Assembly (NCBI RefSeq): GCF_921294215.1
Contig: NZ_CAKLDM010000001.1
Span: 558,001 to 622,000, forward strand
Direction: 5' to 3'
DNA length: 64,000 nt
DNA from: Vibrio marisflavi CECT 7928
GTDB taxonomy: Bacteria > Pseudomonadota > Gammaproteobacteria > Enterobacterales > Vibrionaceae
The notes under the pieces are model-generated. The model made no database searches. It was not told the DNA's origin and saw nothing but the letters and a program-made list of their open reading frames with translations. Both the position numbers and the translations under genes were made by a program. Below, in pieces: positions 1-64,000 of this stretch. Numbering within the stretch: position 1 is the first letter of the stretch; each line of letters begins with the position of its first letter.

Positions 1-830
1 CTGTTTCAAGGCATATACAACAATTAGAGGGCAATTTATCATCTCCCATATTTATTCGTCATACGAGGAAGGTTGTACTTACTGATCAAGGTCGATTAGT
101 GTACGAACGAGCGCTTAAGATATGCAATCAAGTAAAAGAGTTGCAAAGTGATGTCGCTCTACAAAATCAGGAAATTAACGGTTTAGTACGGATCAATGCA
201 CCTGCTTGGAGCATGGAACATTACGTAGTACCGGCTTTGCCTAATCTTCATGAAAAATGGCCAAACTTGCAGTTAGCCCTTAGCTATGAAGAGGGGGCTA
301 TTGATCCTTATATGTCAGCACATGATATTTATCTATGTATAGTCAAACCAGTTGATTCTTCGTTAGTGATGAGGCCAGTAAAACCACCAGAGTTCTGGGC
401 TTGTGCTTCGCCCGAATATCTTAGTAGGAGCTCAGCACTAGATACTCCCAATGATTTATCAGATCACTCGTTATTAAGTTTTTCTCGATTTGGACAAACA
501 GCTAATTGGGTTTTTAATCATGTCGACAAAAATGAGGGTATTTGTATGGATATGAACAAAAGTTGGCTTTCATTTACCAATTATGCAATGGGGCGCATTG
601 CTTGCTTAAATCATGGTGGAGTCACGGTTATACCTAGGAATATGGTTGAGCGTGATGTACTAGAGGGAAGGTTACGCCGGTTGTTAGTTCAATATAAAGT
701 AGGGACTATGAAGGATGAGCAGAAAATACACCTCGTATATACAAAAGAAAGCTCAAAATCCCCTAAAGTCAAAGCTGTGATTGATAGTATAATGGGTCAT
801 ATTGAAAAATATCAAAACCTGAACAGTTGA
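1..830 (+). CDS. LysR-family transcriptional regulator, 5'-truncated by window edge
   Basis: The reading frame is open from base 3, so the true start lies outside the window. The first visible residues (VSRHIQQLEGNLSSPIFIR) are the recognition helix and wing of a LysR winged-helix domain. They are followed by the usual linker helix (LTDQGRLVYERA) and a substrate-binding domain of about 200 residues. An internal ATG at 99 is not the start, because the HTH lies before it. The target genes and inducer cannot be told, since the regulated neighbour is probably upstream of the window. It is a DNA-binding cytoplasmic regulator by family. The family call is firm and the function unknown. Confidence 0.9.
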   Translation, partial: VSRHIQQLEGNLSSPIFIRHTRKVVLTDQGRLVYERALKICNQVKELQSDVALQNQEINGLVRINAPAWSMEHYVVPALPNLHEKWPNLQLALSYEEGAIDPYMSAHDIYLCIVKPVDSSLVMRPVKPPEFWACASPEYLSRSSALDTPNDLSDHSLLSFSRFGQTANWVFNHVDKNEGICMDMNKSWLSFTNYAMGRIACLNHGGVTVIPRNMVERDVLEGRLRRLLVQYKVGTMKDEQKIHLVYTKESSKSPKVKAVIDSIMGHIEKYQNLNS

Positions 831-887
831 CCTTAACCTTAGGGAAAGCTTTAAAGTGGTGTCATGTATCTGGTAAAGGAGCAAGTT

Positions 888-1001
888 ATGAGCTGCTGCA
901 ATAAGCCACCACGTGGTGGGACTTTAAACATGGGTCTATTCGTTAAAACCCTCGCCATTACGGCGTTGGTTGTGTTAGTACTGGCGTATTTGTTTGGTTA
1001 A
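888..1001 (+). CDS. Small single-pass membrane peptide (37 aa)
   Basis: The ATG at 888 follows a good ribosome site (AAAGGAG about 6 bases upstream). The 37-codon frame has a short cysteine/proline-rich N-terminus (MSCCNKPPRGG) and a hydrophobic helix of about 20 residues ending in LVLAYLFG. Its TAA (999-1001) overlaps the stop of the convergent gene (998-1000), so the two genes share the bases TTAA. I do not recognise the family. The ribosome site, the single helix and the tight packing favour a real small membrane protein over chance. No function is proposed. Confidence 0.6.
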   Translation: MSCCNKPPRGGTLNMGLFVKTLAITALVVLVLAYLFG

Positions 1002-1327
1002 TTCACGACAAGGTTATTGTAATACAACTCTTCGTTAAGGTTCTTTAGCAGTAGTATTACGATATCTTCAACTTGTTTTTCGCTTATTGATACGCAGTGG
1101 GACATAACAACTTGAGGGCTGTCTAAGCTTGGTTTTAGGGACTGAAAGAAGGTTTTCTTTTGCTGGGAAGCTTTGCCTTGAATAAGCCGACTATCTGGAA
1201 GTGTGTGGGCAATTAAATACCATCCTTTGAGTTCAAAAAATACGGCTTCGACATTGTCTTGTTGCTTACACCAACCAATAAATGAATACAGGCTTGGCAA
1301 ATCAAGGTCACTGAACGTAAGTTTCAT
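998..1327 (-). CDS. Conserved-looking hypothetical protein (109 aa)
   Basis: A cytoplasmic 109-residue protein of unknown function, with no signal peptide and no membrane segment. It begins MKLTFSDLDLPSL and has AGGAT just upstream of the ATG. A 100-bp gap separates it from the chemoreceptor gene on the same strand. Its stop overlaps that of the small membrane peptide on the other strand. No catalytic motif or recognisable fold signature is visible. Coding is supported by length, normal composition and the ribosome site only. Confidence 0.6.
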   Translation of the reverse strand: MKLTFSDLDLPSLYSFIGWCKQQDNVEAVFFELKGWYLIAHTLPDSRLIQGKASQQKKTFFQSLKPSLDSPQVVMSHCVSISEKQVEDIVILLLKNLNEELYYNNLVVN

Positions 1328-1428
1328 AATCCTATCCTAACTGACACTATTTTAGTTATTTGTCAGTAAGGATAGAACATATTAACCAAAGTGCATAATC
1401 ACTAATTGATATATTTGAGCTACTGTTT

Positions 1429-3198
1429 TTAGCTCGAGCTTGTACGGAACTCTGCTACGGCCTTATCCATTTCCAATGACTGCGAAGAAACAGATTCTAC
1501 TTCCTCTAAACAAGATTTCGCTGAACTCATGTTGTTTTCAGAAATGGTATTGAGTTCTGTTATTGAATCAGCAACTTGATTTACTACTACTCCTTGCTCT
1601 TCAATGGCAGCAGCGATGCGTTCGGAATTCTCTTGTATAGAGTTCATGTCCGAGATGATGTTGCTCAGGCTCGCATCTAATTCTGAGGACGCTTCTAAAG
1701 TACTCTTACCCTGTTTATTACATTGCTCCATGTTCACAATGACTTTTGACATTTGGTTCTGGATGGAAGAAACCACATTGGTAATATCTTCAGTCGACTG
1801 ATGAGTTCTGCTTGCTAACGCTCTAACTTCGTCAGCTACAACTGCAAATCCGCGACCTTGTTCACCGGCTCTTGCTGCTTCGATAGCCGCATTGAGTGCG
1901 AGCAAGTTTGTTTGTTCTGCAATACCTTGAATGATAGTAACTGCACTGCCAATTTCTTCAACATGGTGATTGAGCGAAGAAATAGAGTCTTGGCTAGCAT
2001 GCAAAGTGGTCGAGAGTTCGTTGATGTTGCCAACAGTTTGTTCCACGACATTACGGCCGTTTTGCGCATTTGTTGTAGCTTGCTGAACGTTCTCTGCTGC
2101 AACGTTGGTACTCTCTGAAATTTCATTAATGGTGGTAACCATTTCTTGAATGGAAGTTGTCATTGTTGAAGTGTAGTCGGCTTGTGTATGGAATTGGTCC
2201 ATTACATCTTGCAAAGCAGTATTCATGTTAGAGGTGCTCTGTGAAAGTGCAGCAGACTTATCTTGAGTCCCTGAAATTAAGTTCTCTAACTTATCCATTA
2301 GACGATCGAAATATTTGCTGATTGAGGCAAGCTCATTTTTACCGGTTAACTTAGATCGTTGGCCTACATTGTTTGTGTTGGCGATGTTTTCGATTACTTT
2401 TAGTAAAGAGCTTACTTGTTTGTTTATTGAACGAGAAATTTGGAAAACAATCAACACAATAACAACAACCACTAACCCAGTTAGTGTTTGTTTTATTATC
2501 GATAGACTAGATTCCATCGACTGGACTTTATCGGCTAGGCTTTTTGAAAATTCAGAAAATTGCTTCTCCACAGTGTGTGAGAATGCACGGGTTTGTCCTA
2601 AAAGACCTTCATTATATTTTAAGCCGATCTCCTTTTTCTGATTGGCAACTTTTTCGGCTAAAGCAATGAGCTGCTGGCTTTCGGCAAAGTTTATTGTAGA
2701 AGCACTCAGTTGTCCGCTTTGCAATTGTTTATTGAAATCATAGAGTTTGACTAAATCGTTAGCTGAAAGGTTGCCTTCCAACTGTTCTAGTTTGCTATTG
2801 TAAGCGCCCATTAATTCATCTTTTTCACTAAGACCGAGTTTTTGAAAACCGGCAACCAATGCTTGGAAAGATTGCTGATATTTGATTATGTCGGACCTGA
2901 GTTGTTCGCTGGAAGGAAGTGAATACTCAGTAAGAATTTCAGATAACTTCTGCTCTTTATCGAGAAACAGAGACATATTGTCGTTGAACTTTTTGAGGTA
3001 CTTGTCATTTTTCCTAAGTAAGAAATCTTTTTCGTTTCTCCGAAGGTTAAGTAATCGAATTTCTAGGTTAGCGACAAGGTTGGTCGCTTGATGTAAGCGT
3101 TCTGTAGTATTAAAGAAATAGGTTGTAACCAATACAACGGATACGACGCCAACTACGGCGACAGCTCCAAGTAAGTAAAGTTTTTCTCTGATGTTCAT
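1429..3198 (-). CDS. Methyl-accepting chemotaxis protein (589 aa)
   Basis: Transmembrane chemoreceptor that would pass a ligand signal from the periplasm to CheA/CheW. In order: an N-terminal membrane helix (residues about 8-28), a periplasmic all-helical sensor of about 200 residues, a second membrane helix (about 238-256), a HAMP-like linker, and a long coiled-coil signalling domain. The hairpin tip contains the family signature [19 protein letters not shown]. The sensor looks like a four-helix-bundle type (repeated [16 protein letters not shown] helices), so the ligand cannot be read off. There is no C-terminal CheR/CheB-binding pentapeptide. It appears monocistronic, with a 240-bp upstream gap. 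Confidence 0.95.
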
Positions 3199-3456
3199 CG
3201 TCAGTACTGTCCTGCATTCCTTGTCATTTCTATTTGAACGATAGTAGCTGTTGATATGTATATCAATTGGTGGGGATGTTTAGTTCAAAATCTGACTCAT
3301 AATTGAGATAGAGTGAAAACACCATTGTGTCTATCAGGGGCTGCAGACATATCGGTAGCAAAACTGACGATATTCAATGACAAAGCGATTCGAGTTTTGC
3401 ATAGTGGGCGTACTCAACGTAAGTTTGTCTTGTAAACATTGAATTGGAATATGCTG

Positions 3457-4056
3457 ATGACTATTGATTTGGAAAAATACCAAGGATTGATTTTTGATAT
3501 GGATGGCACCTTAATTGATACCATGCCGGCTCACTTGGAGGCATGGTCGGTAACAGCTAAAAGGTTCGATTTTCCATTCAATTACGATTGGTTCTATAGT
3601 ATGGGCGGCATGCCGAGCTTTAAGATAGCTGGTGAGGTAAACAAGAAGCACAAGCTAGAGCTTGATCCAATGGAAGTATCCAGCTTTAAGATGGATACCT
3701 TCCACAATATGGAAGAGCATGGAGAGTTAATTGCCTGTACTCACGATATCTTACTTAATAACCATGGTAAGAAAAGAATGGCAGTGGGAACGGGAAGCCA
3801 GCGAGTCACTGCCATCCCACTATTAGAGAATAGTAATATCCTACCGAAGCTAGATGTGGTCGTTACAGCAACCGATGTAGAAAAGCACAAGCCAGAGCCT
3901 GAAACGTTTTTAATGGCTGCTGAAAAAATGGGTTTGGAGCCAACAGATTGTGTCGTTTTTGAAGATACCGCGCTAGGTAAACAAGCCGCTCATGCTGCGG
4001 GGATGGATTGTATTATGGTGACGAGTGAAGGGCTTAGCTTTCACCCGTTAGGCTAA
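3457..4056 (+). CDS. HAD-superfamily sugar-phosphate phosphatase, YqaB-like
   Basis: Cytoplasmic HAD hydrolase of 199 residues, close in layout to E. coli YqaB (fructose-1-phosphatase type) and beta-phosphoglucomutases. Motif I is FDMDGTLIDT, with the nucleophile and acid/base aspartates. Motif II lies in the GTGSQRVT segment, motif III is KHKPEPETF and motif IV is VVFEDTALG. The helical cap sits between motifs I and II. I chose the ATG at 3457, because GGAA lies seven bases ahead. An in-frame ATG at 3451 and a TTG at 3439 are less well placed. A strong bidirectional terminator follows. The substrate is inferred from family only. Confidence 0.85.
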   Translation: MTIDLEKYQGLIFDMDGTLIDTMPAHLEAWSVTAKRFDFPFNYDWFYSMGGMPSFKIAGEVNKKHKLELDPMEVSSFKMDTFHNMEEHGELIACTHDILLNNHGKKRMAVGTGSQRVTAIPLLENSNILPKLDVVVTATDVEKHKPEPETFLMAAEKMGLEPTDCVVFEDTALGKQAAHAAGMDCIMVTSEGLSFHPLG

Positions 4057-4064
4057 GTTTAAAG

Positions 4065-4107
4065 CCTACAAAAAATGCCGCTAATCATTGGCGGCATTTT
4101 TTGTAGG
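4065..4107. terminator. Bidirectional intrinsic terminator
   Basis: A perfect 17-bp inverted repeat (arms 4065-4081 and 4091-4107) has A- and T-tracts inside the arms. It separates two convergent genes, the HAD phosphatase and the FKBP, and would serve both. Confidence 0.9.
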
Positions 4108-4116
4108 AAGGAATCG

Positions 4117-4596
4117 CTATTTTATTTCGATGAGTTCTACTTCAAAAATCAATGTCGAAGCGGCTGGAATAGTACTTGCTCGTCTGTGACCGTAAGCTAG
4201 GTGTGGAGGGATGTACATTCTAATTTTTTCCCCTTCAACCATATATTGCAGGCCTTCTCGCCAGCCTTTAATCACTTGGTTTAGTCGAAACGATATAGGT
4301 TGACCTCGGTCAACCGAGCTATCAAAAACAGTGCCGTCGATAAGTGTGCCATGGTAATGGACTTTCACATTGCTTTTAGAATTCGGGTTAATTTGGCCAA
4401 CACCCTCTTGCAGTATTTCGTATTGCAGGCCACTTTTGCTAACGATGACACCTGGTTTATTGGCGTTCTCTTCAAGAAAGGCTTTGCCTTTTTCTAAGTT
4501 TACACTCGCATCTTTTCTATTGTTCCACTTTCGATAAATCAAAAACAGTAGAAGTAAGATCAATACAACTGTGAGCACCATGTTTAAATTGTTCAT
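4117..4596 (-). CDS. Membrane-anchored FKBP-type peptidyl-prolyl cis-trans isomerase
   Basis: Proline isomerase with an N-terminal membrane helix (VLTVVLILLLLFLIY, residues about 7-21) followed by a short linker and one FKBP domain. FKBP signatures are VKVHYHGTLIDGTVFDSS, the GWREGLQYM segment and the LAYGHR loop, which form the hydrophobic pocket. The positive residues after the helix (RKWNNRK) would put the domain in the cytoplasm by the positive-inside rule, unless the helix is cleaved. Start at 4596 is preferred over the longer frame from 4629, because AGAGG lies 8 bases ahead. Likely a folding helper; clients unknown. Confidence 0.9.
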   Translation of the reverse strand: MNNLNMVLTVVLILLLLFLIYRKWNNRKDASVNLEKGKAFLEENANKPGVIVSKSGLQYEILQEGVGQINPNSKSNVKVHYHGTLIDGTVFDSSVDRGQPISFRLNQVIKGWREGLQYMVEGEKIRMYIPPHLAYGHRRASTIPAASTLIFEVELIEIK

Positions 4597-4835
4597 TTCT
4601 GCGCCTCTAAAACCGTGATAGTTGGCCAATTATACCTGAACTTGGGCGCAATTAAGTAGGGTGAATCTACTACTTAAGCTAATTTGCTTCGGGTTTGAAC
4701 ACAATTTAACCTCAATCATTAACCGCTTCCTAGCCACTCAATCCGATCTATGACTCAATTTACTTCTGATATAATTAAAGTATCGACAAAACAGCCGATA
4801 AAAAACTGTGAGACATTTATTTGATCGGTGGCGAA

Positions 4836-5456
4836 ATGAAGTTCTTAACCATAGCAGCAATAGCACTATTAGTTACTGGATGTAGCTTAAAACCTCCCTT
4901 TGACATTTATGGGGAGAGCAATCTATTAGATGTCGCACCGAAAAATTATTCAGATGTTAAATACCCTACTTGGGGCAATAATGACCAAACTATCACTGCT
5001 GGTGTGAAAGGGCCATTTGGTCAAACTCGAACTGACAGCTATGACTCTCTAGAGCATTTCTTACTGCAAAATGGTATTGACTATGAAGTTCTGCCGGGTA
5101 ATTACATCATGGTGAAACTGAAAGATACCATCAAATTTAAAACCGGTTCATCCGTTGTCTCTCGTGATTCTTCAATGTGGCTGGATAAAATGGGGAACTA
5201 TTTAGCCACAGAGCCAGGTATTGATGTTGTGATATCGGGTCACGCTGATAACACCGGGCCTGTTAAGTTCAACGATGGGTTATCAATCCGTCGTGCCAAA
5301 GCGGTGAAGCAAAAGCTTATCAACCACCGGGTATCACAAGACGCAATTTATACTCGCGGTTATGGGGAGTTTGTTCCAGCCTGTACCAACGAAACTCGCT
5401 GGGGTAAAGCATGTAACCGCCGAGTTGAAGTGATGTTTATCGTATCGAACAATTAG
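4836..5456 (+). CDS. OmpA-family outer-membrane lipoprotein
   Basis: A lipoprotein signal peptide (MKFLTIAAIALLVTGC) with a clear lipobox, VTGC, is followed by about 90 residues of no recognised fold. A C-terminal OmpA-like peptidoglycan-binding domain comes last (residues about 90-206). The diaminopimelate-binding motif is present as GHADNTG...LSIRRAKAVKQ, and the NRRVEV end is typical. It probably tethers the outer membrane to the cell wall. The ATG at 4836 has a GGTGG ribosome site and gives the signal peptide directly; the TTG at 4821 would add five residues ahead of it. It stands alone and is followed by a strong terminator. Confidence 0.9.
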   Translation: MKFLTIAAIALLVTGCSLKPPFDIYGESNLLDVAPKNYSDVKYPTWGNNDQTITAGVKGPFGQTRTDSYDSLEHFLLQNGIDYEVLPGNYIMVKLKDTIKFKTGSSVVSRDSSMWLDKMGNYLATEPGIDVVISGHADNTGPVKFNDGLSIRRAKAVKQKLINHRVSQDAIYTRGYGEFVPACTNETRWGKACNRRVEVMFIVSNN

Positions 5457-5480
5457 GCAAAATATCAAAGTCTTATTTTT

Positions 5481-5520
5481 CAACGCGACTTAACGTGAAA
5501 GTTAAGTCGCGTTGTTGTTT
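5481..5520 (+). terminator. Rho-independent terminator of the OmpA-like lipoprotein gene
   Basis: A 14-bp perfect inverted repeat (arms 5481-5494 and 5501-5514, loop of six) is followed by a T-rich run. Confidence 0.9.
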
Positions 5521-8485
<2,965 letters not shown>

Positions 8486-8554
8486 TGTGCGTGATGTTTA
8501 AGTTACCGCTATTGGTTACCTATAGCATCGTGCGCAATACATAGCCCTAGAAAT

Positions 8555-8585
8555 TAAAGCACCTATACTGTAGGTGCTTTATTTG
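8555..8585 (+). terminator. Terminator of the chitinase gene
   Basis: Inverted repeat TAAAGCACCTA/TAGGTGCTTTA (8555-8581) with a five-base loop and a following T-rich stretch, 70 bp after the chitinase stop. Confidence 0.85.
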
Positions 8586-8597
8586 TTGGTTATGTTC

Positions 8598-8803
8598 AGC
8601 TTTGTTGCGTAATTACGGCGGAAAACGAACACAATTAAAATATCGCATCGTAACAACTTCTTATGTCAGAAACACCATTGTCAAATACTTCTAGGACCCT
8701 TATTCGTATCTGCTTGCGTAAACTCGGTAATACTTCGGCATAAACCTGAAGGCCTGTAGCATCGATATATTTCACCTTCGGTTTTAGTCTAAAACGATGG
8801 GCT
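8598..8803 (-). pseudogene. IS5-family (IS903-group) transposase relic with internal deletion
   Basis: On the minus strand the stretch 8803-8635 reads RLKPKVKYIDATGLQVY joined directly to EVLPSLRKQIRIRVLEV and ending SCYDAIF-stop. These are two separate parts of IS903-group DDE transposases as I remember them. The DATGLKVYGE segment surrounds the first catalytic Asp, and the EVLPNLLKQ segment lies about 45 residues later. The part between is deleted. At 8598-8614 the sequence AGCTTTGTTGCGTAATT matches the terminal inverted repeat of this group and lies on the expected side. No start, no second end and no full frame remain. It is a dead insertion-sequence remnant, not a gene. Confidence 0.7.
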
Positions 8804-8920
8804 CTACTACGCTTATTTTATTTAGTTTTCTTCAACCTTTTGTAGCTCAAATGTATTGAGAAAGAGGTATTTCTACTTATCAGTGAGACAGCTATAAAAA
8901 CGCAGCTCATCAAAAACGAA

Positions 8921-8954
8921 TAGAAGAGCCAAAATCTAGAAATTGGCTCTTCTA
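8921..8954 (-). terminator. Terminator of the peroxidase-LPMO operon
   Basis: Perfect 12-bp inverted repeat (8921-8932 and 8943-8954). Read on the minus strand it is followed by a T-rich run (TTCGTTTTT). It lies 35 bp after the LPMO stop. Confidence 0.9.
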
Positions 8955-8988
8955 TAGTTTTCATCTCCTTATAAACGATTGACTGACT

Positions 8989-10518
8989 TTACCTCCATAC
9001 TCCCCATTGCCCTGTTGTTCCAGGTTCATTTCCCTGAGTCCACCATTGAGCCGTCCATGTTTTGCCTGCATGTTGAACGGTATCACCTTGATGATATATT
9101 TGCGTGCTGTCCCAAGTAGAATTGTCTGGAGGGTTAGTTTGGCTGTCGACAACAGTAAAACTGTATATTGCTTCTTTAGTCTCACCAGAAAGTGTCATAC
9201 TCAATTTAAAGCTTAATTCAACTGGAAGTGCTTCCGCTATTGAGCTTGTGTCGACAATCAGCAGTTGATTTTCACCCGTTGAGGTAATGACATTCGGCCC
9301 GGCGGTTTGAACCCAAGAAACAGATTCCGGGTTAACATCTTGACTGTTAGTGAACAAATACAGTGAGTTTCCGTGAGTTATTTCCGTTGTGTCGAGTAGC
9401 ACTGGGATTTTAGGTGTAATTGTTACGTCAAAATCGGGTGCTGGCTCAGCTGGGTCCGCGGCATCAGAAATAGAAAGTAACCCATAATCTCCAGAGTCAC
9501 GGGACTGAAAATAATTGCCGTGTAACTCATTTTGAAAGTACATATAGTGGCTCATATCTTCGTGCCAACGTCCAATAACAACGTCGCCATTGTGATTTGC
9601 TTGATAGTAGCCGGTGATATCGGCAGCTAAAAGTCGATCCCAATCATTAACGTTTGAATCAGTGATAGCTAACTCAAAATGACCATGTGCTTGTCCTTCG
9701 CTATTGAACACTGTGTATTCGACAATTTGCCCGACTTGTACAGATTCCAATTGGATATCTAATGGAATGAATAAAGCTCCTTGGGTTAGATACGGCCCTG
9801 AAGAAGGTGGTTCCTCTGGAGGGTCTACCGGTGGGGTTGTGTTGTTATTAGTGATGGTTATATCGCTACAGTTGTAGAATCCTTCTCCGGCTGAATCGAC
9901 TCTCTGCCATCTGACAAACAACACAGCATCACCGGGACGCCCAGATGGGATAGTGACATTCATTAGGTACTTGCCATTTTCAGTCACAGGAATGTTGCCA
10001 TAAGACTGAATTAAATCTAAATCACTCCATTCGAGTGGTCGAGTTAAATCTGCGTCCGGCTTGGTGAGATAGATTTCCCAAAAGGAAGGGTTATGGGGAG
10101 CGGTCGCGTTAAATACTAACTGAAATTGGCCTGAGGGCATTTCAGTTTTTTGCCACGGTATGCTAGAAGATGCTATTCCACTTTTTTGAGGATCGTTTGC
10201 GTAGCAAAGTGTTCCGTCTGGCACAGCACTTATTACGGCGGATCGATTGTTATAATCCGGAATAAGTTTTGCAAATTCGTTTCTTTGTACAAATGGATAG
10301 GTACCGGAGATATCTTTTGCATGCGAACAGGCGGGATCGCTTGGTTCGCCATTCCACATGCCGCCTTGGTCATAGCAGAGTGTTTGTCGCGCTATAGGGT
10401 ACTCTGTCCAGCCGTGTGCTAGAACTTTGCTTATCGTTGTAGCCCAAGCTAAAGATAAGAAAAATGAATATCCAATGAGTGCGATTAACTTAAATTGTAA
10501 GAGATGATATACATTCAT
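8989..10518 (-). CDS. Secreted AA10 lytic polysaccharide monooxygenase with C-terminal chitin-binding domain
   Basis: Copper enzyme that cleaves chitin oxidatively. After a 34-residue signal peptide the mature protein would begin at His35 (AHG), the first residue of the copper histidine brace. The second brace histidine is H142 (APHNPSFWEIY), and the axial aromatic is F214 (GEGFYNCSD). The AA10 domain ends near residue 222. A short Pro-rich linker, a domain of about 115 residues, an Ig-like domain of about 110, and a CBM5/12 module (TAQWWTQGNEPG) follow. It is much longer than single-domain CBP21 and is not the four-domain GbpA layout. AAGGAGGT lies inside the last codons of the upstream peroxidase gene, so translation is probably coupled. 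Confidence 0.93.
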   Translation of the reverse strand: MNVYHLLQFKLIALIGYSFFLSLAWATTISKVLAHGWTEYPIARQTLCYDQGGMWNGEPSDPACSHAKDISGTYPFVQRNEFAKLIPDYNNRSAVISAVPDGTLCYANDPQKSGIASSSIPWQKTEMPSGQFQLVFNATAPHNPSFWEIYLTKPDADLTRPLEWSDLDLIQSYGNIPVTENGKYLMNVTIPSGRPGDAVLFVRWQRVDSAGEGFYNCSDITITNNNTTPPVDPPEEPPSSGPYLTQGALFIPLDIQLESVQVGQIVEYTVFNSEGQAHGHFELAITDSNVNDWDRLLAADITGYYQANHNGDVVIGRWHEDMSHYMYFQNELHGNYFQSRDSGDYGLLSISDAADPAEPAPDFDVTITPKIPVLLDTTEITHGNSLYLFTNSQDVNPESVSWVQTAGPNVITSTGENQLLIVDTSSIAEALPVELSFKLSMTLSGETKEAIYSFTVVDSQTNPPDNSTWDSTQIYHQGDTVQHAGKTWTAQWWTQGNEPGTTGQWGVWR

Positions 10519-10524
10519 GACTCT

Positions 10525-11682
10525 CTACCTCCTTGGTTTGTCTGAGTCATTACTCGAGTCAAAACCATCTGTTAACGTACGCATAAACGCTACTAAGTTT
10601 TGGGACTCCTCATCGGTTAATCCAAGCTCACCAATGGTGGCAAAGTCAGCCACGTTTTCTGCAACTTCCGGTACTACGCCATCGACGTCGCGATTGTTAT
10701 AGAAATCGACAACTTCTTCTAGCTTGTTAAATACGCCGTTATGCATATATGGTGCGGTTTTAGCTATGTTCCTAAGTGTAGGTGTACGGAATTTTCCGTT
10801 TTGTTCAGGATCGTTTAGAAATGTGCCTAGCCCGAGATCTATGAAATTTTCACCATCTGGGTTTACGGTTGAATCCTGTGTAAAGAATGGATTCTCCGGG
10901 TTAGCTGGAACGCCTAGGTTAAAGTATGCAAAGCCAGAAAATACGTTCGGTTCAGCGATAGCGTGGCAATTTGCACATAATCCTTTCCCTAGAAAAACTT
11001 CAAAACCATTTTGTTCTTCCGGTGTTAACTCAATTTCTCCGCGCTGAACAGCATCAAATTTTGATGTAAACGCTGTCTGCTTATCCGTTCTTTCAAATGC
11101 AGCTATCGCTTCAGTCATTTTTTCATAAGCTAGCTCCGTATCGTTGAATATTCCTTCACCGAATATAGTTTCGAAGTCTCTAGAATAACGGGCTTGCATT
11201 AACTTCATTATTACTTCTTGTTTATCCGCATTGTTCATTTCTATAGGGTTTAGGAAAGGCAATCCTGCTTGCTCTTCCAAAGTACTGGCTCGTCCGTCTA
11301 AAAAAAGCCCTCCGAAAAAGTTACCTCTCTCATTGATACCCATTTCAGGAACAAAAGCTGCGTAGGCGGTAGTAGGAGCATTCCTAGCACCAAAAACACC
11401 TCGCTCCGAGCCTTCAGATGTAGCAAATTCTCTATCCGGATCTGCCCAACCAGCTTTCTCTTTATGGCAAGAACCGCAAGATTGATTCCCGTTAGCAGAA
11501 AGTGATTTATCAAAGAATATTTTTTCTCCAAGTTTTTCAATAGTTATGGCTTTAACCTCGTTGTTATGATCTCCTTTTCGATCTCTAGATTCTTTAGCCC
11601 ATACATTACCAATGGTGATTGTAATTAGTAATGTTGTAAGTCCAGATTTAAATATCGCTTCTCTATATTTATTATCAAGCAT
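10525..11682 (-). CDS. Periplasmic di-haem cytochrome c peroxidase (MauG/CcpA family)
   Basis: Di-haem c-type peroxidase that would reduce hydrogen peroxide with electrons from small redox carriers. Starting at 11682 (AAGGAAG ahead) the 385-residue protein has a signal peptide of about 29 residues. Haem motif one is C69-x2-C72-H73 (CGSCHKEKAGW) and haem motif two is C236-x2-C239-H240 (CANCHAI). The conserved RNAPTTAYA and TAPYMHNG segments are also present. A 27-codon longer frame starts at 11763 but lacks a ribosome site. It is first in an operon with the chitin LPMO, six bases apart. This suggests a role in H2O2 supply or protection of that enzyme (inference). Confidence 0.92.
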   Translation of the reverse strand: MLDNKYREAIFKSGLTTLLITITIGNVWAKESRDRKGDHNNEVKAITIEKLGEKIFFDKSLSANGNQSCGSCHKEKAGWADPDREFATSEGSERGVFGARNAPTTAYAAFVPEMGINERGNFFGGLFLDGRASTLEEQAGLPFLNPIEMNNADKQEVIMKLMQARYSRDFETIFGEGIFNDTELAYEKMTEAIAAFERTDKQTAFTSKFDAVQRGEIELTPEEQNGFEVFLGKGLCANCHAIAEPNVFSGFAYFNLGVPANPENPFFTQDSTVNPDGENFIDLGLGTFLNDPEQNGKFRTPTLRNIAKTAPYMHNGVFNKLEEVVDFYNNRDVDGVVPEVAENVADFATIGELGLTDEESQNLVAFMRTLTDGFDSSNDSDKPRR

Positions 11683-12171
11683 CTTCTTCTTCCTTACTTC
11701 AGATATGGATGAATTATTATTAGGGCCCTGATAATAAATAAGCGCATCTGATGTTTTTCGCATCTATTAAAAATAAATAAATCACAAATCGTAATTTAAT
11801 TGGAATGCGGATCAAGGAAAATAAATTGATAGATATTTGTTATGCTTCGACTTGGTAAGAATGTGATCTCCTGTGTGTAATACTAACTTTGTTCATAAGT
11901 TTTTGTTATAAAAGGACTAAAATTCAGAAAGTTAACAGTCTATCGTTCTATATAATGTTATTTAAATATCAAAACAATTTATGTATATTCTATTTAAGTT
12001 AATGAATAGAGTAAAAAATCTATTTGTTTTTAGTGTGTGGAAAATAAAATGTATGAGTGGTTTGTAAAATTATTCACATATTTCTTTCAAAGTGGCACTT
12101 GAAAAGAACGCGCGTGCAATCTACGTGATGGAGGTTTGATGTTGTATAAATCAAAGAGGAGAGGGGGATAA
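11683..12171. other. AT-rich interval with the peroxidase-LPMO promoter region
   Basis: About 490 bp without a convincing gene, very AT-rich next to the peroxidase start, where the operon promoter must lie. I could not fix a -35/-10 pair or an operator by eye. Confidence 0.5.
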
Positions 12172-12201
12172 AAAAACACCGAGTAAAGAACCCGGTGTTT
12201 T
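12172..12201 (-). terminator. Terminator of the tal-tkt operon
   Basis: Inverted repeat AAAACACCG/CGGTGTTTT with A-rich and T-rich flanks, about 30 bp past the transketolase stop. On the minus strand it ends in a run of T. Confidence 0.85.
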
Positions 12202-12228
12202 GCGGAAGAATTTGAAGCTAACTAAAGC

Positions 12229-14220
12229 TTAAGCTAGCAACTCATTTGCAGTGCTAACTACATTCTCAACTGTAAAGCCAAATAGCTTGAACAGCTCACC
12301 TGCTGGTGCAGATTCACCGAAGGTTGTCATGCCAATCACGCGTCCGTCTAGGCCCACGTACTTGTACCAGTAGTCTGCAATGCCTGCTTCGATAGCGATA
12401 CGCGCAGTTACATCACTTGGCAATACTGCTTCGCGGTAAGCGGCATCTTGCTGCTCAAATAGATCAGTTGACGGAAGAGATACAACGCGTACTTGTTTGC
12501 CAGCAGCTGTTAGTTCAGCAGCAGCATCTACTGCTAGTTGAACTTCAGAGCCAGTAGCAATCAAGATAAGCTCAGGTTTGCCAGCGCAGTCTTTCAGGAT
12601 GTAACCGCCTTTAGCGATGTTCGCTACTTGCTCAGCATCACGCTCTTGCTGGGCTAGGTTTTGACGAGAGAAGATAAGAGAGCTTGGGCCATCTTTACGT
12701 TCAATTGCCAGTTTCCATGCTACTGCAGATTCTACTTGGTCACATGGACGCCATGTGCTCATGTTTGGTGTCAGACGTAGAGAAGCGATTTGCTCAACCG
12801 GTTGGTGAGTTGGACCATCTTCGCCTAGGCCGATAGAGTCGTGCGTGTACACTTGAATGTTTTGCACTTTCATCAGTGCTGCCATACGCATTGCGTTACG
12901 AGCGTATTCCATAAACATTAGGAAAGTAGCACCGTAAGGAACAAAGCCACCGTGTAGTGCAATACCGTTGATGATAGCTGTCATACCGAACTCACGCACA
13001 CCGTAGTGGATGTAGTTACCAGACGCATCTTCAGCAGTCAGTGACTTAGAGCCCGACCACATCGTTAGGTTAGATGGCGCAAGGTCAGCAGAGCCGCCCA
13101 TGAATTCAGGTAGCATTTTGCCAAACGCTTCGAGTGCGTTTTGCGATGCTTTACGAGATGCGATGTTCGCTGGATTTGCTTGCAAGTCAGCAATAATTTT
13201 TTGTGTTTCAGCTTCCCATTGCGCAGGAAGTTCACCGTTTACGCGGCGCTTGTATTCAGCAGCAAGCTCTGGGTAAGAGGCTTCATACGCAGCAAACTTG
13301 TCATTCCAAGCGGCTTCTTTCGCCTTACCAGCTTCTTTTGCGTCCCACTCTGCGTAGATGTCTGATGGGATTTCAAATGCGCCGTGTTCCCAACCAAGGA
13401 ATTCACGTGCTGCTTTGATTTCTTCCGCACCTAGTGGCGCGCCGTGGCAGTCATGAGAGCCAGATTTGTTTGGCGAACCAAAACCGATGATAGTTTTCGT
13501 ACAGATTAGTGTTGGACGTGGGTCTGCTTTTGCAGCTTCAATCGCAGCATTGATAGCGTCAGAGTCGTGACCATCAACTGCAGGAATAACATGCCAGCCG
13601 TACGCTTCAAAACGCTTAGGTGTGTCGTCAGAGAACCAACCTTCTACTTCACCGTCAATTGAGATGCCGTTGTCATCCCAAAATGCAATCAGTTTGCCCA
13701 GACCTAACGTACCCGCCAATGAGCAAGCTTCATGAGAGATGCCTTCCATCAAGCAGCCGTCACCCATGAACGCATATGTATAGTGGTCAACAATCTCGTG
13801 GCCATCTTTGTTAAATTGCGCCGCGAGAGATTTTTCCGCAATCGCCATGCCCACAGCATTGGTAATGCCTTGGCCTAGAGGGCCTGTGGTAGTTTCGATA
13901 CCCGGCGCATAACCATACTCTGGGTGACCCGGAGTTTTTGAATGCAGTTGGCGGAAGTTCTTTAGCTCTTCAATCGGTAGCGCATATCCTGTCAGGTGAA
14001 GCAAAGAGTAGATAAGCATAGAGCCGTGACCGTTCGAAAGTACAAAGCGGTCGCGATCAGCCCAATTAGGGTTAGTTGGGTTGTGGTTTAGGTGAGAGCG
14101 CCAAAGAACTTCAGCGATATCAGCCATACCCATTGGCGCACCTGGGTGACCAGAGTTAGCCTGTTGAACACCATCCATGCTAAGTGCACGGATTGCATTG
14201 GCGAGTTGTTTACGATTCAT
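12229..14220 (-). CDS. tkt: Transketolase
   Basis: Thiamine-diphosphate enzyme of the non-oxidative pentose phosphate pathway, moving two-carbon ketol units between sugar phosphates in the cytosol. At 663 residues it is full length. Visible signatures: the N-terminal [14 protein letters not shown], the thiamine-binding GDGCLMEG (153-160), the substrate loop [10 protein letters not shown], and the second-domain YGVREFGM and EDGPTHQP segments. It follows transaldolase on the same strand with a 68-bp gap. Divergence of this pair from a SorC regulator suggests sugar-responsive control. In vibrios a second transketolase is usually encoded elsewhere, so this may be the chromosome II paralogue (inference). 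Confidence 0.98.
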
Positions 14221-14254
14221 ATTTGTTTCCAGAAATTTACATCAATTCAAAAGC

Positions 14255-14280
14255 AAGGAGAGAAGTCGCCTTCTCTCCTT
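14255..14280. repeat. Hairpin between tal and tkt
   Basis: Perfect 11-bp inverted repeat AAGGAGAGAAG/CTTCTCTCCTT with a four-base loop. It lacks a strong T tract on the minus strand, so it is more likely an attenuator or mRNA-stability element than a full stop. Confidence 0.6.
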
Positions 14281-14288
14281 CAAAATTC

Positions 14289-15239
14289 TTATAGTTTTTC
14301 AGCGATCATCGCTTCGAGTTTGCCTTGGTCGATAGCGAAGTTGCGGATACCTTCTGCAAGCTTCTCAACAGCCATAGCATCTTGGTTGTGCTCCCACAGG
14401 AATTCTGCATGTGTCATTGCTGATGGGCGCTCTTTAACGTTTGAAGTAGCAGTCAGTTTCGCTTCAATGTCACCTTGTGCATCTTCAAGCTCTTGAAGAA
14501 GTGCAGGGCTGATTGTTAGACGATCACAGCCTGCAAGCTCTAGGATTTCGCCAATGTTACGGAAGCTCGCGCCCATAACAACTGTTTGATAGTCGTGTTC
14601 TTTGTAGTAGTTGTAGATCTTAGTTACAGATAGAACACCTGGATCTTCTTGCGCTTCAAAATCGCGACCTTCTTTTGCTTTGTACCAGTCCATAATACGG
14701 CCAACAAAAGGAGAAATTAGGAAAACGCCAGCTTCAGCACAAGCACGAGCTTGAGCGAATGAGAATAGAAGCGTTAGGTTACAGTTGATGCCTTCTTTTT
14801 CTAGGATTTCAGCAGCACGGATGCCTTCCCAAGTAGAAGCAAGCTTGATTAGAATGCGGTCGTTTGTAATGCCAGCATCATTGTACATTTTGATCAGCTG
14901 ACGAGCTTTTGCAACACTGCCTTCTGTATCGTAAGAAAGGCGAGCATCAACTTCAGTAGAGATACGGCCAGGAATCGTTTTTAGAATTTCTTTACCAATG
15001 TTAACAGCTAGCATGTCACATGTGTCTTGCACTTGTTGAGCTTTATCACTGCTTTGAGTTTTAGCGTACTCAATTGCTTGATCGATAAGAGGAGAATATT
15101 CAGCGATTTGGGCCGCTTTTAAAATCAATGAAGGGTTTGTTGTTGCATCTTCAGGCTGATACTTTTTAATTGCGTCGATTTCACCAGTGTCTGCTACGAC
15201 AGTTGTTAGTTTGCGAAGTTGCTCTAACTTGTTGCTCAT
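14289..15239 (-). CDS. tal: Transaldolase
   Basis: Class I aldolase-type transaldolase (316 aa) of the pentose phosphate pathway, forming a Schiff base on K132 ([12 protein letters not shown]). K132 has the same number as in E. coli TalB. The N-terminal signature DATTNPSL is present. The ATG at 15239 has AGGATT upstream. First gene of the tal-tkt operon. The 428-bp upstream gap shared with the SorC regulator carries a likely operator. Confidence 0.98.
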
Positions 15240-15667
15240 AATCGATAATCCTATTCTCTGGGCTAAGAAATCCGAAGTTTTTCGGTTTACTCTTCAATTT
15301 CCGTTTAGCAACCACAATCATCCGTTTCTTTATATAAAGGTGAATGCAGTTTATTTAAACAAAATTCAGCTAGTGAAACATTTGCTCTGCGCAGATGTTC
15401 GCATGCTGAGTAAATGATGGAAACATATATATCTTATATTTGCTTAAAGTCAATCAGGATGATTGCTAAATCTGGCCAAAATCGAGTTAATTTCATATTT
15501 GGCAAATAAAAGGATGTATTTGAGAGAAAATTCGCCATTTTCTAGTTATCCAAATTGTGAAATTAGGCTGAGCATATGTAATGCTTGTGAGCAAAAGATT
15601 GGATCGGTAAGCGAATTTTAGGTATTGTGTCGAGCAGTAGAGTGCATTTTTTGTGTTGGGAGAATAA
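15240..15667. other. Divergent promoter region, tal-tkt / sorC-type regulator
   Basis: No gene seen. AT-rich, with the operator-like dyad at 15379-15416. It must hold both promoters. Confidence 0.5.
15379..15416. promoter_or_regulatory. Putative SorC-family operator
   Basis: Near-perfect dyad with arms CATTTGCTCTGC (15379-15390) and GCTGAGTAAATG (15405-15416); 10 of 12 bases pair and the spacer is 14. It lies 140 bp upstream of tal and 250 bp upstream of the divergent SorC gene. Another half-site-like TGAGCAAAAG occurs near 15588. Assignment to the adjacent regulator is inference. Confidence 0.5.
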
Positions 15668-16648
15668 ATGTATAACGGTAATCAAGAGTCGTCTAAAGAT
15701 ATGGCGAACTTATTGACGGAGATCTCCGTTGCATACTATCAAGACGGTGCGACGCAAGAAGAAATTTCAAAAAAATTCTCTATATCCAGAGCCAAAGTTG
15801 GCCGGCTGCTAAAGCAGGCTAGAGATGAAGGCATTGTAGAAATTACAGTAAAATATCATCCAGTTTTCAGTGCAAAGATAGAGCAAAGGTTAATAGAGAA
15901 GTTTGGTATTAAAAGAGCTCTGATTGCTTTAGATCAGCCAGAAGAGTCACAGCAGAGAGAGCAAGTCGCAGGTCTAGTTTCTAACTATCTATCGAGTACA
16001 TTGAAAAATGGAATGGTTATATCAATAGGTCAGGGTAGGAATGTTTCTGCGGTTGGGCAATACATGGGCGTGATTTCTCCGAGGGAATGTACCTTTGTTT
16101 GTGGCATTGGTGGCATTCACCCAAGAGGAGGCGCGTATAATGCTGATCATATTTCGAGGCAAATGGCTAAGAAATATGGTGGAACTTCCGAAACACTGTA
16201 TGCGCCAGCTTATGCGGAAAACAGAGAGCAAAAATTGGCATTTATGCAAAACGCTACAATAAAGCAAACGCTCGATCGAGCCCGTAAAGCAGACGTAGCT
16301 CTAGTTGGTGTTGGTGACATGAGTGAGAACAGCTATATGGTTGACTTAGGGTGGTTTACACGGAGCGAGGTTGTTCAGTCGAGGTTGCAAGAAGGTGTTG
16401 TTGGAGACTTTGCTGGTTATGATTTCTTTGATATTCAAGGAAAGGTAGTGAATACCGTCATGAATGACAGAGTGATTGGATTGGGAATGGAAGAGTACAA
16501 GGCAATTTCTGAAGTGGTCGCGATTGCAGCAGAAAATAATAAACCATTGGCCCTTCTAGGCGCGTTGCGAACTGGCGCAATTGATGTCTTGGCAACAAGT
16601 GTAAGCAACGCATTAACAATACTTAACCTAGAAGAGAAATTCAGCTAA
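15668..16648 (+). CDS. SorC/DeoR-type sugar-binding transcriptional regulator
   Basis: Cytoplasmic regulator of 326 residues. The N-terminal helix-turn-helix is about residues 26-55 (ATQEEISKKFSISRAKVGRLLKQ is the core). The rest is a Rossmann-like effector domain of the SorC type, which normally binds a sugar phosphate; GQGRN, GVGDM and LGALR are typical segments. It diverges from tal-tkt across a 428-bp region with a dyad, so control of the pentose phosphate genes by a sugar phosphate is likely (inference). The start ATG has a GGGAG ribosome site. Confidence 0.92.
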   Translation: MYNGNQESSKDMANLLTEISVAYYQDGATQEEISKKFSISRAKVGRLLKQARDEGIVEITVKYHPVFSAKIEQRLIEKFGIKRALIALDQPEESQQREQVAGLVSNYLSSTLKNGMVISIGQGRNVSAVGQYMGVISPRECTFVCGIGGIHPRGGAYNADHISRQMAKKYGGTSETLYAPAYAENREQKLAFMQNATIKQTLDRARKADVALVGVGDMSENSYMVDLGWFTRSEVVQSRLQEGVVGDFAGYDFFDIQGKVVNTVMNDRVIGLGMEEYKAISEVVAIAAENNKPLALLGALRTGAIDVLATSVSNALTILNLEEKFS

Positions 16649-16660
16649 GTAGAATGTGGG

Positions 16661-19411
16661 TTATGATGCTACTTCATGCTCACAACCACTGCAATTTGCC
16701 AGCGCTCCCAAAAGCTTGCGTTTATTGAAAGGTTTTAAAATTACCTGACTGGCTCCGCAGTCTAAGAATTCTCGGGTCGCATCAGGCGATACGTCTGCCG
16801 TACAAGCAATAACATTAGTGTTTGGCGACACTTTGTCTTTTATGATCTTTGTAGCTTCAAGTCCGCTCATAATAGGCATGTGGTAATCCATTATGATTGC
16901 AGAATACTCTTGTTGTTTAGCGAAGTTTACGGCTTCTTCGCCATTCACAGCAACATCAATATTCACATAACCCATCGTTTTCAATAGATTTTTTAGTACC
17001 ATCACGTTGATGTGGTGGTCATCAGCAATAAGTATCTTTTGTAGTTCAGGCTGTTTTAGCGAGCATGCTCTGTTTTTGAGAGAGCAAATAATATATTGAG
17101 CTTGTCTTGTGTTGGTGTGTATATGATTTACAAGCTTTTTCACTAAAGCGGCATCAGGTGATTTATTTGCCATGCTTGAATCATGGAGTGTTTTAGTAAG
17201 TGCTTGAATATTTTTCATCCCGAATTTTGTCGCGATGTCGTTGATGTTGGATAGGAGCTCAGCTTGCTGAGGAATATTTTCTTCTTCACTAGCTTCTAAC
17301 AACTGTTTTGAAAGCGAATTAAACTTGCTTTTAAAGCTCATAAGCAACTCTAAGGTTTGCTCATTCGATAGCTTCGAGGCTATAAGCATTGGGCTTTGAG
17401 TTATTTCCTCACCCGTTATCGCCGAGTCTTCAAAGGAGTGTTTGATAGATGGTGCAGCTCTCTCGGCTACGGGTTTAACAATGCCTTTGATGGAGAATTT
17501 TTTTTGCAATTTAGCAATGGAACCATTGAGCTCTTCGCCTTGTAGAGGCTTAGTCAGAACAAGTTTTGCTCCGGCTTCAATGAGCGCTTCATGAGCTTGA
17601 GGAAATAGATCCGCCGTATAAGCAAAAATAGTGGTGTCTAAGTTGAGTTTATTCCGAATATACTTGATTGCATCTTTAGCCGAAAACCCACTGATTCCAT
17701 TGGCCGCGATAACAAGATCAAGGCTTTCAGAATCCAGAGCATTTATTGTCTCATGTTCATTTTTAGCCCATATGACATTATGATTATTTGGTGCTAGGAA
17801 GCGTTGGATGACATTGGCTGAGATTCTATCATTTTCTATAAGTAGAATGTTTAATGGCTCGGTATCAGAAACCTGAACAACTTCAATATTATTGTCGGGA
17901 GTTTGCGGTATTTCAGGTAGTGCAGATTCGATAGGTAATGGCAGAGATAACTTAAATTGTGTCCCAATATCCGGTTTACTTGATACTGTAATATCACCAT
18001 TCATAAGATCTGTGATTTGTTTTACTATCGATAAACCAAGACCAGTACCGCCAAATTTTCTAGTAGTAGACACTTCTGCTTGTTCAAAAGGATTAAATAT
18101 ATGAGCAAGCTTGCTTTGGTCAATCCCTATACCAGTGTCGTTCACTTCAATTTCAAGTATTGCCCTAGGGGCATCACTGTTAAGCTGGACAATAATCTCA
18201 ACTTTACCGTTATCGGTAAATTTAATCGCATTGCCTACGAGATTGAGCAGAACTTGATGTAAACGAGAAGAGTCACCGATAAACTTTATGTTTCGAGCCA
18301 ACTGGTTCTGAATGGATAACTCAATTTGTTTATTTTCAGCGAGCGGTTTCATGGTGTGTTCAATCTGAAGCAATACTTTGTCGATTGAAAAAGGGGCGAC
18401 CTCGAGAACCATCTTACCTTGCTCAATTTTTGAAAAATCGAGAATATCGTTAAGTAGCGTGAGTAGATGCTGACCTGAGTCCATAATCATCTGTGCATAT
18501 TCACGAGTGCTTTCTTGTTTCGCTTCACCTTTTATAATTTCTGCCATACCTAAAACGCCATTCATTGGGGTTCTAAGTTCATGGCTCATCGTTGCCAAAA
18601 ACAAAGATTTGGCTTCATTTGCACGAGTCACTCGGTCAATTGACGCTTGATATTCCTTATTGTGCCTGTCTAGCTCTTTCATTCGAGAGATGTAAAACAA
18701 TACGACGAAGAAAGCGATGAGAAAGGTGATAGCGATGAGCTGTATTATTGTGGTTCTAATTTTGGCCAATAATATTACCATCTGTGCTTCCGATGCTTCT
18801 ACAAACTCAAAGGCTTCGGGAGATAACAAAAAGGTAAATAGCTCTTGTTTTTGCTTTTCGATTTCTTGAAAAGTATTGATAATAGAAGCAAGCTCAGGCT
18901 GTATTTCGCTGCTCATCGAGAATGTGTTGAGCATTTTAACTAGCACACCTCTTTGAATGTCATTGTCTTTTCCTGCTGATGAGTTATTAACAGTGTTGAC
19001 CATAGAAGTGAGTACGGAGTCTTTCACAACAATCAAACCAATCAAATGATCAATTCCATCTGTTACTTGCAACGCGGCTTTGCAAAAGCCATCTAAGGTA
19101 TTTTCAACGTCAGATCGAAAAAAATCAAAAACGTGACTATCTGAAGAGTTGTACTCCTCAACAATAGCCTCGATTTCATTTTCAAGGTCAACACTTGAGG
19201 CGGCAATGAGGTAGGCATCTGAGCGGTGATTAAGAGCGTCTTGTGTGACTTGTGCACGTAAAGCTAACAAGTTGTGACCGATGTGCATCATTGTATTGCG
19301 ATATACAGATAGCTGTGTATGTTCACGATAGAGAAACAAGGATGCAGCCAACAGCAGAGCTCCAATCAATATAGCAATGTTAAATAATGCCTTATTCTTT
19401 GCCATTTGCAA
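16661..19411 (-). CDS. Hybrid histidine kinase with degenerate receiver and Hpt-like domain
   Basis: Inner-membrane sensor kinase (916 aa). In order: membrane helix (about 8-27), helical periplasmic sensor (28-220), membrane helix (222-242), HisKA with H277 (SHELRTPMNG), HATPase to about 490, receiver 1 (519-640), an Hpt-like helical region (675-780), and receiver 2 (791-905). Receiver 2 has DD and D842 (IIMDYHMP). Receiver 1 keeps the fold and its lysine (K621). Alanine (A570) stands where the phosphoacceptor Asp should be. The Hpt-like region has SNINDIATKFG where HxLKGxxxxxG is expected, so the His is lost. The start overlaps the upstream peroxidase gene by 20 bases, or 14 if Met3 is used. 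Confidence 0.93.
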   Translation of the reverse strand: MQMAKNKALFNIAILIGALLLAASLFLYREHTQLSVYRNTMMHIGHNLLALRAQVTQDALNHRSDAYLIAASSVDLENEIEAIVEEYNSSDSHVFDFFRSDVENTLDGFCKAALQVTDGIDHLIGLIVVKDSVLTSMVNTVNNSSAGKDNDIQRGVLVKMLNTFSMSSEIQPELASIINTFQEIEKQKQELFTFLLSPEAFEFVEASEAQMVILLAKIRTTIIQLIAITFLIAFFVVLFYISRMKELDRHNKEYQASIDRVTRANEAKSLFLATMSHELRTPMNGVLGMAEIIKGEAKQESTREYAQMIMDSGQHLLTLLNDILDFSKIEQGKMVLEVAPFSIDKVLLQIEHTMKPLAENKQIELSIQNQLARNIKFIGDSSRLHQVLLNLVGNAIKFTDNGKVEIIVQLNSDAPRAILEIEVNDTGIGIDQSKLAHIFNPFEQAEVSTTRKFGGTGLGLSIVKQITDLMNGDITVSSKPDIGTQFKLSLPLPIESALPEIPQTPDNNIEVVQVSDTEPLNILLIENDRISANVIQRFLAPNNHNVIWAKNEHETINALDSESLDLVIAANGISGFSAKDAIKYIRNKLNLDTTIFAYTADLFPQAHEALIEAGAKLVLTKPLQGEELNGSIAKLQKKFSIKGIVKPVAERAAPSIKHSFEDSAITGEEITQSPMLIASKLSNEQTLELLMSFKSKFNSLSKQLLEASEEENIPQQAELLSNINDIATKFGMKNIQALTKTLHDSSMANKSPDAALVKKLVNHIHTNTRQAQYIICSLKNRACSLKQPELQKILIADDHHINVMVLKNLLKTMGYVNIDVAVNGEEAVNFAKQQEYSAIIMDYHMPIMSGLEATKIIKDKVSPNTNVIACTADVSPDATREFLDCGASQVILKPFNKRKLLGALANCSGCEHEVAS

Positions 19412-20474
19412 ATTCCTCTAAGATTGCTGGCTGTGGCCCCGAGAGTGTGGTGAGAAATGCGTGAATATCATCAATGGACTGTGAATCAAGAGTTTTTCCT
19501 AGTTGGCTTTCCCCCATTATTTTAATGGCCTCTTTAAGTGTTTGTGTTTTTCCATCATGAAAGTAGGGTGCGGTTTTGGCGACATTTCTTAGGCTCGCTA
19601 CTCGAAAGAGATACATGTCTTTAGCTTGCTCAGTGAACTGGAATCTGCCTTTGTCGTCACTGCGTTGGTTACCCATTTTATCTTCACCAAAAAAGCCAAA
19701 TCTCATCATCATGCCACCCCCAATATTGGTCCCTCGATGGCATGTAATACACCCTTCTTTCTGAAAGGTTTCCCAGCCTCGTAATTGTTGAGCATTGAGC
19801 GCTGCTTGGTCACCACGTAGGTATTGATCAAATTGGGAGTTGGGGGTAGTTAGCGCGTTCATAAACTCGACTAAGGCCTTTTTTACATTTGCTTCATCGA
19901 TGTTTAAGCCAGCGTCAGAAAATTGCTTTTGATACAATGCAGAGCCTTCTATGTAATCGGTGATTCTATTCCAATCAGAGTCCATCTCTAAAACATTATG
20001 CACTGGGCCATCAAGCTGATCGGCAAGGCTATTTGCACGGCCATCCCAAAAGAAGCGGTAGTTGTGGGCAACATTAAATACGGTTAATGAATTTCGAGTT
20101 CCTTGGCCTCCAACTCCTGTGGAGATTTCTGTTCGTTCAGCGCCATTTGTGCTTAGCTGATGGCAGCTTTCGCAACTTATTTGGTTATTGGATGATAATC
20201 CGGGGTCTTTAAAAAGCAGCCAGCCTATTTTTGCTAGTTTCTTGTCTACTTCAGTGTCACTTGGGATCGGACTAACTACCTTACTCACAGACTTGTGTCG
20301 GGTAATATCGACATTGTCTGAACCTTCTTCATGTTCAGTGTATTTTGTGTGTTCGTGATAATGATGTGACATATGGTGATCAACACTCTCTGGCGGCGCG
20401 ATATATCCTAATACCACCGCAACAAGCGACACTACAACAACAATCAAAAAGCTGAGCCAAACTTTGTTTTTCAT
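19392..20474 (-). CDS. Membrane-anchored di-haem cytochrome c peroxidase family protein
   Basis: A 360-residue di-haem protein. An uncleaved-looking N-terminal helix (about 6-24) is followed by a histidine-rich stretch (DHHMSHHYHEHTKYTEHEE, 32-50) that could bind metal. The peroxidase-like part has haem motifs C101-x2-C104-H105 (CESCHQLS) and C242-x2-C245-H246 (CITCHRG). The conserved RNSLTVFN, FWDGRANS and TAPYFHDG segments are present. It is paralogous to the enzyme at 10525-11682 but only distantly. It overlaps and precedes the hybrid kinase gene, so the two are probably made together. A redox- or peroxide-linked sensory role is possible (inference). Confidence 0.9.
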   Translation of the reverse strand: MKNKVWLSFLIVVVVSLVAVVLGYIAPPESVDHHMSHHYHEHTKYTEHEEGSDNVDITRHKSVSKVVSPIPSDTEVDKKLAKIGWLLFKDPGLSSNNQISCESCHQLSTNGAERTEISTGVGGQGTRNSLTVFNVAHNYRFFWDGRANSLADQLDGPVHNVLEMDSDWNRITDYIEGSALYQKQFSDAGLNIDEANVKKALVEFMNALTTPNSQFDQYLRGDQAALNAQQLRGWETFQKEGCITCHRGTNIGGGMMMRFGFFGEDKMGNQRSDDKGRFQFTEQAKDMYLFRVASLRNVAKTAPYFHDGKTQTLKEAIKIMGESQLGKTLDSQSIDDIHAFLTTLSGPQPAILEEFANGKE

Positions 20475-20913
20475 CCGTGATTTCCAAGTCTTCTAACTGC
20501 AAGAACTTATATAATATTTAGTGCTTCTTTTTAAATATTAGTAGGTTATTTTTTAACGTTTCGGACATTTCATGATTTAGTTGGCAAACTTTAGAGAAAA
20601 AGTATAAATATTAGAGCAATACCTCGATGGCCAAAACTGATTTGTACTCGCGCAGAGTGCCAACCTGGAATACTTGTACCATTATTTTCTAAGCTATTCT
20701 TCTATACCGAATTAGCTGAAATACATAACTGTATAGCAATGCTTGATTTTCAAAACTATCAATAAGATATGGGTCATGTAGCTTGATCAAAGTCTCACAA
20801 TGAGAATAGTTGGGGGCTTTAGAGCACTTCATATTAATCTGAGTCAATATGCTTTATTAACTGTGTGAATACTATTCCATCAGTTCATTTTCATATTTGA
20901 AGGATTAGTAGTG
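20475..20913. other. Divergent promoter region, peroxidase/kinase and DASS transporter
   Basis: About 440 bp with no gene, AT-rich. It must carry both divergent promoters. No operator with confidence. Confidence 0.45.
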
Positions 20914-22341
20914 ATGAAGGTGTTTAAAGAGTATCTACCTATTATCTTAATTGTCGTTTTGGGCTCAATTATGTGGCGGTTTCAGCCACCAGTTGGGCTG
21001 AAAATTACTGCTTATCATACCGCTATTGTATTTATAGGCACAATTTTAGCCATTATCGCAAACTGTATGCCTACAGGGGCAACCGCGTTGGTGGGGCTTA
21101 CTGTATTTGTTGTGCTAGACCCAACAGCGGCTGGAAACTCAAAAGGCTCAATGCTTGCAGGGCTGCAAGATTTTGACAACGCGTTAATTTGGCTGATTGT
21201 CATCGCTTTTATGATGGCAAGAGCTTTCCAGAAAACGGGTCTTGGCCGCCGTATTGCGTTAACGCTATTGAGTAAATTTGGTCAGTCTTCTTTGAGAGTA
21301 GCCTATTGCTTAGGAGTCGCTGACTTCTTAATTGCCCCCGCGACACCAAGCAATACTGCACGCGCAGCCATTGTTTCACCGATTGCCGACGCATTGGCAA
21401 AAGCAATAAACAAAGATGACTCGAAGCTTGGTCGTTACTTAATTTCAAATTGCTCAGCGATGAACGACTCATCAGCTGTAGGGTTTTCTACAGGTTTTGC
21501 AGGAAACATTGCTTTAGTCGGTATTGCAGCATCTGTTCTTGGCATCACACTAAACTTTGGCATGTGGGCAATGTACCTATTGGTGCCAGCTCTAGCTCTT
21601 TTGCTAGTTATGCCTTTGATATTGTACAAAACCATCAATCCTGACACTAAGAAAACGCCGGAAGCACCAGAATATGCCAAGAAAGAGCTGACTAAAATGG
21701 GGAAAGTCACCAACCACGAAAAAGGCTTGTTGGGTACATTTGTCGTGTTGGTTTTTATGTGGGTGTTTGGTAGCTATCTTGGTATCTACACCACTGTCGC
21801 TGCGTTCATCGGTTTGTCTGCTTTATTGCTAATGAAGGTCTTAACGTGGGACGACATTAAATCAGAGAAAGGAGCATGGGATACGCTGGTTTGGTTCTCT
21901 ATTTTAATGGGTATGGCAAACCACCTAAAATCGACCGGCTTTTCGTCTTGGGTAGGCAGTTCAGTTTCGAGTTTCTTGCAAACACATATGACAGGAGCTA
22001 GTCCGACAGTCTTTTTGATTGCGATGATGACATTTTATTTGTTTACCGCGTATTGCTTTGCATCTGGTACTGCGAAGGTGATGGCATTGGCTCCAGTTAT
22101 TATAACTGCTTTGGTATCGCTGGGCGTTGCACCGTTAGTTGCAGTTTTGTCCGTCGCTGGTATCACTAATGTCGGGTGTAATTTGTCCACGTACAGCCAC
22201 GCGCGAAACCCGCTTCTTTTGGGTTATGGGTATCATACGAACAGTCAGTGGATGAAAATTGGCTTGGTTATCGCAATTTGTGCAGCGGTTATATTCATGA
22301 CCGTAGGTTTAGCTTGGTGGTCAATTCTAGGTATCAACTAA
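20914..22341 (+). CDS. DASS (SLC13)-family anion symporter
   Basis: Inner-membrane transporter of 475 residues with about 11-12 hydrophobic helices. It belongs to the divalent anion:sodium symporter / CitT group. The SNT-type motifs lie in the APATPSNTARA and SNCSAMNDSSA-like hairpins, and AKVMALAPVIITAL is the second half. The substrate is likely a di- or tricarboxylate (succinate, citrate or tartrate), but which one cannot be read. The ATG at 20914 and a GTG at 20911 share the same GAAGGA ribosome site. Monocistronic with a terminator. Confidence 0.9.
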   Translation: MKVFKEYLPIILIVVLGSIMWRFQPPVGLKITAYHTAIVFIGTILAIIANCMPTGATALVGLTVFVVLDPTAAGNSKGSMLAGLQDFDNALIWLIVIAFMMARAFQKTGLGRRIALTLLSKFGQSSLRVAYCLGVADFLIAPATPSNTARAAIVSPIADALAKAINKDDSKLGRYLISNCSAMNDSSAVGFSTGFAGNIALVGIAASVLGITLNFGMWAMYLLVPALALLLVMPLILYKTINPDTKKTPEAPEYAKKELTKMGKVTNHEKGLLGTFVVLVFMWVFGSYLGIYTTVAAFIGLSALLLMKVLTWDDIKSEKGAWDTLVWFSILMGMANHLKSTGFSSWVGSSVSSFLQTHMTGASPTVFLIAMMTFYLFTAYCFASGTAKVMALAPVIITALVSLGVAPLVAVLSVAGITNVGCNLSTYSHARNPLLLGYGYHTNSQWMKIGLVIAICAAVIFMTVGLAWWSILGIN

Positions 22342-22349
22342 ATGGTTGA

Positions 22350-22386
22350 AATGAATAGTGTGATAGAAAATATCGCACTATTCATT
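22350..22386 (+). terminator. Terminator after DASS transporter
   Basis: Inverted repeat AATGAATAGTG/CACTATTCATT with an inner GATA/ATAT stem. It sits between the convergent transporter and esterase genes. Confidence 0.75.
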
Positions 22387-22405
22387 TGATTAGCGCTTTT
22401 CAACG

Positions 22406-23053
22406 TTATGAACTTTCACCGTTCAGAATACTCTGGACCTTATCTGCAAGAATCTTAGCTAGCGCTAAATTCGCTTCTTCATCAAGGTGAATACCTTCTC
22501 CCTTAGCGGCTTCTATAAAGTTAGCTGTGTCTAAAAAGTCCACTTGGTAAAACTCGGCAACAACTTGATAGTGCTTGGCTAGTTCCAATGAGACTTGTTT
22601 CTGTCCATCAAAAATAGTGTCCATAAAATGTTCTGTCCTACCGATATGTGGAGGGGAAAGGAGCAGAACTTTAGGAGCTTTACCGCTCGGGCCTGTGCCA
22701 CTAGAGAGCGTTTTTCTTACTAGACTAGCAACACCTTGAGATATTTCGTTTGCAGAGCTACCAAATCGAGCCTTTAGATCGTTTGTCCCCAACATAATAA
22801 TCACAAGATCTAATGGGAGGTTAGATTCAAGGTAGATAGGCAGCACTTTTGCACCATTTTGTGCTTCGTCGTTAATGTATGGGTCATCATGAACGGTAGT
22901 GCGACCATTTAAGCCTGCCTCAATAACGCGATAAGAATGCCCTAGAGCATTTTGCATGGCACCCGGCCAACGTATATCAAAGGCGTGTCGTTGAGAGTTG
23001 CTCGGGTTGTAGCCCCAGGTCAATGAATCCCCAAAACACAAAATAGATTTCAT
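22406..23053 (-). CDS. SGNH/GDSL-family esterase (arylesterase-like)
   Basis: Cytoplasmic SGNH hydrolase of 215 residues with no signal peptide. Block I is CFGDSLTWG, with the serine nucleophile at residue 10. Block II glycine is in GLNGRTT and block III is MLGTND. Block V reads GEGIHLD, where most relatives have DxxH, so glutamate replaces the catalytic aspartate. This resembles the short cytoplasmic GDSL arylesterases/acyl-CoA thioesterase-like group. Start at 23053 (TTGGAG ahead) is preferred over 23068. Substrate unknown. Confidence 0.88.
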   Translation of the reverse strand: MKSILCFGDSLTWGYNPSNSQRHAFDIRWPGAMQNALGHSYRVIEAGLNGRTTVHDDPYINDEAQNGAKVLPIYLESNLPLDLVIIMLGTNDLKARFGSSANEISQGVASLVRKTLSSGTGPSGKAPKVLLLSPPHIGRTEHFMDTIFDGQKQVSLELAKHYQVVAEFYQVDFLDTANFIEAAKGEGIHLDEEANLALAKILADKVQSILNGESS

Positions 23054-23396
23054 ATATTGCTCCAACAAGTTGTCAAATAAGTCTGACTATCAAGCTAACC
23101 CCAAAATTAGAACTGCTGACGCCACTATGTGTTTTTTTGCATAAAAGTAACGAAAAGGCAAATTAACACATGGTTGTATTTTCTGTATGAATTGAATTCC
23201 ATCGTTTGATTGTTAAGTGGAATTGCTTGTTACACATAAATTACATTACACAAGCATGGGAATCACATCTTTATAGGTTGCTAACGCAAATTGATTGAAT
23301 ACAAATTAGCCTCATAGTACCACTATCTACGTTGTGGAAATGTTGGATGACAATACGAGCCACATCAATCAGGGAATTTTTCTATAGGATGAGACT
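23054..23396. other. Intergenic region
   Basis: No gene seen in about 340 bp. It holds the promoter for the divergent esterase and for the small acidic ORF. Confidence 0.45.
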
Positions 23397-23531
23397 ATGA
23401 GCGTAAACACAGATAAATCGCAAGACTTAAACGATGAGCATGAACACTTCTACGAGTTGTGGGACAGCACTTTCATGCTAGATAACGATTCAACGGAACT
23501 ACCGCTTAACTTAGACGAAAGCCATGACTAA
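23397..23531 (+). CDS. Small acidic protein (44 aa), unknown
   Basis: ATG at 23397 with AGGA about ten bases ahead, and an uninterrupted 44-codon frame rich in Asp, Glu and His (NDEHEHFYELWDS; ELPLNLDESHD). It is followed 22 bp later by a strong terminator, which supports an expressed unit. There is no membrane helix. I do not recognise a family. A small RNA in place of the protein is an alternative. Confidence 0.5.
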   Translation: MSVNTDKSQDLNDEHEHFYELWDSTFMLDNDSTELPLNLDESHD

Positions 23532-23553
23532 ACACGATGTAGGCTTAACAGAT

Positions 23554-23590
23554 AAGTGACTCCCAGAAATACGAGGAGTCACTTGTTTTT
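23554..23590 (+). terminator. Rho-independent terminator
   Basis: AAGTGACTCC/GGAGTCACTT, loop of 11, followed by GTTTTT. It ends the small acidic ORF transcript and faces the convergent sulfurtransferase gene. Confidence 0.9.
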
Positions 23591-23597
23591 AAGATCT

Positions 23598-24428
23598 CTA
23601 TACTTCTATTGGGAGCTCCTGCTTTTGCCCCCATTCAGTCCATGAACCGTCATAAACAGATAAATTTTCATACCCCAAAGTTTCGGCAGCCAAAGCCAAG
23701 ATACATGCTGTGACGCCAGAGCCACAGGAGAAAATGTATTGCTCTTTATCATTGGGAACGACTTCGTCAAAGATTTCTTTTAGTTGTTGAGCAGGCTTTA
23801 GCTTGTGCTTACTCATGAGGTCAACGAAAGGTAAGCATACTGCATTTGGAATATGTCCGCTGCGAATGCCTTGTCGTGGCTCCGGTGTTTTTCCTAGGAA
23901 ACGAGCCTTTGAGCGAGCATCGATGGTTAGGCTATCTTCTTGTTCAATCTGCGCGAGTACGTCTTGCGCAGAAAGGAAGTTGCTAGGGCTTAAATGGCCG
24001 TTAAAATCACCAGTGGAGGTGACTTCACGGTAACTTTGAGTTACTTGGTACCCCTTACGTTTCCATTCAGTTAGACCGCCATCCAACACATAAACCTGCT
24101 TGTGTCCCATGGCTTTAAACATCCACCAAGCTCTAGGCGATGCAAATGTGCCACTGTTGTCGTAAACCACAATGATGGAGTCGTTATTAATACCGAGTTG
24201 TCGCGCTAACTCGTTGAAGCGATCTTCACTTGGAATCATATGTGGCAACGCGCTATCGGGATCGCAAAACTCTTTGTCGTAGTCGAAGCGGATAGCATTG
24301 GGTATGAAGTTAGCTTTGTCTTTTTCTGTTTCTGCAGGGATTTGAAAGTCGATACTAGCGTCGAGTATCACAAGCTTTTGCTCGGATATGTTTTCGTTTA
24401 GCCATTGAGCATTAATTAGAGGCCCCAT
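23598..24428 (-). CDS. sseA: 3-mercaptopyruvate sulfurtransferase
   Basis: Two-domain rhodanese of 276 residues. The active-site cysteine is C235 in the loop CGSGVTA, which is the mercaptopyruvate type (thiosulfate rhodaneses have CRxGx[R/T]). The N-terminal rhodanese domain is inactive, as usual, with the family segment SPRAWWMFKAMGH. It transfers sulfur from 3-mercaptopyruvate to thiols or cyanide in the cytosol. It lies downstream of moeA-moeB with a terminator between. Sulfur chemistry shared with molybdopterin synthesis may explain the proximity (inference). Confidence 0.93.
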   Translation of the reverse strand: MGPLINAQWLNENISEQKLVILDASIDFQIPAETEKDKANFIPNAIRFDYDKEFCDPDSALPHMIPSEDRFNELARQLGINNDSIIVVYDNSGTFASPRAWWMFKAMGHKQVYVLDGGLTEWKRKGYQVTQSYREVTSTGDFNGHLSPSNFLSAQDVLAQIEQEDSLTIDARSKARFLGKTPEPRQGIRSGHIPNAVCLPFVDLMSKHKLKPAQQLKEIFDEVVPNDKEQYIFSCGSGVTACILALAAETLGYENLSVYDGSWTEWGQKQELPIEV

Positions 24429-24466
24429 ACTTTATTCCTTTTGAATCTATTATTATTAAATGAAAT

Positions 24467-24490
24467 AAAGGCCAGTGATGGCTGGCCTTT
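24467..24490 (-). terminator. Terminator of moeA-moeB
   Basis: AAAGGCCAG/CTGGCCTTT with a six-base loop, between the moeB stop and the sulfurtransferase start. Confidence 0.8.
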
Positions 24491-24501
24491 GATTGGGTTT
24501 A

Positions 24502-25260
24502 TTATTTTTTGTCGCCACATACTGGGCATGTTGGCTGTCTAGCGAGTTTCATCTCTCGCCAAGACATGTTGAGTGCATCGAGGAGTAAAAGCTTACCTTC
24601 GACTGGCTGACCGTAATTCGCAATAAGCTTGATTGTTTCCATTGCTTGCATGCTGCCAATGATACCAACTAAAGGAGCCATGACGCCGGCCTCGACACAA
24701 GTCAGTGCCTGCTGCCCAAATAGAGCGCTCAAGCACTGATAACAAGGCTGGTTTTCGTCTTGATAGGTATAGACACTTACTTGTCCTTCCATGCGTATTG
24801 CAGCACCTGATACAAGAGGGGTCTTGCTTTGAAAACACAGCTTATTAAGCTGATTTCTGGTTTCAACATTATCGGTAGCGTCGATCACAACATTATGCTT
24901 GAGCAACAGTTGCGCCAATTCATCGTCAGTTAGCCTATTAGCGATAGTCGCAACCGCAATATGTGGATTCAGGTTTGTTAAAGAATCTGCGGCGGAGTCG
25001 ACTTTATTCCGATTGATGTCGCTATCTGTATGTAGAACTTGTCTCTGCAAATTGGAATGCTCAACCACATCGTCATCGATAAGCGTGAGGTTTCCGACAC
25101 CAGCGACGGCAAGATATTGGCTTGCAGCACATCCTAGACCACCTGCGCCCACAATCAACACAGAACTATTTTTGAGGGCTTCTTGGCCTTCAAAATCAAA
25201 ATGTTTTAACGTAATTTGCCTGTTGTAACGTAGGATCTCTTGATCAGTTAACTCTTTCAA
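24502..25260 (-). CDS. moeB: Molybdopterin-synthase adenylyltransferase
   Basis: E1-like enzyme (252 aa) that adenylates the C-terminal glycine of MoaD so that sulfur can be loaded for molybdopterin synthesis. The ATP loop is GAGGLGCAA (38-46). R14 and R73-type residues are in RYNRQI and NLQRQV. The zinc ligands are CYQC and CPVC near the C-terminus. It follows moeA by 13 bp in an operon. Confidence 0.97.
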   Translation of the reverse strand: MKELTDQEILRYNRQITLKHFDFEGQEALKNSSVLIVGAGGLGCAASQYLAVAGVGNLTLIDDDVVEHSNLQRQVLHTDSDINRNKVDSAADSLTNLNPHIAVATIANRLTDDELAQLLLKHNVVIDATDNVETRNQLNKLCFQSKTPLVSGAAIRMEGQVSVYTYQDENQPCYQCLSALFGQQALTCVEAGVMAPLVGIIGSMQAMETIKLIANYGQPVEGKLLLLDALNMSWREMKLARQPTCPVCGDKK

Positions 25261-25273
25261 GTGTTGCTCCTAG

Positions 25274-26509
25274 TTAATAAAGGCTGCTACTAAACATCTG
25301 TACTTGCACCGTTTCGCCGGCTTCCACGCGTCCGCGATTTTGCTCTAATACGACAAAACAATTGGCTAAACTCATCGAACGAAAAGCACCTGAGCTCTGG
25401 TTGCCTGTGGTTTCTACGTAAAATTGACCATCTTCGATAGTGTATATGCCGCGTTGATAGTCAGTACGTCCAGGTGATTTTTTAAATCCATTTTTCGTGA
25501 TAGCTGGTATAAACGGTTGTGGTTTCCATTCAGTGTGTCCACCTAGTTTGGCAAGTAGTGGCTGCACAAGTACATATAGGGTGATGAATGCAGACACAGG
25601 GTTGCCAGGCAATCCACAGAACCAAGCATTATCTAATTGCCCAAATGCAAAAGGTTTACCGGGCTTAATGGCTAACTTCCAAAATCCGATTTGGCCGATT
25701 TCGTCAAGAATATCTTTCGTGTAATCAGCTTCACCCACACTTACACCGCCAGAAGTGACCACGACATCGGCTTCAGATTGTGCTCTTTCAAAAGTGGCTT
25801 TCAGCGTTTCTGGATTATCTGGAATAATGCCTAAATCAATGGCTTCACAGCCAAACTTTTCGATAAGCGGCTTTATGCCATATCTGTTGCTATCGTAAAT
25901 TTGACCTTCTTCAAGTGGTTGACCTAGTGGTTTAAGCTCATCGCCGGTAGAGAAAAAAGCAACTTTAGGTTTGCGTAACACTTTGATGTGGCTGATACCT
26001 AAGGAAGCGATCATTGGTAAGTCGCGAGAAGTTAATCTTGCTCCTTTGGCCAGTGCAACATCGCCTTTTTGTATGTCGTCACCAACAGGTCGAATATTGT
26101 TATTGTGTTTTACCTTTTGGTTGGTAAATCGAATACCACTATCTGTTGTTTCTGTTTGCTCTTGCATGATAACAGCGTCGCAGCCCGCTGGGATTTTGGC
26201 ACCTGTCATAATTCGAATGCAAGTATCTGCAGGCCAATTGCCTTCAAAAGGTTGTCCGGCAAAGGACTTACCAGCTAAAGGAAGTGTGTCTGATTTTTCT
26301 AGATCAGCAATTCGAATGGCGTATCCATCCATCGCTGAGTTATCAAATGGCGGAACGTTAATAGGGGAAAGTAGGTCTTCTGCTAGTACGAAACCAATAG
26401 CGTCTTGCAGTTTTAACTCGACAGATTGTTGGATGGGTTTAATTCCGGAAAGCATGTGTTGAAGCGCATCTTCAATCGGCATCAAATTAGGAGCGTCGCA
26501 GCAGCTCAT
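25274..26509 (-). CDS. moeA: Molybdopterin molybdenumtransferase
   Basis: Cytosolic enzyme (411 aa) inserting molybdate into adenylylated molybdopterin. Family segments: PPFDNSAMDGYA, IMTGAKIPAGCDAV, the MogA-like core TSGGVSVGEADY and the GLPGNPVSA loop. First gene of moeA-moeB, diverging from folE across 164 bp. Start ATG at 26509. Confidence 0.97.
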   Translation of the reverse strand: MSCCDAPNLMPIEDALQHMLSGIKPIQQSVELKLQDAIGFVLAEDLLSPINVPPFDNSAMDGYAIRIADLEKSDTLPLAGKSFAGQPFEGNWPADTCIRIMTGAKIPAGCDAVIMQEQTETTDSGIRFTNQKVKHNNNIRPVGDDIQKGDVALAKGARLTSRDLPMIASLGISHIKVLRKPKVAFFSTGDELKPLGQPLEEGQIYDSNRYGIKPLIEKFGCEAIDLGIIPDNPETLKATFERAQSEADVVVTSGGVSVGEADYTKDILDEIGQIGFWKLAIKPGKPFAFGQLDNAWFCGLPGNPVSAFITLYVLVQPLLAKLGGHTEWKPQPFIPAITKNGFKKSPGRTDYQRGIYTIEDGQFYVETTGNQSSGAFRSMSLANCFVVLEQNRGRVEAGETVQVQMFSSSLY

Positions 26510-26673
26510 TATGAAGTCCTATTGTTGTTAACTAATTGGTTAGACTCTATCACAGTTCCCATTCAATAGTGGCATACAAACATTGACCCTGAGCAAAATA
26601 AGGGTGTAATAAATTTAAAATACGAGTATCCTTATCGCCCTCTAAGACGACCAGTAATTGAACAGGGGAATAC

Positions 26674-27327
26674 ATGTCGGTCCTGAGTGAGTCAGCAACA
26701 TTAGTAAAACAAGCTTTAGAACGCAGTGGATTAGAAACTCCAATGGTTGAGAATGCCTATCTACCAGAAGAGAAGAAAGAAAAGATCCAAGGTCATATGC
26801 GTGAAGTGCTATCGCTACTAGGGCTAGACTTGAATGATGATAGCCTGCAAGACACACCTAATCGTGTGGCAAAAATGTTTGTTGATGAAATATTCTCAGG
26901 TTTGGATTATCAAAACTTCCCCAAGATCACGGTGATTGAGAACAAAATGAATGTGAACGAGATGGTGCGTGTAAAAGACATTACCGTGACCAGCACTTGT
27001 GAACATCATTTGGTCACAATCGATGGAAAAGCAGCCGTCGCTTATATCCCTCGTGGCAAGATTATTGGCCTATCAAAGATTAACCGCATTGTGCGCTTTT
27101 TTGCGCAAAGACCTCAAGTTCAAGAGCGCATGACCCAACAGATTTTAGTTGCGCTGCAAACATTACTTGAGTCGGATGATGTTGCTGTGAGTATCGATGC
27201 CACTCATTACTGCGTAAAATCGCGTGGAGTAATGGACGCGACCAGTGTGACAACGACAACAGCGCTCGGCGGTATTTTTAAAAGCAATCCGGCAACACGT
27301 CACGAGTTTTTGCACGGGATACGTTAA
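26674..27327 (+). CDS. folE: GTP cyclohydrolase I
   Basis: Homodecameric enzyme (217 aa) converting GTP to 7,8-dihydroneopterin triphosphate, the first step of folate (and other pterin) synthesis. Zinc ligands: the Cys and His of [10 protein letters not shown] and the Cys of HYCVKSRGV. The catalytic-site segment [12 protein letters not shown] is present. Divergent from moeA, so two pterin-linked pathways share a promoter region. A terminator follows at once. Confidence 0.97.
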
Positions 27328-27359
27328 GACCTTTAGGTTTGTTAATATCCTAAACACTG

Positions 27360-27388
27360 AAAGCCAGCATATATCAATGCTGGCTTTT
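27360..27388. terminator. Terminator between folE and a convergent membrane-protein gene
   Basis: AAAGCCAGCAT/ATGCTGGCTTT with a six-base loop and flanking T/A runs. Confidence 0.85.
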
Positions 27389-27403
27389 ACTTATGTGTAT
27401 TAC

Positions 27404-27853
27404 TTACTGGTTTTGCAACCTATTGCTGCTGTAGTAGGCATAGAAGCTCAAAACAATCGCTGAAGCGCTGATCACCGTCATCAAAGTACCGGCTGGTGGT
27501 GCTAGGTTCGCTAAGTCAACAAACATGAAGTAGCCTAAGTCCGCCAGACCACCGACCAATGCTGTCACAAATATCGCTGTGGCGTTTCGTTTCCAGATAT
27601 ACACGCTGCCAACCATAGTCACAACACCAAACCAGCCAAGATTCCATGAGTGCTGTTTTAATGTTGCCGTCACGACTGGTGCATATTCGCGTATCAAATC
27701 TGCCATGAGTGGGTCTGATGAGACAAAGCTTAACGATAGTGCATGATTGCCAAGTGATAGCAAATAGATCATAGCGACACCAATCGCGAAGTGAAATACT
27801 CCCCAAATCATCCAAAGTACTGATGATGCTTTCAATAGTGCTGATGTTTTCAT
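27404..27853 (-). CDS. Four-helix membrane protein, unknown
   Basis: A 149-residue integral membrane protein with four hydrophobic helices (about 12-34, 68-88, 95-112, 118-140). There is no catalytic motif. It diverges from the LysR gene at 27980 over 126 bp, the classical arrangement for a regulator and its target, so it may be controlled by that regulator (inference). I do not recognise the family with certainty. Confidence 0.75.
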   Translation of the reverse strand: MKTSALLKASSVLWMIWGVFHFAIGVAMIYLLSLGNHALSLSFVSSDPLMADLIREYAPVVTATLKQHSWNLGWFGVVTMVGSVYIWKRNATAIFVTALVGGLADLGYFMFVDLANLAPPAGTLMTVISASAIVLSFYAYYSSNRLQNQ

Positions 27854-27979
27854 TGTTATCTACCTATAGTTTATTCCACTTCAATTGGTGTGGCTTACTG
27901 AACTTGATAAACACTATAAAACGTTGAATGAAAATTAAATAACGACTATTTTTTATTAAGATGATAACTAAAATCTTTC

Positions 27980-28879
27980 ATGTTGAGAGCATTGGTGACA
28001 AATGAACAACTTAGGGCATTGATTGCAGTAGCGGAGCAGGGCAGCTTTCGCAAAGCAGCTAAGACAATTTATAAGACCCAAGCCGCTATAAGTGCGTCGA
28101 TCAAGTCTTTGGAAAATGAGTTCGATATTGTTTTATTCGACCGCAACCAATATCGGCCAACACTGACTGACGTTGGACAGGCGTTTTACCGTAGAGCGAA
28201 GTTGACGATGGAGCACTTTGTTCAATTGCAGACGATGGGACGCGAGCTAGCTAATAATGTAGAACCAACTTTTGGCATAGTTATTGGGGCTAGTTGCCCA
28301 CTTCCTTTATTACTCAAACAACTGAAAGTCATCATAGATCAATTTCCGTTTACTCGTTTTCATATTACGACGGAAGTGCTAAATGGCGTGGTTGAAAAAA
28401 TTAATGATGGCAATGTTGATTTAGGCTTTGGACCTGAGTTTGGTTTGGATGCCACTCATGAAAAAGTGCTGATTGGTAGCATTACGTTTATCAATGTTGC
28501 GGCGCCAAACTACTTCAAAGGTGGCAACCAGCGTAAGATTCTTCTTGAAGAGTCACGCGAGTATTCACAGATCGTTTTGCGTGATAGTGCAACAAATAGC
28601 GATAAAGCGGCAATGTATGTCTCTCCATATGGAGAAACGTGGAGTGTTGGCGATATGGCAACAAAAAAAGAGCTGACTGTCGCAGGGCTTGGGTGGGGCA
28701 GGCTGCCAGAGCACCTCATTCAGCAAGAGTTAAAAAACGGTTTGTTAGAGCCTATCTCTGTAGAAAACATCCCAGTCGAAAGTACAGGTGATATGTATAT
28801 GTTTCGTAAGAGAGAGGGTAGCAGAGGGCCAGTCGCGGAGCGTTTTTGGAAGGAGATAACTCAAGCTTACAGCACTTGA
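27980..28879 (+). CDS. LysR-family transcriptional regulator
   Basis: A 299-residue regulator. The HTH is at about residues 8-66 (GSFRKAAKTIYKTQAAISASIKSLE), followed by the linker helix and an effector-binding domain of two alpha/beta lobes. The frame starts with ATG at 27980, but a GTG at 27995 would give a more typical LysR N-terminus. Divergent from the small membrane protein. Inducer unknown. Confidence 0.93.
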   Translation: MLRALVTNEQLRALIAVAEQGSFRKAAKTIYKTQAAISASIKSLENEFDIVLFDRNQYRPTLTDVGQAFYRRAKLTMEHFVQLQTMGRELANNVEPTFGIVIGASCPLPLLLKQLKVIIDQFPFTRFHITTEVLNGVVEKINDGNVDLGFGPEFGLDATHEKVLIGSITFINVAAPNYFKGGNQRKILLEESREYSQIVLRDSATNSDKAAMYVSPYGETWSVGDMATKKELTVAGLGWGRLPEHLIQQELKNGLLEPISVENIPVESTGDMYMFRKREGSRGPVAERFWKEITQAYST

Positions 28880-28905
28880 GTTACCCTCCAATAAGTAGTC
28901 GTCAA

Positions 28906-30039
28906 TTAACTGTCAAACAAGTGACGATACTCGCCATAGCCTTCTTTCTCCAAATCTTCTTTTGGAATGAATCGCATTGAAGCTGAGTTAATACAATACC
29001 TTAGGCCAGTTGGAGCGGGGCCGTCTTTAAATACGTGACCAAGGTGAGAGTCGCCAAAGCGACTGCGAACTTCCGTTCTTGTATAGAGTAATTTGAAGTC
29101 ACTTTTTGTGGTCACGTAAGCGGGGTTAATTGGTTTGGTAAAGCTGGGCCAACCAGTGCCAGATTTAAATTTATCGAGTGACGAAAACAAAGGCTCCCCA
29201 GTCACTATGTCCACGTATATACCCTCTGCTTTGTTGTCCCAATACTCATTTTGAAAAGCTCTCTCAGTGCCATCTTCTTGGGTGACATAATATTGAATCT
29301 TAGTCAGTTTATTCTTAATTACACTTTCAGAAGGCTTTTCATAAGTTTTGGCGTTAGTGACCAACTGTTTTTCATCAATCAGTTGGCGAAGTGTTATGGG
29401 ATTGTCTTTTCTATCTGACCCGAAAATGTCGTCTAGGTACTGATCTCTGCCTGAAGCATAACGGTAGTAGCTGTAACGAATCTTACTTTTCTTGTAATAG
29501 TCTTGGTGATAGTTTTCTGCCGGCCAAAACTTACTAAATTCAATGAGCTCTGTTTTCAAAGGTTTTTTGTAAACACCCAGTTGATCGATTTCTTCAATAA
29601 ATTCTTGTGCAATTTGCTTTTGCTGGGCGTCGCGATAAAACACCGCTGGGCGGTATTGTGGGCCACGGTCAACGAAAGAGCCTTTGTCGTCAGTTGGGTC
29701 TATATGGCGGAAAAACTGATCGAGAATTTGTTCGTAACTGACAACGTCAGGATCGTAATACACGTTAACGGTTTCGATATAGTTAGTTTTACCAGATGCG
29801 ACTTGCTTGTAGGTAGGGTTGTCTTTTGTACCACCAGAATAACCGGATACCACCTCTACTACACCAGGCTGCTTTTCGAGATCAGACTCAGTGCACCAAA
29901 AACAACCCCCAGCGAGGGTTGCAACTTGATAGCCTTGTTTTTGGGCTTGCTGCTCATCGATAAACGCATAGCTTAAAAAAGAATAGCTAATCAGCGAGCT
30001 GAACAAGAAGATAGATCTAACAACATTTCGTTTACGCAT
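28906..30039 (-). CDS. msrAB: Bifunctional peptide methionine sulfoxide reductase MsrA/MsrB
   Basis: Exported repair enzyme (377 aa). A signal peptide or anchor (1-25) is followed by MsrA, with catalytic C46 in GGCFWCTE (about 38-200), and MsrB, with catalytic C349 in [11 protein letters not shown] (about 238-370). It reduces both S- and R-methionine sulfoxide in envelope proteins. It lacks the thioredoxin-like domain found in PilB-type fusions, so it needs an outside electron donor. Located right after the repeat that follows the giant Tat protein gene. Confidence 0.96.
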
Positions 30040-30127
30040 AGGAACCTCAAATACATCTTATGTATTGAGATAAGAAAGGGTAGCTGCGATATAAATTTCA
30101 AACAGTATAAAATTGTCTGTTTTGAAG

Positions 30128-30173
30128 CCACTACCTGAGTAAGCACCGATATTAGTGGTTAGCCTAGGTAGTG
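30128..30173. repeat. 46-bp palindromic repeat, copy A
   Basis: Outer arms CCACTACCT/AGGTAGTG. Aligned without gaps to copy B (34909-34954), about 31 of 46 bases match, including the central CGATATTAG. It lies downstream of the giant Tat-protein gene and upstream of msrAB. Confidence 0.6.
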
Positions 30174-30186
30174 ACTGACACTTATT

Positions 30187-33100
30187 CTATGAGTTGACTT
30201 TTACACCTGCACTAATGCTCACAGCTAATAAGTTATTTAATGCAAGGACCTCGCTTGCATAAAATCCCATTTGAGCTTTTAATAGAATTTCTGATGCAGT
30301 TACAGAGCTACTCCAGTTGCTTATATCAATCGCATACTTTAAAGTTTTTCCCTGGGCGTCTAAAGCTCCGGCAATAAACTTATATCGCTCTACATCAGAT
30401 GCTTTATCAAATTTATTCTCAGCAAAATTAACAGTCTTAATGACTTGTTCCATGTTATGCCTACTTAATTCCAAAATCTTCAATACTTTTTTAAGCTTAT
30501 TGAAGTGCTTCTCAAAAGTATACTCATCCTTACCTTTTGTCAGTAAGTGAATAAAGCTAGGGATTTTAAATGTGGTGTATAATACGTTGAAAATAACACT
30601 TGTGGCTATATCCAGAGGCTCACCACCTTTGCCTGCAGTTTTTGCAACCATTTTGCCAAACTTAATAATAACGTAGAATCCTTCTACTACTTCCATAAAC
30701 TTTGAAAGCTCACTCATTGGAGGTTGGAACCTTATTAATGCGTCATCTTGAGGGTTTTCCTTTTCAAATGCTTTTATCTTTTGGTTTATATACCAAAACC
30801 CTCCGCGTACTTGTCCAATAAATACTCCATAAAAATCGAAGACAATACCAAATATATCCCAGTCATCAATGCCACTGGATTTAGGGCTCTGAAGATAATT
30901 ATTCTTTATTGACGGTAAGTGAGTAATGCTTTTGCCTTCAACAATATACATATAGCTCCATGAAAATACACCAAGTAGTATACTGTTTAATTGTTTTAGA
31001 CTGATGCTAGTAGAAAGGTCGACTCCAAACAGTTTCATGAACTTCGTAAAGAATGGAATTTGAATTGTGATGAGGCCTTGTGTCCAAGTTTCTTCAAATA
31101 TGTCGAAAACAAGGGACAAAGTAGACTCAACCAGCTCAAAACTCCAATCGATGGTCCCTTTGAACTCTTTATTCGCTTTGTCCAATATTTCGTATACTTT
31201 ATCGTTTAGTAAGGCTGGGTTTTGGGCTGTTTCGATAGCAGCGTCTAGAAGCCAAGCGGCAAAATTTTCTACGGAGTTTGGGTCGAGTACGTCTGTCGTT
31301 GAATTTACTATTTTATCTATTATTGAGTCGAGATTGATATCCATTTCACGAAATAGGATAGGGCTGATCGTATCCCATACTTCACCAAGCGCTGCAGTTA
31401 CGGCTTCTGATAACCACTCGATAGCAGGCATAATAACATCTTTTACGATAGGAGAATTCAATATGGCGTTAAGTCCATCTTGTATTATCGACATAACTTG
31501 AGAATAAGTATTTAATACAGAGGTCCCAACACCTTGCTGAGTTTCTTGGTATTCAGGGAAGTTAACAGAGTTAATTGCTGAGTGGACGTTGTTTTTAAAG
31601 TCCCCTATATAATTTAGTGTAGACTGTTTCTGCTCAGCGACGATGGAAAACATTTCATCATGAAGTCTCTCCGCACTTTTTATTGTGCTAATAATATCTT
31701 TTATGTGAACCAACATCATGATGAGGAGTACAATAGCTCGAATCAAGCACATGACTACTCGAACAATCAATTCAGTTACCGTCATAATTATATCGGCAAA
31801 TTGCTCGCAAGTGGATACGACAACAGATACGGCTTTATCTATTTGCTGCCCTAAAAGCTCGAGAAAATCTTGAGAGAGAACAACATTTACAGTCCCTTTA
31901 GCCTTATTGATAGCAACTTCAAAGCCATTCTTGATAGTTTCTCCCGCTCCAACAACCCAGTTAGCAACAGCATGTGCAGCATCTGTAACCCAATCAACGA
32001 ACGAGTCAAAGAAACCGTTGAAGCTTGCATTTACTGTCGAATCTCCTTGACTACGAACTAGTCGTCCATGGACAAAACTCATTGTTAAAGCTCCGTTCGA
32101 GCTTACTTGATTTTGATATTGGTTTGATGCTACATGCAACGTAAACAGTGGGTCACTGCCTCGAGGGTTAGTTGAATAGCCACTCCGCAAGTCTTGCTCT
32201 TCATCATGTGCCGTATTTAGTACGCCCATGGCTTCACCAGCGTCACTATATAGGTCGCTAAGCAGATCATAAGCATCATCGTCACTATCGATTTCATCGG
32301 TAATCTCGACCCCTGTCTGTTGTGCTTTTTCTTTTAGGGCGCTTGAATTGTTATAATTCGAGTCGGTCATTCTCTTATTGGCTTCTTTTGCCAAGTTAAT
32401 GTTAAACCAACGCGAGGTGACACCTTCACCTGAAGTGTCTTGCAGTAAAGCTGAGTCTAGTCCTGGCAAGAGAGTGCTAATATCAATAACCCTTGCCATT
32501 AATCGGCAAGCAATTGATTCTGCTTTCACTATGACAGATATTGATCCACTGGTATCTTTTAATGGAACCATCGCGCCTTTCGTACGGTCAATGTTATAGC
32601 TCTTCTTATTGTTTACGATAATAGTCGTAGGTTCTGGGCTACGTAATTCTATAAATTGGTTCTCGTTTCCTTGTGTATTGTATCCATAGCTATTTTGGGG
32701 GGTAATTGTTGTTCTGTAACACTCTTGGTAGACGGTATCTGACTCTTCAGCCTCTCTAGCCGAGATACTTTGTGTTACGGGCTCTTTCGTCCAAGTTTTT
32801 TCAACCTGCTTCTTGTATGTTATGTAACTTCGGTCTACCTGCTTACCAGCTCGGTTATCTGTTTCTATCGCAAGCATGTCACAGCGTTGGTTGAATCTAG
32901 GTGGACAGTAAATGCAGTTGGCTTTATTGCCGATGAAAAATCCACTGTATTGTTGATAACCGTCGACTAATAGCGTATTGGCGAAAGCAGGACAACTGTC
33001 GAAAAAAAACTTCGAGGATTCAATAGATTCAGGAGGGGTTAAAAAATTATCTACCCGGGCAGGTGTGTATGGAGTATTCGGATCTTGCTCTGTAGCCTGG

Positions 33101-34701
33101 CGGTACATGAGTATATTGTTATTCGCATCTTTTGAGAAAAATGTAAAGCCTCCGAACTTACTAAAGCCTCCAGTTAGCATTATAGGGTCACCTAGAAATG
33201 AGGCGCCAGAAGTTACAAAAGGACGGAATCCGATGAGTCTACCTCGGTCATCGTCATGTGCTAGCAGCATGATAAATGATTTGCTTTTTCCCTGTGGAGT
33301 TGTTTGAGATACAAGAGCAATTTTTATAGTTGCTTGTGTAGTATTCCCATTTATATCGGTGACTTTACAGTTGTGCAGTGCATATATGTCACGAAACCCA
33401 TAGTCGTTTTCCCAGCTCATGTATTTCCTATTGCTACTTGAGTCGACAATTGGATCCTCACATGTTGCATCAGTACGTCGCCTATTTTGAATAAGAAACG
33501 TTGTATTATTTGAGGCAACGTTGCGAGTGTCGGTAATATGTTCTGGAGAATATCTTATGGAGGTATATGCAGGGAGGCCTCGAACATTTATATTGAATGT
33601 CTCTTGCATATTCCTAGAGTCATCACTTTGAGTAATATGTATGATGTTTGAAGTGTTGTTATTAGGATTTCCTACAGAGACGCCATCCTTTACTTTGGTG
33701 ACAATGTCATAGCAGGCCACCTCTTTCCAACCCTCTATGCTAAATATAATATTTCGTTTAAATGTATTGCTACCGCCGGTCGATATATTTGCAATTACAT
33801 AACTTTTCATTGTTACATCTGTATAGGTATCAATGTGATATACTGGATCGACAGCGGGGAGCAGAGAGCTAAGCCTTTTTACCTCCCAAGGAGAAATATG
33901 TGATTGAGGGCTTTGTAACTCTGTTGAAGCTTCCATCCATCGAATGCATAGAAATGAATCATTGAGCGAACGACTAAATATTAAGAACGCTTGAACTCCG
34001 CGCATATTGCCTGTGGTGGGATCGAGGGTGTTATGCATAGGGTGATGCAAAGGGAAAAGTTTGGCGTCACCTGCAAGCCCAGTAAACTCGCTTGAAGGAA
34101 TACGACTAGAGACATAGTTGCCACCCACATTGTTTTTGTCGTCTAGTTCTCTATTTCTTTCTAGTACTTCAATCCCCCAGTTGCCTTCATGGTCTTGAGA
34201 GAGTTGGGCCATCTCAATGCTTCCGTAGTTTGCTCCCGTATCTATAAAGCTTGATTCCGTTGGATTACTGTCCTCTACCATTGATTGAATTTTTAGCTGG
34301 CCATAGTTGAAGCTTTCTAACGCAACATGTTGACCTTGCTTGCTTTGGTTAGATTCATAAACTTTATCTTGAACTACTTGCGTATAAAGCTCTGTTCCCC
34401 AAGTAAGCTGATACGCGTTAGTTTCTTCTGCCATTTCAGCACTTGTTATGCCGAATTGTGTAGGATCACTGGCGTAATCGGAGTTTAATTTTCCCCAAGC
34501 ACTAGGCATTAGGCCACTGCTGATAAGAGCTCCTAGTCCGGCAAATTTGGCACTACCACTAATGAATTGTCTTCTCGAGAGAAGTTCATCGAAGCATTGC
34601 ATCTCTTTTGATTGAAGTTCCTCGCTTTTTAAAACCTTTCGAACGATCTTTGAAATTTGGGTTCTCAATGAAATAGCATTGGATGGGGTGTTTGTAGTCA
34701 T
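30187..34701 (-). CDS. Giant Tat-exported orphan protein (1504 aa)
   Basis: I do not recognise this protein. From the start at 34701 (AAGGA six bases ahead) it has a 42-residue leader, then a twin-arginine motif SRRQFISGS (R43-R44), a hydrophobic stretch and a likely cleavage after PSAWG (70). The first half (about 75-860) is beta-rich, with many Tyr, Asn and Thr and few Cys. The second half is helical, with hydrophobic amphipathic segments (about 900-1060, the most hydrophobic near 965-1005) that look membrane-inserting, and further helices to the end. A secreted pore-forming or surface protein is possible, but that is inference. It is monocistronic. The flanking 46-bp repeats suggest an inserted unit. 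Confidence 0.85.
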   Translation of the reverse strand: MTTNTPSNAISLRTQISKIVRKVLKSEELQSKEMQCFDELLSRRQFISGSAKFAGLGALISSGLMPSAWGKLNSDYASDPTQFGITSAEMAEETNAYQLTWGTELYTQVVQDKVYESNQSKQGQHVALESFNYGQLKIQSMVEDSNPTESSFIDTGANYGSIEMAQLSQDHEGNWGIEVLERNRELDDKNNVGGNYVSSRIPSSEFTGLAGDAKLFPLHHPMHNTLDPTTGNMRGVQAFLIFSRSLNDSFLCIRWMEASTELQSPQSHISPWEVKRLSSLLPAVDPVYHIDTYTDVTMKSYVIANISTGGSNTFKRNIIFSIEGWKEVACYDIVTKVKDGVSVGNPNNNTSNIIHITQSDDSRNMQETFNINVRGLPAYTSIRYSPEHITDTRNVASNNTTFLIQNRRRTDATCEDPIVDSSSNRKYMSWENDYGFRDIYALHNCKVTDINGNTTQATIKIALVSQTTPQGKSKSFIMLLAHDDDRGRLIGFRPFVTSGASFLGDPIMLTGGFSKFGGFTFFSKDANNNILMYRQATEQDPNTPYTPARVDNFLTPPESIESSKFFFDSCPAFANTLLVDGYQQYSGFFIGNKANCIYCPPRFNQRCDMLAIETDNRAGKQVDRSYITYKKQVEKTWTKEPVTQSISAREAEESDTVYQECYRTTITPQNSYGYNTQGNENQFIELRSPEPTTIIVNNKKSYNIDRTKGAMVPLKDTSGSISVIVKAESIACRLMARVIDISTLLPGLDSALLQDTSGEGVTSRWFNINLAKEANKRMTDSNYNNSSALKEKAQQTGVEITDEIDSDDDAYDLLSDLYSDAGEAMGVLNTAHDEEQDLRSGYSTNPRGSDPLFTLHVASNQYQNQVSSNGALTMSFVHGRLVRSQGDSTVNASFNGFFDSFVDWVTDAAHAVANWVVGAGETIKNGFEVAINKAKGTVNVVLSQDFLELLGQQIDKAVSVVVSTCEQFADIIMTVTELIVRVVMCLIRAIVLLIMMLVHIKDIISTIKSAERLHDEMFSIVAEQKQSTLNYIGDFKNNVHSAINSVNFPEYQETQQGVGTSVLNTYSQVMSIIQDGLNAILNSPIVKDVIMPAIEWLSEAVTAALGEVWDTISPILFREMDINLDSIIDKIVNSTTDVLDPNSVENFAAWLLDAAIETAQNPALLNDKVYEILDKANKEFKGTIDWSFELVESTLSLVFDIFEETWTQGLITIQIPFFTKFMKLFGVDLSTSISLKQLNSILLGVFSWSYMYIVEGKSITHLPSIKNNYLQSPKSSGIDDWDIFGIVFDFYGVFIGQVRGGFWYINQKIKAFEKENPQDDALIRFQPPMSELSKFMEVVEGFYVIIKFGKMVAKTAGKGGEPLDIATSVIFNVLYTTFKIPSFIHLLTKGKDEYTFEKHFNKLKKVLKILELSRHNMEQVIKTVNFAENKFDKASDVERYKFIAGALDAQGKTLKYAIDISNWSSSVTASEILLKAQMGFYASEVLALNNLLAVSISAGVKVNS

Positions 34702-35158
34702 TTTCTTTCCTTGAACAATAAACAGTATCAATATGCCAGAAATACTAAGGACTCTATATGCTAAGTAAATACGTAGTAAGTACTTGATTAGTATATAGTG
34801 AGATGGGGGCAGGGTCGTGGTGAAAAATAGAACCAGAAGTATTTAAATCGTATTTGTGATTGTTTTATTTGAACGATAACTGCTGTGTTGAGATTGACTA
34901 TTTCTCAGCCACCACCTTCTTCAGTATCGATATTAGCAGCTAATCAAGGTAGTGGATTTTCAAGTGGCACAACGAATTTAGTCACCTGATTACAGCTTTA
35001 TGTGGAAGAAGATATCAATGGGTTCATACACAATAGCATTGCGTAACAACTACGAGACTTGCTTTAACTATGACGCGAGTAAAAATTTTTTCGAGTAGGA
35101 ATAATATTGGCTGTTACATTCAACTAATCAATTGCTTAGGTAGATTTGATGTATAAAA
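34702..35158. other. Upstream region of the giant gene
   Basis: No gene seen. It contains repeat copy B and the probable promoter of the 1504-residue protein. Confidence 0.5.
34909..34954. repeat. 46-bp palindromic repeat, copy B
   Basis: Outer arms CCACCACCT/AGGTAGTG. Same length, same strand and same central CGATATTAG as copy A at 30128-30173. It sits upstream of the giant gene, 207 bp from its start. Confidence 0.6.
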
Positions 35159-35188
35159 AAGCCCACTTGCTTTAGCTCAAGTGGGCTT
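35159..35188 (-). terminator. Terminator of the 62-aa gene and cti
   Basis: AAGCCCACTTG/CAAGTGGGCTT, loop of eight. On the minus strand it is followed by TTTTTTATAC. Confidence 0.9.
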
Positions 35189-35194
35189 ATGCTT

Positions 35195-35383
35195 TTACCA
35201 TTCTTCACTCTCTAAAAATGGCTTACCTTCTAAAGAGTAAATGTCATTGTCAAAAGGGTGGTCCACTCTATCTCTTAAATATTCGAGCTGGTGCTCCAGC
35301 ATGTCGACGGTATCATAGTCCCCTTCTGAACAAGCAACATAGATCTCTTGCTCCAAGGCTTTAATGCTATCTCGAATATTCAT
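35195..35383 (-). CDS. Small hypothetical protein (62 aa)
   Basis: Cytoplasmic, acidic, with two predicted helices (NIRDSIKALEQEIYVACSEG; VDMLEHQLEYLRDRV), resembling small helical-hairpin proteins. GGGG lies seven bases before the ATG, and a strong terminator follows directly. It is 41 bp downstream of cti and possibly cotranscribed. Function unknown. Confidence 0.75.
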   Translation of the reverse strand: MNIRDSIKALEQEIYVACSEGDYDTVDMLEHQLEYLRDRVDHPFDNDIYSLEGKPFLESEEW

Positions 35384-35424
35384 AGCAAGCCCCCATGTCT
35401 ATGCAGACTAGAATCGGAAAAGTT

Positions 35425-37782
35425 TTACCTATTCTCAAAACGATTATAGTCTAAAAGCCCAAATTCGATAGGCTGAGATTGGCGATACCAATGGTGTACT
35501 TTGTCGCTAAAAGACCAGAAATCGGGAGAAGTTCGACGAATTGCAAATTTATCCAATAACTTAACATAGTCGTCATTGCTGCGGATGGTTTGCAATCTTT
35601 CAACTAATTCTGGGATATCTTTTTCTTTCACATATAGGTAAGCCGCTGGGTAACTGCCGAGCGTACCTTTCACTAGCGTTAAACTGTCGTGTTTTGGATC
35701 TCGGTTGCGAGCTTCGTCAAACAAGCTGGATACGTTCAAATGCGCGTTATTGTGTAGCATGGTAAAGACAGATTCTTCTCCTGAATCACCACTGATCATG
35801 ATCATAATAATTTGCGGAACGTAAATAAGCCCTTTACCAACGATCTTATTGATTTTGCGCAGCTGGTGCTCGCTTTTTTTGTCTAGACCGGTGTTTACTA
35901 TGTTGTAGCGCGTTGTCAGAATTGGAGACAGCTTTTTACGCAACATTCCGTATAGCTCTTTTTTTGGAGTATCGGTTTTATATTTGATTTCCGTTGGTTG
36001 GTTAAACGGCTTAACATTACGTTGTAAAAAGGTGCTTAGCTGTGGGCTTTGGTTTTTATACCAACTAGACATTTCTTTGTGGCGCATATCCTGTGGTAAG
36101 AACTGGATGAAATTACTTTCGCCTTCCATGCGTAAAAAGTCCATAAACATACGCGTGATTAGTTGGTGTCCGAAGTTTCCGTAGACATCAAATCCTGCAA
36201 CGAGTAAGTAGTGGATACGTTCGATAAGTTCATAATCTAGAACCCAAGCTGTCTTTGTTGGGTTGCCAATCATGCCCCGGACAACGGAAGCGCTGTCGAC
36301 ATGGCGAAAGATAGTCAAAGCAGCATTCGGGTTGTGTCCATCACCATCCCATATTAGGTCGAGATCTAAATGGGTACCGTCTTTAAACATCTTGTTGAGA
36401 AATACTGATTTAGCTTCAAGAAAGCGAGCTTGCTGGCGAGAAAACTGAACCCAGTTAACGATGGGAAGGGCATTGCTTTGTAATTCACTTGGGAGTTTCA
36501 GGTTTTTGGCTTGTTCTCGATAGAAATCATTGACTTCTGGAATGTCGACTTTCTCGGGATCAAAGAAGAACACAAAAAAGCGATCGTTGATGACATTCAG
36601 TGCAAGCTGCCCACGACAAACTGGGCCTTTGATAAAGGCCAAAATCGTATTCTGAGCATTGTCTATCATAAAACGGTAACGTGAGTTTACCGGCAACTCG
36701 GTGAAAGCAGTCATTGGGTTTGCAGCAACATCAGGCTCATAACTTGGCAATTGAGTGACGGTGTAACTAGCATTGATAAACCAATCTTTCCATTTGTTTA
36801 ACCGCTCTTCATGTAATGCAAATGGCATGTGAGTCTTATCTACAATGGTTTCTGGATCTGGAATAATGCGGTAGTAAACCCGTTTTACACCTGGATCGCC
36901 GTATGGGCGCCGAGTCGGGATCCGGACGACTGGCTCACCGGGAGGTGTTTTGGAGCGCACTAGATTGAAAAACCTAGGCCTCTCAGCACCAATCTCAGGG
37001 AAATATAAGTGAGAAAGGAACAGGTGCTCGAAAATGTATCTCGCCATCAGCTGAGATTTGAGATCGCTTTTATTTAAAAAAGCTTCATATTTATCGACAT
37101 ATTGTTGTTCGGAGTCTGTAAGTGGAGGCGGTGCCGCCATTATTGCGCCATCTTTTAGCCAAAGTTTTAGCGTTTTATATTGCTTCTTATCTAAGTTCGG
37201 CATTCCAAAAGGCATGCCCCATTCAGGGAAGCGCTTTTCGTAATAATCGTATTCTTCAATGGTCGGGCACACTTGTTCTCGATAGATCGAAAAATCAAAC
37301 CCGTTAAGTTGATCTACTTGTGGAAGAGGGTGCTTTTCTTTCTGGTCGAGCAACCTTGCCATGAGACCTGCTTGCCAGTTGGCTTCTGGGGTTTGAGCCC
37401 GTTCATTTAAGACTGGGTTGAAGCCTTTTTCTCGCCACTGTTGTGTGGTTTGTGCATCTTCAAATAGCCGCGTAGGATTTGTAGCAACGAGTCGTGTCCC
37501 ATCGTAGACCAGTTGAGTGGTTGCCCCTCTATCAGTTCCTGCTTCTGAGGAGAGCTTCAATTGGCATGGCGCGTCGTAGCAGGCATGGCAGACGACGCAG
37601 CGTTTATCGATGATGGGTTTTACTTCCTGAATGTAGAAGTCGGCTTGAGTTGTACCACGCTGAGCGATACGATCTCTTACTTCTTGCTTGCCATATAGCT
37701 CATCGTAGTTGTACGAAGCGTATGTAGCACAGCCTGCAATGATGGTAAATCCAATGGTTAGAATAAGCGTCCGTACATTCAT
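35425..37782 (-). CDS. cti: Fatty acid cis/trans isomerase
   Basis: Periplasmic haem c enzyme (785 aa, the usual family length) that turns cis-unsaturated acyl chains of membrane phospholipids into trans, a fast response to solvents and heat. The N-terminus has a hydrophobic segment ending IIAGC, which could be a lipobox (C18). The haem motif is C62-x2-C65-H66 (CVVCHACYD). Conserved blocks include WGMPFGMP, YRFMIDNAQNTI and IWDGDGHNPNAALTIFRH. Its position beside dsdA is not obviously functional. The family call rests on the haem motif, length and these blocks. Confidence 0.93.
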   Translation of the reverse strand: MNVRTLILTIGFTIIAGCATYASYNYDELYGKQEVRDRIAQRGTTQADFYIQEVKPIIDKRCVVCHACYDAPCQLKLSSEAGTDRGATTQLVYDGTRLVATNPTRLFEDAQTTQQWREKGFNPVLNERAQTPEANWQAGLMARLLDQKEKHPLPQVDQLNGFDFSIYREQVCPTIEEYDYYEKRFPEWGMPFGMPNLDKKQYKTLKLWLKDGAIMAAPPPLTDSEQQYVDKYEAFLNKSDLKSQLMARYIFEHLFLSHLYFPEIGAERPRFFNLVRSKTPPGEPVVRIPTRRPYGDPGVKRVYYRIIPDPETIVDKTHMPFALHEERLNKWKDWFINASYTVTQLPSYEPDVAANPMTAFTELPVNSRYRFMIDNAQNTILAFIKGPVCRGQLALNVINDRFFVFFFDPEKVDIPEVNDFYREQAKNLKLPSELQSNALPIVNWVQFSRQQARFLEAKSVFLNKMFKDGTHLDLDLIWDGDGHNPNAALTIFRHVDSASVVRGMIGNPTKTAWVLDYELIERIHYLLVAGFDVYGNFGHQLITRMFMDFLRMEGESNFIQFLPQDMRHKEMSSWYKNQSPQLSTFLQRNVKPFNQPTEIKYKTDTPKKELYGMLRKKLSPILTTRYNIVNTGLDKKSEHQLRKINKIVGKGLIYVPQIIMIMISGDSGEESVFTMLHNNAHLNVSSLFDEARNRDPKHDSLTLVKGTLGSYPAAYLYVKEKDIPELVERLQTIRSNDDYVKLLDKFAIRRTSPDFWSFSDKVHHWYRQSQPIEFGLLDYNRFENR

Positions 37783-37883
37783 AATACTTATTAATATGCA
37801 ATATTCAGGTAAGTTAGGTTTAAAGTATTATGACCAATATAGTACGGACTTTGCTTTTTAGCGTATCGAATTTGTTAGGCTGG

Positions 37884-39224
37884 TCAACATTGTGTCGTGG
37901 CTGCTTTGGCTAAAAACTTCTGCATTTCTTCCTCCGGCACTAGGCCTCCACCTGTTGCCCAAACAATATGCGTCGCATTGTTGAGCTGGTGTGATGTTAA
38001 CTGATGAGTATTGATGAAGTCGTTATGGCTAGGGATAACGACAGGTCCTAGCATACCCGCTAAAGCTGAGGGTTCTAAATTTATATCCTCTGAGTGTGAA
38101 AGCAGCGACATCAGCTGATAAAGTCTGTCATCTTCAATGGTGTAGTAACCATCAACTAAACGTTGCATTGCCTTGCCAACGAAAGCAGAAGGACGGCCAA
38201 CGGCTAGGCCATCGGCTTCTGTGCGGTTATCTAGCCCAATATCTTGTACTGATATTTGATCATGCAAGTCTGTCATCACTCCAACAAGCATACAGGGCGA
38301 ACGTGTTGGTTCGGCGAAGATGCAGTGGACATTGTCGCCAAACGCAAGTTTCAGCCCAAATGAGATACCGCCCGGCGCGCCGCCAACCCCGCAAGGTAGA
38401 TAAACAATCAATGGGTGTGCTTCATCCACAGTAATTCCAAGCTCATCGATTTGCTTCTTTATCCTCTCGCCAGCCACTGAGTAGCCTAAAAAGAGGTTAG
38501 TCGAGTTTTCATCATCTACAAAGTAGCTGGTGTCTGATCTTGCTGCTTGATCCCGTGCATGTTGCACGGCAACACTATAGTCTTGCTCGTGTTCTACGAT
38601 ATTGACGCCAAGCTTGCGAAGCTTTTGTTTTTTCCACTCTCGCGCGTCTGACGACATATGCACAGTGACATTAAAGCCGAGCTTTGCACCAATGAGCCCA
38701 ATTGACATGCCAAGGTTTCCTGTAGAGCCGACCACGATTTCAAATTGGCTAAAGAATTCTTGAAATGGACTATCAAGAAGCTTCTTGTAGCTGTCTTGGA
38801 AAGTGAGTAACCCATGCTTAAGAGCGAGTTTTTCAGCGAGCACTAGGACTTCATATATCCCGCCTCTTGCTTTGACTGAGCCTGAAATAGGTAAATGACT
38901 GTCCTTTTTTAGCAGTAGGTGACCAGAAATAGTGACACTGTATCTTTTCTCAAGCGCTTCTTTCATGTTATCGATGTATGCCAACTCAGATTCAATTAGG
39001 CCACCTTTTAACTCAGTTTCAGGAAAAGCTTGCTTAAATAAAGGAGAAAAGCGTTCGAGTCGGGCGGTTGCGTCTAGAACATCAGATTTGCCTAAACCGA
39101 CATAATTTAGCCCAACTTCGGCTTTGGTAATGTTAGGGTTGAACCATGCCACTTCTTGTTGATCTTTCAGTTGCTGAAGCAAAGGGTACCTAGCGTAGAG
39201 CTTTTCAATTTCGACGGGTTGCAT
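37884..39224 (-). CDS. dsdA: D-serine dehydratase
   Basis: PLP-dependent fold type II enzyme (446 aa) deaminating D-serine to pyruvate and ammonia. The PLP lysine is K118 in [11 protein letters not shown], the same number as in E. coli DsdA. The phosphate-binding loop is GSTGNLG and the cofactor contact is [10 protein letters not shown]. No dsdC or dsdX lies next to it. It follows the VRR-NUC gene with an 18-bp gap, so the two are probably cotranscribed. Confidence 0.95.
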
Positions 39225-39242
39225 TTGATAACTTCCTTTATT

Positions 39243-40874
39243 TTAGTTTTCTTCAATTTGCCTGACGTAACATACCGAGTAGGGAATTTTCAGTTGATTA
39301 AAATGCCGAATCCATCTTTCTTGGTTGGGTTGAAGCTTATCTCCAGGCCCTTTGACCTCAACCCACCAGAAGCAATCAGGTTTGAAAGCGATAAGATCCG
39401 GCATTCCTGTCTTCATATTTTTTATGTCGGTAAGCACTATTTTAAATAATGCAGTGAGCTGTTCGAGAGGAAAAGTACGCACTGTTTGTTCTAATACAGT
39501 GCGCGTAAATAGCGACCAATTAACAAAAGGATTCTCAATACCAAATTTCTTGTCGTAGATATCACCAAGATTTTCTAACCGATTCTGGTCTAAATCCGCG
39601 AATATATTGTCAATTAGTTCTTTGCGACGTGATACAAACTGAGCGTGATAGAGGTCTTTGGGCAAGCGCTGATACTGATTAATGAAAGCACCTTCTACAG
39701 GGGCAAAAATGGCCTCCCAGAAAACTAGTCCGAATAAACCATTCAGCAAAAAGTTTTCAGTAAAATAGACCTGCCAACCTTGTTGCTCAAGATGTTCTTG
39801 AACGGCTAGCTCTACTCTTTGCTCACGAAAATCCAACGTCAATTCAAACTGATTAATTTTAGTTTTCTCGTTTCGAGCAACACTAATCCCCTCACGTTTC
39901 TGACATTTGCGTTCTAACCGATAGGCCACTTCTAACTCATTGACGTCTATAGGGCTAACTATCATTTGCCGCACAATGGGTATTTGCAGTTCGAACTGGC
40001 CTTGCTTTTCATAGATTCGAACGAGTCGCTCTCGGCTTGGTGGAATATGAGTCTTACTAAACCAACTTATTGCTTCCGGTAACTTGTCTTGCCGCTCTAA
40101 ATCTCGTGCAAGAGTGTTAATTAACTTCTCTCTTTTCCTATCGACATAGTCGTGATTGCACGCTGGTGGGATTTGAGCCAGAAGGCAGCTCGTTAATAAA
40201 ACTTGTTCTTGTTTAGTGACCGATTCATAGTGCTCTTTAAGCTTATAAATTTTGAGAAGATTGGTTACCTCTTGCCGAGCTCTAAAGAAGCGAGTGTTTT
40301 TGCTTAGGTGATAATTTTCAAACGTAAGTAGCCCCAAGTCTTGTAACACAAATTCACTTAAATCTTGGTAGGCATTGGCAAAGAATAGTACTTGTAGAGT
40401 ATCGAGGATTTCCCCTTGTGCTAATTGAACAACTTGGAAGCCGAGCTGTTCAAACTCCTCGAATCGCATGTCGGTGAGCTCGATAATTAGCTCTGGCTTT
40501 CGTTTTTGGCTGGCACTAGCACCGAACTCAAATAGTCTGAGGATCTCTGATTTTGTTAATAAATTCTTAGCAATATCTTGGCAGCTTATAGGCGGGTTTA
40601 AATGAATAAAACTAAACTCACAAAGTAACTGCATTGCTTCGCCCAAATTGGGTATTTCTGCGTATTGAAGTTTATCTGAGCGAAACCAGTCTCCTTTACG
40701 TGTGAGCAGCCTGACTAACAAGCACTGAGCTTGTTCATCAAGGGTATCAAATCTAAACAACCACTTTCGTTCAGTCTCACTTAAAAGGTCTGAATAGAGA
40801 GTATTAGCGTGCTCACAAAGCCGCTTAAAATTGGTGAGATAGTACCTTTCAGGCAAGGTGACTGGTTGCGCCAT
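39243..40874 (-). CDS. VRR-NUC domain nuclease (FAN1-like)
   Basis: A 543-residue cytoplasmic protein. The C-terminal VRR-NUC (PD-(D/E)xK) domain has the catalytic set in GMPDLIAF and WWVEVKGPGDKLQPNQ (residues about 487-515). The long N-terminal region is helical, with Leu- and Arg-rich repeats like the SAP/TPR-like part of FAN1 proteins. This fits a structure-specific DNA nuclease, probably in interstrand crosslink or branched DNA repair. The bacterial role is inferred from the family. An upstream gene for dsdA by operon position. Confidence 0.9.
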   Translation of the reverse strand: MAQPVTLPERYYLTNFKRLCEHANTLYSDLLSETERKWLFRFDTLDEQAQCLLVRLLTRKGDWFRSDKLQYAEIPNLGEAMQLLCEFSFIHLNPPISCQDIAKNLLTKSEILRLFEFGASASQKRKPELIIELTDMRFEEFEQLGFQVVQLAQGEILDTLQVLFFANAYQDLSEFVLQDLGLLTFENYHLSKNTRFFRARQEVTNLLKIYKLKEHYESVTKQEQVLLTSCLLAQIPPACNHDYVDRKREKLINTLARDLERQDKLPEAISWFSKTHIPPSRERLVRIYEKQGQFELQIPIVRQMIVSPIDVNELEVAYRLERKCQKREGISVARNEKTKINQFELTLDFREQRVELAVQEHLEQQGWQVYFTENFLLNGLFGLVFWEAIFAPVEGAFINQYQRLPKDLYHAQFVSRRKELIDNIFADLDQNRLENLGDIYDKKFGIENPFVNWSLFTRTVLEQTVRTFPLEQLTALFKIVLTDIKNMKTGMPDLIAFKPDCFWWVEVKGPGDKLQPNQERWIRHFNQLKIPYSVCYVRQIEEN

Positions 40875-41132
40875 AGTTGAGCCTTAAAACAGTAGCAAGA
40901 GACCAGAATAACCAGACAAGAAACGGACGCAAGAAGATAACTAAAATTTTGATGAACTCAGCCGATATACTTCTGTACTCAATTGTCGTGTGATAGCTCG
41001 CAAAAATACTGACTTAAATATCAATTGAAATGAGAGGGATAGTAGAGTTTAACTAATATATTTTAACTATTAATTCTATTATTAATAATTGATTACTATA
41101 TTGAATAAGAGTCAATCTAAAGGAGCTAAGGG

Positions 41133-43118
41133 ATGAAACTCTCGATATCAGGGAAATTGCAGATGAGCTTTCTTGTTCTCGTTTTGCTATTCATCGTATC
41201 TGCATTTTTTACATATCGAAGTGTTAATGTAGTCGAAGAACATGCCAGTTCCTTAATCGATACAGATTTGCCTACCGTCGATGCGAGCCGTTCCTTACAA
41301 CAATCTATTCAAGAAACGGTGTCCTCAGTTCGAGCCTATATGTTGTTAGGAGACGAAAAGCAATTTGCTGCCCTTGAAGAAATTATTGCCCGAACCGATG
41401 AACTAGTTCCAAAGTTCGAGTCTCTTATTCCTCAACAAGAGTTCGATACCATTACTCAGCAATGGCAGCAGGTAAAAACATCCGTGATGGAAATCGCTAA
41501 GTTAAGCCACAGTGACGAAAACTTGCCTGCTCACAATCTGTTTATTAACGAAGCGGCACCTATTGCTGAAGTTGCCCTTGATCAGCTGCAAAGTTTGATT
41601 AACGACGAGTCGTCTAACAAAGAAGGTGGCGATCGAAAACGCTTGTTTAAGCTGTATGCAGATAGTTATAACTCACTGGCCAATGCTTTGGCTTCAATGC
41701 GTGACTTTTTGATTTACGGAAAAGATGAACACATTGATAAATATAACGACTTTATGAAAGCTCACGACAAATCAGTAGCCGAAATTGATAGTAAGGCTGC
41801 GCTGCTTTCAAGTACTGGTGAAAGTTTGTGGTCGTTATTTAAAGATATGCAGCAATTATATATCCCTCTTGCCAACCAAGTCACTGAGCTGCGAAATTCT
41901 AGTGGGTGGAACGTCGCTAACGAAAAGATGGCGAATGAACTGATACCACAAGCTCTAGCTTTGGAAGATAGCCTAGAAAAATTGGTAGAAGAGCAGCAAG
42001 CAAAAGCTGACACGAGTGGAAAGGGGATTTATCAGTCGGTCAGCCAATTGCTTACGTCACTCATCTTTACCAGTATTTTATCGGTGGTTGCTGCGTTAGC
42101 GATTTCAACCTATATGGGTCGAAACATAGGTCGCCGCGTTAGGAACATCTCCAAACGAGCTCAGATTATTGCTGCTGGGGACATCTCTCAAAACGCTCTA
42201 ACTGTTGAAGGTAATGATGAGCTAGCAAGCTTAACTGATGCCATTAACCGAATGAACCAATCACTAGCTGGCATAGTTCAAGGTGTCACCACCAAGGCTC
42301 ACGAAGTCGATGCGAGCATGAGTAATTTGCTCAGTGCAAACGAACAAACTCTTCAACAAGTGTCTAAGCAGCGCAGTAATATTGAACAGATAGGCCAAGA
42401 GCTTCATGACGTTGCAACTTCCGCAGAAACTACTTCAGAGCATGCTCAGAGATCCGTAGATTCGTTAAATGAATCTAACAAACAAATTAACCAAGGGTCA
42501 AAAGCACTAGAACTTAATAAGAGCACGGTAGAACGCCTTCATGCCACGATAGAAGAAGCGAGCCAAAAGGTAGCTCACCTTAGTAAAGAAACCGATGCGA
42601 TTGGACGTGTCACTGAGGTTATTGAAGGGTTAGCAGAACAAACTAACCTATTGGCACTAAATGCGGCCATTGAGGCGGCGCGTGCTGGAGAATATGGCCG
42701 AGGCTTTGCCGTGGTTGCCGATGAAGTGCGCTTGCTTGCGACGAGAACAACAGAATCGACCTCTGAAATCAACGCTATCGTTAATGCTATACAATCTTCA
42801 ACATCGTTAGTAGTAGAACAAATTGAAGCCAGCAAAGTTTTGGCAGTGGAAGGCTCGGAGCATACTGAGCAAGCCGTCTCTACTCTACACACCACGACCG
42901 ATCAAATTGATGCACTCAATGCTCAGATGGACGAGCTGGCTTCCGCAGCCGAACAGCAGTCTAGCACGATACGAGCAATCAACAGCTTGATGGATGGCGT
43001 GAACCAATCGGTTAATGATGTGTCTGGTATCAGTCAATCTTCCAACGAGACGACAGTACAAATTCGCGATCAGGTCACGGACCTAAATCGTGAGATGGAT
43101 CAGTTTAAAACCTCGTAG
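41133..43118 (+). CDS. Methyl-accepting chemotaxis protein, HBM-like sensor (661 aa)
   Basis: Chemoreceptor with a membrane helix (about 8-29) and a long helical periplasmic domain of about 280 residues, the size of helical-bimodular (HBM) sensors that bind organic acids. A second helix (about 307-326), HAMP, and the signalling coiled coil follow. The hairpin tip is [19 protein letters not shown]. There is no CheB/CheR tail peptide. The ribosome site AAAGGAGC is good. Ligand unknown. Confidence 0.95.
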
Positions 43119-43240
43119 AAAGAATTGCCTTGTTCAAAATAAGATCAAGTTGATTTAAAACTAATCATTCAAACCAAATTTGAAGGAAAAGGGTTTTCTT
43201 TTCATAAGGATGTGGCATAGTAATCCCATCAGGACGAGAT

Positions 43241-43315
<75 letters not shown>

Positions 43316-43343
43316 GTTTCTCTCTTGATAATTACATTTCTAT

Positions 43344-43418
<75 letters not shown>

Positions 43419-43541
43419 TATAGCTTGATTCTAGCTATATTCTATCCCTGAAAATAAATAATTTTTTTGTTACACGAACCTATTAATATTTCGTTCGTCG
43501 GTAATATCTGATCGCGCACTCCATATGTATGATTTTTTGAG

Positions 43542-43572
43542 TTGAGACCAAATTGAGACCATGCTGAGACTA
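43542..43572. repeat. Three direct repeats with 11-bp spacing (possible integrase arm/Xis sites)
   Basis: TTGAGACCA at 43542 and 43553 and CTGAGACTA at 43564, each 11 bp apart, so on one face of the helix. They lie between the tRNA genes and the repressor, where arm-type recombinase or excisionase sites are expected. Confidence 0.5.
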
Positions 43573-43631
43573 AGTAAGTTTTACTAGCTATGCTCTCAAT
43601 TTTTAGAATCATCAGCTCAAAATTAGATAAA

Positions 43632-43844
43632 TTAATCTTGATCTTCTTTCTGAAGCTCGAGCAGCTCTCCAACGGTACAATTTAAGTACAAGCAAAGCTT
43701 TTCTAGTGTATCAAAGTCTATTCGGTTATTAGTTTCATGGAACAGTCGATTTACGGTACTTCTGTTTATTCCCGTATCCCTTACAACATCTGATATTTTT
43801 AACTTGTTCTTGCCGAGTAGAGTAGACAAATGGCACTTAATCAT
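43632..43844 (-). CDS. Cro/C1-type HTH repressor (70 aa)
   Basis: Small DNA-binding protein with a helix-turn-helix at about residues 16-40 (ISDVVRDTGINRSTVNRLFHE) and the C-terminal helices of the Cro/C1 (Xre) fold. It diverges from the excisionase-like gene. Two copies of a 22-bp motif and a strong promoter lie between them, so it most likely represses excisionase/integrase expression. Confidence 0.85.
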   Translation of the reverse strand: MIKCHLSTLLGKNKLKISDVVRDTGINRSTVNRLFHETNNRIDFDTLEKLCLYLNCTVGELLELQKEDQD

Positions 43845-43862
43845 TCTTAAAAGACCCTAAAT

Positions 43863-43936
43863 GTTTCTCTAAAGATACAAAATGGTATTGACAAGTTGCT
43901 TTTATGGTCATAGTGTATCTCTAGAGCTACAAAGTG
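43863..43936 (+). promoter_or_regulatory. Near-consensus promoter flanked by twin operators
   Basis: -35 TTGACA (43888-43893), spacer 17, -10 TAGTGT (43911-43916). Two similar 22-mers lie at 43863-43884 and 43915-43936, sharing TCTCTA.AG.TACAAA, with 52 bp between their starts (about five helical turns). The second covers the -10/start region. A dimer bound at each could loop out the promoter. Regulator assignment to the adjacent Cro/C1 protein is inference. Confidence 0.65.
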
Positions 43937-43960
43937 TAGCGTAAAAGACAGGGAATAATT

Positions 43961-44170
43961 ATGGCATATACCTACCTCACAACTGAAGAGTTATCTCAGT
44001 TAATCAAGTATGAAACGCGAGTAATCCGTGAGCAACTTAAAGATTCAGTGCTTTTTGAAGGTATTCATTATATTCGTCCGTTCGGAGGGCGAAAGATCTT
44101 GTTTATATGGGAAAGAGTTGAGGATGAAATGCTCAATGGCGTGACAGCAGAAAGTTTGTTGCTTAAATAG
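43961..44170 (+). CDS. Excisionase-like DNA-binding protein (69 aa)
   Basis: A small winged-helix-like protein starting MAYTYLTTEELSQLIKY and containing IHYIRPFGGRKILFIWERV, the pattern of the short excisionase-like partners found just before DUF3596-type integrases. It is the first gene after the operator-flanked promoter and is 10 bp from the integrase. It would bias recombination towards excision. Confidence 0.75.
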   Translation: MAYTYLTTEELSQLIKYETRVIREQLKDSVLFEGIHYIRPFGGRKILFIWERVEDEMLNGVTAESLLLK

Positions 44171-44180
44171 GAGATAAAGT

Positions 44181-45358
44181 ATGGGAACATTAAATGAGCG
44201 TAACGGTTTGTTGTTTCTTGATTTCCGATACAAAGGGTGCCGTTGCCGTGAATATACAAAGCTTGAAGATAACAAAGCTAATCGAGCTCGCGCCGCTAAA
44301 CTGCTTAAGAAAATAGAGGCTGAGATTGTTTTGGATACGTTTGACTATGGAAAGTATTTTCCAAACAGTAAACGTAAAGCCCAGTTTGCAGAAATTGAAG
44401 AAAGAAAATGGTCTGCGAAAAAATACTTCGATGCTCCAAGCTCTCCACGCTTTGAAGAGTTTGCTAAAACATGGATGGCGGAAAAGAAAGTCGAATGGAG
44501 CAAAAGCCACTACCTTGAAGTTGAAGGGATATTAAAGAAATATCTATATCCGACCTTCGGCAACAAGAAGATCAGCGCCATCAAGAAGAGCCAGATACTA
44601 CAGTTTCGCTCCATCCTCGCCAAAGTACCGGGACGAAAAAATGGCAGCTTAAGTGCTTCACGGATCAACCATATAATGACACCGTTACGAGTTCTCTTAA
44701 ATGAAGCCGCCGATCGATATGATTTTGCGTCGCTATGGAAAAACATTAAAGCGTTGAAAGTGGGGCGGACTGAAGTAGATCCATTTTCACTTGCTGAGGT
44801 CGATAAATTTCTGAAGCATGTGCCAGCCGATTATTTTGCTTACTATGTAACTCGCTTTTTTACAGGAATGCGAACTGGTGAAATTGATGGGTTAATGTGG
44901 GATGAGGTCGACCTAGAAAACAAAACGATTACCGTTAAGCAGGCATATACGCGTGGTGAGATCTCTAGCTTAAAAACCGAAGGCTCGTATCGAGTAATTA
45001 ATTTGATAGACAAGGTCGTAGACGCGCTGAGAAGCACCACAAGAATGTAACAACGGCAGATAAGTTTGTCTTTGCTAATGACAATGGTAAACCACTGAAT
45101 TACGACGTAGTTTCTCGGAATGTTTGGTATCCAACAATAGAAAAAGCGCAATTACGGCCTCGTAACCCTTATCAGACACGACATACATATGCGACTCTGC
45201 TACTTGCTTCTGGAGAGGCTCCGGAGTGGATTGCAAATCAAATGGGACATACAACGACGACAATGTTATTTCGCGTTTACTCTCGCTACGTCCCAAATTT
45301 AACTCGCAAAGATGGAACAGCATTTGAGGCTTTTTTATCCATGGAGGATGTGGAATGA
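44181..45358 (+). pseudogene. Tyrosine-recombinase integrase, frameshifted
   Basis: N-terminal arm-binding domain (MGTLNERNGLLFLDFRY, DUF3596-like), a core-binding SAM-like domain (about 95-190) and the catalytic domain. The first catalytic arginine is in FTGMRTGEIDGL. The frame breaks near 45035: it reads ALRSTTRM-stop at 45050, while the minus-one frame continues from KHHKNVTTADKF to RHTYATLLLASGE (HxxR), MGHTTT (H) and VYSRY (Tyr), ending at 45358. One A missing from an A run explains it. All catalytic residues remain, so this is either a recent inactivation or a sequencing error. Confidence 0.85.
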
Positions 45359-45666
45359 AATATTCACCATTAGCTGTTCACTGCACCAGTTTATGCTTTG
45401 ATGTTATCCAGAATGAGTCGTTTAAAAGCTTAACAACTAAAGACATTCGAGGATTTAAGGAAGATGTGTATGCTTTGTTGCGTGAACGGACTGATCTCCT
45501 GCCGGCCAAATTTGAACGCGAGCATACGTTTCTTTGTGATGTTACCGATGGCGTAATATCGGTTCTCAATCAATGCAGCAATAACCCAAACGCTCGAAGT
45601 TCTGACTGGATTTTAGCTGCCATGGAATCTCGAATAGAAGCTTCGTTAAATAGCTTATTGCACTAG
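45355..45666 (+). CDS. Hypothetical protein overlapping integrase end (103 aa)
   Basis: The ATG at 45355 overlaps the restored integrase stop (ATGA), with GGAGGA ahead, so it was translationally coupled to the intact integrase. Cytoplasmic, helical, with two Cys near the N-terminus. I do not recognise it. Island-borne. Confidence 0.7.
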   Translation: MKYSPLAVHCTSLCFDVIQNESFKSLTTKDIRGFKEDVYALLRERTDLLPAKFEREHTFLCDVTDGVISVLNQCSNNPNARSSDWILAAMESRIEASLNSLLH

Positions 45667-45695
45667 TTTAGCTTTAAGCACTTCCATTTCAAATA

Positions 45696-45759
45696 GTGCG
45701 CATAGTAGCAATTACAATTTGTGCGCACAGTGCCTATTCAATAGTAATCGAGTGTGCGC
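45696..45759. repeat. Three GTGCGC direct repeats (putative operator)
   Basis: GTGCGC at 45696, 45721 and 45754, each in an AT-rich context, directly upstream of the DNA-binding gene at 45762. Likely sites for autoregulation. Confidence 0.45.
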
Positions 45760-45761
45760 CC

Positions 45762-46178
45762 ATGAAAAAGTACGTCATCACATTGAACAGCAACACCAAC
45801 CGAAAAACAGCTAAGAAAAATATTAGGTTTGAACATGATTTACTCATCGAAATACAAGAGGTTAAATCTAATAAGGTGACATTCTCAGCATGGGTAAAAC
45901 AAGCATGTCGTTTCTACATAAACCATATCGTCGATGTCGAAAATGCTGTGTGTACAGATACAAGAGAGAGTGAAGCAAATGTGCGTACACTCAATCATGA
46001 AACTAGTTCTCAAGAACAGGAAAAGCGTAACGAGATAAAAGAGTTAGTCAATGTGTTGTACGACAGCGGTATGTACTACCAACAAATTGCAGACATATTA
46101 AATCAACGAGGCCTACACGCTAGTTCAGGCTCAAAATGGAGTAGGGTGGCTGTTAAGAGACTAATCGAAGTTAAGTGA
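45762..46178 (+). CDS. Island DNA-binding protein with C-terminal resolvase-like HTH (138 aa)
   Basis: From the ATG at 45762 the N-terminal part (RFEHDLLIEIQEVKSN; FSAWVKQACRFYINH) resembles a ribbon-helix-helix or MobC-like small DNA-binding domain. The C-terminal part (YYQQIADILNQRGLHASSG) matches the HTH found at the end of serine recombinases, without any recombinase catalytic domain. A longer frame from 45696 reads through the GTGCGC repeats and is unlikely. Perhaps a plasmid- or phage-type regulator. Function uncertain. Confidence 0.7.
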   Translation: MKKYVITLNSNTNRKTAKKNIRFEHDLLIEIQEVKSNKVTFSAWVKQACRFYINHIVDVENAVCTDTRESEANVRTLNHETSSQEQEKRNEIKELVNVLYDSGMYYQQIADILNQRGLHASSGSKWSRVAVKRLIEVK

Positions 46179-46273
46179 ACTAAAGCAAGATCAGTCCCAT
46201 TTAAAGGCACTGATCATAAAATTTGGATAGGGCCCGCATTAGCCAATACATCTAAAACTAAGCGAGTCTGCCT

Positions 46274-47239
46274 CTAAATGTATGACACCCAAAACTCTGC
46301 ATTTGGATCAATTCTTTCAACCCAGGTAGGGTTCTCACGAGCTTCCAAATAAAGCTGTAGGCCATTGTATGCTAGGAATGCCCCAGTGCCGCCTAGATGC
46401 TCAAAGTCATCAAAAAAGTCGTCTTCGAGTCTGCATAAATCATCAAGTGTTTTAACCTTCCTATCTAGTGCCCATTGTATAGATTCTGTGGTAGCAACTG
46501 TCCCACTAATAGTAACTTTTTTTAGATTAGGATGTGGAACAGTGCACTGACGTGATTGTTTCTCTAGCTCTAAATTTGCTTCTGCAGCCTCAGACTCTTG
46601 CAATAGCAATTCTTCGAGTATTTGAGAGCGTTCTTGTGCTGAAATAAATTTATTCAGTTTTGCAATTTTGAGCGCATAGCCGAATCGCTCTGGAGTCACG
46701 ATATCTACTGCCTGAGTCAGGAGGTCTTTATCCAAAGATAATGATTTTACGTAATAATCTATACATGTATGGAGCGATAAATAACGTGTGCCATCATAGG
46801 TGAATCCACTTGTCTCATCATAGCCATCTAGCGGGAGCTCATCGATAGTAATAGGCCAGCCTTTATATGCGATTCTTTCCTTGGCGATTTGATACATCGG
46901 CCAAGCACTTTTTCCAAAACCGCCGAGAACAGAACCGGTAAAGTCACTTTCCTTGAGTTCAGTTTCAGTCCAGTTTAAACCAATGCCCAAGTGCTTTGCG
47001 TATTTAGACATTAATTGATGCTTTATCTGGTCTCGAAGGGCCCAGATAGACTTAACACCACTAGTTGTCTTGAAACTCGAACATTCATTGCATGAAGGCA
47101 CTGCAAGTGGTTGGTGTGATATATCTGAAACGTTTCTATGATTAGCTGGAAAATCCAAAAAGTCAGAGCAGGGCTCACCACAGAACCAGCAGGTGTGGCG
47201 AGAATTAAAAGGAACGTCGATACAAGTGTAATTGTTCAT
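46274..47239 (-). CDS. Protein with HNH-like zinc domain, third gene of PP-loop operon (321 aa)
   Basis: The N-terminal cysteine cluster C17-x2-C20-x3-C24 and C50-x2-C53 (CWFCGEPC; PSCNEC) with intervening histidines (NHRN, SHQP) has the layout of an HNH/treble-clef endonuclease. The usual DHxxP is not intact. The rest (60-321) is unrecognised, mostly helical, with a Glu-rich coiled stretch (about 210-235). It lies 89 bp after the PP-loop gene on the same strand. A nuclease or nucleic-acid-binding partner is inference. Confidence 0.7.
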   Translation of the reverse strand: MNNYTCIDVPFNSRHTCWFCGEPCSDFLDFPANHRNVSDISHQPLAVPSCNECSSFKTTSGVKSIWALRDQIKHQLMSKYAKHLGIGLNWTETELKESDFTGSVLGGFGKSAWPMYQIAKERIAYKGWPITIDELPLDGYDETSGFTYDGTRYLSLHTCIDYYVKSLSLDKDLLTQAVDIVTPERFGYALKIAKLNKFISAQERSQILEELLLQESEAAEANLELEKQSRQCTVPHPNLKKVTISGTVATTESIQWALDRKVKTLDDLCRLEDDFFDDFEHLGGTGAFLAYNGLQLYLEARENPTWVERIDPNAEFWVSYI

Positions 47240-47268
47240 AGTTGTTAGGCTTAGTGGAAATTGAGAGT

Positions 47269-47307
47269 AACAGCGTCTTGATACCTTGTAGATGAAATGA
47301 CGCTGTT
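47269..47307. repeat. Hairpin between PP-loop and HNH-like genes
   Basis: AACAGCGTC/GACGCTGTT with a 21-base loop. A T run follows on the plus strand only, so on the coding (minus) strand it is a poor terminator and may be a processing site. Confidence 0.45.
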
Positions 47308-47328
47308 CTTCTTTTTTGAAATGAAAAC

Positions 47329-48228
47329 CTATTTATAGCAAGTGATACAAGCACCGCCGCCTTCTTCAAGATCGTACATTGCGTCCATATCCAACGTATC
47401 AATTAGCATGGTTTCGTCAACCATGGCATGCATGCCTAAGCGTCGCTTTCTCTCTCGTTTCTTTTTCTTTTCAAAACGTTCAATAACTTTTTGGTGGTTT
47501 GCTTTGATCTGCGCCACACGCTCTGGATCTTCAAGTGTTTCTAGTGGCTCATTCGGGCCCATCCAGAAAAACGTTTCACCGTTTTCACTTGTTTCAGCAC
47601 GCTTCTCATAGGACTTAGCTTCTTCAAAGGCTTCAGGATGACGTTCACGTAGGCGAACCCATTCAATCTTTCTTTGGAAAAAGCAGAACGTACAGCCAGA
47701 GCGAGAGCGCCAATCATAATATTTAGGAAGGCCAAGGCCTGCACTTTCCAAAATATCGAATACGCCTTGTTTTTTGATGCCATCTTCGGCAAATGGCATT
47801 TTAATAGTGAGATCTTTTTGGCTCTCATTTGGGCGGTAACCATCCCGCCAAGGCTCATCAGCTCGGATACCGACATAAGAAATAACCTCATAGCCTTGAT
47901 CAAGGAATGGTCGAATCCACTTTTCAAATGGTTCAAGCTTCATTCGAATGGTACACCAGCGTTGCTGACCTGCAGGCAAGTAGTTATTGTGCTGTGCCAA
48001 CCAGTAGTCAAAGTCTTTGCCACTGTTAATGTGTTTGATTGGTTTTCGGAGTTGGATCTCCAACCGTTCTAGAAAATCGTATACCTCTGGTAACTCTTTC
48101 CCTGTATCAGTAAAGAAGTATTCAATATCTAGTTCAGGATAATTTCTAGCCATATAGACCGCTAGGGCGGCACTGTCTTTTCCACCAGACAGTCCCAGTA
48201 CGTGCTTAACTTTTTTATCTTCACTCAT
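47329..48228 (-). CDS. PAPS-reductase/DndC-like PP-loop enzyme (299 aa)
   Basis: Adenine nucleotide alpha-hydrolase fold. The PP-loop SGGKDSA (14-20) and a C-terminal Cys motif (SGCTFCFFQRK, then IEWVRLRERHPE) are those of the phosphoadenosine phosphosulfate reductase family. The RWCTIRMK segment resembles DndC/SspD-type sulfur-modification enzymes more than assimilatory CysH, which ends ECGLH and lies in cys operons. A Lys/Arg-rich stretch (about 250-265) could bind nucleic acid. It is the middle gene of a three-gene minus-strand operon in an integrase island. Function inferred: nucleotide or DNA modification, possibly defence. Confidence 0.85.
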   Translation of the reverse strand: MSEDKKVKHVLGLSGGKDSAALAVYMARNYPELDIEYFFTDTGKELPEVYDFLERLEIQLRKPIKHINSGKDFDYWLAQHNNYLPAGQQRWCTIRMKLEPFEKWIRPFLDQGYEVISYVGIRADEPWRDGYRPNESQKDLTIKMPFAEDGIKKQGVFDILESAGLGLPKYYDWRSRSGCTFCFFQRKIEWVRLRERHPEAFEEAKSYEKRAETSENGETFFWMGPNEPLETLEDPERVAQIKANHQKVIERFEKKKKRERKRRLGMHAMVDETMLIDTLDMDAMYDLEEGGGACITCYK

Positions 48229-48244
48229 GAGTAATTCCTGTTCC

Positions 48245-48988
48245 TTAACCCTGAGCTTCCAATGTCTCTTTGAGCATTTGTTGTAATACGTTTATCCGAT
48301 CAAACTCGTCAAGTTCTACAAGCTGAGCTTTAATAGATTCAAGAGTTGAGGTGGCTTTTTTACTCTCAGCGATACGAATCTCTTTTTTATAAGATTGTAG
48401 CCTGCCATCTTCGCCTTCAAGTACAAGCGATACGAGCTTTGTCTTTCCGCTTTTTGTCTGCTTTTCATTGGAGGTGTGCTGGGACTTAACAACACTTAAA
48501 AAGTTCTGGGCGTAGTCGCTAATCCTGTTGGCTGCTGTTGAAAGTATTTCTTCATTCCAGTTGTGTTTAATACGACCAGAAATTGTTTGGATCATACTCT
48601 CAATCCAACTAATCAGGCCTTGCTCACTTTTCGCTAAGTCCAATGCAAAGTTTTGAAGGTTATTACTACCAGCATGTTTTGCAACAAAGTCACACATCAA
48701 AGCTAATTCTTTGCCTGTCTCTGGGAAGTAACTTTTGACGAGTTTTTTAAAGTTCAAAAGAGTGGATTCATGCTTGTCTTGCAAAATTTTAAAGCAGGTT
48801 TCAAGTTGTTCAATACGTTGTTCGTGACTTAATACACCTGTAGGGTCTAAACAATTAACAAGGTCAGTGAATAGTAATGCGTGAGGATCGTGAGCTTGAA
48901 GGAAAAGGTCACGAACAGAGATTACCAGCTTATTCTTCTCAATATCATTCGATACAAACTGGTGAGCATTTTTAACCCATTGAGGCAA
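48245..48988 (-). CDS. Unknown protein, first gene of PP-loop operon (247 aa)
   Basis: I do not recognise this protein. It is helical throughout, with no membrane segment. The C-terminal third has a basic KSGKTK... segment and ends in a leucine-rich helix. The start used is a TTG at 48988 without a clear ribosome site. The frame stays open upstream into the HTH remnant, so the true start is uncertain. It is 16 bp from the PP-loop gene, so cotranscription is very likely and a partnership in one system is suggested. Confidence 0.65.
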   Translation of the reverse strand: MPQWVKNAHQFVSNDIEKNKLVISVRDLFLQAHDPHALLFTDLVNCLDPTGVLSHEQRIEQLETCFKILQDKHESTLLNFKKLVKSYFPETGKELALMCDFVAKHAGSNNLQNFALDLAKSEQGLISWIESMIQTISGRIKHNWNEEILSTAANRISDYAQNFLSVVKSQHTSNEKQTKSGKTKLVSLVLEGEDGRLQSYKKEIRIAESKKATSTLESIKAQLVELDEFDRINVLQQMLKETLEAQG

Positions 48989-48995
48989 GTTATGA

Positions 48996-49199
48996 ATGCT
49001 AGTAACAAGTGGTGAAGCAACTGCTAAAACATTTTCTGAACTTGTGGGAGTTTCAAGAAAAACGCTTTCGGATATAGAAAATGATCGGGGTAGTTACAAC
49101 ACCGCAGTTCTTAACAAAGTATTCAAACCATTTGGTTTATCGGTCGGTTTGATACCTTCGTCTACTAATAGGTTAATTTCATTGTTAAATGGCAACTGA
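48996..49199 (+). pseudogene. N-terminally truncated HTH (Xre/HipB-like) gene
   Basis: It encodes the second half of a helix-turn-helix (FSELVGVSRKTLSDIENDRG) and the typical tail LNKVFKPFGLSVGLIPS. About 20 residues that normally precede the HTH are missing: a stop codon immediately precedes the ATG at 48996, and there is no ribosome site. It begins 7 bp from the start of the oppositely transcribed operon, too close for two promoters. The simplest reading is a gene cut by insertion of the neighbouring operon. Confidence 0.6.
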
Positions 49200-49253
49200 A
49201 GAGGGCCTCTGAACTTTCGCCTGAAAGTATCCGGCTTTAACAAAATAGAACAT

Positions 49254-49333
49254 TTCTGCCCCTTTCCAGCTTAGCATTAAAGATCACACACTCTCCGTTC
49301 ATCCTATTTTGCCATACTAGAGATTATCCGAGC
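49254..49333. repeat. 80-bp dispersed repeat, copy 1
   Basis: It begins TTCTGCCCCTTTCCAGCTTA and ends AGATTATCCGAGC. It is about 89 % identical, without gaps, to copy 3 at 57892-57971 in the same orientation. It sits between the HTH remnant and the GNAT gene. Confidence 0.8.
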
Positions 49334-49437
49334 GTACTTAGCAATAGGGTTGCGTAAAAAACGTAGTAGTGGCATTGTCTTAGTATCAAAAGGACGGTGT
49401 AAAACTGTTTTTCAGGAGCAAGAAAATAGGAGAGGAA

Positions 49438-49908
49438 ATGGCTTTAAGTATAAGAGGTGCCACCCTAGAGGATGCAAAAGGCATTAGTGATTTAATTGTT
49501 CCATTGACCAAGAAATATGTCTGCCCTACATGTGATGAATCTGTGCATAACGCTCTGATTACCTCAATGTCAGAGGGTAATATCGTTAACTACTTGTCCC
49601 AAAATTATCAATATGTTGTCGCAGTTGATGAAAAAAGTGAAATTATTGGTGTAGCTGGTATTCGTGATTCCTCGCATTTGTTCCATCTTTTTGTTAGCGA
49701 CAACTATCAAGGGCAAGGCTTATCGCGCAAACTCTGGGAGCGAATTAAATCAGAAGCACTGACAAATGGTAATTCTGGACGATTTACAGTCAACTCCGCT
49801 ATCAATTCTGAAAGTATATATTTGAGCTTTGGGTTTATTCGTACTGGCGAAATTCGTAATCGAGATGGCATGATCGATATTCCAATGGAGCTAGAAACAG
49901 CTTGTTAG
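49438..49908 (+). CDS. GNAT-family N-acetyltransferase (156 aa)
   Basis: Acetyl-CoA-dependent acetyltransferase. The acetyl-CoA loop is DNYQGQGLSRKLW (motif A), the beta4 strand is HLFHLFVS, and motif B lies in ESIYLSFGFIRTG. The N-terminal pair of cysteines (CPTCDE) is unusual. The ribosome site AGGAG is clear, but the gap is short. The substrate is unknown. It is the first gene inside the repeat-bounded block. Confidence 0.88.
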   Translation: MALSIRGATLEDAKGISDLIVPLTKKYVCPTCDESVHNALITSMSEGNIVNYLSQNYQYVVAVDEKSEIIGVAGIRDSSHLFHLFVSDNYQGQGLSRKLWERIKSEALTNGNSGRFTVNSAINSESIYLSFGFIRTGEIRNRDGMIDIPMELETAC

Positions 49909-50297
49909 CAAATAGAAAAAGTGTCACGAAATCGACATTTAAGTCCGGGTGTTGAGGAATCCTTAACACCGTATCACCAATTCAAAATTACCTTGTTTCA
50001 GATAGTTCATGGGTTACTAATTTAATTTGCTGCTGTAACTCATTTCTGCCCCATTCCCCGTTAGATCTTTTACTCATTCATATTTTATTAATCTGAAATT
50101 GCCCTACTCAAATTTATCCGATTGGGTTGATAACTTAGCGTTCCCGTTTTTAGGCGACATTTTGCAGCCTAGTATCCCCCTTAAGTACTTTAACCTATTG
50201 ATTACTAGTTGAATCGATATGAATAAGAGTGCATTATGTAAGAGTAAAAGGCGACAATTTGTCGGCTAATAAGCGTTATAACAACAAGGAGAGTTCC
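49909..50297. other. Interval between GNAT and dehydrogenase genes
   Basis: No gene. It contains the divergent repeat copy and, near its right end, the dehydrogenase promoter region. Confidence 0.45.
50044..50121. repeat. Dispersed repeat, divergent copy 2
   Basis: It shares TTCTGCCCC.TT, TTAGAT-like, TTGCC.TACT and TTATCCGA blocks in the same order with copies 1 and 3 but is much more diverged. It sits between the GNAT and dehydrogenase genes. Confidence 0.4.
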
Positions 50298-51242
50298 GTG
50301 AAAATAACAGTTTTAGATGACTATCAGGATGTGGTTAGAACACTAGATTGTTTCGAACTACTATCGCACCACGAAGTGTCCATTTTGAACGAAACACTTC
50401 CTGAATCGGAGTTGGTAGTTAAGCTAAAAGATACAGAGGTTCTGGTTTTAATTCGAGAGCGCACAGTCATCACCGAGTCTCTACTAGCTCAGTTACCTAA
50501 CCTTAAAGTTATCAGCCAAACAGGCAAAGTTAGTAACCATATTGATGTCCACTTATGTGAAAAGTATGGGGTAAAGGTGTTGGAAGGCCGCGGCTCTCCT
50601 GTTGCTCCTTCGGAATTAGCGTGGGCACTGATTATGGCGGCAAGTCGCCACATACCAACTTATTCAGCCAACCTCCAAAGCGATAAATGGCAAAACTCGG
50701 GTGTACTCGGTTTAGGTCGTACTCTAAAGGGCTTGAAGCTTGGTATTTGGGGCTACGGAAAAATTGGACAACGAATTGCTCAATATGCAAAAGCATTTGA
50801 TATGTCAGTGGTTATCTGGGGGAGCGAGCAATCAAGAAACTTTGCACATGAGCACGGCTTTGAAGCTGCAACTTCAAAAGAGTCGTTTTTCTCTAGTTCG
50901 GACATTGTGTCACTTCACTTACGTTTGAATGAAGTAACTAGGGCATGTGTAACAGCCCCAGACTTAAGCTTAATGAAGCCCGATTCTCTATTTGTGAACA
51001 TCAGTCGCTCAGAGCTTGTGGAAAACTCTGCGCTTTATAACGAACTGTTAGCAGTGCCAACTAAGCGCGCAGCCGTTGATGTATTTGACAATGAACCGGC
51101 AGCGCTTGATAACGAGCCTTTATTGTCACTGCCCAACGTCACGGCTACTCCACATTTAGGGTACGTAGAGCAAAATAGTTACGAGCTCTACTTCAGAATA
51201 GCATTTGAGAATATTTTAGCTTTCGAGCAGGGTAAGGCATAA
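50298..51242 (+). CDS. D-isomer-specific 2-hydroxyacid dehydrogenase (314 aa)
   Basis: NAD(P)-dependent oxidoreductase of the SerA/formate dehydrogenase fold. The dinucleotide motif is GIWGYGKIGQRIA. The catalytic Arg is in NISRSEL, Glu in VFDNEPAA and His in PHLGYV. It acts in the cytosol on an unknown 2-hydroxy or 2-oxo acid. The GTG at 50298 has AAGGAG seven bases ahead, and the VKITVLDDYQD beginning fits family N-termini. The longer frame from 50229 is unlikely. It lies in the block with the HemB-like and PurA-like genes. Confidence 0.9.
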   Translation: MKITVLDDYQDVVRTLDCFELLSHHEVSILNETLPESELVVKLKDTEVLVLIRERTVITESLLAQLPNLKVISQTGKVSNHIDVHLCEKYGVKVLEGRGSPVAPSELAWALIMAASRHIPTYSANLQSDKWQNSGVLGLGRTLKGLKLGIWGYGKIGQRIAQYAKAFDMSVVIWGSEQSRNFAHEHGFEAATSKESFFSSSDIVSLHLRLNEVTRACVTAPDLSLMKPDSLFVNISRSELVENSALYNELLAVPTKRAAVDVFDNEPAALDNEPLLSLPNVTATPHLGYVEQNSYELYFRIAFENILAFEQGKA

Positions 51243-51396
51243 ACATCGGCATCGAGGAAGTCGTTGTTATAACGAACAATTTAAGCAGGTTCGCAATGCT
51301 TGGCATCTGAAGTTTGAATCATTTTTAGTGTGTACAGCACAATAGTGGCCGCGTTGTTCACCATTTAACGTGGCGCTATATAAACGGGAGCGTTCT

Positions 51397-51846
51397 GTGA
51401 CAGAAAGGATTCAAAATAGAGAAGTCAAAGTTTGCCCTGTCGTACTTCGAAAAACGGGTACAGCTCTTGAATTGCTGCTATTCGAACACCCTCTAGCTAA
51501 TGTTCTGTTGGTTAAAGGGACATTAGAATTAACAGACTGCTCTATTTATAGTGCCGCACTTAGGGAACTGCAAGAGGAGTCGGGCATATCCAAAATTTCC
51601 AGTACCATGTATTTAGGTAGTTGGGAAAGCGGCTTTCAAAATCAACAATGGCATTTTGTCCTTTGCGAAATTGAGCAAAACTTGCCTAATCACTGGGGTT
51701 TCTATACGCAGGATGACGGAGGACATGAATTCAATTTTTTCTGGCATAAGTTAGGTGATGAAACGACATTTAAGTGTCATAAATTGTTCTCTGACGCCAT
51801 TAAGCAAGTCGAAATTCTTTTATGTAACAAAGTATTATACATCTAG
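51397..51846 (+). CDS. Nudix-family hydrolase with variant Nudix box (149 aa)
   Basis: Nudix fold protein. The box reads GTLELTD, then eight residues, then RELQEESGI; the family consensus has Glu where D stands and seven residues before RE. The metal-binding REL.EE part is intact. Start GTG at 51397, with GGGAG seven bases ahead, is preferred over 51370. Substrate unknown. It lies 154 bp after the dehydrogenase gene on the same strand. Confidence 0.8.
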   Translation: MTERIQNREVKVCPVVLRKTGTALELLLFEHPLANVLLVKGTLELTDCSIYSAALRELQEESGISKISSTMYLGSWESGFQNQQWHFVLCEIEQNLPNHWGFYTQDDGGHEFNFFWHKLGDETTFKCHKLFSDAIKQVEILLCNKVLYI

Positions 51847-52244
51847 GTGAATTGTGAGTAAATTTTCAAAGAATATTGCCCCGTATGTGATAGGCGAACA
51901 TTTTTGTAAACAATAAGTTGTTGAATGTTATTGCTTTCGATTGACTCCAAACAGTGAAGCTCTTTGTTACGAAACAGATGATACTCCTCCCAATTAATCA
52001 GAGCTTCCTCGAGTGACGCATAAATAAATATTGTGATCATAATCACATCGTTTGTGTGAACCTTGATTTGTATGTGTGAAATTGCGTATTAGATCACTAA
52101 ACTCACGCTTTCAACTACATTCATGATCAACATAGTCAAGGGAATTAGACTGCTCGCTGCTAGTCTGCGGGTGCTTTTTAGTGGAGTTTAAGCGTTTTCG
52201 TCATGTGTGAATAGCATTCTAAAACAAGCACTAAGGTAAATACG
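51847..52244. other. Upstream region of the HemB-like/MFS pair
   Basis: No supported gene. It holds the likely promoter of the HemB-like operon. A small dyad AGACT/AGTCT lies at about 52148-52167. Confidence 0.45.
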
Positions 52245-53411
52245 ATGTTCACGACGGCTAACTTAAATCGAAGAATTATTTTTAACAATGAAGCACAAGT
52301 ACATAAAAATCAATTTAGTCAGACCATAGATATTGACCTAGATCTTGAAGGTGTCGTACAGCGTCCATTGCAGAACTTGGCCGGATACTTCATTCGCTCA
52401 GTAGAATCTGCCCTTGAGTATACAAAGCAACTGATAGATAAGGGAATAACAAGTATCACGTATCGATTGGGTGGGGGACTTGAAACAGACGAATCTGATA
52501 GCTATGTATACGCGCCTCTATTGCTCAATTCAACTCCCAATGTTTGTGCAAGGTTTGATGCAGACAAAATACTTGATAAGCATGTCGGTTTTTATACTTT
52601 GTTACGTGAGTCCTTTCCAAAAGGACAGCTCCATATTACCGCCGACCCGTTTGGTATTGCGCCCAACTTATCAGATGGTGCTTGGGGAGCTCGAAACGAA
52701 AAGGGAGAGCTTGACGAAGAACAAACGTTTCTTCTGTTGGAAAAAATAGCGGATAAATACAGCGCTTGTGATGTCGATGCTCTACTAACGATGGGACGGG
52801 TAGAAAATGAGGTCGAAATTACCCGCAGTGTCATAGATAAAAACAATAGAACGACAAAAATTTATGCTTTTTCCCAAAATATCGAAAGCAAAGCGGCATA
52901 TGTCTATTTGGATAAACTGAATAAAGCTGACTCGTATCAAAAGATTCTACCGGGCAACATTTCTGAAATGAAAATTCGCACAATATTAGACATTTATGCA
53001 GGTGTGGATTCAATTATTGTCAAACCGTCGGAGAATCTTCATGTTATCCAATTCACCAAAGACTATGTGACTTCACCTGAAGTCGCGCTCTTGTTCCTTG
53101 AGTCGATTTTAGATAGTGATATTTTTGGTGATAGAAATGATATCCGCTCTGCCTGTGAGAAGGTACTGGCGGATAGAGCGACCTTCATTAAGAACTGCAC
53201 GAGAGTTACAATTGGTACATATGCCGTTTCTGGCGGCTATCTAATGGATAAGCTATTAGAAGACAATAAGGGCAAGGAATTTTCTTTCAACGTCCAGAAT
53301 GAGAAGTATCGAAATATCATTTCAATAATCGGTGACCGCATGGCGCACATAATTGATAGAAGTGCCGAGTCGTACTTTGATTTCATCGAGATTGGTGGTG
53401 CTAGTGAGTAA
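52245..53411 (+). CDS. Divergent HemB (delta-aminolevulinate dehydratase)-like enzyme (388 aa)
   Basis: TIM-barrel enzyme related to porphobilinogen synthase. Recognisable HemB blocks in order: the YRLGGGLETDE strand, LHITADPFG (where HemB has the metal loop), MGRVENEVE, KIYAFSQNIES, SIIVKPSENLHVI and IGTYAVSGGYLMD. K260 matches the main Schiff-base lysine (VKP). The other catalytic lysine (SxKY in HemB) is asparagine, N212. The Zn-cysteine loop has no cysteines. It is longer than HemB by about 50 residues at the C-terminus. It overlaps the MFS gene by 8 bases. It is probably not the haem enzyme but acts on a related ketone or amino-ketone (inference). Confidence 0.8.
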   Translation: MFTTANLNRRIIFNNEAQVHKNQFSQTIDIDLDLEGVVQRPLQNLAGYFIRSVESALEYTKQLIDKGITSITYRLGGGLETDESDSYVYAPLLLNSTPNVCARFDADKILDKHVGFYTLLRESFPKGQLHITADPFGIAPNLSDGAWGARNEKGELDEEQTFLLLEKIADKYSACDVDALLTMGRVENEVEITRSVIDKNNRTTKIYAFSQNIESKAAYVYLDKLNKADSYQKILPGNISEMKIRTILDIYAGVDSIIVKPSENLHVIQFTKDYVTSPEVALLFLESILDSDIFGDRNDIRSACEKVLADRATFIKNCTRVTIGTYAVSGGYLMDKLLEDNKGKEFSFNVQNEKYRNIISIIGDRMAHIIDRSAESYFDFIEIGGASE

Positions 53412-54639
53412 AAATAGTCGTTTAGGTGAGCCAACCCCGAGTAAGTATCGCTGGTTTATTCTTGGTGTCGGCGTCGTAGCACAAGCGGTCTTCGCCGCAG
53501 GGTTCACTGGTGTTGCGGTGAGCGGCGTCATTTTCAAAAATGAGTTTGGGTTTTCAATAAGTCAGCTCGGTATGATTTTGGGTGCTATAGGGCTAGGCGT
53601 TGGGATATCAGAATTTACATGGGGTTTAGCGACTGATAGGTTTGGAGATAAGAAAGTCCTTACATTTGGGCTTTTTTCAATGGGGCTGGCTTATAGTCTT
53701 ACGGCACTATTTTTGATGTTCGCAAGTCCAAACTATTTATCCCTTACACTGCTGCTATTTTTGGCAGGGGTTCTTGGTGGAAGCATTAACTCGTCATCTG
53801 GAAAAACCATTATGTCTTGGTTCTCTGATGGAGAGCGTGGGTTTGCGATGAGTATTCGTCAAACAGCCATTCCGGTGGGTGGTTCAATAGGCACGGTGTT
53901 GATACCATGGCTAGCTCAAAACAATGGCTTTTCAGCGTCATTTACCTTGCTAGCGATACTAAGTATTTTGACCTCGTTGATCATATGGCTCTTTGTCGTA
54001 GAAAAAAATCCCCATAATCACCAGGGTAAAGTGGCTCAAATCGATAACTCACCAATAGGGAATCCTAAAGTGTGGGGCATGGTCATATCTGCAGGACTAC
54101 TGACGGTGCCGCAAATGGCAGTTATTTCCTTTGGTGCGATCTATTTAAAGAACCATTTACACGTAAGTCTATTGAATGTTTCGTTGGCTCTTATCATCGT
54201 GCAAGTATTTGGTGCAATAACAAGAGTGTACCTAGGTAAATCCACAGATAGGAGAAATAACAGAATTGGTGTTGTTATTACAATAGCACTTGTCTGCGCC
54301 ATTATGAGTTTGTCATTGGCTCTGTTTACTCATCATGAGCTTTTGTCGATTACATTTTTAATCGCTGTTGGGGTATCAGGCAGTGCATGGCATGGTATCG
54401 GGTTCGCTGAAGCAGCAATTCAGGCTGGTGGAGCTCGAGCTGGAACCGCATTGGGGATGATGGGGACTACGGTATTTCTATCGTCGTTTCTAACACCCGT
54501 GATTATTTCTAATATTCTTCAACGGAATGATTGGCCCATTGCATGGGGAACAGTGTCTCTGCTGACAGTGCTCACTATTCCGATACTCTGTTACATGTAC
54601 TCTAGACAGCTTCGCCCTGAGGGAGCCGCGAAAGAGTAA
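53404..54639 (+). CDS. Major facilitator superfamily transporter (411 aa)
   Basis: Twelve-helix inner-membrane transporter. The MFS loop 2-3 motif is present as GLATDRFGDKKV, with a weaker copy (YLGKSTDRRNN) in the second half. The GTG start at 53404 lies inside the HemB-like gene (8-base overlap, GGTGG ribosome site), so the two are made together. Export of the product or import of the substrate of that enzyme is likely. The longer frame from 53353 overlaps too deeply. A terminator follows. Confidence 0.9.
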   Translation: MSKNSRLGEPTPSKYRWFILGVGVVAQAVFAAGFTGVAVSGVIFKNEFGFSISQLGMILGAIGLGVGISEFTWGLATDRFGDKKVLTFGLFSMGLAYSLTALFLMFASPNYLSLTLLLFLAGVLGGSINSSSGKTIMSWFSDGERGFAMSIRQTAIPVGGSIGTVLIPWLAQNNGFSASFTLLAILSILTSLIIWLFVVEKNPHNHQGKVAQIDNSPIGNPKVWGMVISAGLLTVPQMAVISFGAIYLKNHLHVSLLNVSLALIIVQVFGAITRVYLGKSTDRRNNRIGVVITIALVCAIMSLSLALFTHHELLSITFLIAVGVSGSAWHGIGFAEAAIQAGGARAGTALGMMGTTVFLSSFLTPVIISNILQRNDWPIAWGTVSLLTVLTIPILCYMYSRQLRPEGAAKE

Positions 54640-54663
54640 CATTCGCCAGTGTGTACTTGTATT

Positions 54664-54695
54664 AAACCTATAGCTCGCATGTTATAGGTTTTTTT
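54664..54695 (+). terminator. Terminator of HemB-like/MFS operon
   Basis: AAACCTATA/TATAGGTTT, ten-base loop, followed by seven T. Confidence 0.9.
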
Positions 54696-54860
54696 GTATT
54701 TGGATGACAAGTATTGGAGTACATTAGAGCTAAGCTTTTTTGCTGCATTGAAGCTAAACCCATTAGGAGCTAGAAAGTGTACGACAATTTTCTTATGTCT
54801 AATTATTTGGACCAGCAAGAACGGTTTATGTAACGGCCACTCGACTCTTTAAGAGGTAAA

Positions 54861-55280
54861 ATGAAGATATATCTTGATCACAATGTGCTAGATGCATTAA
54901 GCAAAGGCCACTTTAGACTCAATCCACCAGAAGGTACGGTTTGGATTTATTCCAATGAAACGTTGAATGAAATTAAGCGTTCTGGTGATCGTCGGTTTTT
55001 GGATGTTTTAAGAACACTAAAAGCTAAAAAGATTGAGTTGGTTCTTGATGGTGCTTTTAGATTGACTGGTGACGCCTATATCCATGAGTTTCGAGATCCG
55101 CATGATTTCTATCAAGAGTGGCTCGAGGCGACGACACAATGTCCAATTGATGAGGAAGCAAATCTACAGCTCTTAAGTAGGCTAGCAGGAGGGGACAATC
55201 ATAGTGAAATATTGCAGTACCCTTCTCGAATAAGAGAGCAAATACATAACTTGCTCGTGTCGATTCACATTAAACATTGA
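54861..55280 (+). CDS. PIN-like domain protein (139 aa)
   Basis: It begins MKIYLDHNVLDALSKG, with an acidic residue in the first strand. YSNETLNEIKRSGD follows, with a Glu in the position of the second PIN acid, and later acidic residues (FRDPHDF). This resembles PIN-superfamily nucleases or Mut7-C-like proteins rather than classical VapC; no antitoxin gene is visible next to it. Ribosome site AAGAGG. Function uncertain. Confidence 0.65.
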   Translation: MKIYLDHNVLDALSKGHFRLNPPEGTVWIYSNETLNEIKRSGDRRFLDVLRTLKAKKIELVLDGAFRLTGDAYIHEFRDPHDFYQEWLEATTQCPIDEEANLQLLSRLAGGDNHSEILQYPSRIREQIHNLLVSIHIKH

Positions 55281-55486
55281 AACTGGACAATAAAGTGTAG
55301 AACTTAACCAATAAAGATCGAAACTTTTTGAGCTGATAATGACTCGGATATGCCCCATTTCGATTTTCATAAAATAGCCCACTTACTCCGTTAAGTGACT
55401 TTCAGCCATATTTTTTCTTATGCGTGCTAAGAACAAATTTCCTTTGGAGAATTCTCTCGACTTAGACATTAAAAGCTAACGCTCTC

Positions 55487-56362
55487 TTAGCAGCTCCCAA
55501 TGTTTTTAGAAACCCGGTTGAGTAAATTCTTAATTGCACGTGATAGTATCTGATTCTGCCTTACAATATACCCCAGACTAACGTTCGGGAATTCAGGTAG
55601 TTCCGTAATGGTTGTTTTTAAATTCTTTTTGGAATGGAGTGAAAGGTCGGGAACTATCGCTATACCAAATCCAGCTTCTGCCCAATCAATTTGTGAATCA
55701 ACACTTCCTACTTCCATTATTCGATAGTTAGAAAGGTTTAGTGATGGTAAAGCTAAGTCAATTACACCTCGTGTACGTGTGTCGTGCCCTAGTAGTATCA
55801 GGGTAGGTTTATCATCTTTATTTTTTGCCAGCTTTTGCTGCCACATGTTTAAGCTGCTACCAACAGCGCACCACTTCACTTTTTGAAGCTCGGTAAAACA
55901 GAGTGGCGGCTTTTCCTCTTGTGCGAAGATGAATCCTAAATCTGCTTTGGCACTTTTTACTAACTCAGAAGCTTGTGAAGATGTGGTATTGGTTAAAGTG
56001 ATATCTATACCTGGAAATTCTTTTTTAAAGATCTGTAGCGGTGACATTAGCAACAGGCGAGAGATAATATCGCTGGCAGCGATAGTTAGCGTTCCATGGC
56101 GCAATTCGTTGATTGCGTTAATATCTGATTGACATATTTGTAATTCCATCAAGGTGTTTCTAGCACTTACAAGTAAACGCTCGCCTGCTTGAGTAAGCCT
56201 AAAAGGGGTTCGCTCGATCAGTTTAGTGCGAGTAGCCTGCTCTAGCTGTTTAATATGTAGACTAACATTAGGCTGAGTCATATTTAACTCATTCGCAGTT
56301 TTACCAAAGTGTCTCAGTCGCTCTAACTCTACAAATGTTTTAAGCCAACTAAGCTCCAACAT
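55487..56362 (-). CDS. LysR-family regulator divergent from PurA-like gene
   Basis: A 291-residue LysR protein. The HTH at 3-60 is LRHFGKTANELNMTQPNVSLHIKQLE in outline, then the linker and the effector domain. It is divergent from the adenylosuccinate-synthetase-like gene with 145 bp between, so that gene is its probable target. Effector unknown. Codon use is like its neighbours. Confidence 0.93.
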   Translation of the reverse strand: MLELSWLKTFVELERLRHFGKTANELNMTQPNVSLHIKQLEQATRTKLIERTPFRLTQAGERLLVSARNTLMELQICQSDINAINELRHGTLTIAASDIISRLLLMSPLQIFKKEFPGIDITLTNTTSSQASELVKSAKADLGFIFAQEEKPPLCFTELQKVKWCAVGSSLNMWQQKLAKNKDDKPTLILLGHDTRTRGVIDLALPSLNLSNYRIMEVGSVDSQIDWAEAGFGIAIVPDLSLHSKKNLKTTITELPEFPNVSLGYIVRQNQILSRAIKNLLNRVSKNIGSC

Positions 56363-56507
56363 ATTAGCTCCTCGATCTACTGTGAGATATTTAGAGTATC
56401 CTGATATGAATATCTTATCAAAGTAATAAAGATTATTAATTTAACTTATTTAGAATGAGTGCTTAGTATTTTGAGTATGTTTTTATAGTTTTGTAGGAAA
56501 ATTAGTT

Positions 56508-57764
56508 ATGTCGTCAGTTATTGTAGTTGGTGCAAATTGGGGTGATGAAGGGAAAGGTAGAATAGTTGATTATTTGGCGGACCAAGCATCTGCGAGTATT
56601 CGTTTTCAAGGTGGTAATAATGCTGGCCATACAGTGATAAATGACTATGGTAGTTTCAAACTACACCAATTACCCAGTGGAGTTTTTGGTCCAAGCTGTA
56701 GCGCTGTTTTGGGGCCAGGTATGGTAATTAGCCCAGCGTCACTATCGCAAGAGATTTCATTGGTGAAAGAAGCGGGGGTTGAAGTCGATCTACGTATTTC
56801 AGATCGAGCGACGCTTTGCTTGCCTCTCCATGCACTAGAGGATACCCTCGAAGAGCAACGTCTTGGTGAAAAAGCATATGGTTCAACTCGTCAGGGGATC
56901 GCTCCAGCATATGGTGACCGAGTTATGAAAAAGGGAATCCTTGTTGGTTGGTTAAAGCAACCAGATGTGTTACTTGAGCGTATACAGTTTATGTTGGATT
57001 GGAAATTGCCTCAACTTCGTGCTCTGTACCCTGAGTTTGAATTCAATCAAACTGCGGAGGAGATAACGTCTTGGTTAATTGAAGTATCCAAGAGTTGGGC
57101 CGACTCTATCTGTAACGTATCTCAGCACTTGAAAGCATTGCAAGTTCAGGGCAAAACTCTATTGTTTGAAGCTCAGCTAGGGGCAGGTCGTGATCTTGTT
57201 TACGGAGAATACCCTTGGACAACGTCTTCTAACGTGGTTTCTATGTATGCTGGTATTGGTAGTGGGTTACCAGCGCTGCGTCCTGATCGTATCGTCGCTG
57301 TAGCCAAAGCATTCAGCTCATCTGTAGGTACAGGGACACTAATATCCGCCATGGCAGAGCAAGATTCATTTCGTGAATTGTCTGGGGAGTATGGTGCTAC
57401 AACCGGACGTCCACGAGATGTCGGGTATTTCGATGCTATTGCAACAAAAAATGGCATTGAACTACAAGCTGCTACTGAAATCGCTCTCACTAAGCTAGAT
57501 TGCTTAACGGGTCTTGAAGATCTAAAAATATGTGTTGGCTATGAGGGTGAGCATAGCGAAAACCCGATTTGGCCTCAAACTGCTGCATTATCTCCAGTTT
57601 ATGAAAAAATGGCGAGCTGGGATGAAGATATTACAGGGTGTCGAAAATTTGAAGAGTTACCAGAAGCAACACAAAATTATATTACCCGTATTGAAGAGTT
57701 AATGGGAATACCTGTAAGTATGATATCAGTGGGTCCTGAACGCGAACAAATTATTATACGTTGA
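56508..57764 (+). CDS. Adenylosuccinate-synthetase paralogue (PurA-like ligase, 418 aa)
   Basis: GTP-dependent ligase of the PurA fold. Catalytic D13 (GDEGKG) and H41 (NNAGHT), the aspartate-binding loop GATTGRPR (297-303) and the guanine motif TKLD (328-331) are kept. The IMP-contact loop FEGAQG of true PurA is FEAQLG, and GTTGRGIGPAY is changed to GSTRQGIAPAY. It is also about 12 residues shorter. It likely joins aspartate to a substrate other than IMP, or is a divergent duplicate. Because D13 is kept it is not the phage PurZ type. Divergent LysR gene next door. Confidence 0.85.
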   Translation: MSSVIVVGANWGDEGKGRIVDYLADQASASIRFQGGNNAGHTVINDYGSFKLHQLPSGVFGPSCSAVLGPGMVISPASLSQEISLVKEAGVEVDLRISDRATLCLPLHALEDTLEEQRLGEKAYGSTRQGIAPAYGDRVMKKGILVGWLKQPDVLLERIQFMLDWKLPQLRALYPEFEFNQTAEEITSWLIEVSKSWADSICNVSQHLKALQVQGKTLLFEAQLGAGRDLVYGEYPWTTSSNVVSMYAGIGSGLPALRPDRIVAVAKAFSSSVGTGTLISAMAEQDSFRELSGEYGATTGRPRDVGYFDAIATKNGIELQAATEIALTKLDCLTGLEDLKICVGYEGEHSENPIWPQTAALSPVYEKMASWDEDITGCRKFEELPEATQNYITRIEELMGIPVSMISVGPEREQIIIR

Positions 57765-57891
57765 TTTCAAGCTAGGTCCTTTTCATTTATAGTCACAGCG
57801 ACTGTCAAGCATCATGTCTCTTTATATAGAGACATGGGCTAAAAGCCAAATTTGTTCGATTGATGCCGATAGTGCACAAATCTTAGAAAGC

Positions 57892-57971
57892 TTCTGCCCC
57901 TATCAAGCTTAGCATTTAAGATAACATACGCTCCGTTCATCCTATTTTGCCTTACTACAGATTATCCAAGC
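57892..57971. repeat. 80-bp dispersed repeat, copy 3
   Basis: It begins TTCTGCCCCTATCAAGCTTA and ends AGATTATCCAAGC. It matches copy 1 at 49254-49333 in the same orientation with about nine mismatches in 80. It sits just before an IS66 transposase relic. Confidence 0.8.
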
Positions 57972-58028
57972 CACAGCGTAACAGTGATAAAATGAGAAAA
58001 CGCACGGGAGGTTTATAGCTCTGGTCTA

Positions 58029-58285
58029 GTCGTGAGCTTACTAGACGGGCATAATATGGTGCTATATCAAACAAATACAGGCATGCTTGTTGGTGAGTTT
58101 ATTAATGAAATATTCAACCATCGAAACTCAAGTCACCTCCCGCCATTACTGATGGGTGATGTTTTACCCAATCAACTGAAGTGAATGTATTGGATTACTT
58201 CGATACCGTACATCGACATGACCAAGAAGTGAAAGTGAATCCGTAATTGTTCTTGCCCTGGAATTATCAGTTTGATATTCAGTAA
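58029..58285 (+). pseudogene. IS66-family transposase relic
   Basis: Two frames give pieces of TnpC as I remember that family. 58029-58184 reads LDGHNMVLYQTNTG...GEFINEIFNHR...PPLLMGDVLPN, like the TnpC stretch ending in MCDALS. 58187-58285 reads YFDTVHRHDQEVK and, after a stop, the C-terminal LFLPWNYQFDIQ (TnpC proteins end near LLPWN). Frameshift, stops and large internal deletions are present. Dead remnant. Confidence 0.65.
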
Positions 58286-58553
58286 CCATTAAACTCATTA
58301 GGCGCCACTCCTCTCTATAACAACTTACTATGCATTTTGTAAGCTATCCCTCCGTAAGATCACAATAATGAAGAAGGGCAAAGTAGTGTGTTTAAGATTG
58401 TGCTGCCGCTCTAAATCGAAAGCCAAGCCTCCAATAATTAAATTCATAAAATTCATAAGTGCGTTTTAATCCCCAGTGATAGGCGATCGCTCTCACTGTG
58501 TGTTTTTACACAGTCATCATAATAAATTCACCTTCTAGCAACATAGAATAATT

Positions 58554-59903
58554 ATGATGAATGAGAAAACGTTAGCACTTCCGGCAAGTAAAGCCTCTGA
58601 CTCAGGTTTTTTAACGCACTTCAGAGTATTTGGCCTACCACTACCCTTATACCTTGGCTTGTTTACCGTTATCTTGGTCGCTCATATGACTGACACTTTG
58701 CCAAACAATATAGTTGGTGGGTTTAGCTTTATGTTTGTTATTGGTGCTTTGTTTGGTGAAATCGGCAAACGGCTACCTATTTTCAACAAATATATTGGAG
58801 GAGCACCTATCATGATCTTTTTAGTCACCGCATGGTTAGTCCATGTCGGCTGGCTAAGACAAAATGAAATTAACACTGTGACAGAAGTGATGAAGAAAAC
58901 TGACTTTCTTGATCTCTTCATTGCAGTATTGCTGACAGGGTCAATATTAGCCGTAAACCGTAAGCTGCTCATCAAATCCCTGATTGGCTATATTCCCTCA
59001 ATTTTAGCCGCTGTTCTCGGTGCCGCGATCATGGGAATCATCGGTGGAATGTTGTTTGGCATTCCTGTCAGCCGCGTTTTGATGCTATACGTACTTCCTA
59101 TTATGGGCGGCGGAAACGGCGCGGGTGCCATTCCTCTTTCTGAGATATACCATTCGGTGACTGGGGGTTCAAAAGAGCACTACTACTCCGTCGCCATTGC
59201 GATACTCACCATCGCAAACGTAGTCGCGATATTTGCAGCAGCAATACTAAATGGCATTGGGCAAAAAAGACCATCACTCACTGGGAATGGCGAGCTGATT
59301 CGAAACTCCAACTTTGATGCTCAAGCGCAATCAAACACACCGAAGATAAGCGCAAAAGAAATTGCGATAGGACTAATGCTCTCAGCATGCGTCTACACTC
59401 TATCGTCTGCTCTCTCAAAACATATATTGCCCGGCTTTGGTGACGTCAAAATTCATACCTTCGCTTACATGGTTGTGATTGTCGCAATCATAAATGCGTG
59501 CGGTTGGTGTTCTAATGAGATTAAAGAAGGCAGCAAGCAACTAGCCTCATTTTTTACGACGCACTTGCTGTGGGTTTTAATGGTGGGCGTCGGAATTGCC
59601 TACACCGACCTAGGAGAGATACTAAACGCGCTGACTTTCACCAATTTAGTTGTCTCGACGTTAATTGTTTTCGGCGCTATTTTTGGAGCTGCTCTTGGTG
59701 GTTGGCTCATGGGCTTCTATCCAATTGAATCGGCAATCAGTGCTGGATTATGCATGGCAAACCGTGGTGGCTCGGGAGATTTAGAAGTTTTGTCTGCAGC
59801 AAACCGAATGAGCTTACTGTCTTACGCACAAATATCTTCTCGTTTAGGTGGCGGTATCGTATTGGTCATCGCAAGTGTTGTATTTGGTATGTTCGGCCAT
59901 TAA
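58554..59903 (+). CDS. 2-hydroxycarboxylate (CitS-type) sodium symporter
   Basis: Inner-membrane secondary transporter of 449 residues with about 11 helices, of the 2HCT/CCS family (CitS, MaeN, CimH). Family marks are the hairpin motifs GGGNGAGAIPLSE and GLCMANRGGSGD, the two re-entrant GGxG loops. It imports citrate or malate with Na+. The next two genes encode a CitA/DcuS-like kinase and its regulator, which should sense the same substrate. The start is an ATG-ATG pair with a weak ribosome site. Confidence 0.93.
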   Translation: MMNEKTLALPASKASDSGFLTHFRVFGLPLPLYLGLFTVILVAHMTDTLPNNIVGGFSFMFVIGALFGEIGKRLPIFNKYIGGAPIMIFLVTAWLVHVGWLRQNEINTVTEVMKKTDFLDLFIAVLLTGSILAVNRKLLIKSLIGYIPSILAAVLGAAIMGIIGGMLFGIPVSRVLMLYVLPIMGGGNGAGAIPLSEIYHSVTGGSKEHYYSVAIAILTIANVVAIFAAAILNGIGQKRPSLTGNGELIRNSNFDAQAQSNTPKISAKEIAIGLMLSACVYTLSSALSKHILPGFGDVKIHTFAYMVVIVAIINACGWCSNEIKEGSKQLASFFTTHLLWVLMVGVGIAYTDLGEILNALTFTNLVVSTLIVFGAIFGAALGGWLMGFYPIESAISAGLCMANRGGSGDLEVLSAANRMSLLSYAQISSRLGGGIVLVIASVVFGMFGH

Positions 59904-59929
59904 CCAATTCCACAATTTAAGCTATACGA

Positions 59930-59958
59930 TAAACAGGAACCATCGAGGGTCCTGTTTA
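59930..59958 (+). terminator. Hairpin between symporter and kinase genes
   Basis: TAAACAGGAACC/GGGTCCTGTTTA, imperfect. It probably lowers read-through from the symporter into the kinase gene. Confidence 0.5.
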
Positions 59959-59982
59959 AAACATTGAGGAGGCAGAAAGAAT

Positions 59983-61719
59983 GTGACCTGTCTTGCAGCT
60001 TTTGACACGCTTTCTCATTTAAGTACCAGCTCGCTAGAAACCTCACCTCCCTATTTGATAACTTATCGCTCTGCTGCAGTAAAGAACAAAGCTATGGCTT
60101 CTATTTCGAATTTCATTTTTAAAGGCAAACTGACCTTCACGCAGCGAGTTCTATTGCTCCTATTAACCGTTGCTGTTGTTCAAGTCGCGATTATTGCCGG
60201 CTTCTATCATTTCTATTTTTCTGACGTATTAAAACAGCAAGTGAGTAAACGAGCTCTTGTCCAAGCGAGAGAAATAGCGAGCGATCCTCAGCTGATACAA
60301 GCAGTAAAAAAAGAAGATATAGTCGCGGTACACAAACAAATTACCCGATTTCAGTCACTTACCGATGCAAAATTTATTGTTGTCGGTGACAAACATGGTA
60401 TCCGTTTAGCTCATCCGAGCTCACATAAAATCGGTCTACCGATGAAAGGTGGAGACAACGAAAAAGCATTAAAACAAGGCTTACATTATGTCTCTATTCG
60501 GCAAGGAAGTTTAGGTTGGTCAGTACGCGGCAAGTCGCCGATCGAAACTAAGCAAGGAGAAATCGTTGGTGTCGTTTCAGTGGGCTATCTACTAAGTGGC
60601 ATCAACGCGGCGTTACTGCTTTATTCCATGCCATTTTTTATTGTTCTCGGTTTTATATTGCTAAGTTCCATTTTGGCTGCTTGGGCTTTTTCCAAACATA
60701 TAAAAAAGCAAATGTATGACATGGAACCAAAAGAAATCGCCACAACATTACAATTACAAAAATCGGTGTTTGAAGCAATCTATGAAGGTATTCTAGCTGT
60801 CGACTCGAAAGGGGAAATCATTTCAGCCAACCAACAGGCGTTGAAGTTACTGGGTATCGCTTCCCACTCAACACAAATACAAGGGCAAAAATCGGAACAA
60901 CTATTGATGCCTTGTGATTTCTTTGTTGGAAAAGAGGTGGGCTCCACCCCTGACAATCACCTTCCTAAAATCATTAGCTGCAACGGAGAAACCCTTGTCG
61001 CCACAAGAGTTCCCTTGATAGACGAAGGAATTATTGTTGGATGGGTAACGAGCTTTAGAATCAAGGATTCAAAAAGCACCATAACCTATCAACTACTGAA
61101 TACTCGTCAACAAACTGATGATCTAAGAGTGCTTAATCACGAGTATGCGAATAAACTGTCGACAGTGAGTGGCTTGATACAAATGGGCAATCATCAACAA
61201 GCGTTGAACCTTATCCGTAACGAATCAGAGTCGCATCAAACACTTGTCGATGAAATTGTTGGCACCTTTGATTCGAAAGTGGTGGCCGGATTGCTACTTG
61301 GCAAATATATCCGAGCAAAAGAATTGGGCCTCACACTTGAATTTGACCCATACAGCCAATTAAAGCTAAGGCCAGAAGGCCTCACTGAAGATGAACTAGC
61401 GACAGTAGTTGGCAACCTATTGGATAATGCGTTCGAAGCAACGCTCGCCAACCCAAACAGTCATCGCAACATTATTATACTCTTGTCTGACGCCAATAAA
61501 TCAGAGCTGGTTATTGAAGTTTCTGATAATGGCTTGGGTATACCAGATTCACTAAAAGAATCCCTATTTGAAAAAGGGATCAGCAGTAAAAAACGGCCTG
61601 GTCATGGCATCGGCCTGTATTTAGTCCACCAGCTAGTTACTAGCAATGGAGGCTCTATATTGATTGATGATGCTGAACCTACTGGCACTATTTTTTCGAT
61701 TTTTATTCCTAGCGAGTAA
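59983..61719 (+). CDS. CitA/DcuS-family sensor histidine kinase
   Basis: Membrane kinase for di- or tricarboxylates. After a 37-residue leader come membrane helix 1 (about 55-75) and a periplasmic PASp/sCache sensor with the carboxylate-binding IRLAHPSSHKIG. Helix 2 (about 210-235), a cytoplasmic PAS, and the kinase core with H386 (LNHEYANKLSTVSGL) and HATPase boxes (VGNLLDNAFEA, DNGLGIPD) follow. GTG at 59983 has AGGAGG ten bases ahead. An ATG at 59981 out of frame is followed at once by TGA. ATG 60094 would remove the leader and give a more usual length but lacks a ribosome site. Confidence 0.93.
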   Translation: MTCLAAFDTLSHLSTSSLETSPPYLITYRSAAVKNKAMASISNFIFKGKLTFTQRVLLLLLTVAVVQVAIIAGFYHFYFSDVLKQQVSKRALVQAREIASDPQLIQAVKKEDIVAVHKQITRFQSLTDAKFIVVGDKHGIRLAHPSSHKIGLPMKGGDNEKALKQGLHYVSIRQGSLGWSVRGKSPIETKQGEIVGVVSVGYLLSGINAALLLYSMPFFIVLGFILLSSILAAWAFSKHIKKQMYDMEPKEIATTLQLQKSVFEAIYEGILAVDSKGEIISANQQALKLLGIASHSTQIQGQKSEQLLMPCDFFVGKEVGSTPDNHLPKIISCNGETLVATRVPLIDEGIIVGWVTSFRIKDSKSTITYQLLNTRQQTDDLRVLNHEYANKLSTVSGLIQMGNHQQALNLIRNESESHQTLVDEIVGTFDSKVVAGLLLGKYIRAKELGLTLEFDPYSQLKLRPEGLTEDELATVVGNLLDNAFEATLANPNSHRNIIILLSDANKSELVIEVSDNGLGIPDSLKESLFEKGISSKKRPGHGIGLYLVHQLVTSNGGSILIDDAEPTGTIFSIFIPSE

Positions 61720-61726
61720 GTAAATA

Positions 61727-62407
61727 ATGGAAGTATACGATGTGTTAATAGTGGAGGATGAGAGCAATCTTGCTGAATTCCATTCGCACTATCTACAGCA
61801 AACCCAACGATTTAGACCCATAGGAATCACGAAAAATATTGCAGAAGCAAAACAAATGCTGCGCATACTGAAACCGAAACTTGTTCTGCTTGATAACTAC
61901 CTAGCAGATGGAAAAGGCGTTGACCTACTGAAAGATATTACAGCGACAAACCCTGCCCCCGATGTGATTTTCATTACCGCTGCTAACGACATGGAAACGG
62001 TGCGAGATGCGGTTCGCTGCGGCGTGTTTGATTATCTGATTAAGCCGATTTCCTATGACCGACTGTCTGACTCATTGGAACGCTATTTAAAATACACAAG
62101 CTCTCTAAAAGCCAGTGACAATATAAACCAGCGTCATGTCGATCAGCTATTCAACTTTCAGTCAAAATCATCTGCGTTACAGGCCTTGCCAAAAGGGATT
62201 GATGAACTGACATTAGAGTTGGTGCTCAACGCCTTTTCAGACCCAGAGACAGTCTACACTTCAGTCAGTCTTGGAGAAATAACAGGTATTAGTAAAACCA
62301 CGGCGCGACGATATCTCGAATACCTTACCGCCCAAGGTTTTCTATCCGCTGTTATTCAATACGGAAAAGTAGGTCGACCAGAAAGAGTTTATAAGAAAAA
62401 TAACTAG
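61727..62407 (+). CDS. CitB/DcuR-family response regulator
   Basis: A 226-residue regulator. The receiver has D11 and phosphoacceptor D56 (LVLLDNYL), and the lysine is in YLIKPISYD. A C-terminal HTH follows (about 180-205, ITGISKTTARRYLEYL). It starts seven bases after the kinase stop and should act with it on the upstream symporter gene. Confidence 0.95.
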   Translation: MEVYDVLIVEDESNLAEFHSHYLQQTQRFRPIGITKNIAEAKQMLRILKPKLVLLDNYLADGKGVDLLKDITATNPAPDVIFITAANDMETVRDAVRCGVFDYLIKPISYDRLSDSLERYLKYTSSLKASDNINQRHVDQLFNFQSKSSALQALPKGIDELTLELVLNAFSDPETVYTSVSLGEITGISKTTARRYLEYLTAQGFLSAVIQYGKVGRPERVYKKNN

Positions 62408-62895
62408 AACGTGTTGACCTTTTGAGGTTGAATTTGTTTAGATTCCAAGTTTTAATCACGGCGCAGGATAAGCAGCAAAGCCATTCTAGCAATTAGCTTG
62501 CAACAAAAATAAAAGGCTTGGAATCGAACATAGCAGCTCAGGCCTATGAATTCTCCCTTCAAGTACAACAAAATCTGGCAACACATGGTAAAAACTGATG
62601 CCAACCTCCGAGATGTCGAGATCAATGAAGTCACTAAAATGATGGCCTAAGGTAAACCGGCATTGGCCTCCTATTGCACAGTTTGCCCTGGAAATAATAA
62701 TCCGATTATTATTGGAAATAAAAAATTCCTGAGAAGCTTTTGTCCAAAGTTGTGCTGACGGGGCATATAACACGAAATTGCCCCATTTTTAGTTATGTTT
62801 GAAATACTACACACTTCTGCATTGAGTCAGTTGTACTAGGTTTCCTAATCAATATATGGTCGCAATATGTTAGGAAACTTGAACAAATAAGTACA
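62408..62895. other. Intergenic region after the CitAB-like pair
   Basis: No supported gene. It has the dyads AATAATAATC/GATTATTATT near 62693 and GGGGCA/TGCCCC with following T run at 62760-62790, the latter terminator-like. A 34-codon frame at 62546-62650 has no support. Confidence 0.4.
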
Positions 62896-63249
62896 ATGAA
62901 GCCAACAACCATTCTCATTCATGTACCAGATGTAAAACTAGGCCTAGATTGGTATCAGGCAGCTTTTCCAATGTCTATTCCTATTTTCTTGAAAGAATTC
63001 AATTTTACTCTTCTTAAAGTAGGTGATTTTACTATTGAAGTAGTTCAAGCCGATGAAAAAGTAAGCGCAGGAAAAAGTGGCACTGTGCTTTATTGGTCAG
63101 TAGAAAACCTAGCGGTTGTACTAGAGCACTTTGTCTCAGTAGGAGCGAAGTTGTACAGAGGGCCAATGCAAATAGAAAATGGACTAGCAATGTGTCAAGT
63201 AGAAGACCCATTTGGTAATTTGATTGGCTTGCGAGGGAGACACGGATGA
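62896..63249 (+). CDS. VOC-superfamily (glyoxalase-like) protein (117 aa)
   Basis: One glyoxalase/bleomycin-resistance fold. The N-terminal half is IHVPDVKLGLDWYQAAFPM, with the metal-His position, and the second half ends CQVEDPFGNLIGLRGR, the usual DPxGN motif. Cytoplasmic. It overlaps the next start by four bases (ATGA). Substrate unknown. Confidence 0.88.
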   Translation: MKPTTILIHVPDVKLGLDWYQAAFPMSIPIFLKEFNFTLLKVGDFTIEVVQADEKVSAGKSGTVLYWSVENLAVVLEHFVSVGAKLYRGPMQIENGLAMCQVEDPFGNLIGLRGRHG

Positions 63250-63590
63250 CGAAGCTTATCGCAATAACTGGGCATAAATCGAACTACCCAAATCCAATAG
63301 AGTTTTTCAACGGAGATAAGGTTACATTGGGAGCTTTGGATACGGAGTTTTCGGGATGGATACGAGTAACAACAGACAACGGTAACGTTGGTTGGGCTCC
63401 TGTCCAATATATCGATTTCGATGTAGGCTCTCCTGTTGGTACAGCAATTCAAGACTACAATGCCCGGGAGCTGGATACTATTGTGGGTGAGATAGTTATT
63501 TTGATACGTGAATTGAACGAGTGGTCTTTAGTTAGAAATGAGAATGGACTAGTTGGTTGGGTACCAACTAAGACAATCAATCCGATGTGA
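63246..63590 (+). CDS. Protein with two SH3-like (bacterial SH3) repeats (114 aa)
   Basis: Tandem SH3-like segments are visible as GWIRVTTDNGNVGWAPVQYID (about 38-57) and WSLVRNENGLVGWVPTKTI. There is no signal peptide, so it is likely cytoplasmic. Overlap with the VOC gene suggests coupled translation. No function known to me. Confidence 0.8.
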   Translation: MTKLIAITGHKSNYPNPIEFFNGDKVTLGALDTEFSGWIRVTTDNGNVGWAPVQYIDFDVGSPVGTAIQDYNARELDTIVGEIVILIRELNEWSLVRNENGLVGWVPTKTINPM

Positions 63591-63720
63591 CGGTTCGTAT
63601 GATCCAGGGTGTCACGATGAATCATTCGAATATATGGTCAAGAATTGGTGCGTCTCTATTCAACGCTAGCATAATTGAAACTTTGAAAAGCTGACGCAAT
63701 TAAATTGAAGAGATCGAAGT

Positions 63721-64000
63721 ATGGAAAAGAAATTCGAAGGAAGCTGCCATTGTGGTGATGTTCAATTTACGTTTGTATCGGATTTATCTCGCGTAGGGAA
63801 ATGCAATTGTTCCCTGTGCCTAAAGCGTAATGCCATCATGGCCTATACTGAAGCGCACAAGTTCACGCTTATAAGTGGCGAAGACAGATTGAGTTGCTAC
63901 CAGTTTAACACAATGCAAGCAAAGCATTACTTTTGTAGCTCTTGTGGTATTTATACGCATCACAAACCTAGAACGCAGAAGGCAACCACAGCGGTTAATC
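63721..64000 (+). CDS. GFA-domain protein, 3'-truncated by window edge
   Basis: Starts at ATG 63721. Zinc-binding cysteines of the glutathione-dependent formaldehyde-activating (GFA/CENP-V) fold: GSCHCGDVQF, KCNCSLCLKR and YFCSSCGIYTHH. These are the three Cys clusters in their usual order. The last part lies beyond the window. The substrate of most family members is unproven. Confidence 0.92.
   Translation, partial: MEKKFEGSCHCGDVQFTFVSDLSRVGKCNCSLCLKRNAIMAYTEAHKFTLISGEDRLSCYQFNTMQAKHYFCSSCGIYTHHKPRTQKATTAVN

Follow-up and report, generated by a model that had tools for sequence, protein, structure and literature searches.

A rare HemB-like branch of the ALAD family with an apparently rebuilt active site, encoded beside an MFS transporter gene in Vibrio marisflavi

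Introduction

To our knowledge, enzymes of the ALAD family have been described only as porphobilinogen synthases (PBGS, HemB). The roles of the two Schiff-base lysines and of the zinc cysteines of HemB are laid out in PMC7725820, PMC6262466 and PMC7242693, and it is the P-side Schiff base that forms first according to PMC7725820. The PBGS of R. capsulatus is metal-independent (PMC535902), and Zur-type HemB2 paralogues are expected to be active with magnesium or potassium (PMC2770081).

Here, we analysed a stretch of 64,000 nucleotides from Vibrio marisflavi CECT 7928, referred to below as the window, which belongs to a genome of 4.78 Mb in 8 contigs. An earlier note, based on the letters of this DNA, had singled out a HemB-like gene followed by an MFS gene. 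We examined the family membership of the HemB-like protein, its active-site positions, its relatives and its gene neighbourhoods.

Results

Layout of the HemB-like and MFS genes

The HemB-like and MFS genes are read as a two-gene operon, with the following elements:

52032..52047, + strand: perfect match to the CRP-type palindrome TGTGA-N6-TCACA, some 200 bases 5' of the operon
52245..53411, + strand: HemB-like (ALAD-family) gene, 388 aa; ATG-start ORF with a PF00490 match
53404..54639, + strand: MFS transporter gene, 411 aa; GTG start; PF07690 match of 150.8 bits (scan read from 53401)
54664..54691, + strand: terminator-like stem-loop with a T-run, directly 3' of the MFS gene

The end of the HemB-like ORF and the start of the MFS ORF share 8 bases, just as the earlier note had described. 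The palindrome, whose pattern we take to be the CRP consensus, is the sole exact match in the window, where 0.09 are expected, and such a match is present in 9 of 100 shuffles; when one mismatch is allowed, the window holds 2 CRP-type sites against 2.6 expected. The stem-loop has a folding energy of -12.9 kcal/mol (z -4.29) and none of 200 shuffles is as good. Across the region, 4 terminator-like sites are seen for 2.7 expected, and promoter-like sites are at chance level (8 seen, 8.0 expected). We infer that the two genes are co-transcribed and controlled by CRP. A foreign base composition of the operon was also considered and finds no support, the GC content being 0.404 and 0.446 as compared with 0.415 for the window. 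PADLOC matched neither of the two proteins.

Surroundings of the operon

To the left of the operon, two identical tRNA-Gly (TCC) genes are followed by an integrase gene (43241-45050), and this stretch is likely an integration hotspot; a search for an att repeat of the tRNA end returned no exact 14-base repeat apart from the tandem tRNA copies. At 47329-48988, on the minus strand, an SspD-like gene (PADLOC SspD, 415.9 bits) adjoins a 247-aa ORF whose match to SspC is confined to the C-terminal part (865-1036 of 1045), an arrangement suggestive of an incomplete Ssp phosphorothioation defence locus. An attC-like stretch (51258-51382), presumably an attC, separates a 2-hydroxyacid dehydrogenase gene from a NUDIX gene; 10 similar stretches are found within 112 kb on one contig of another genome of the same genus, as in a superintegron. 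An 88-base dispersed repeat is present in three copies around the operon (49246-49333, 50036-50123 and 57884-57971), with 60-100% identity to the first.

On the other side, a second adenylosuccinate-synthetase-like (PurA-like) gene (56508-57764), 39% identical to the other copy of the genome, is accompanied by a divergent LysR gene (55487-56362). We rejected these two genes as part of the system: they are side by side in all four of the other 19.5-kb stretches of the same genus that were compared (the best of 14 other matching genomes among 31), and tblastn found no HemB-like or MFS match in these stretches at 1e-10.

The HemB-like protein belongs to the ALAD family

The earlier note had recognised the HemB blocks in their usual order and had proposed a HemB Pfam search as a check. 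This search agrees with it: PF00490 matches the 388-aa protein with 29.9 bits (E 4.1e-07), above the gathering cut-off of 24.6, over residues 138-280 only. In addition, the family alignment is matched to HemB by HHalign with a probability of 98-99%, and a PDB search with the family profile returned ALAD structures for all 24 sequences at E up to 1, the best at 1.1e-05. The protein fails the NCBIfam porphobilinogen-synthase equivalog cut-off, with 25.2 bits vs 297. Two complete HemBs (471 and 433 bits) are encoded elsewhere in the same genome, and the HemB-like gene should thus be dispensable for heme.

One Schiff-base lysine is kept and the other half-site is altered

The family alignment (A3) comprises 14 rows. 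P0002, which is listed as the window's own protein, was left out, together with P0004, which does not contain the K260 stretch, P0007, a near copy of P0006 that was restored for the tree, and P0013, a fragment. As controls we used 38 HemBs picked by homology, of which 13 are from the same genus (two of them from the same genome), 24 are from elsewhere in the phylum and one is from the genome of a Methylocystaceae relative described below. The HemB set of a first HHalign comparison had been chosen by motifs that include both lysines and was not used as a control. The roles of active-site residues other than the two lysines and the cysteines, including that of R215 of P. aeruginosa as the A-site arginine, are those that we presume for HemB. 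The positions that matter most are listed here by codon:

52878..52880, + strand: N212, at the HemB A-site Schiff-base lysine by MAFFT and HMMER; N in 14/14 rows
52890..52892, + strand: K216, the choice of HHalign for the A-site lysine; K in 11 and R in 3 of 14 rows
52941..52943, + strand: K233, invariant lysine beside invariant Q232 and candidate second active-site lysine; K in 14/14 rows
53022..53024, + strand: K260 (VKP), equivalent of the HemB P-site Schiff-base lysine by HHalign, MAFFT and HMMER; K in 14/14 rows
53076..53204, + strand: insertion of about 43 residues that is absent from HemB; limits approximate and set by hand

The P-site and A-site lysines are both K in 38/38 HemB controls. 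K260 falls on the P-site lysine by HHalign, by all four MAFFT strategies and by HMMER for 38/38 HemBs, so the reading of the earlier note that this lysine is kept holds for all 14 family rows. Its second statement, that the other lysine is missing, holds at the level of the family and is less firm for the window protein taken alone. N212 is placed on the A-site lysine by 4/4 MAFFT strategies, and by HMMER for 13 of the 14 family proteins against the HemB profile and for 37 of the 38 HemBs against the family profile. By eye, the N of FSQN is present in all 17 database matches and the lysine of VKP or IKP in 16 of them, P0004 being without that stretch. HHalign, on the other hand, introduces a gap of four residues in 10/10 settings and thereby aligns K216 with the A-site lysine, as it did in both runs of the first comparison. 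Since position 216 is an arginine in three of the 14 rows, it does not provide a family-wide Schiff-base or catalytic lysine. Altogether, the A-site Schiff-base lysine appears to be absent from the family, a conclusion that is less certain, and not airtight, for the window protein on its own.

Among the 72 columns that are invariant across the 14 rows, which include K260, D134 and S329, the only lysines are K233 and K260. K233, which the earlier note had overlooked, is aligned with the HemB A-site glutamine Q233 by MAFFT and adjoins it by HHalign. It could be a carboxylate binder or a second lysine that has moved.

The metal positions and the A-site arginine differ as well. The metal positions 131 and 139 (P. 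aeruginosa numbering) are D or C in 38/38 HemBs and correspond to I138 and W147 in the window protein, with I, L or V at 138 and W at 147 in 14/14 rows. No column of the family alignment is an invariant cysteine, which bears out the remark that zinc cysteines are lacking. We nevertheless dropped their absence as a distinguishing mark, since 17 of the 38 HemB controls have an Asp in place of the zinc Cys, all 17 with both lysines kept. The A-site arginine, R in 38/38 HemBs, is replaced by L222 in 14/14 family rows according to MAFFT. Other positions are shared with HemB, namely D134 (D in 38/38 HemBs) and S329 (S in 37/38). The C-terminal tyrosine of HemB (38/38) aligns by MAFFT with Ile369, a position that is I in 12 and S in two of the 14 rows; D371-R372, two residues further on, is invariant in the family and we draw no inference from it.

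The extra length of the protein is not located where it had been expected. Instead of a C-terminal extension of about 50 residues, as noted earlier, we found the insertion listed above between K260 and VSG, followed by a tail of HemB length. The distance from K260 to the serine of VSG is 69 residues in the window protein and 69-70 in 13/14 family rows (P0011 was not measurable by pattern), against 26 from the P-site lysine to VSG in all of the 32 HemBs, out of 38, that could be measured by pattern. After VSG, 60 residues remain in the window protein, as compared with 51-69 in the HemBs measured.

A rare and scattered subfamily

Among the best 7999 candidates scored out of about 5.8 billion proteins, 17 belong to the subfamily, one of them being the window's own; an earlier search had given 13. 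They come from at least three phyla, and the named sources are Vibrio tetraodonis, a Methylocystaceae metagenome-assembled genome (MAG), Sphingobium indicum, Priestia endophytica and Nocardia vulneris. The closest named homologue among the matches listed, from V. tetraodonis, is 85% identical. The database copy of the window's protein (P0002, 374 aa, on a contig of 81,740 bases) differs from the window translation (52245-52500) at the N-terminus and in one short internal stretch, and these discrepancies look like frame differences between two assemblies.

In overlapping samples of genomes, a strong match was obtained in 1 of 227 from the genus (637 bits), 1 of 394 from the order and 1 of 398 from the phylum, in each case the genome of the window itself; in the class of genome G261, none of 385 sampled genomes had a HemB-like match in a search run without a positive control. 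A further 112 genomes of the genus sample matched at 28 bits or less. These matches are taken to be ordinary HemB, an assignment that holds for all 11 of the 112 that we examined. Two peptide patterns run on 84,980 species genomes gave 43 matches, a single one of which is a locus of the subfamily (L004, the Methylocystaceae MAG), and 72,556 plasmid records gave no match at 1e-5, with the proviso in both cases that records near the window may be omitted. Viral contigs gave 45 pattern matches, none of them a relative.

In the tree, 15 family rows are split from 8 HemB rows (8 of the 38 controls, all from one phylum) with 100/100 support and by a very long branch. The proteins of Vibrio, Methylocystaceae and Sphingobium form one group with metagenome rows, again with 100/100 support, and those of Nocardia and Priestia fall outside it. 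Because so few members are spread over three phyla, this distribution suggests transfer combined with many losses. We regard the subfamily as a very rare, old and scattered branch of the ALAD (HemB) family.

The homologues are named in their sources "hypothetical protein", "delta-aminolevulinic acid dehydratase" or "porphobilinogen synthase". Among the papers listed we found none on such a subfamily and no characterised member, in a literature coverage that leaves out most subscription journals; accordingly, no homologue is known to us to have been proved an ordinary porphobilinogen synthase, an outcome that would have spoken against the earlier interpretation.

Neighbourhood of the Methylocystaceae relative

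In L004, LysR and LysE genes lie on the left of the HemB-like gene, and a B12-binding radical SAM gene and an EamA gene come after it. The right-hand side, on the opposite strand, has genes for a fused anthranilate synthase, LuxR, PhyH, LuxI and another LuxR, and then a recombinase gene; ORF reading places conjugation-type genes further left. By analogy, this setting resembles a secondary-metabolite cluster. The constant pairing with an MFS gene, which the earlier note had proposed to check, therefore fails in the second of the two neighbourhoods read, where radical SAM, EamA and LysE genes are found instead. A transporter gene is nearby in both loci and its type differs.

The L004 radical SAM protein scores 164 bits for tryptophan 2-C-methyltransferase (cut-off 500) and 195 for a lipid-type B12 family (cut-off 360). 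After a near-copy that is 98% identical, its closest homologue is from Sphingobium indicum, in which the radical SAM and the HemB-like genes are found on contigs of 55,709 bases each, presumably one and the same contig. The lengths of the other contigs with a HemB-like gene do not recur among the radical SAM homologues listed, so that the pairing is limited, as far as that list goes, to these two cases. In the genome of the window, a search without a positive control gave no match to this protein, and because the radical SAM partner was not found there, the pathway may differ between members.

The MFS partner

The best NCBIfam matches of the MFS protein are to organic-anion and phosphate-ester transporters, by name the galactonate, phosphoglycerate and glycerol-3-phosphate transporters. 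These scores all fall far short of the cut-offs, and efflux families match more weakly still. The galactonate, phosphoglycerate and glycerol-3-phosphate transporter families are uptake families. In the PDB, GlpT (1pw4) alone matches at E up to 1e-5. The role of exporter that the earlier note gave to the MFS protein is putative.

Discussion

In this study, we describe a HemB-like protein whose features are not those of an ordinary porphobilinogen synthase. This conclusion, which was also that of the earlier note, is supported by the two full HemBs of the genome and by the alteration, in 14/14 rows, of the A-site lysine (by MAFFT and HMMER), of the A-site arginine and of the metal positions. As far as alignments can tell, the conserved active-site change is well supported and unusual. 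Of what the earlier note had observed, the blocks, K260, N212 as placed by MAFFT and HMMER, the lack of zinc cysteines and the overlap stand, while the C-terminal extension does not; its interpretation is upheld in part, for the departure from ordinary PBG synthesis and not for a constant MFS partner.

The protein probably makes or breaks another small molecule. Our preferred reading, to which we give barely less than an even chance, is that the operon serves a small metabolite outside heme synthesis, with a single-Schiff-base enzyme of class I aldolase type in place of PBG synthesis and an MFS protein that moves its product or substrate. K260 would bind a single carbonyl compound (ALA or a different keto acid) through a Schiff base, in the manner of the HemB P-site lysine. 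The A-site would have been rebuilt: Asn takes the place of Lys and Leu that of Arg, hydrophobic residues stand at the metal-ligand positions, and K233 is invariant. In a second half-site that has neither the other lysine nor the metal nor the A-site arginine, a compound different from ALA would be expected, which suggests a class I aldolase-type reaction. Once formed, the enamine or imine of this compound bound at K260 may condense with, or be split from, another partner that is not bound as a second Schiff base, in a reaction of the class I aldolase type, and the co-translated MFS protein would transport either product or substrate over the membrane.

Other explanations share part of this evidence. 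The protein could still be a two-lysine enzyme in which the second lysine has moved, K233 (or K216) then acting at the A-site; two Schiff bases would still be made, though not on a pair of ALA molecules. That K233 is K in 14/14 rows, beside the invariant Q232 and at or next to the HemB A-site Gln, argues for it, as does the placement of K216 on the A-site lysine in all ten HHalign settings; but three rows have Arg at 216, MAFFT and HMMER set N212 at the A-site lysine and K233 lies 21 residues past N212, so that we regard this explanation as unlikely, though deserving of serious weight. It is also conceivable, if rather improbable in our view, that the pair is catabolic, the MFS protein importing an organic anion that the HemB-like protein cleaves by retro-aldol, perhaps under CRP control. 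The exact CRP-type site upstream (0.09 expected in the window), GlpT as the single PDB match (E up to 1e-5) and the galactonate, phosphoglycerate and glycerol-3-phosphate families as best matches, albeit far below cut-off, are consistent with uptake and breakdown. Yet the operon is without any other catabolic gene, the MFS protein has weak matches to efflux families too, and the neighbours of the L004 relative are LysE, EamA and quorum-sensing genes, not catabolic genes.

With one catalytic lysine and the metal site gone, the protein could also be a catalytically dead ALAD relative serving as a ligand sensor or regulator. We find this very improbable, given that K260, D134 and S329 are among the 72 invariant columns of the 14 rows and that the gene overlaps one for a transporter, not a regulator. 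Scarcely credible, finally, is a divergent but working porphobilinogen synthase: the Pfam ALAD cut-off is passed, the P-site lysine, the Asp and the Ser are kept and a metal-independent PBGS exists (PMC535902), but the A-site Lys (by MAFFT and HMMER) and Arg are altered in 14/14 rows, the genome has two full HemBs and the equivalog score of 25.2 bits is far from 297.

If the single-Schiff-base reading is right, a subfamily spread over three phyla, in which one Schiff-base lysine is retained and the other half-site remodelled, would show that the ALAD fold has been recruited for different chemistry and would point to a small-molecule pathway so far undescribed. More broadly, and more tentatively, we propose an undescribed ALAD branch outside tetrapyrrole synthesis, in which a metal-free single-Schiff-base enzyme would form C-C (or C-N) bonds and be carried on mobile metabolite clusters in several phyla, with nothing but a transporter in Vibrio and with a B12-radical SAM enzyme in alphaproteobacteria, for a small molecule that would be exported. 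Because it is a minimal two-gene operon, the Vibrio system is easy to test.

Compared with porphobilinogen synthase (HemB, ALAD; PF00490), the HemB-like family has in common the order of the blocks, the RR...MPG N-terminal stretch (by HHalign), the VKP lysine, the TDV-type Asp and the VSG-Y motif. It differs by the change of the A-site Lys to Asn (MAFFT, HMMER) and of the A-site Arg to Leu, by hydrophobic residues at the metal positions, by the replacement of the PSDMMDGR block, by the 43-residue insertion between VKP and VSG and by its failure at the PBGS equivalog cut-off. With the Zur-type HemB2 proteins, which are zinc-free PBGS paralogues, it shares the situation of a HemB paralogue without zinc Cys in a genome with another HemB; the Asp-type HemBs (17 controls) keep both lysines, whereas the HemB-like family does not. 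Finally, the single Schiff-base lysine of our proposed mechanism is a feature in common with class I aldolases such as LsrF, DERA and ADH synthase, as presented in PMC2728841, but the HemB-like protein differs from these in matching ALAD only, both in the Pfam scan and in the PDB searches.
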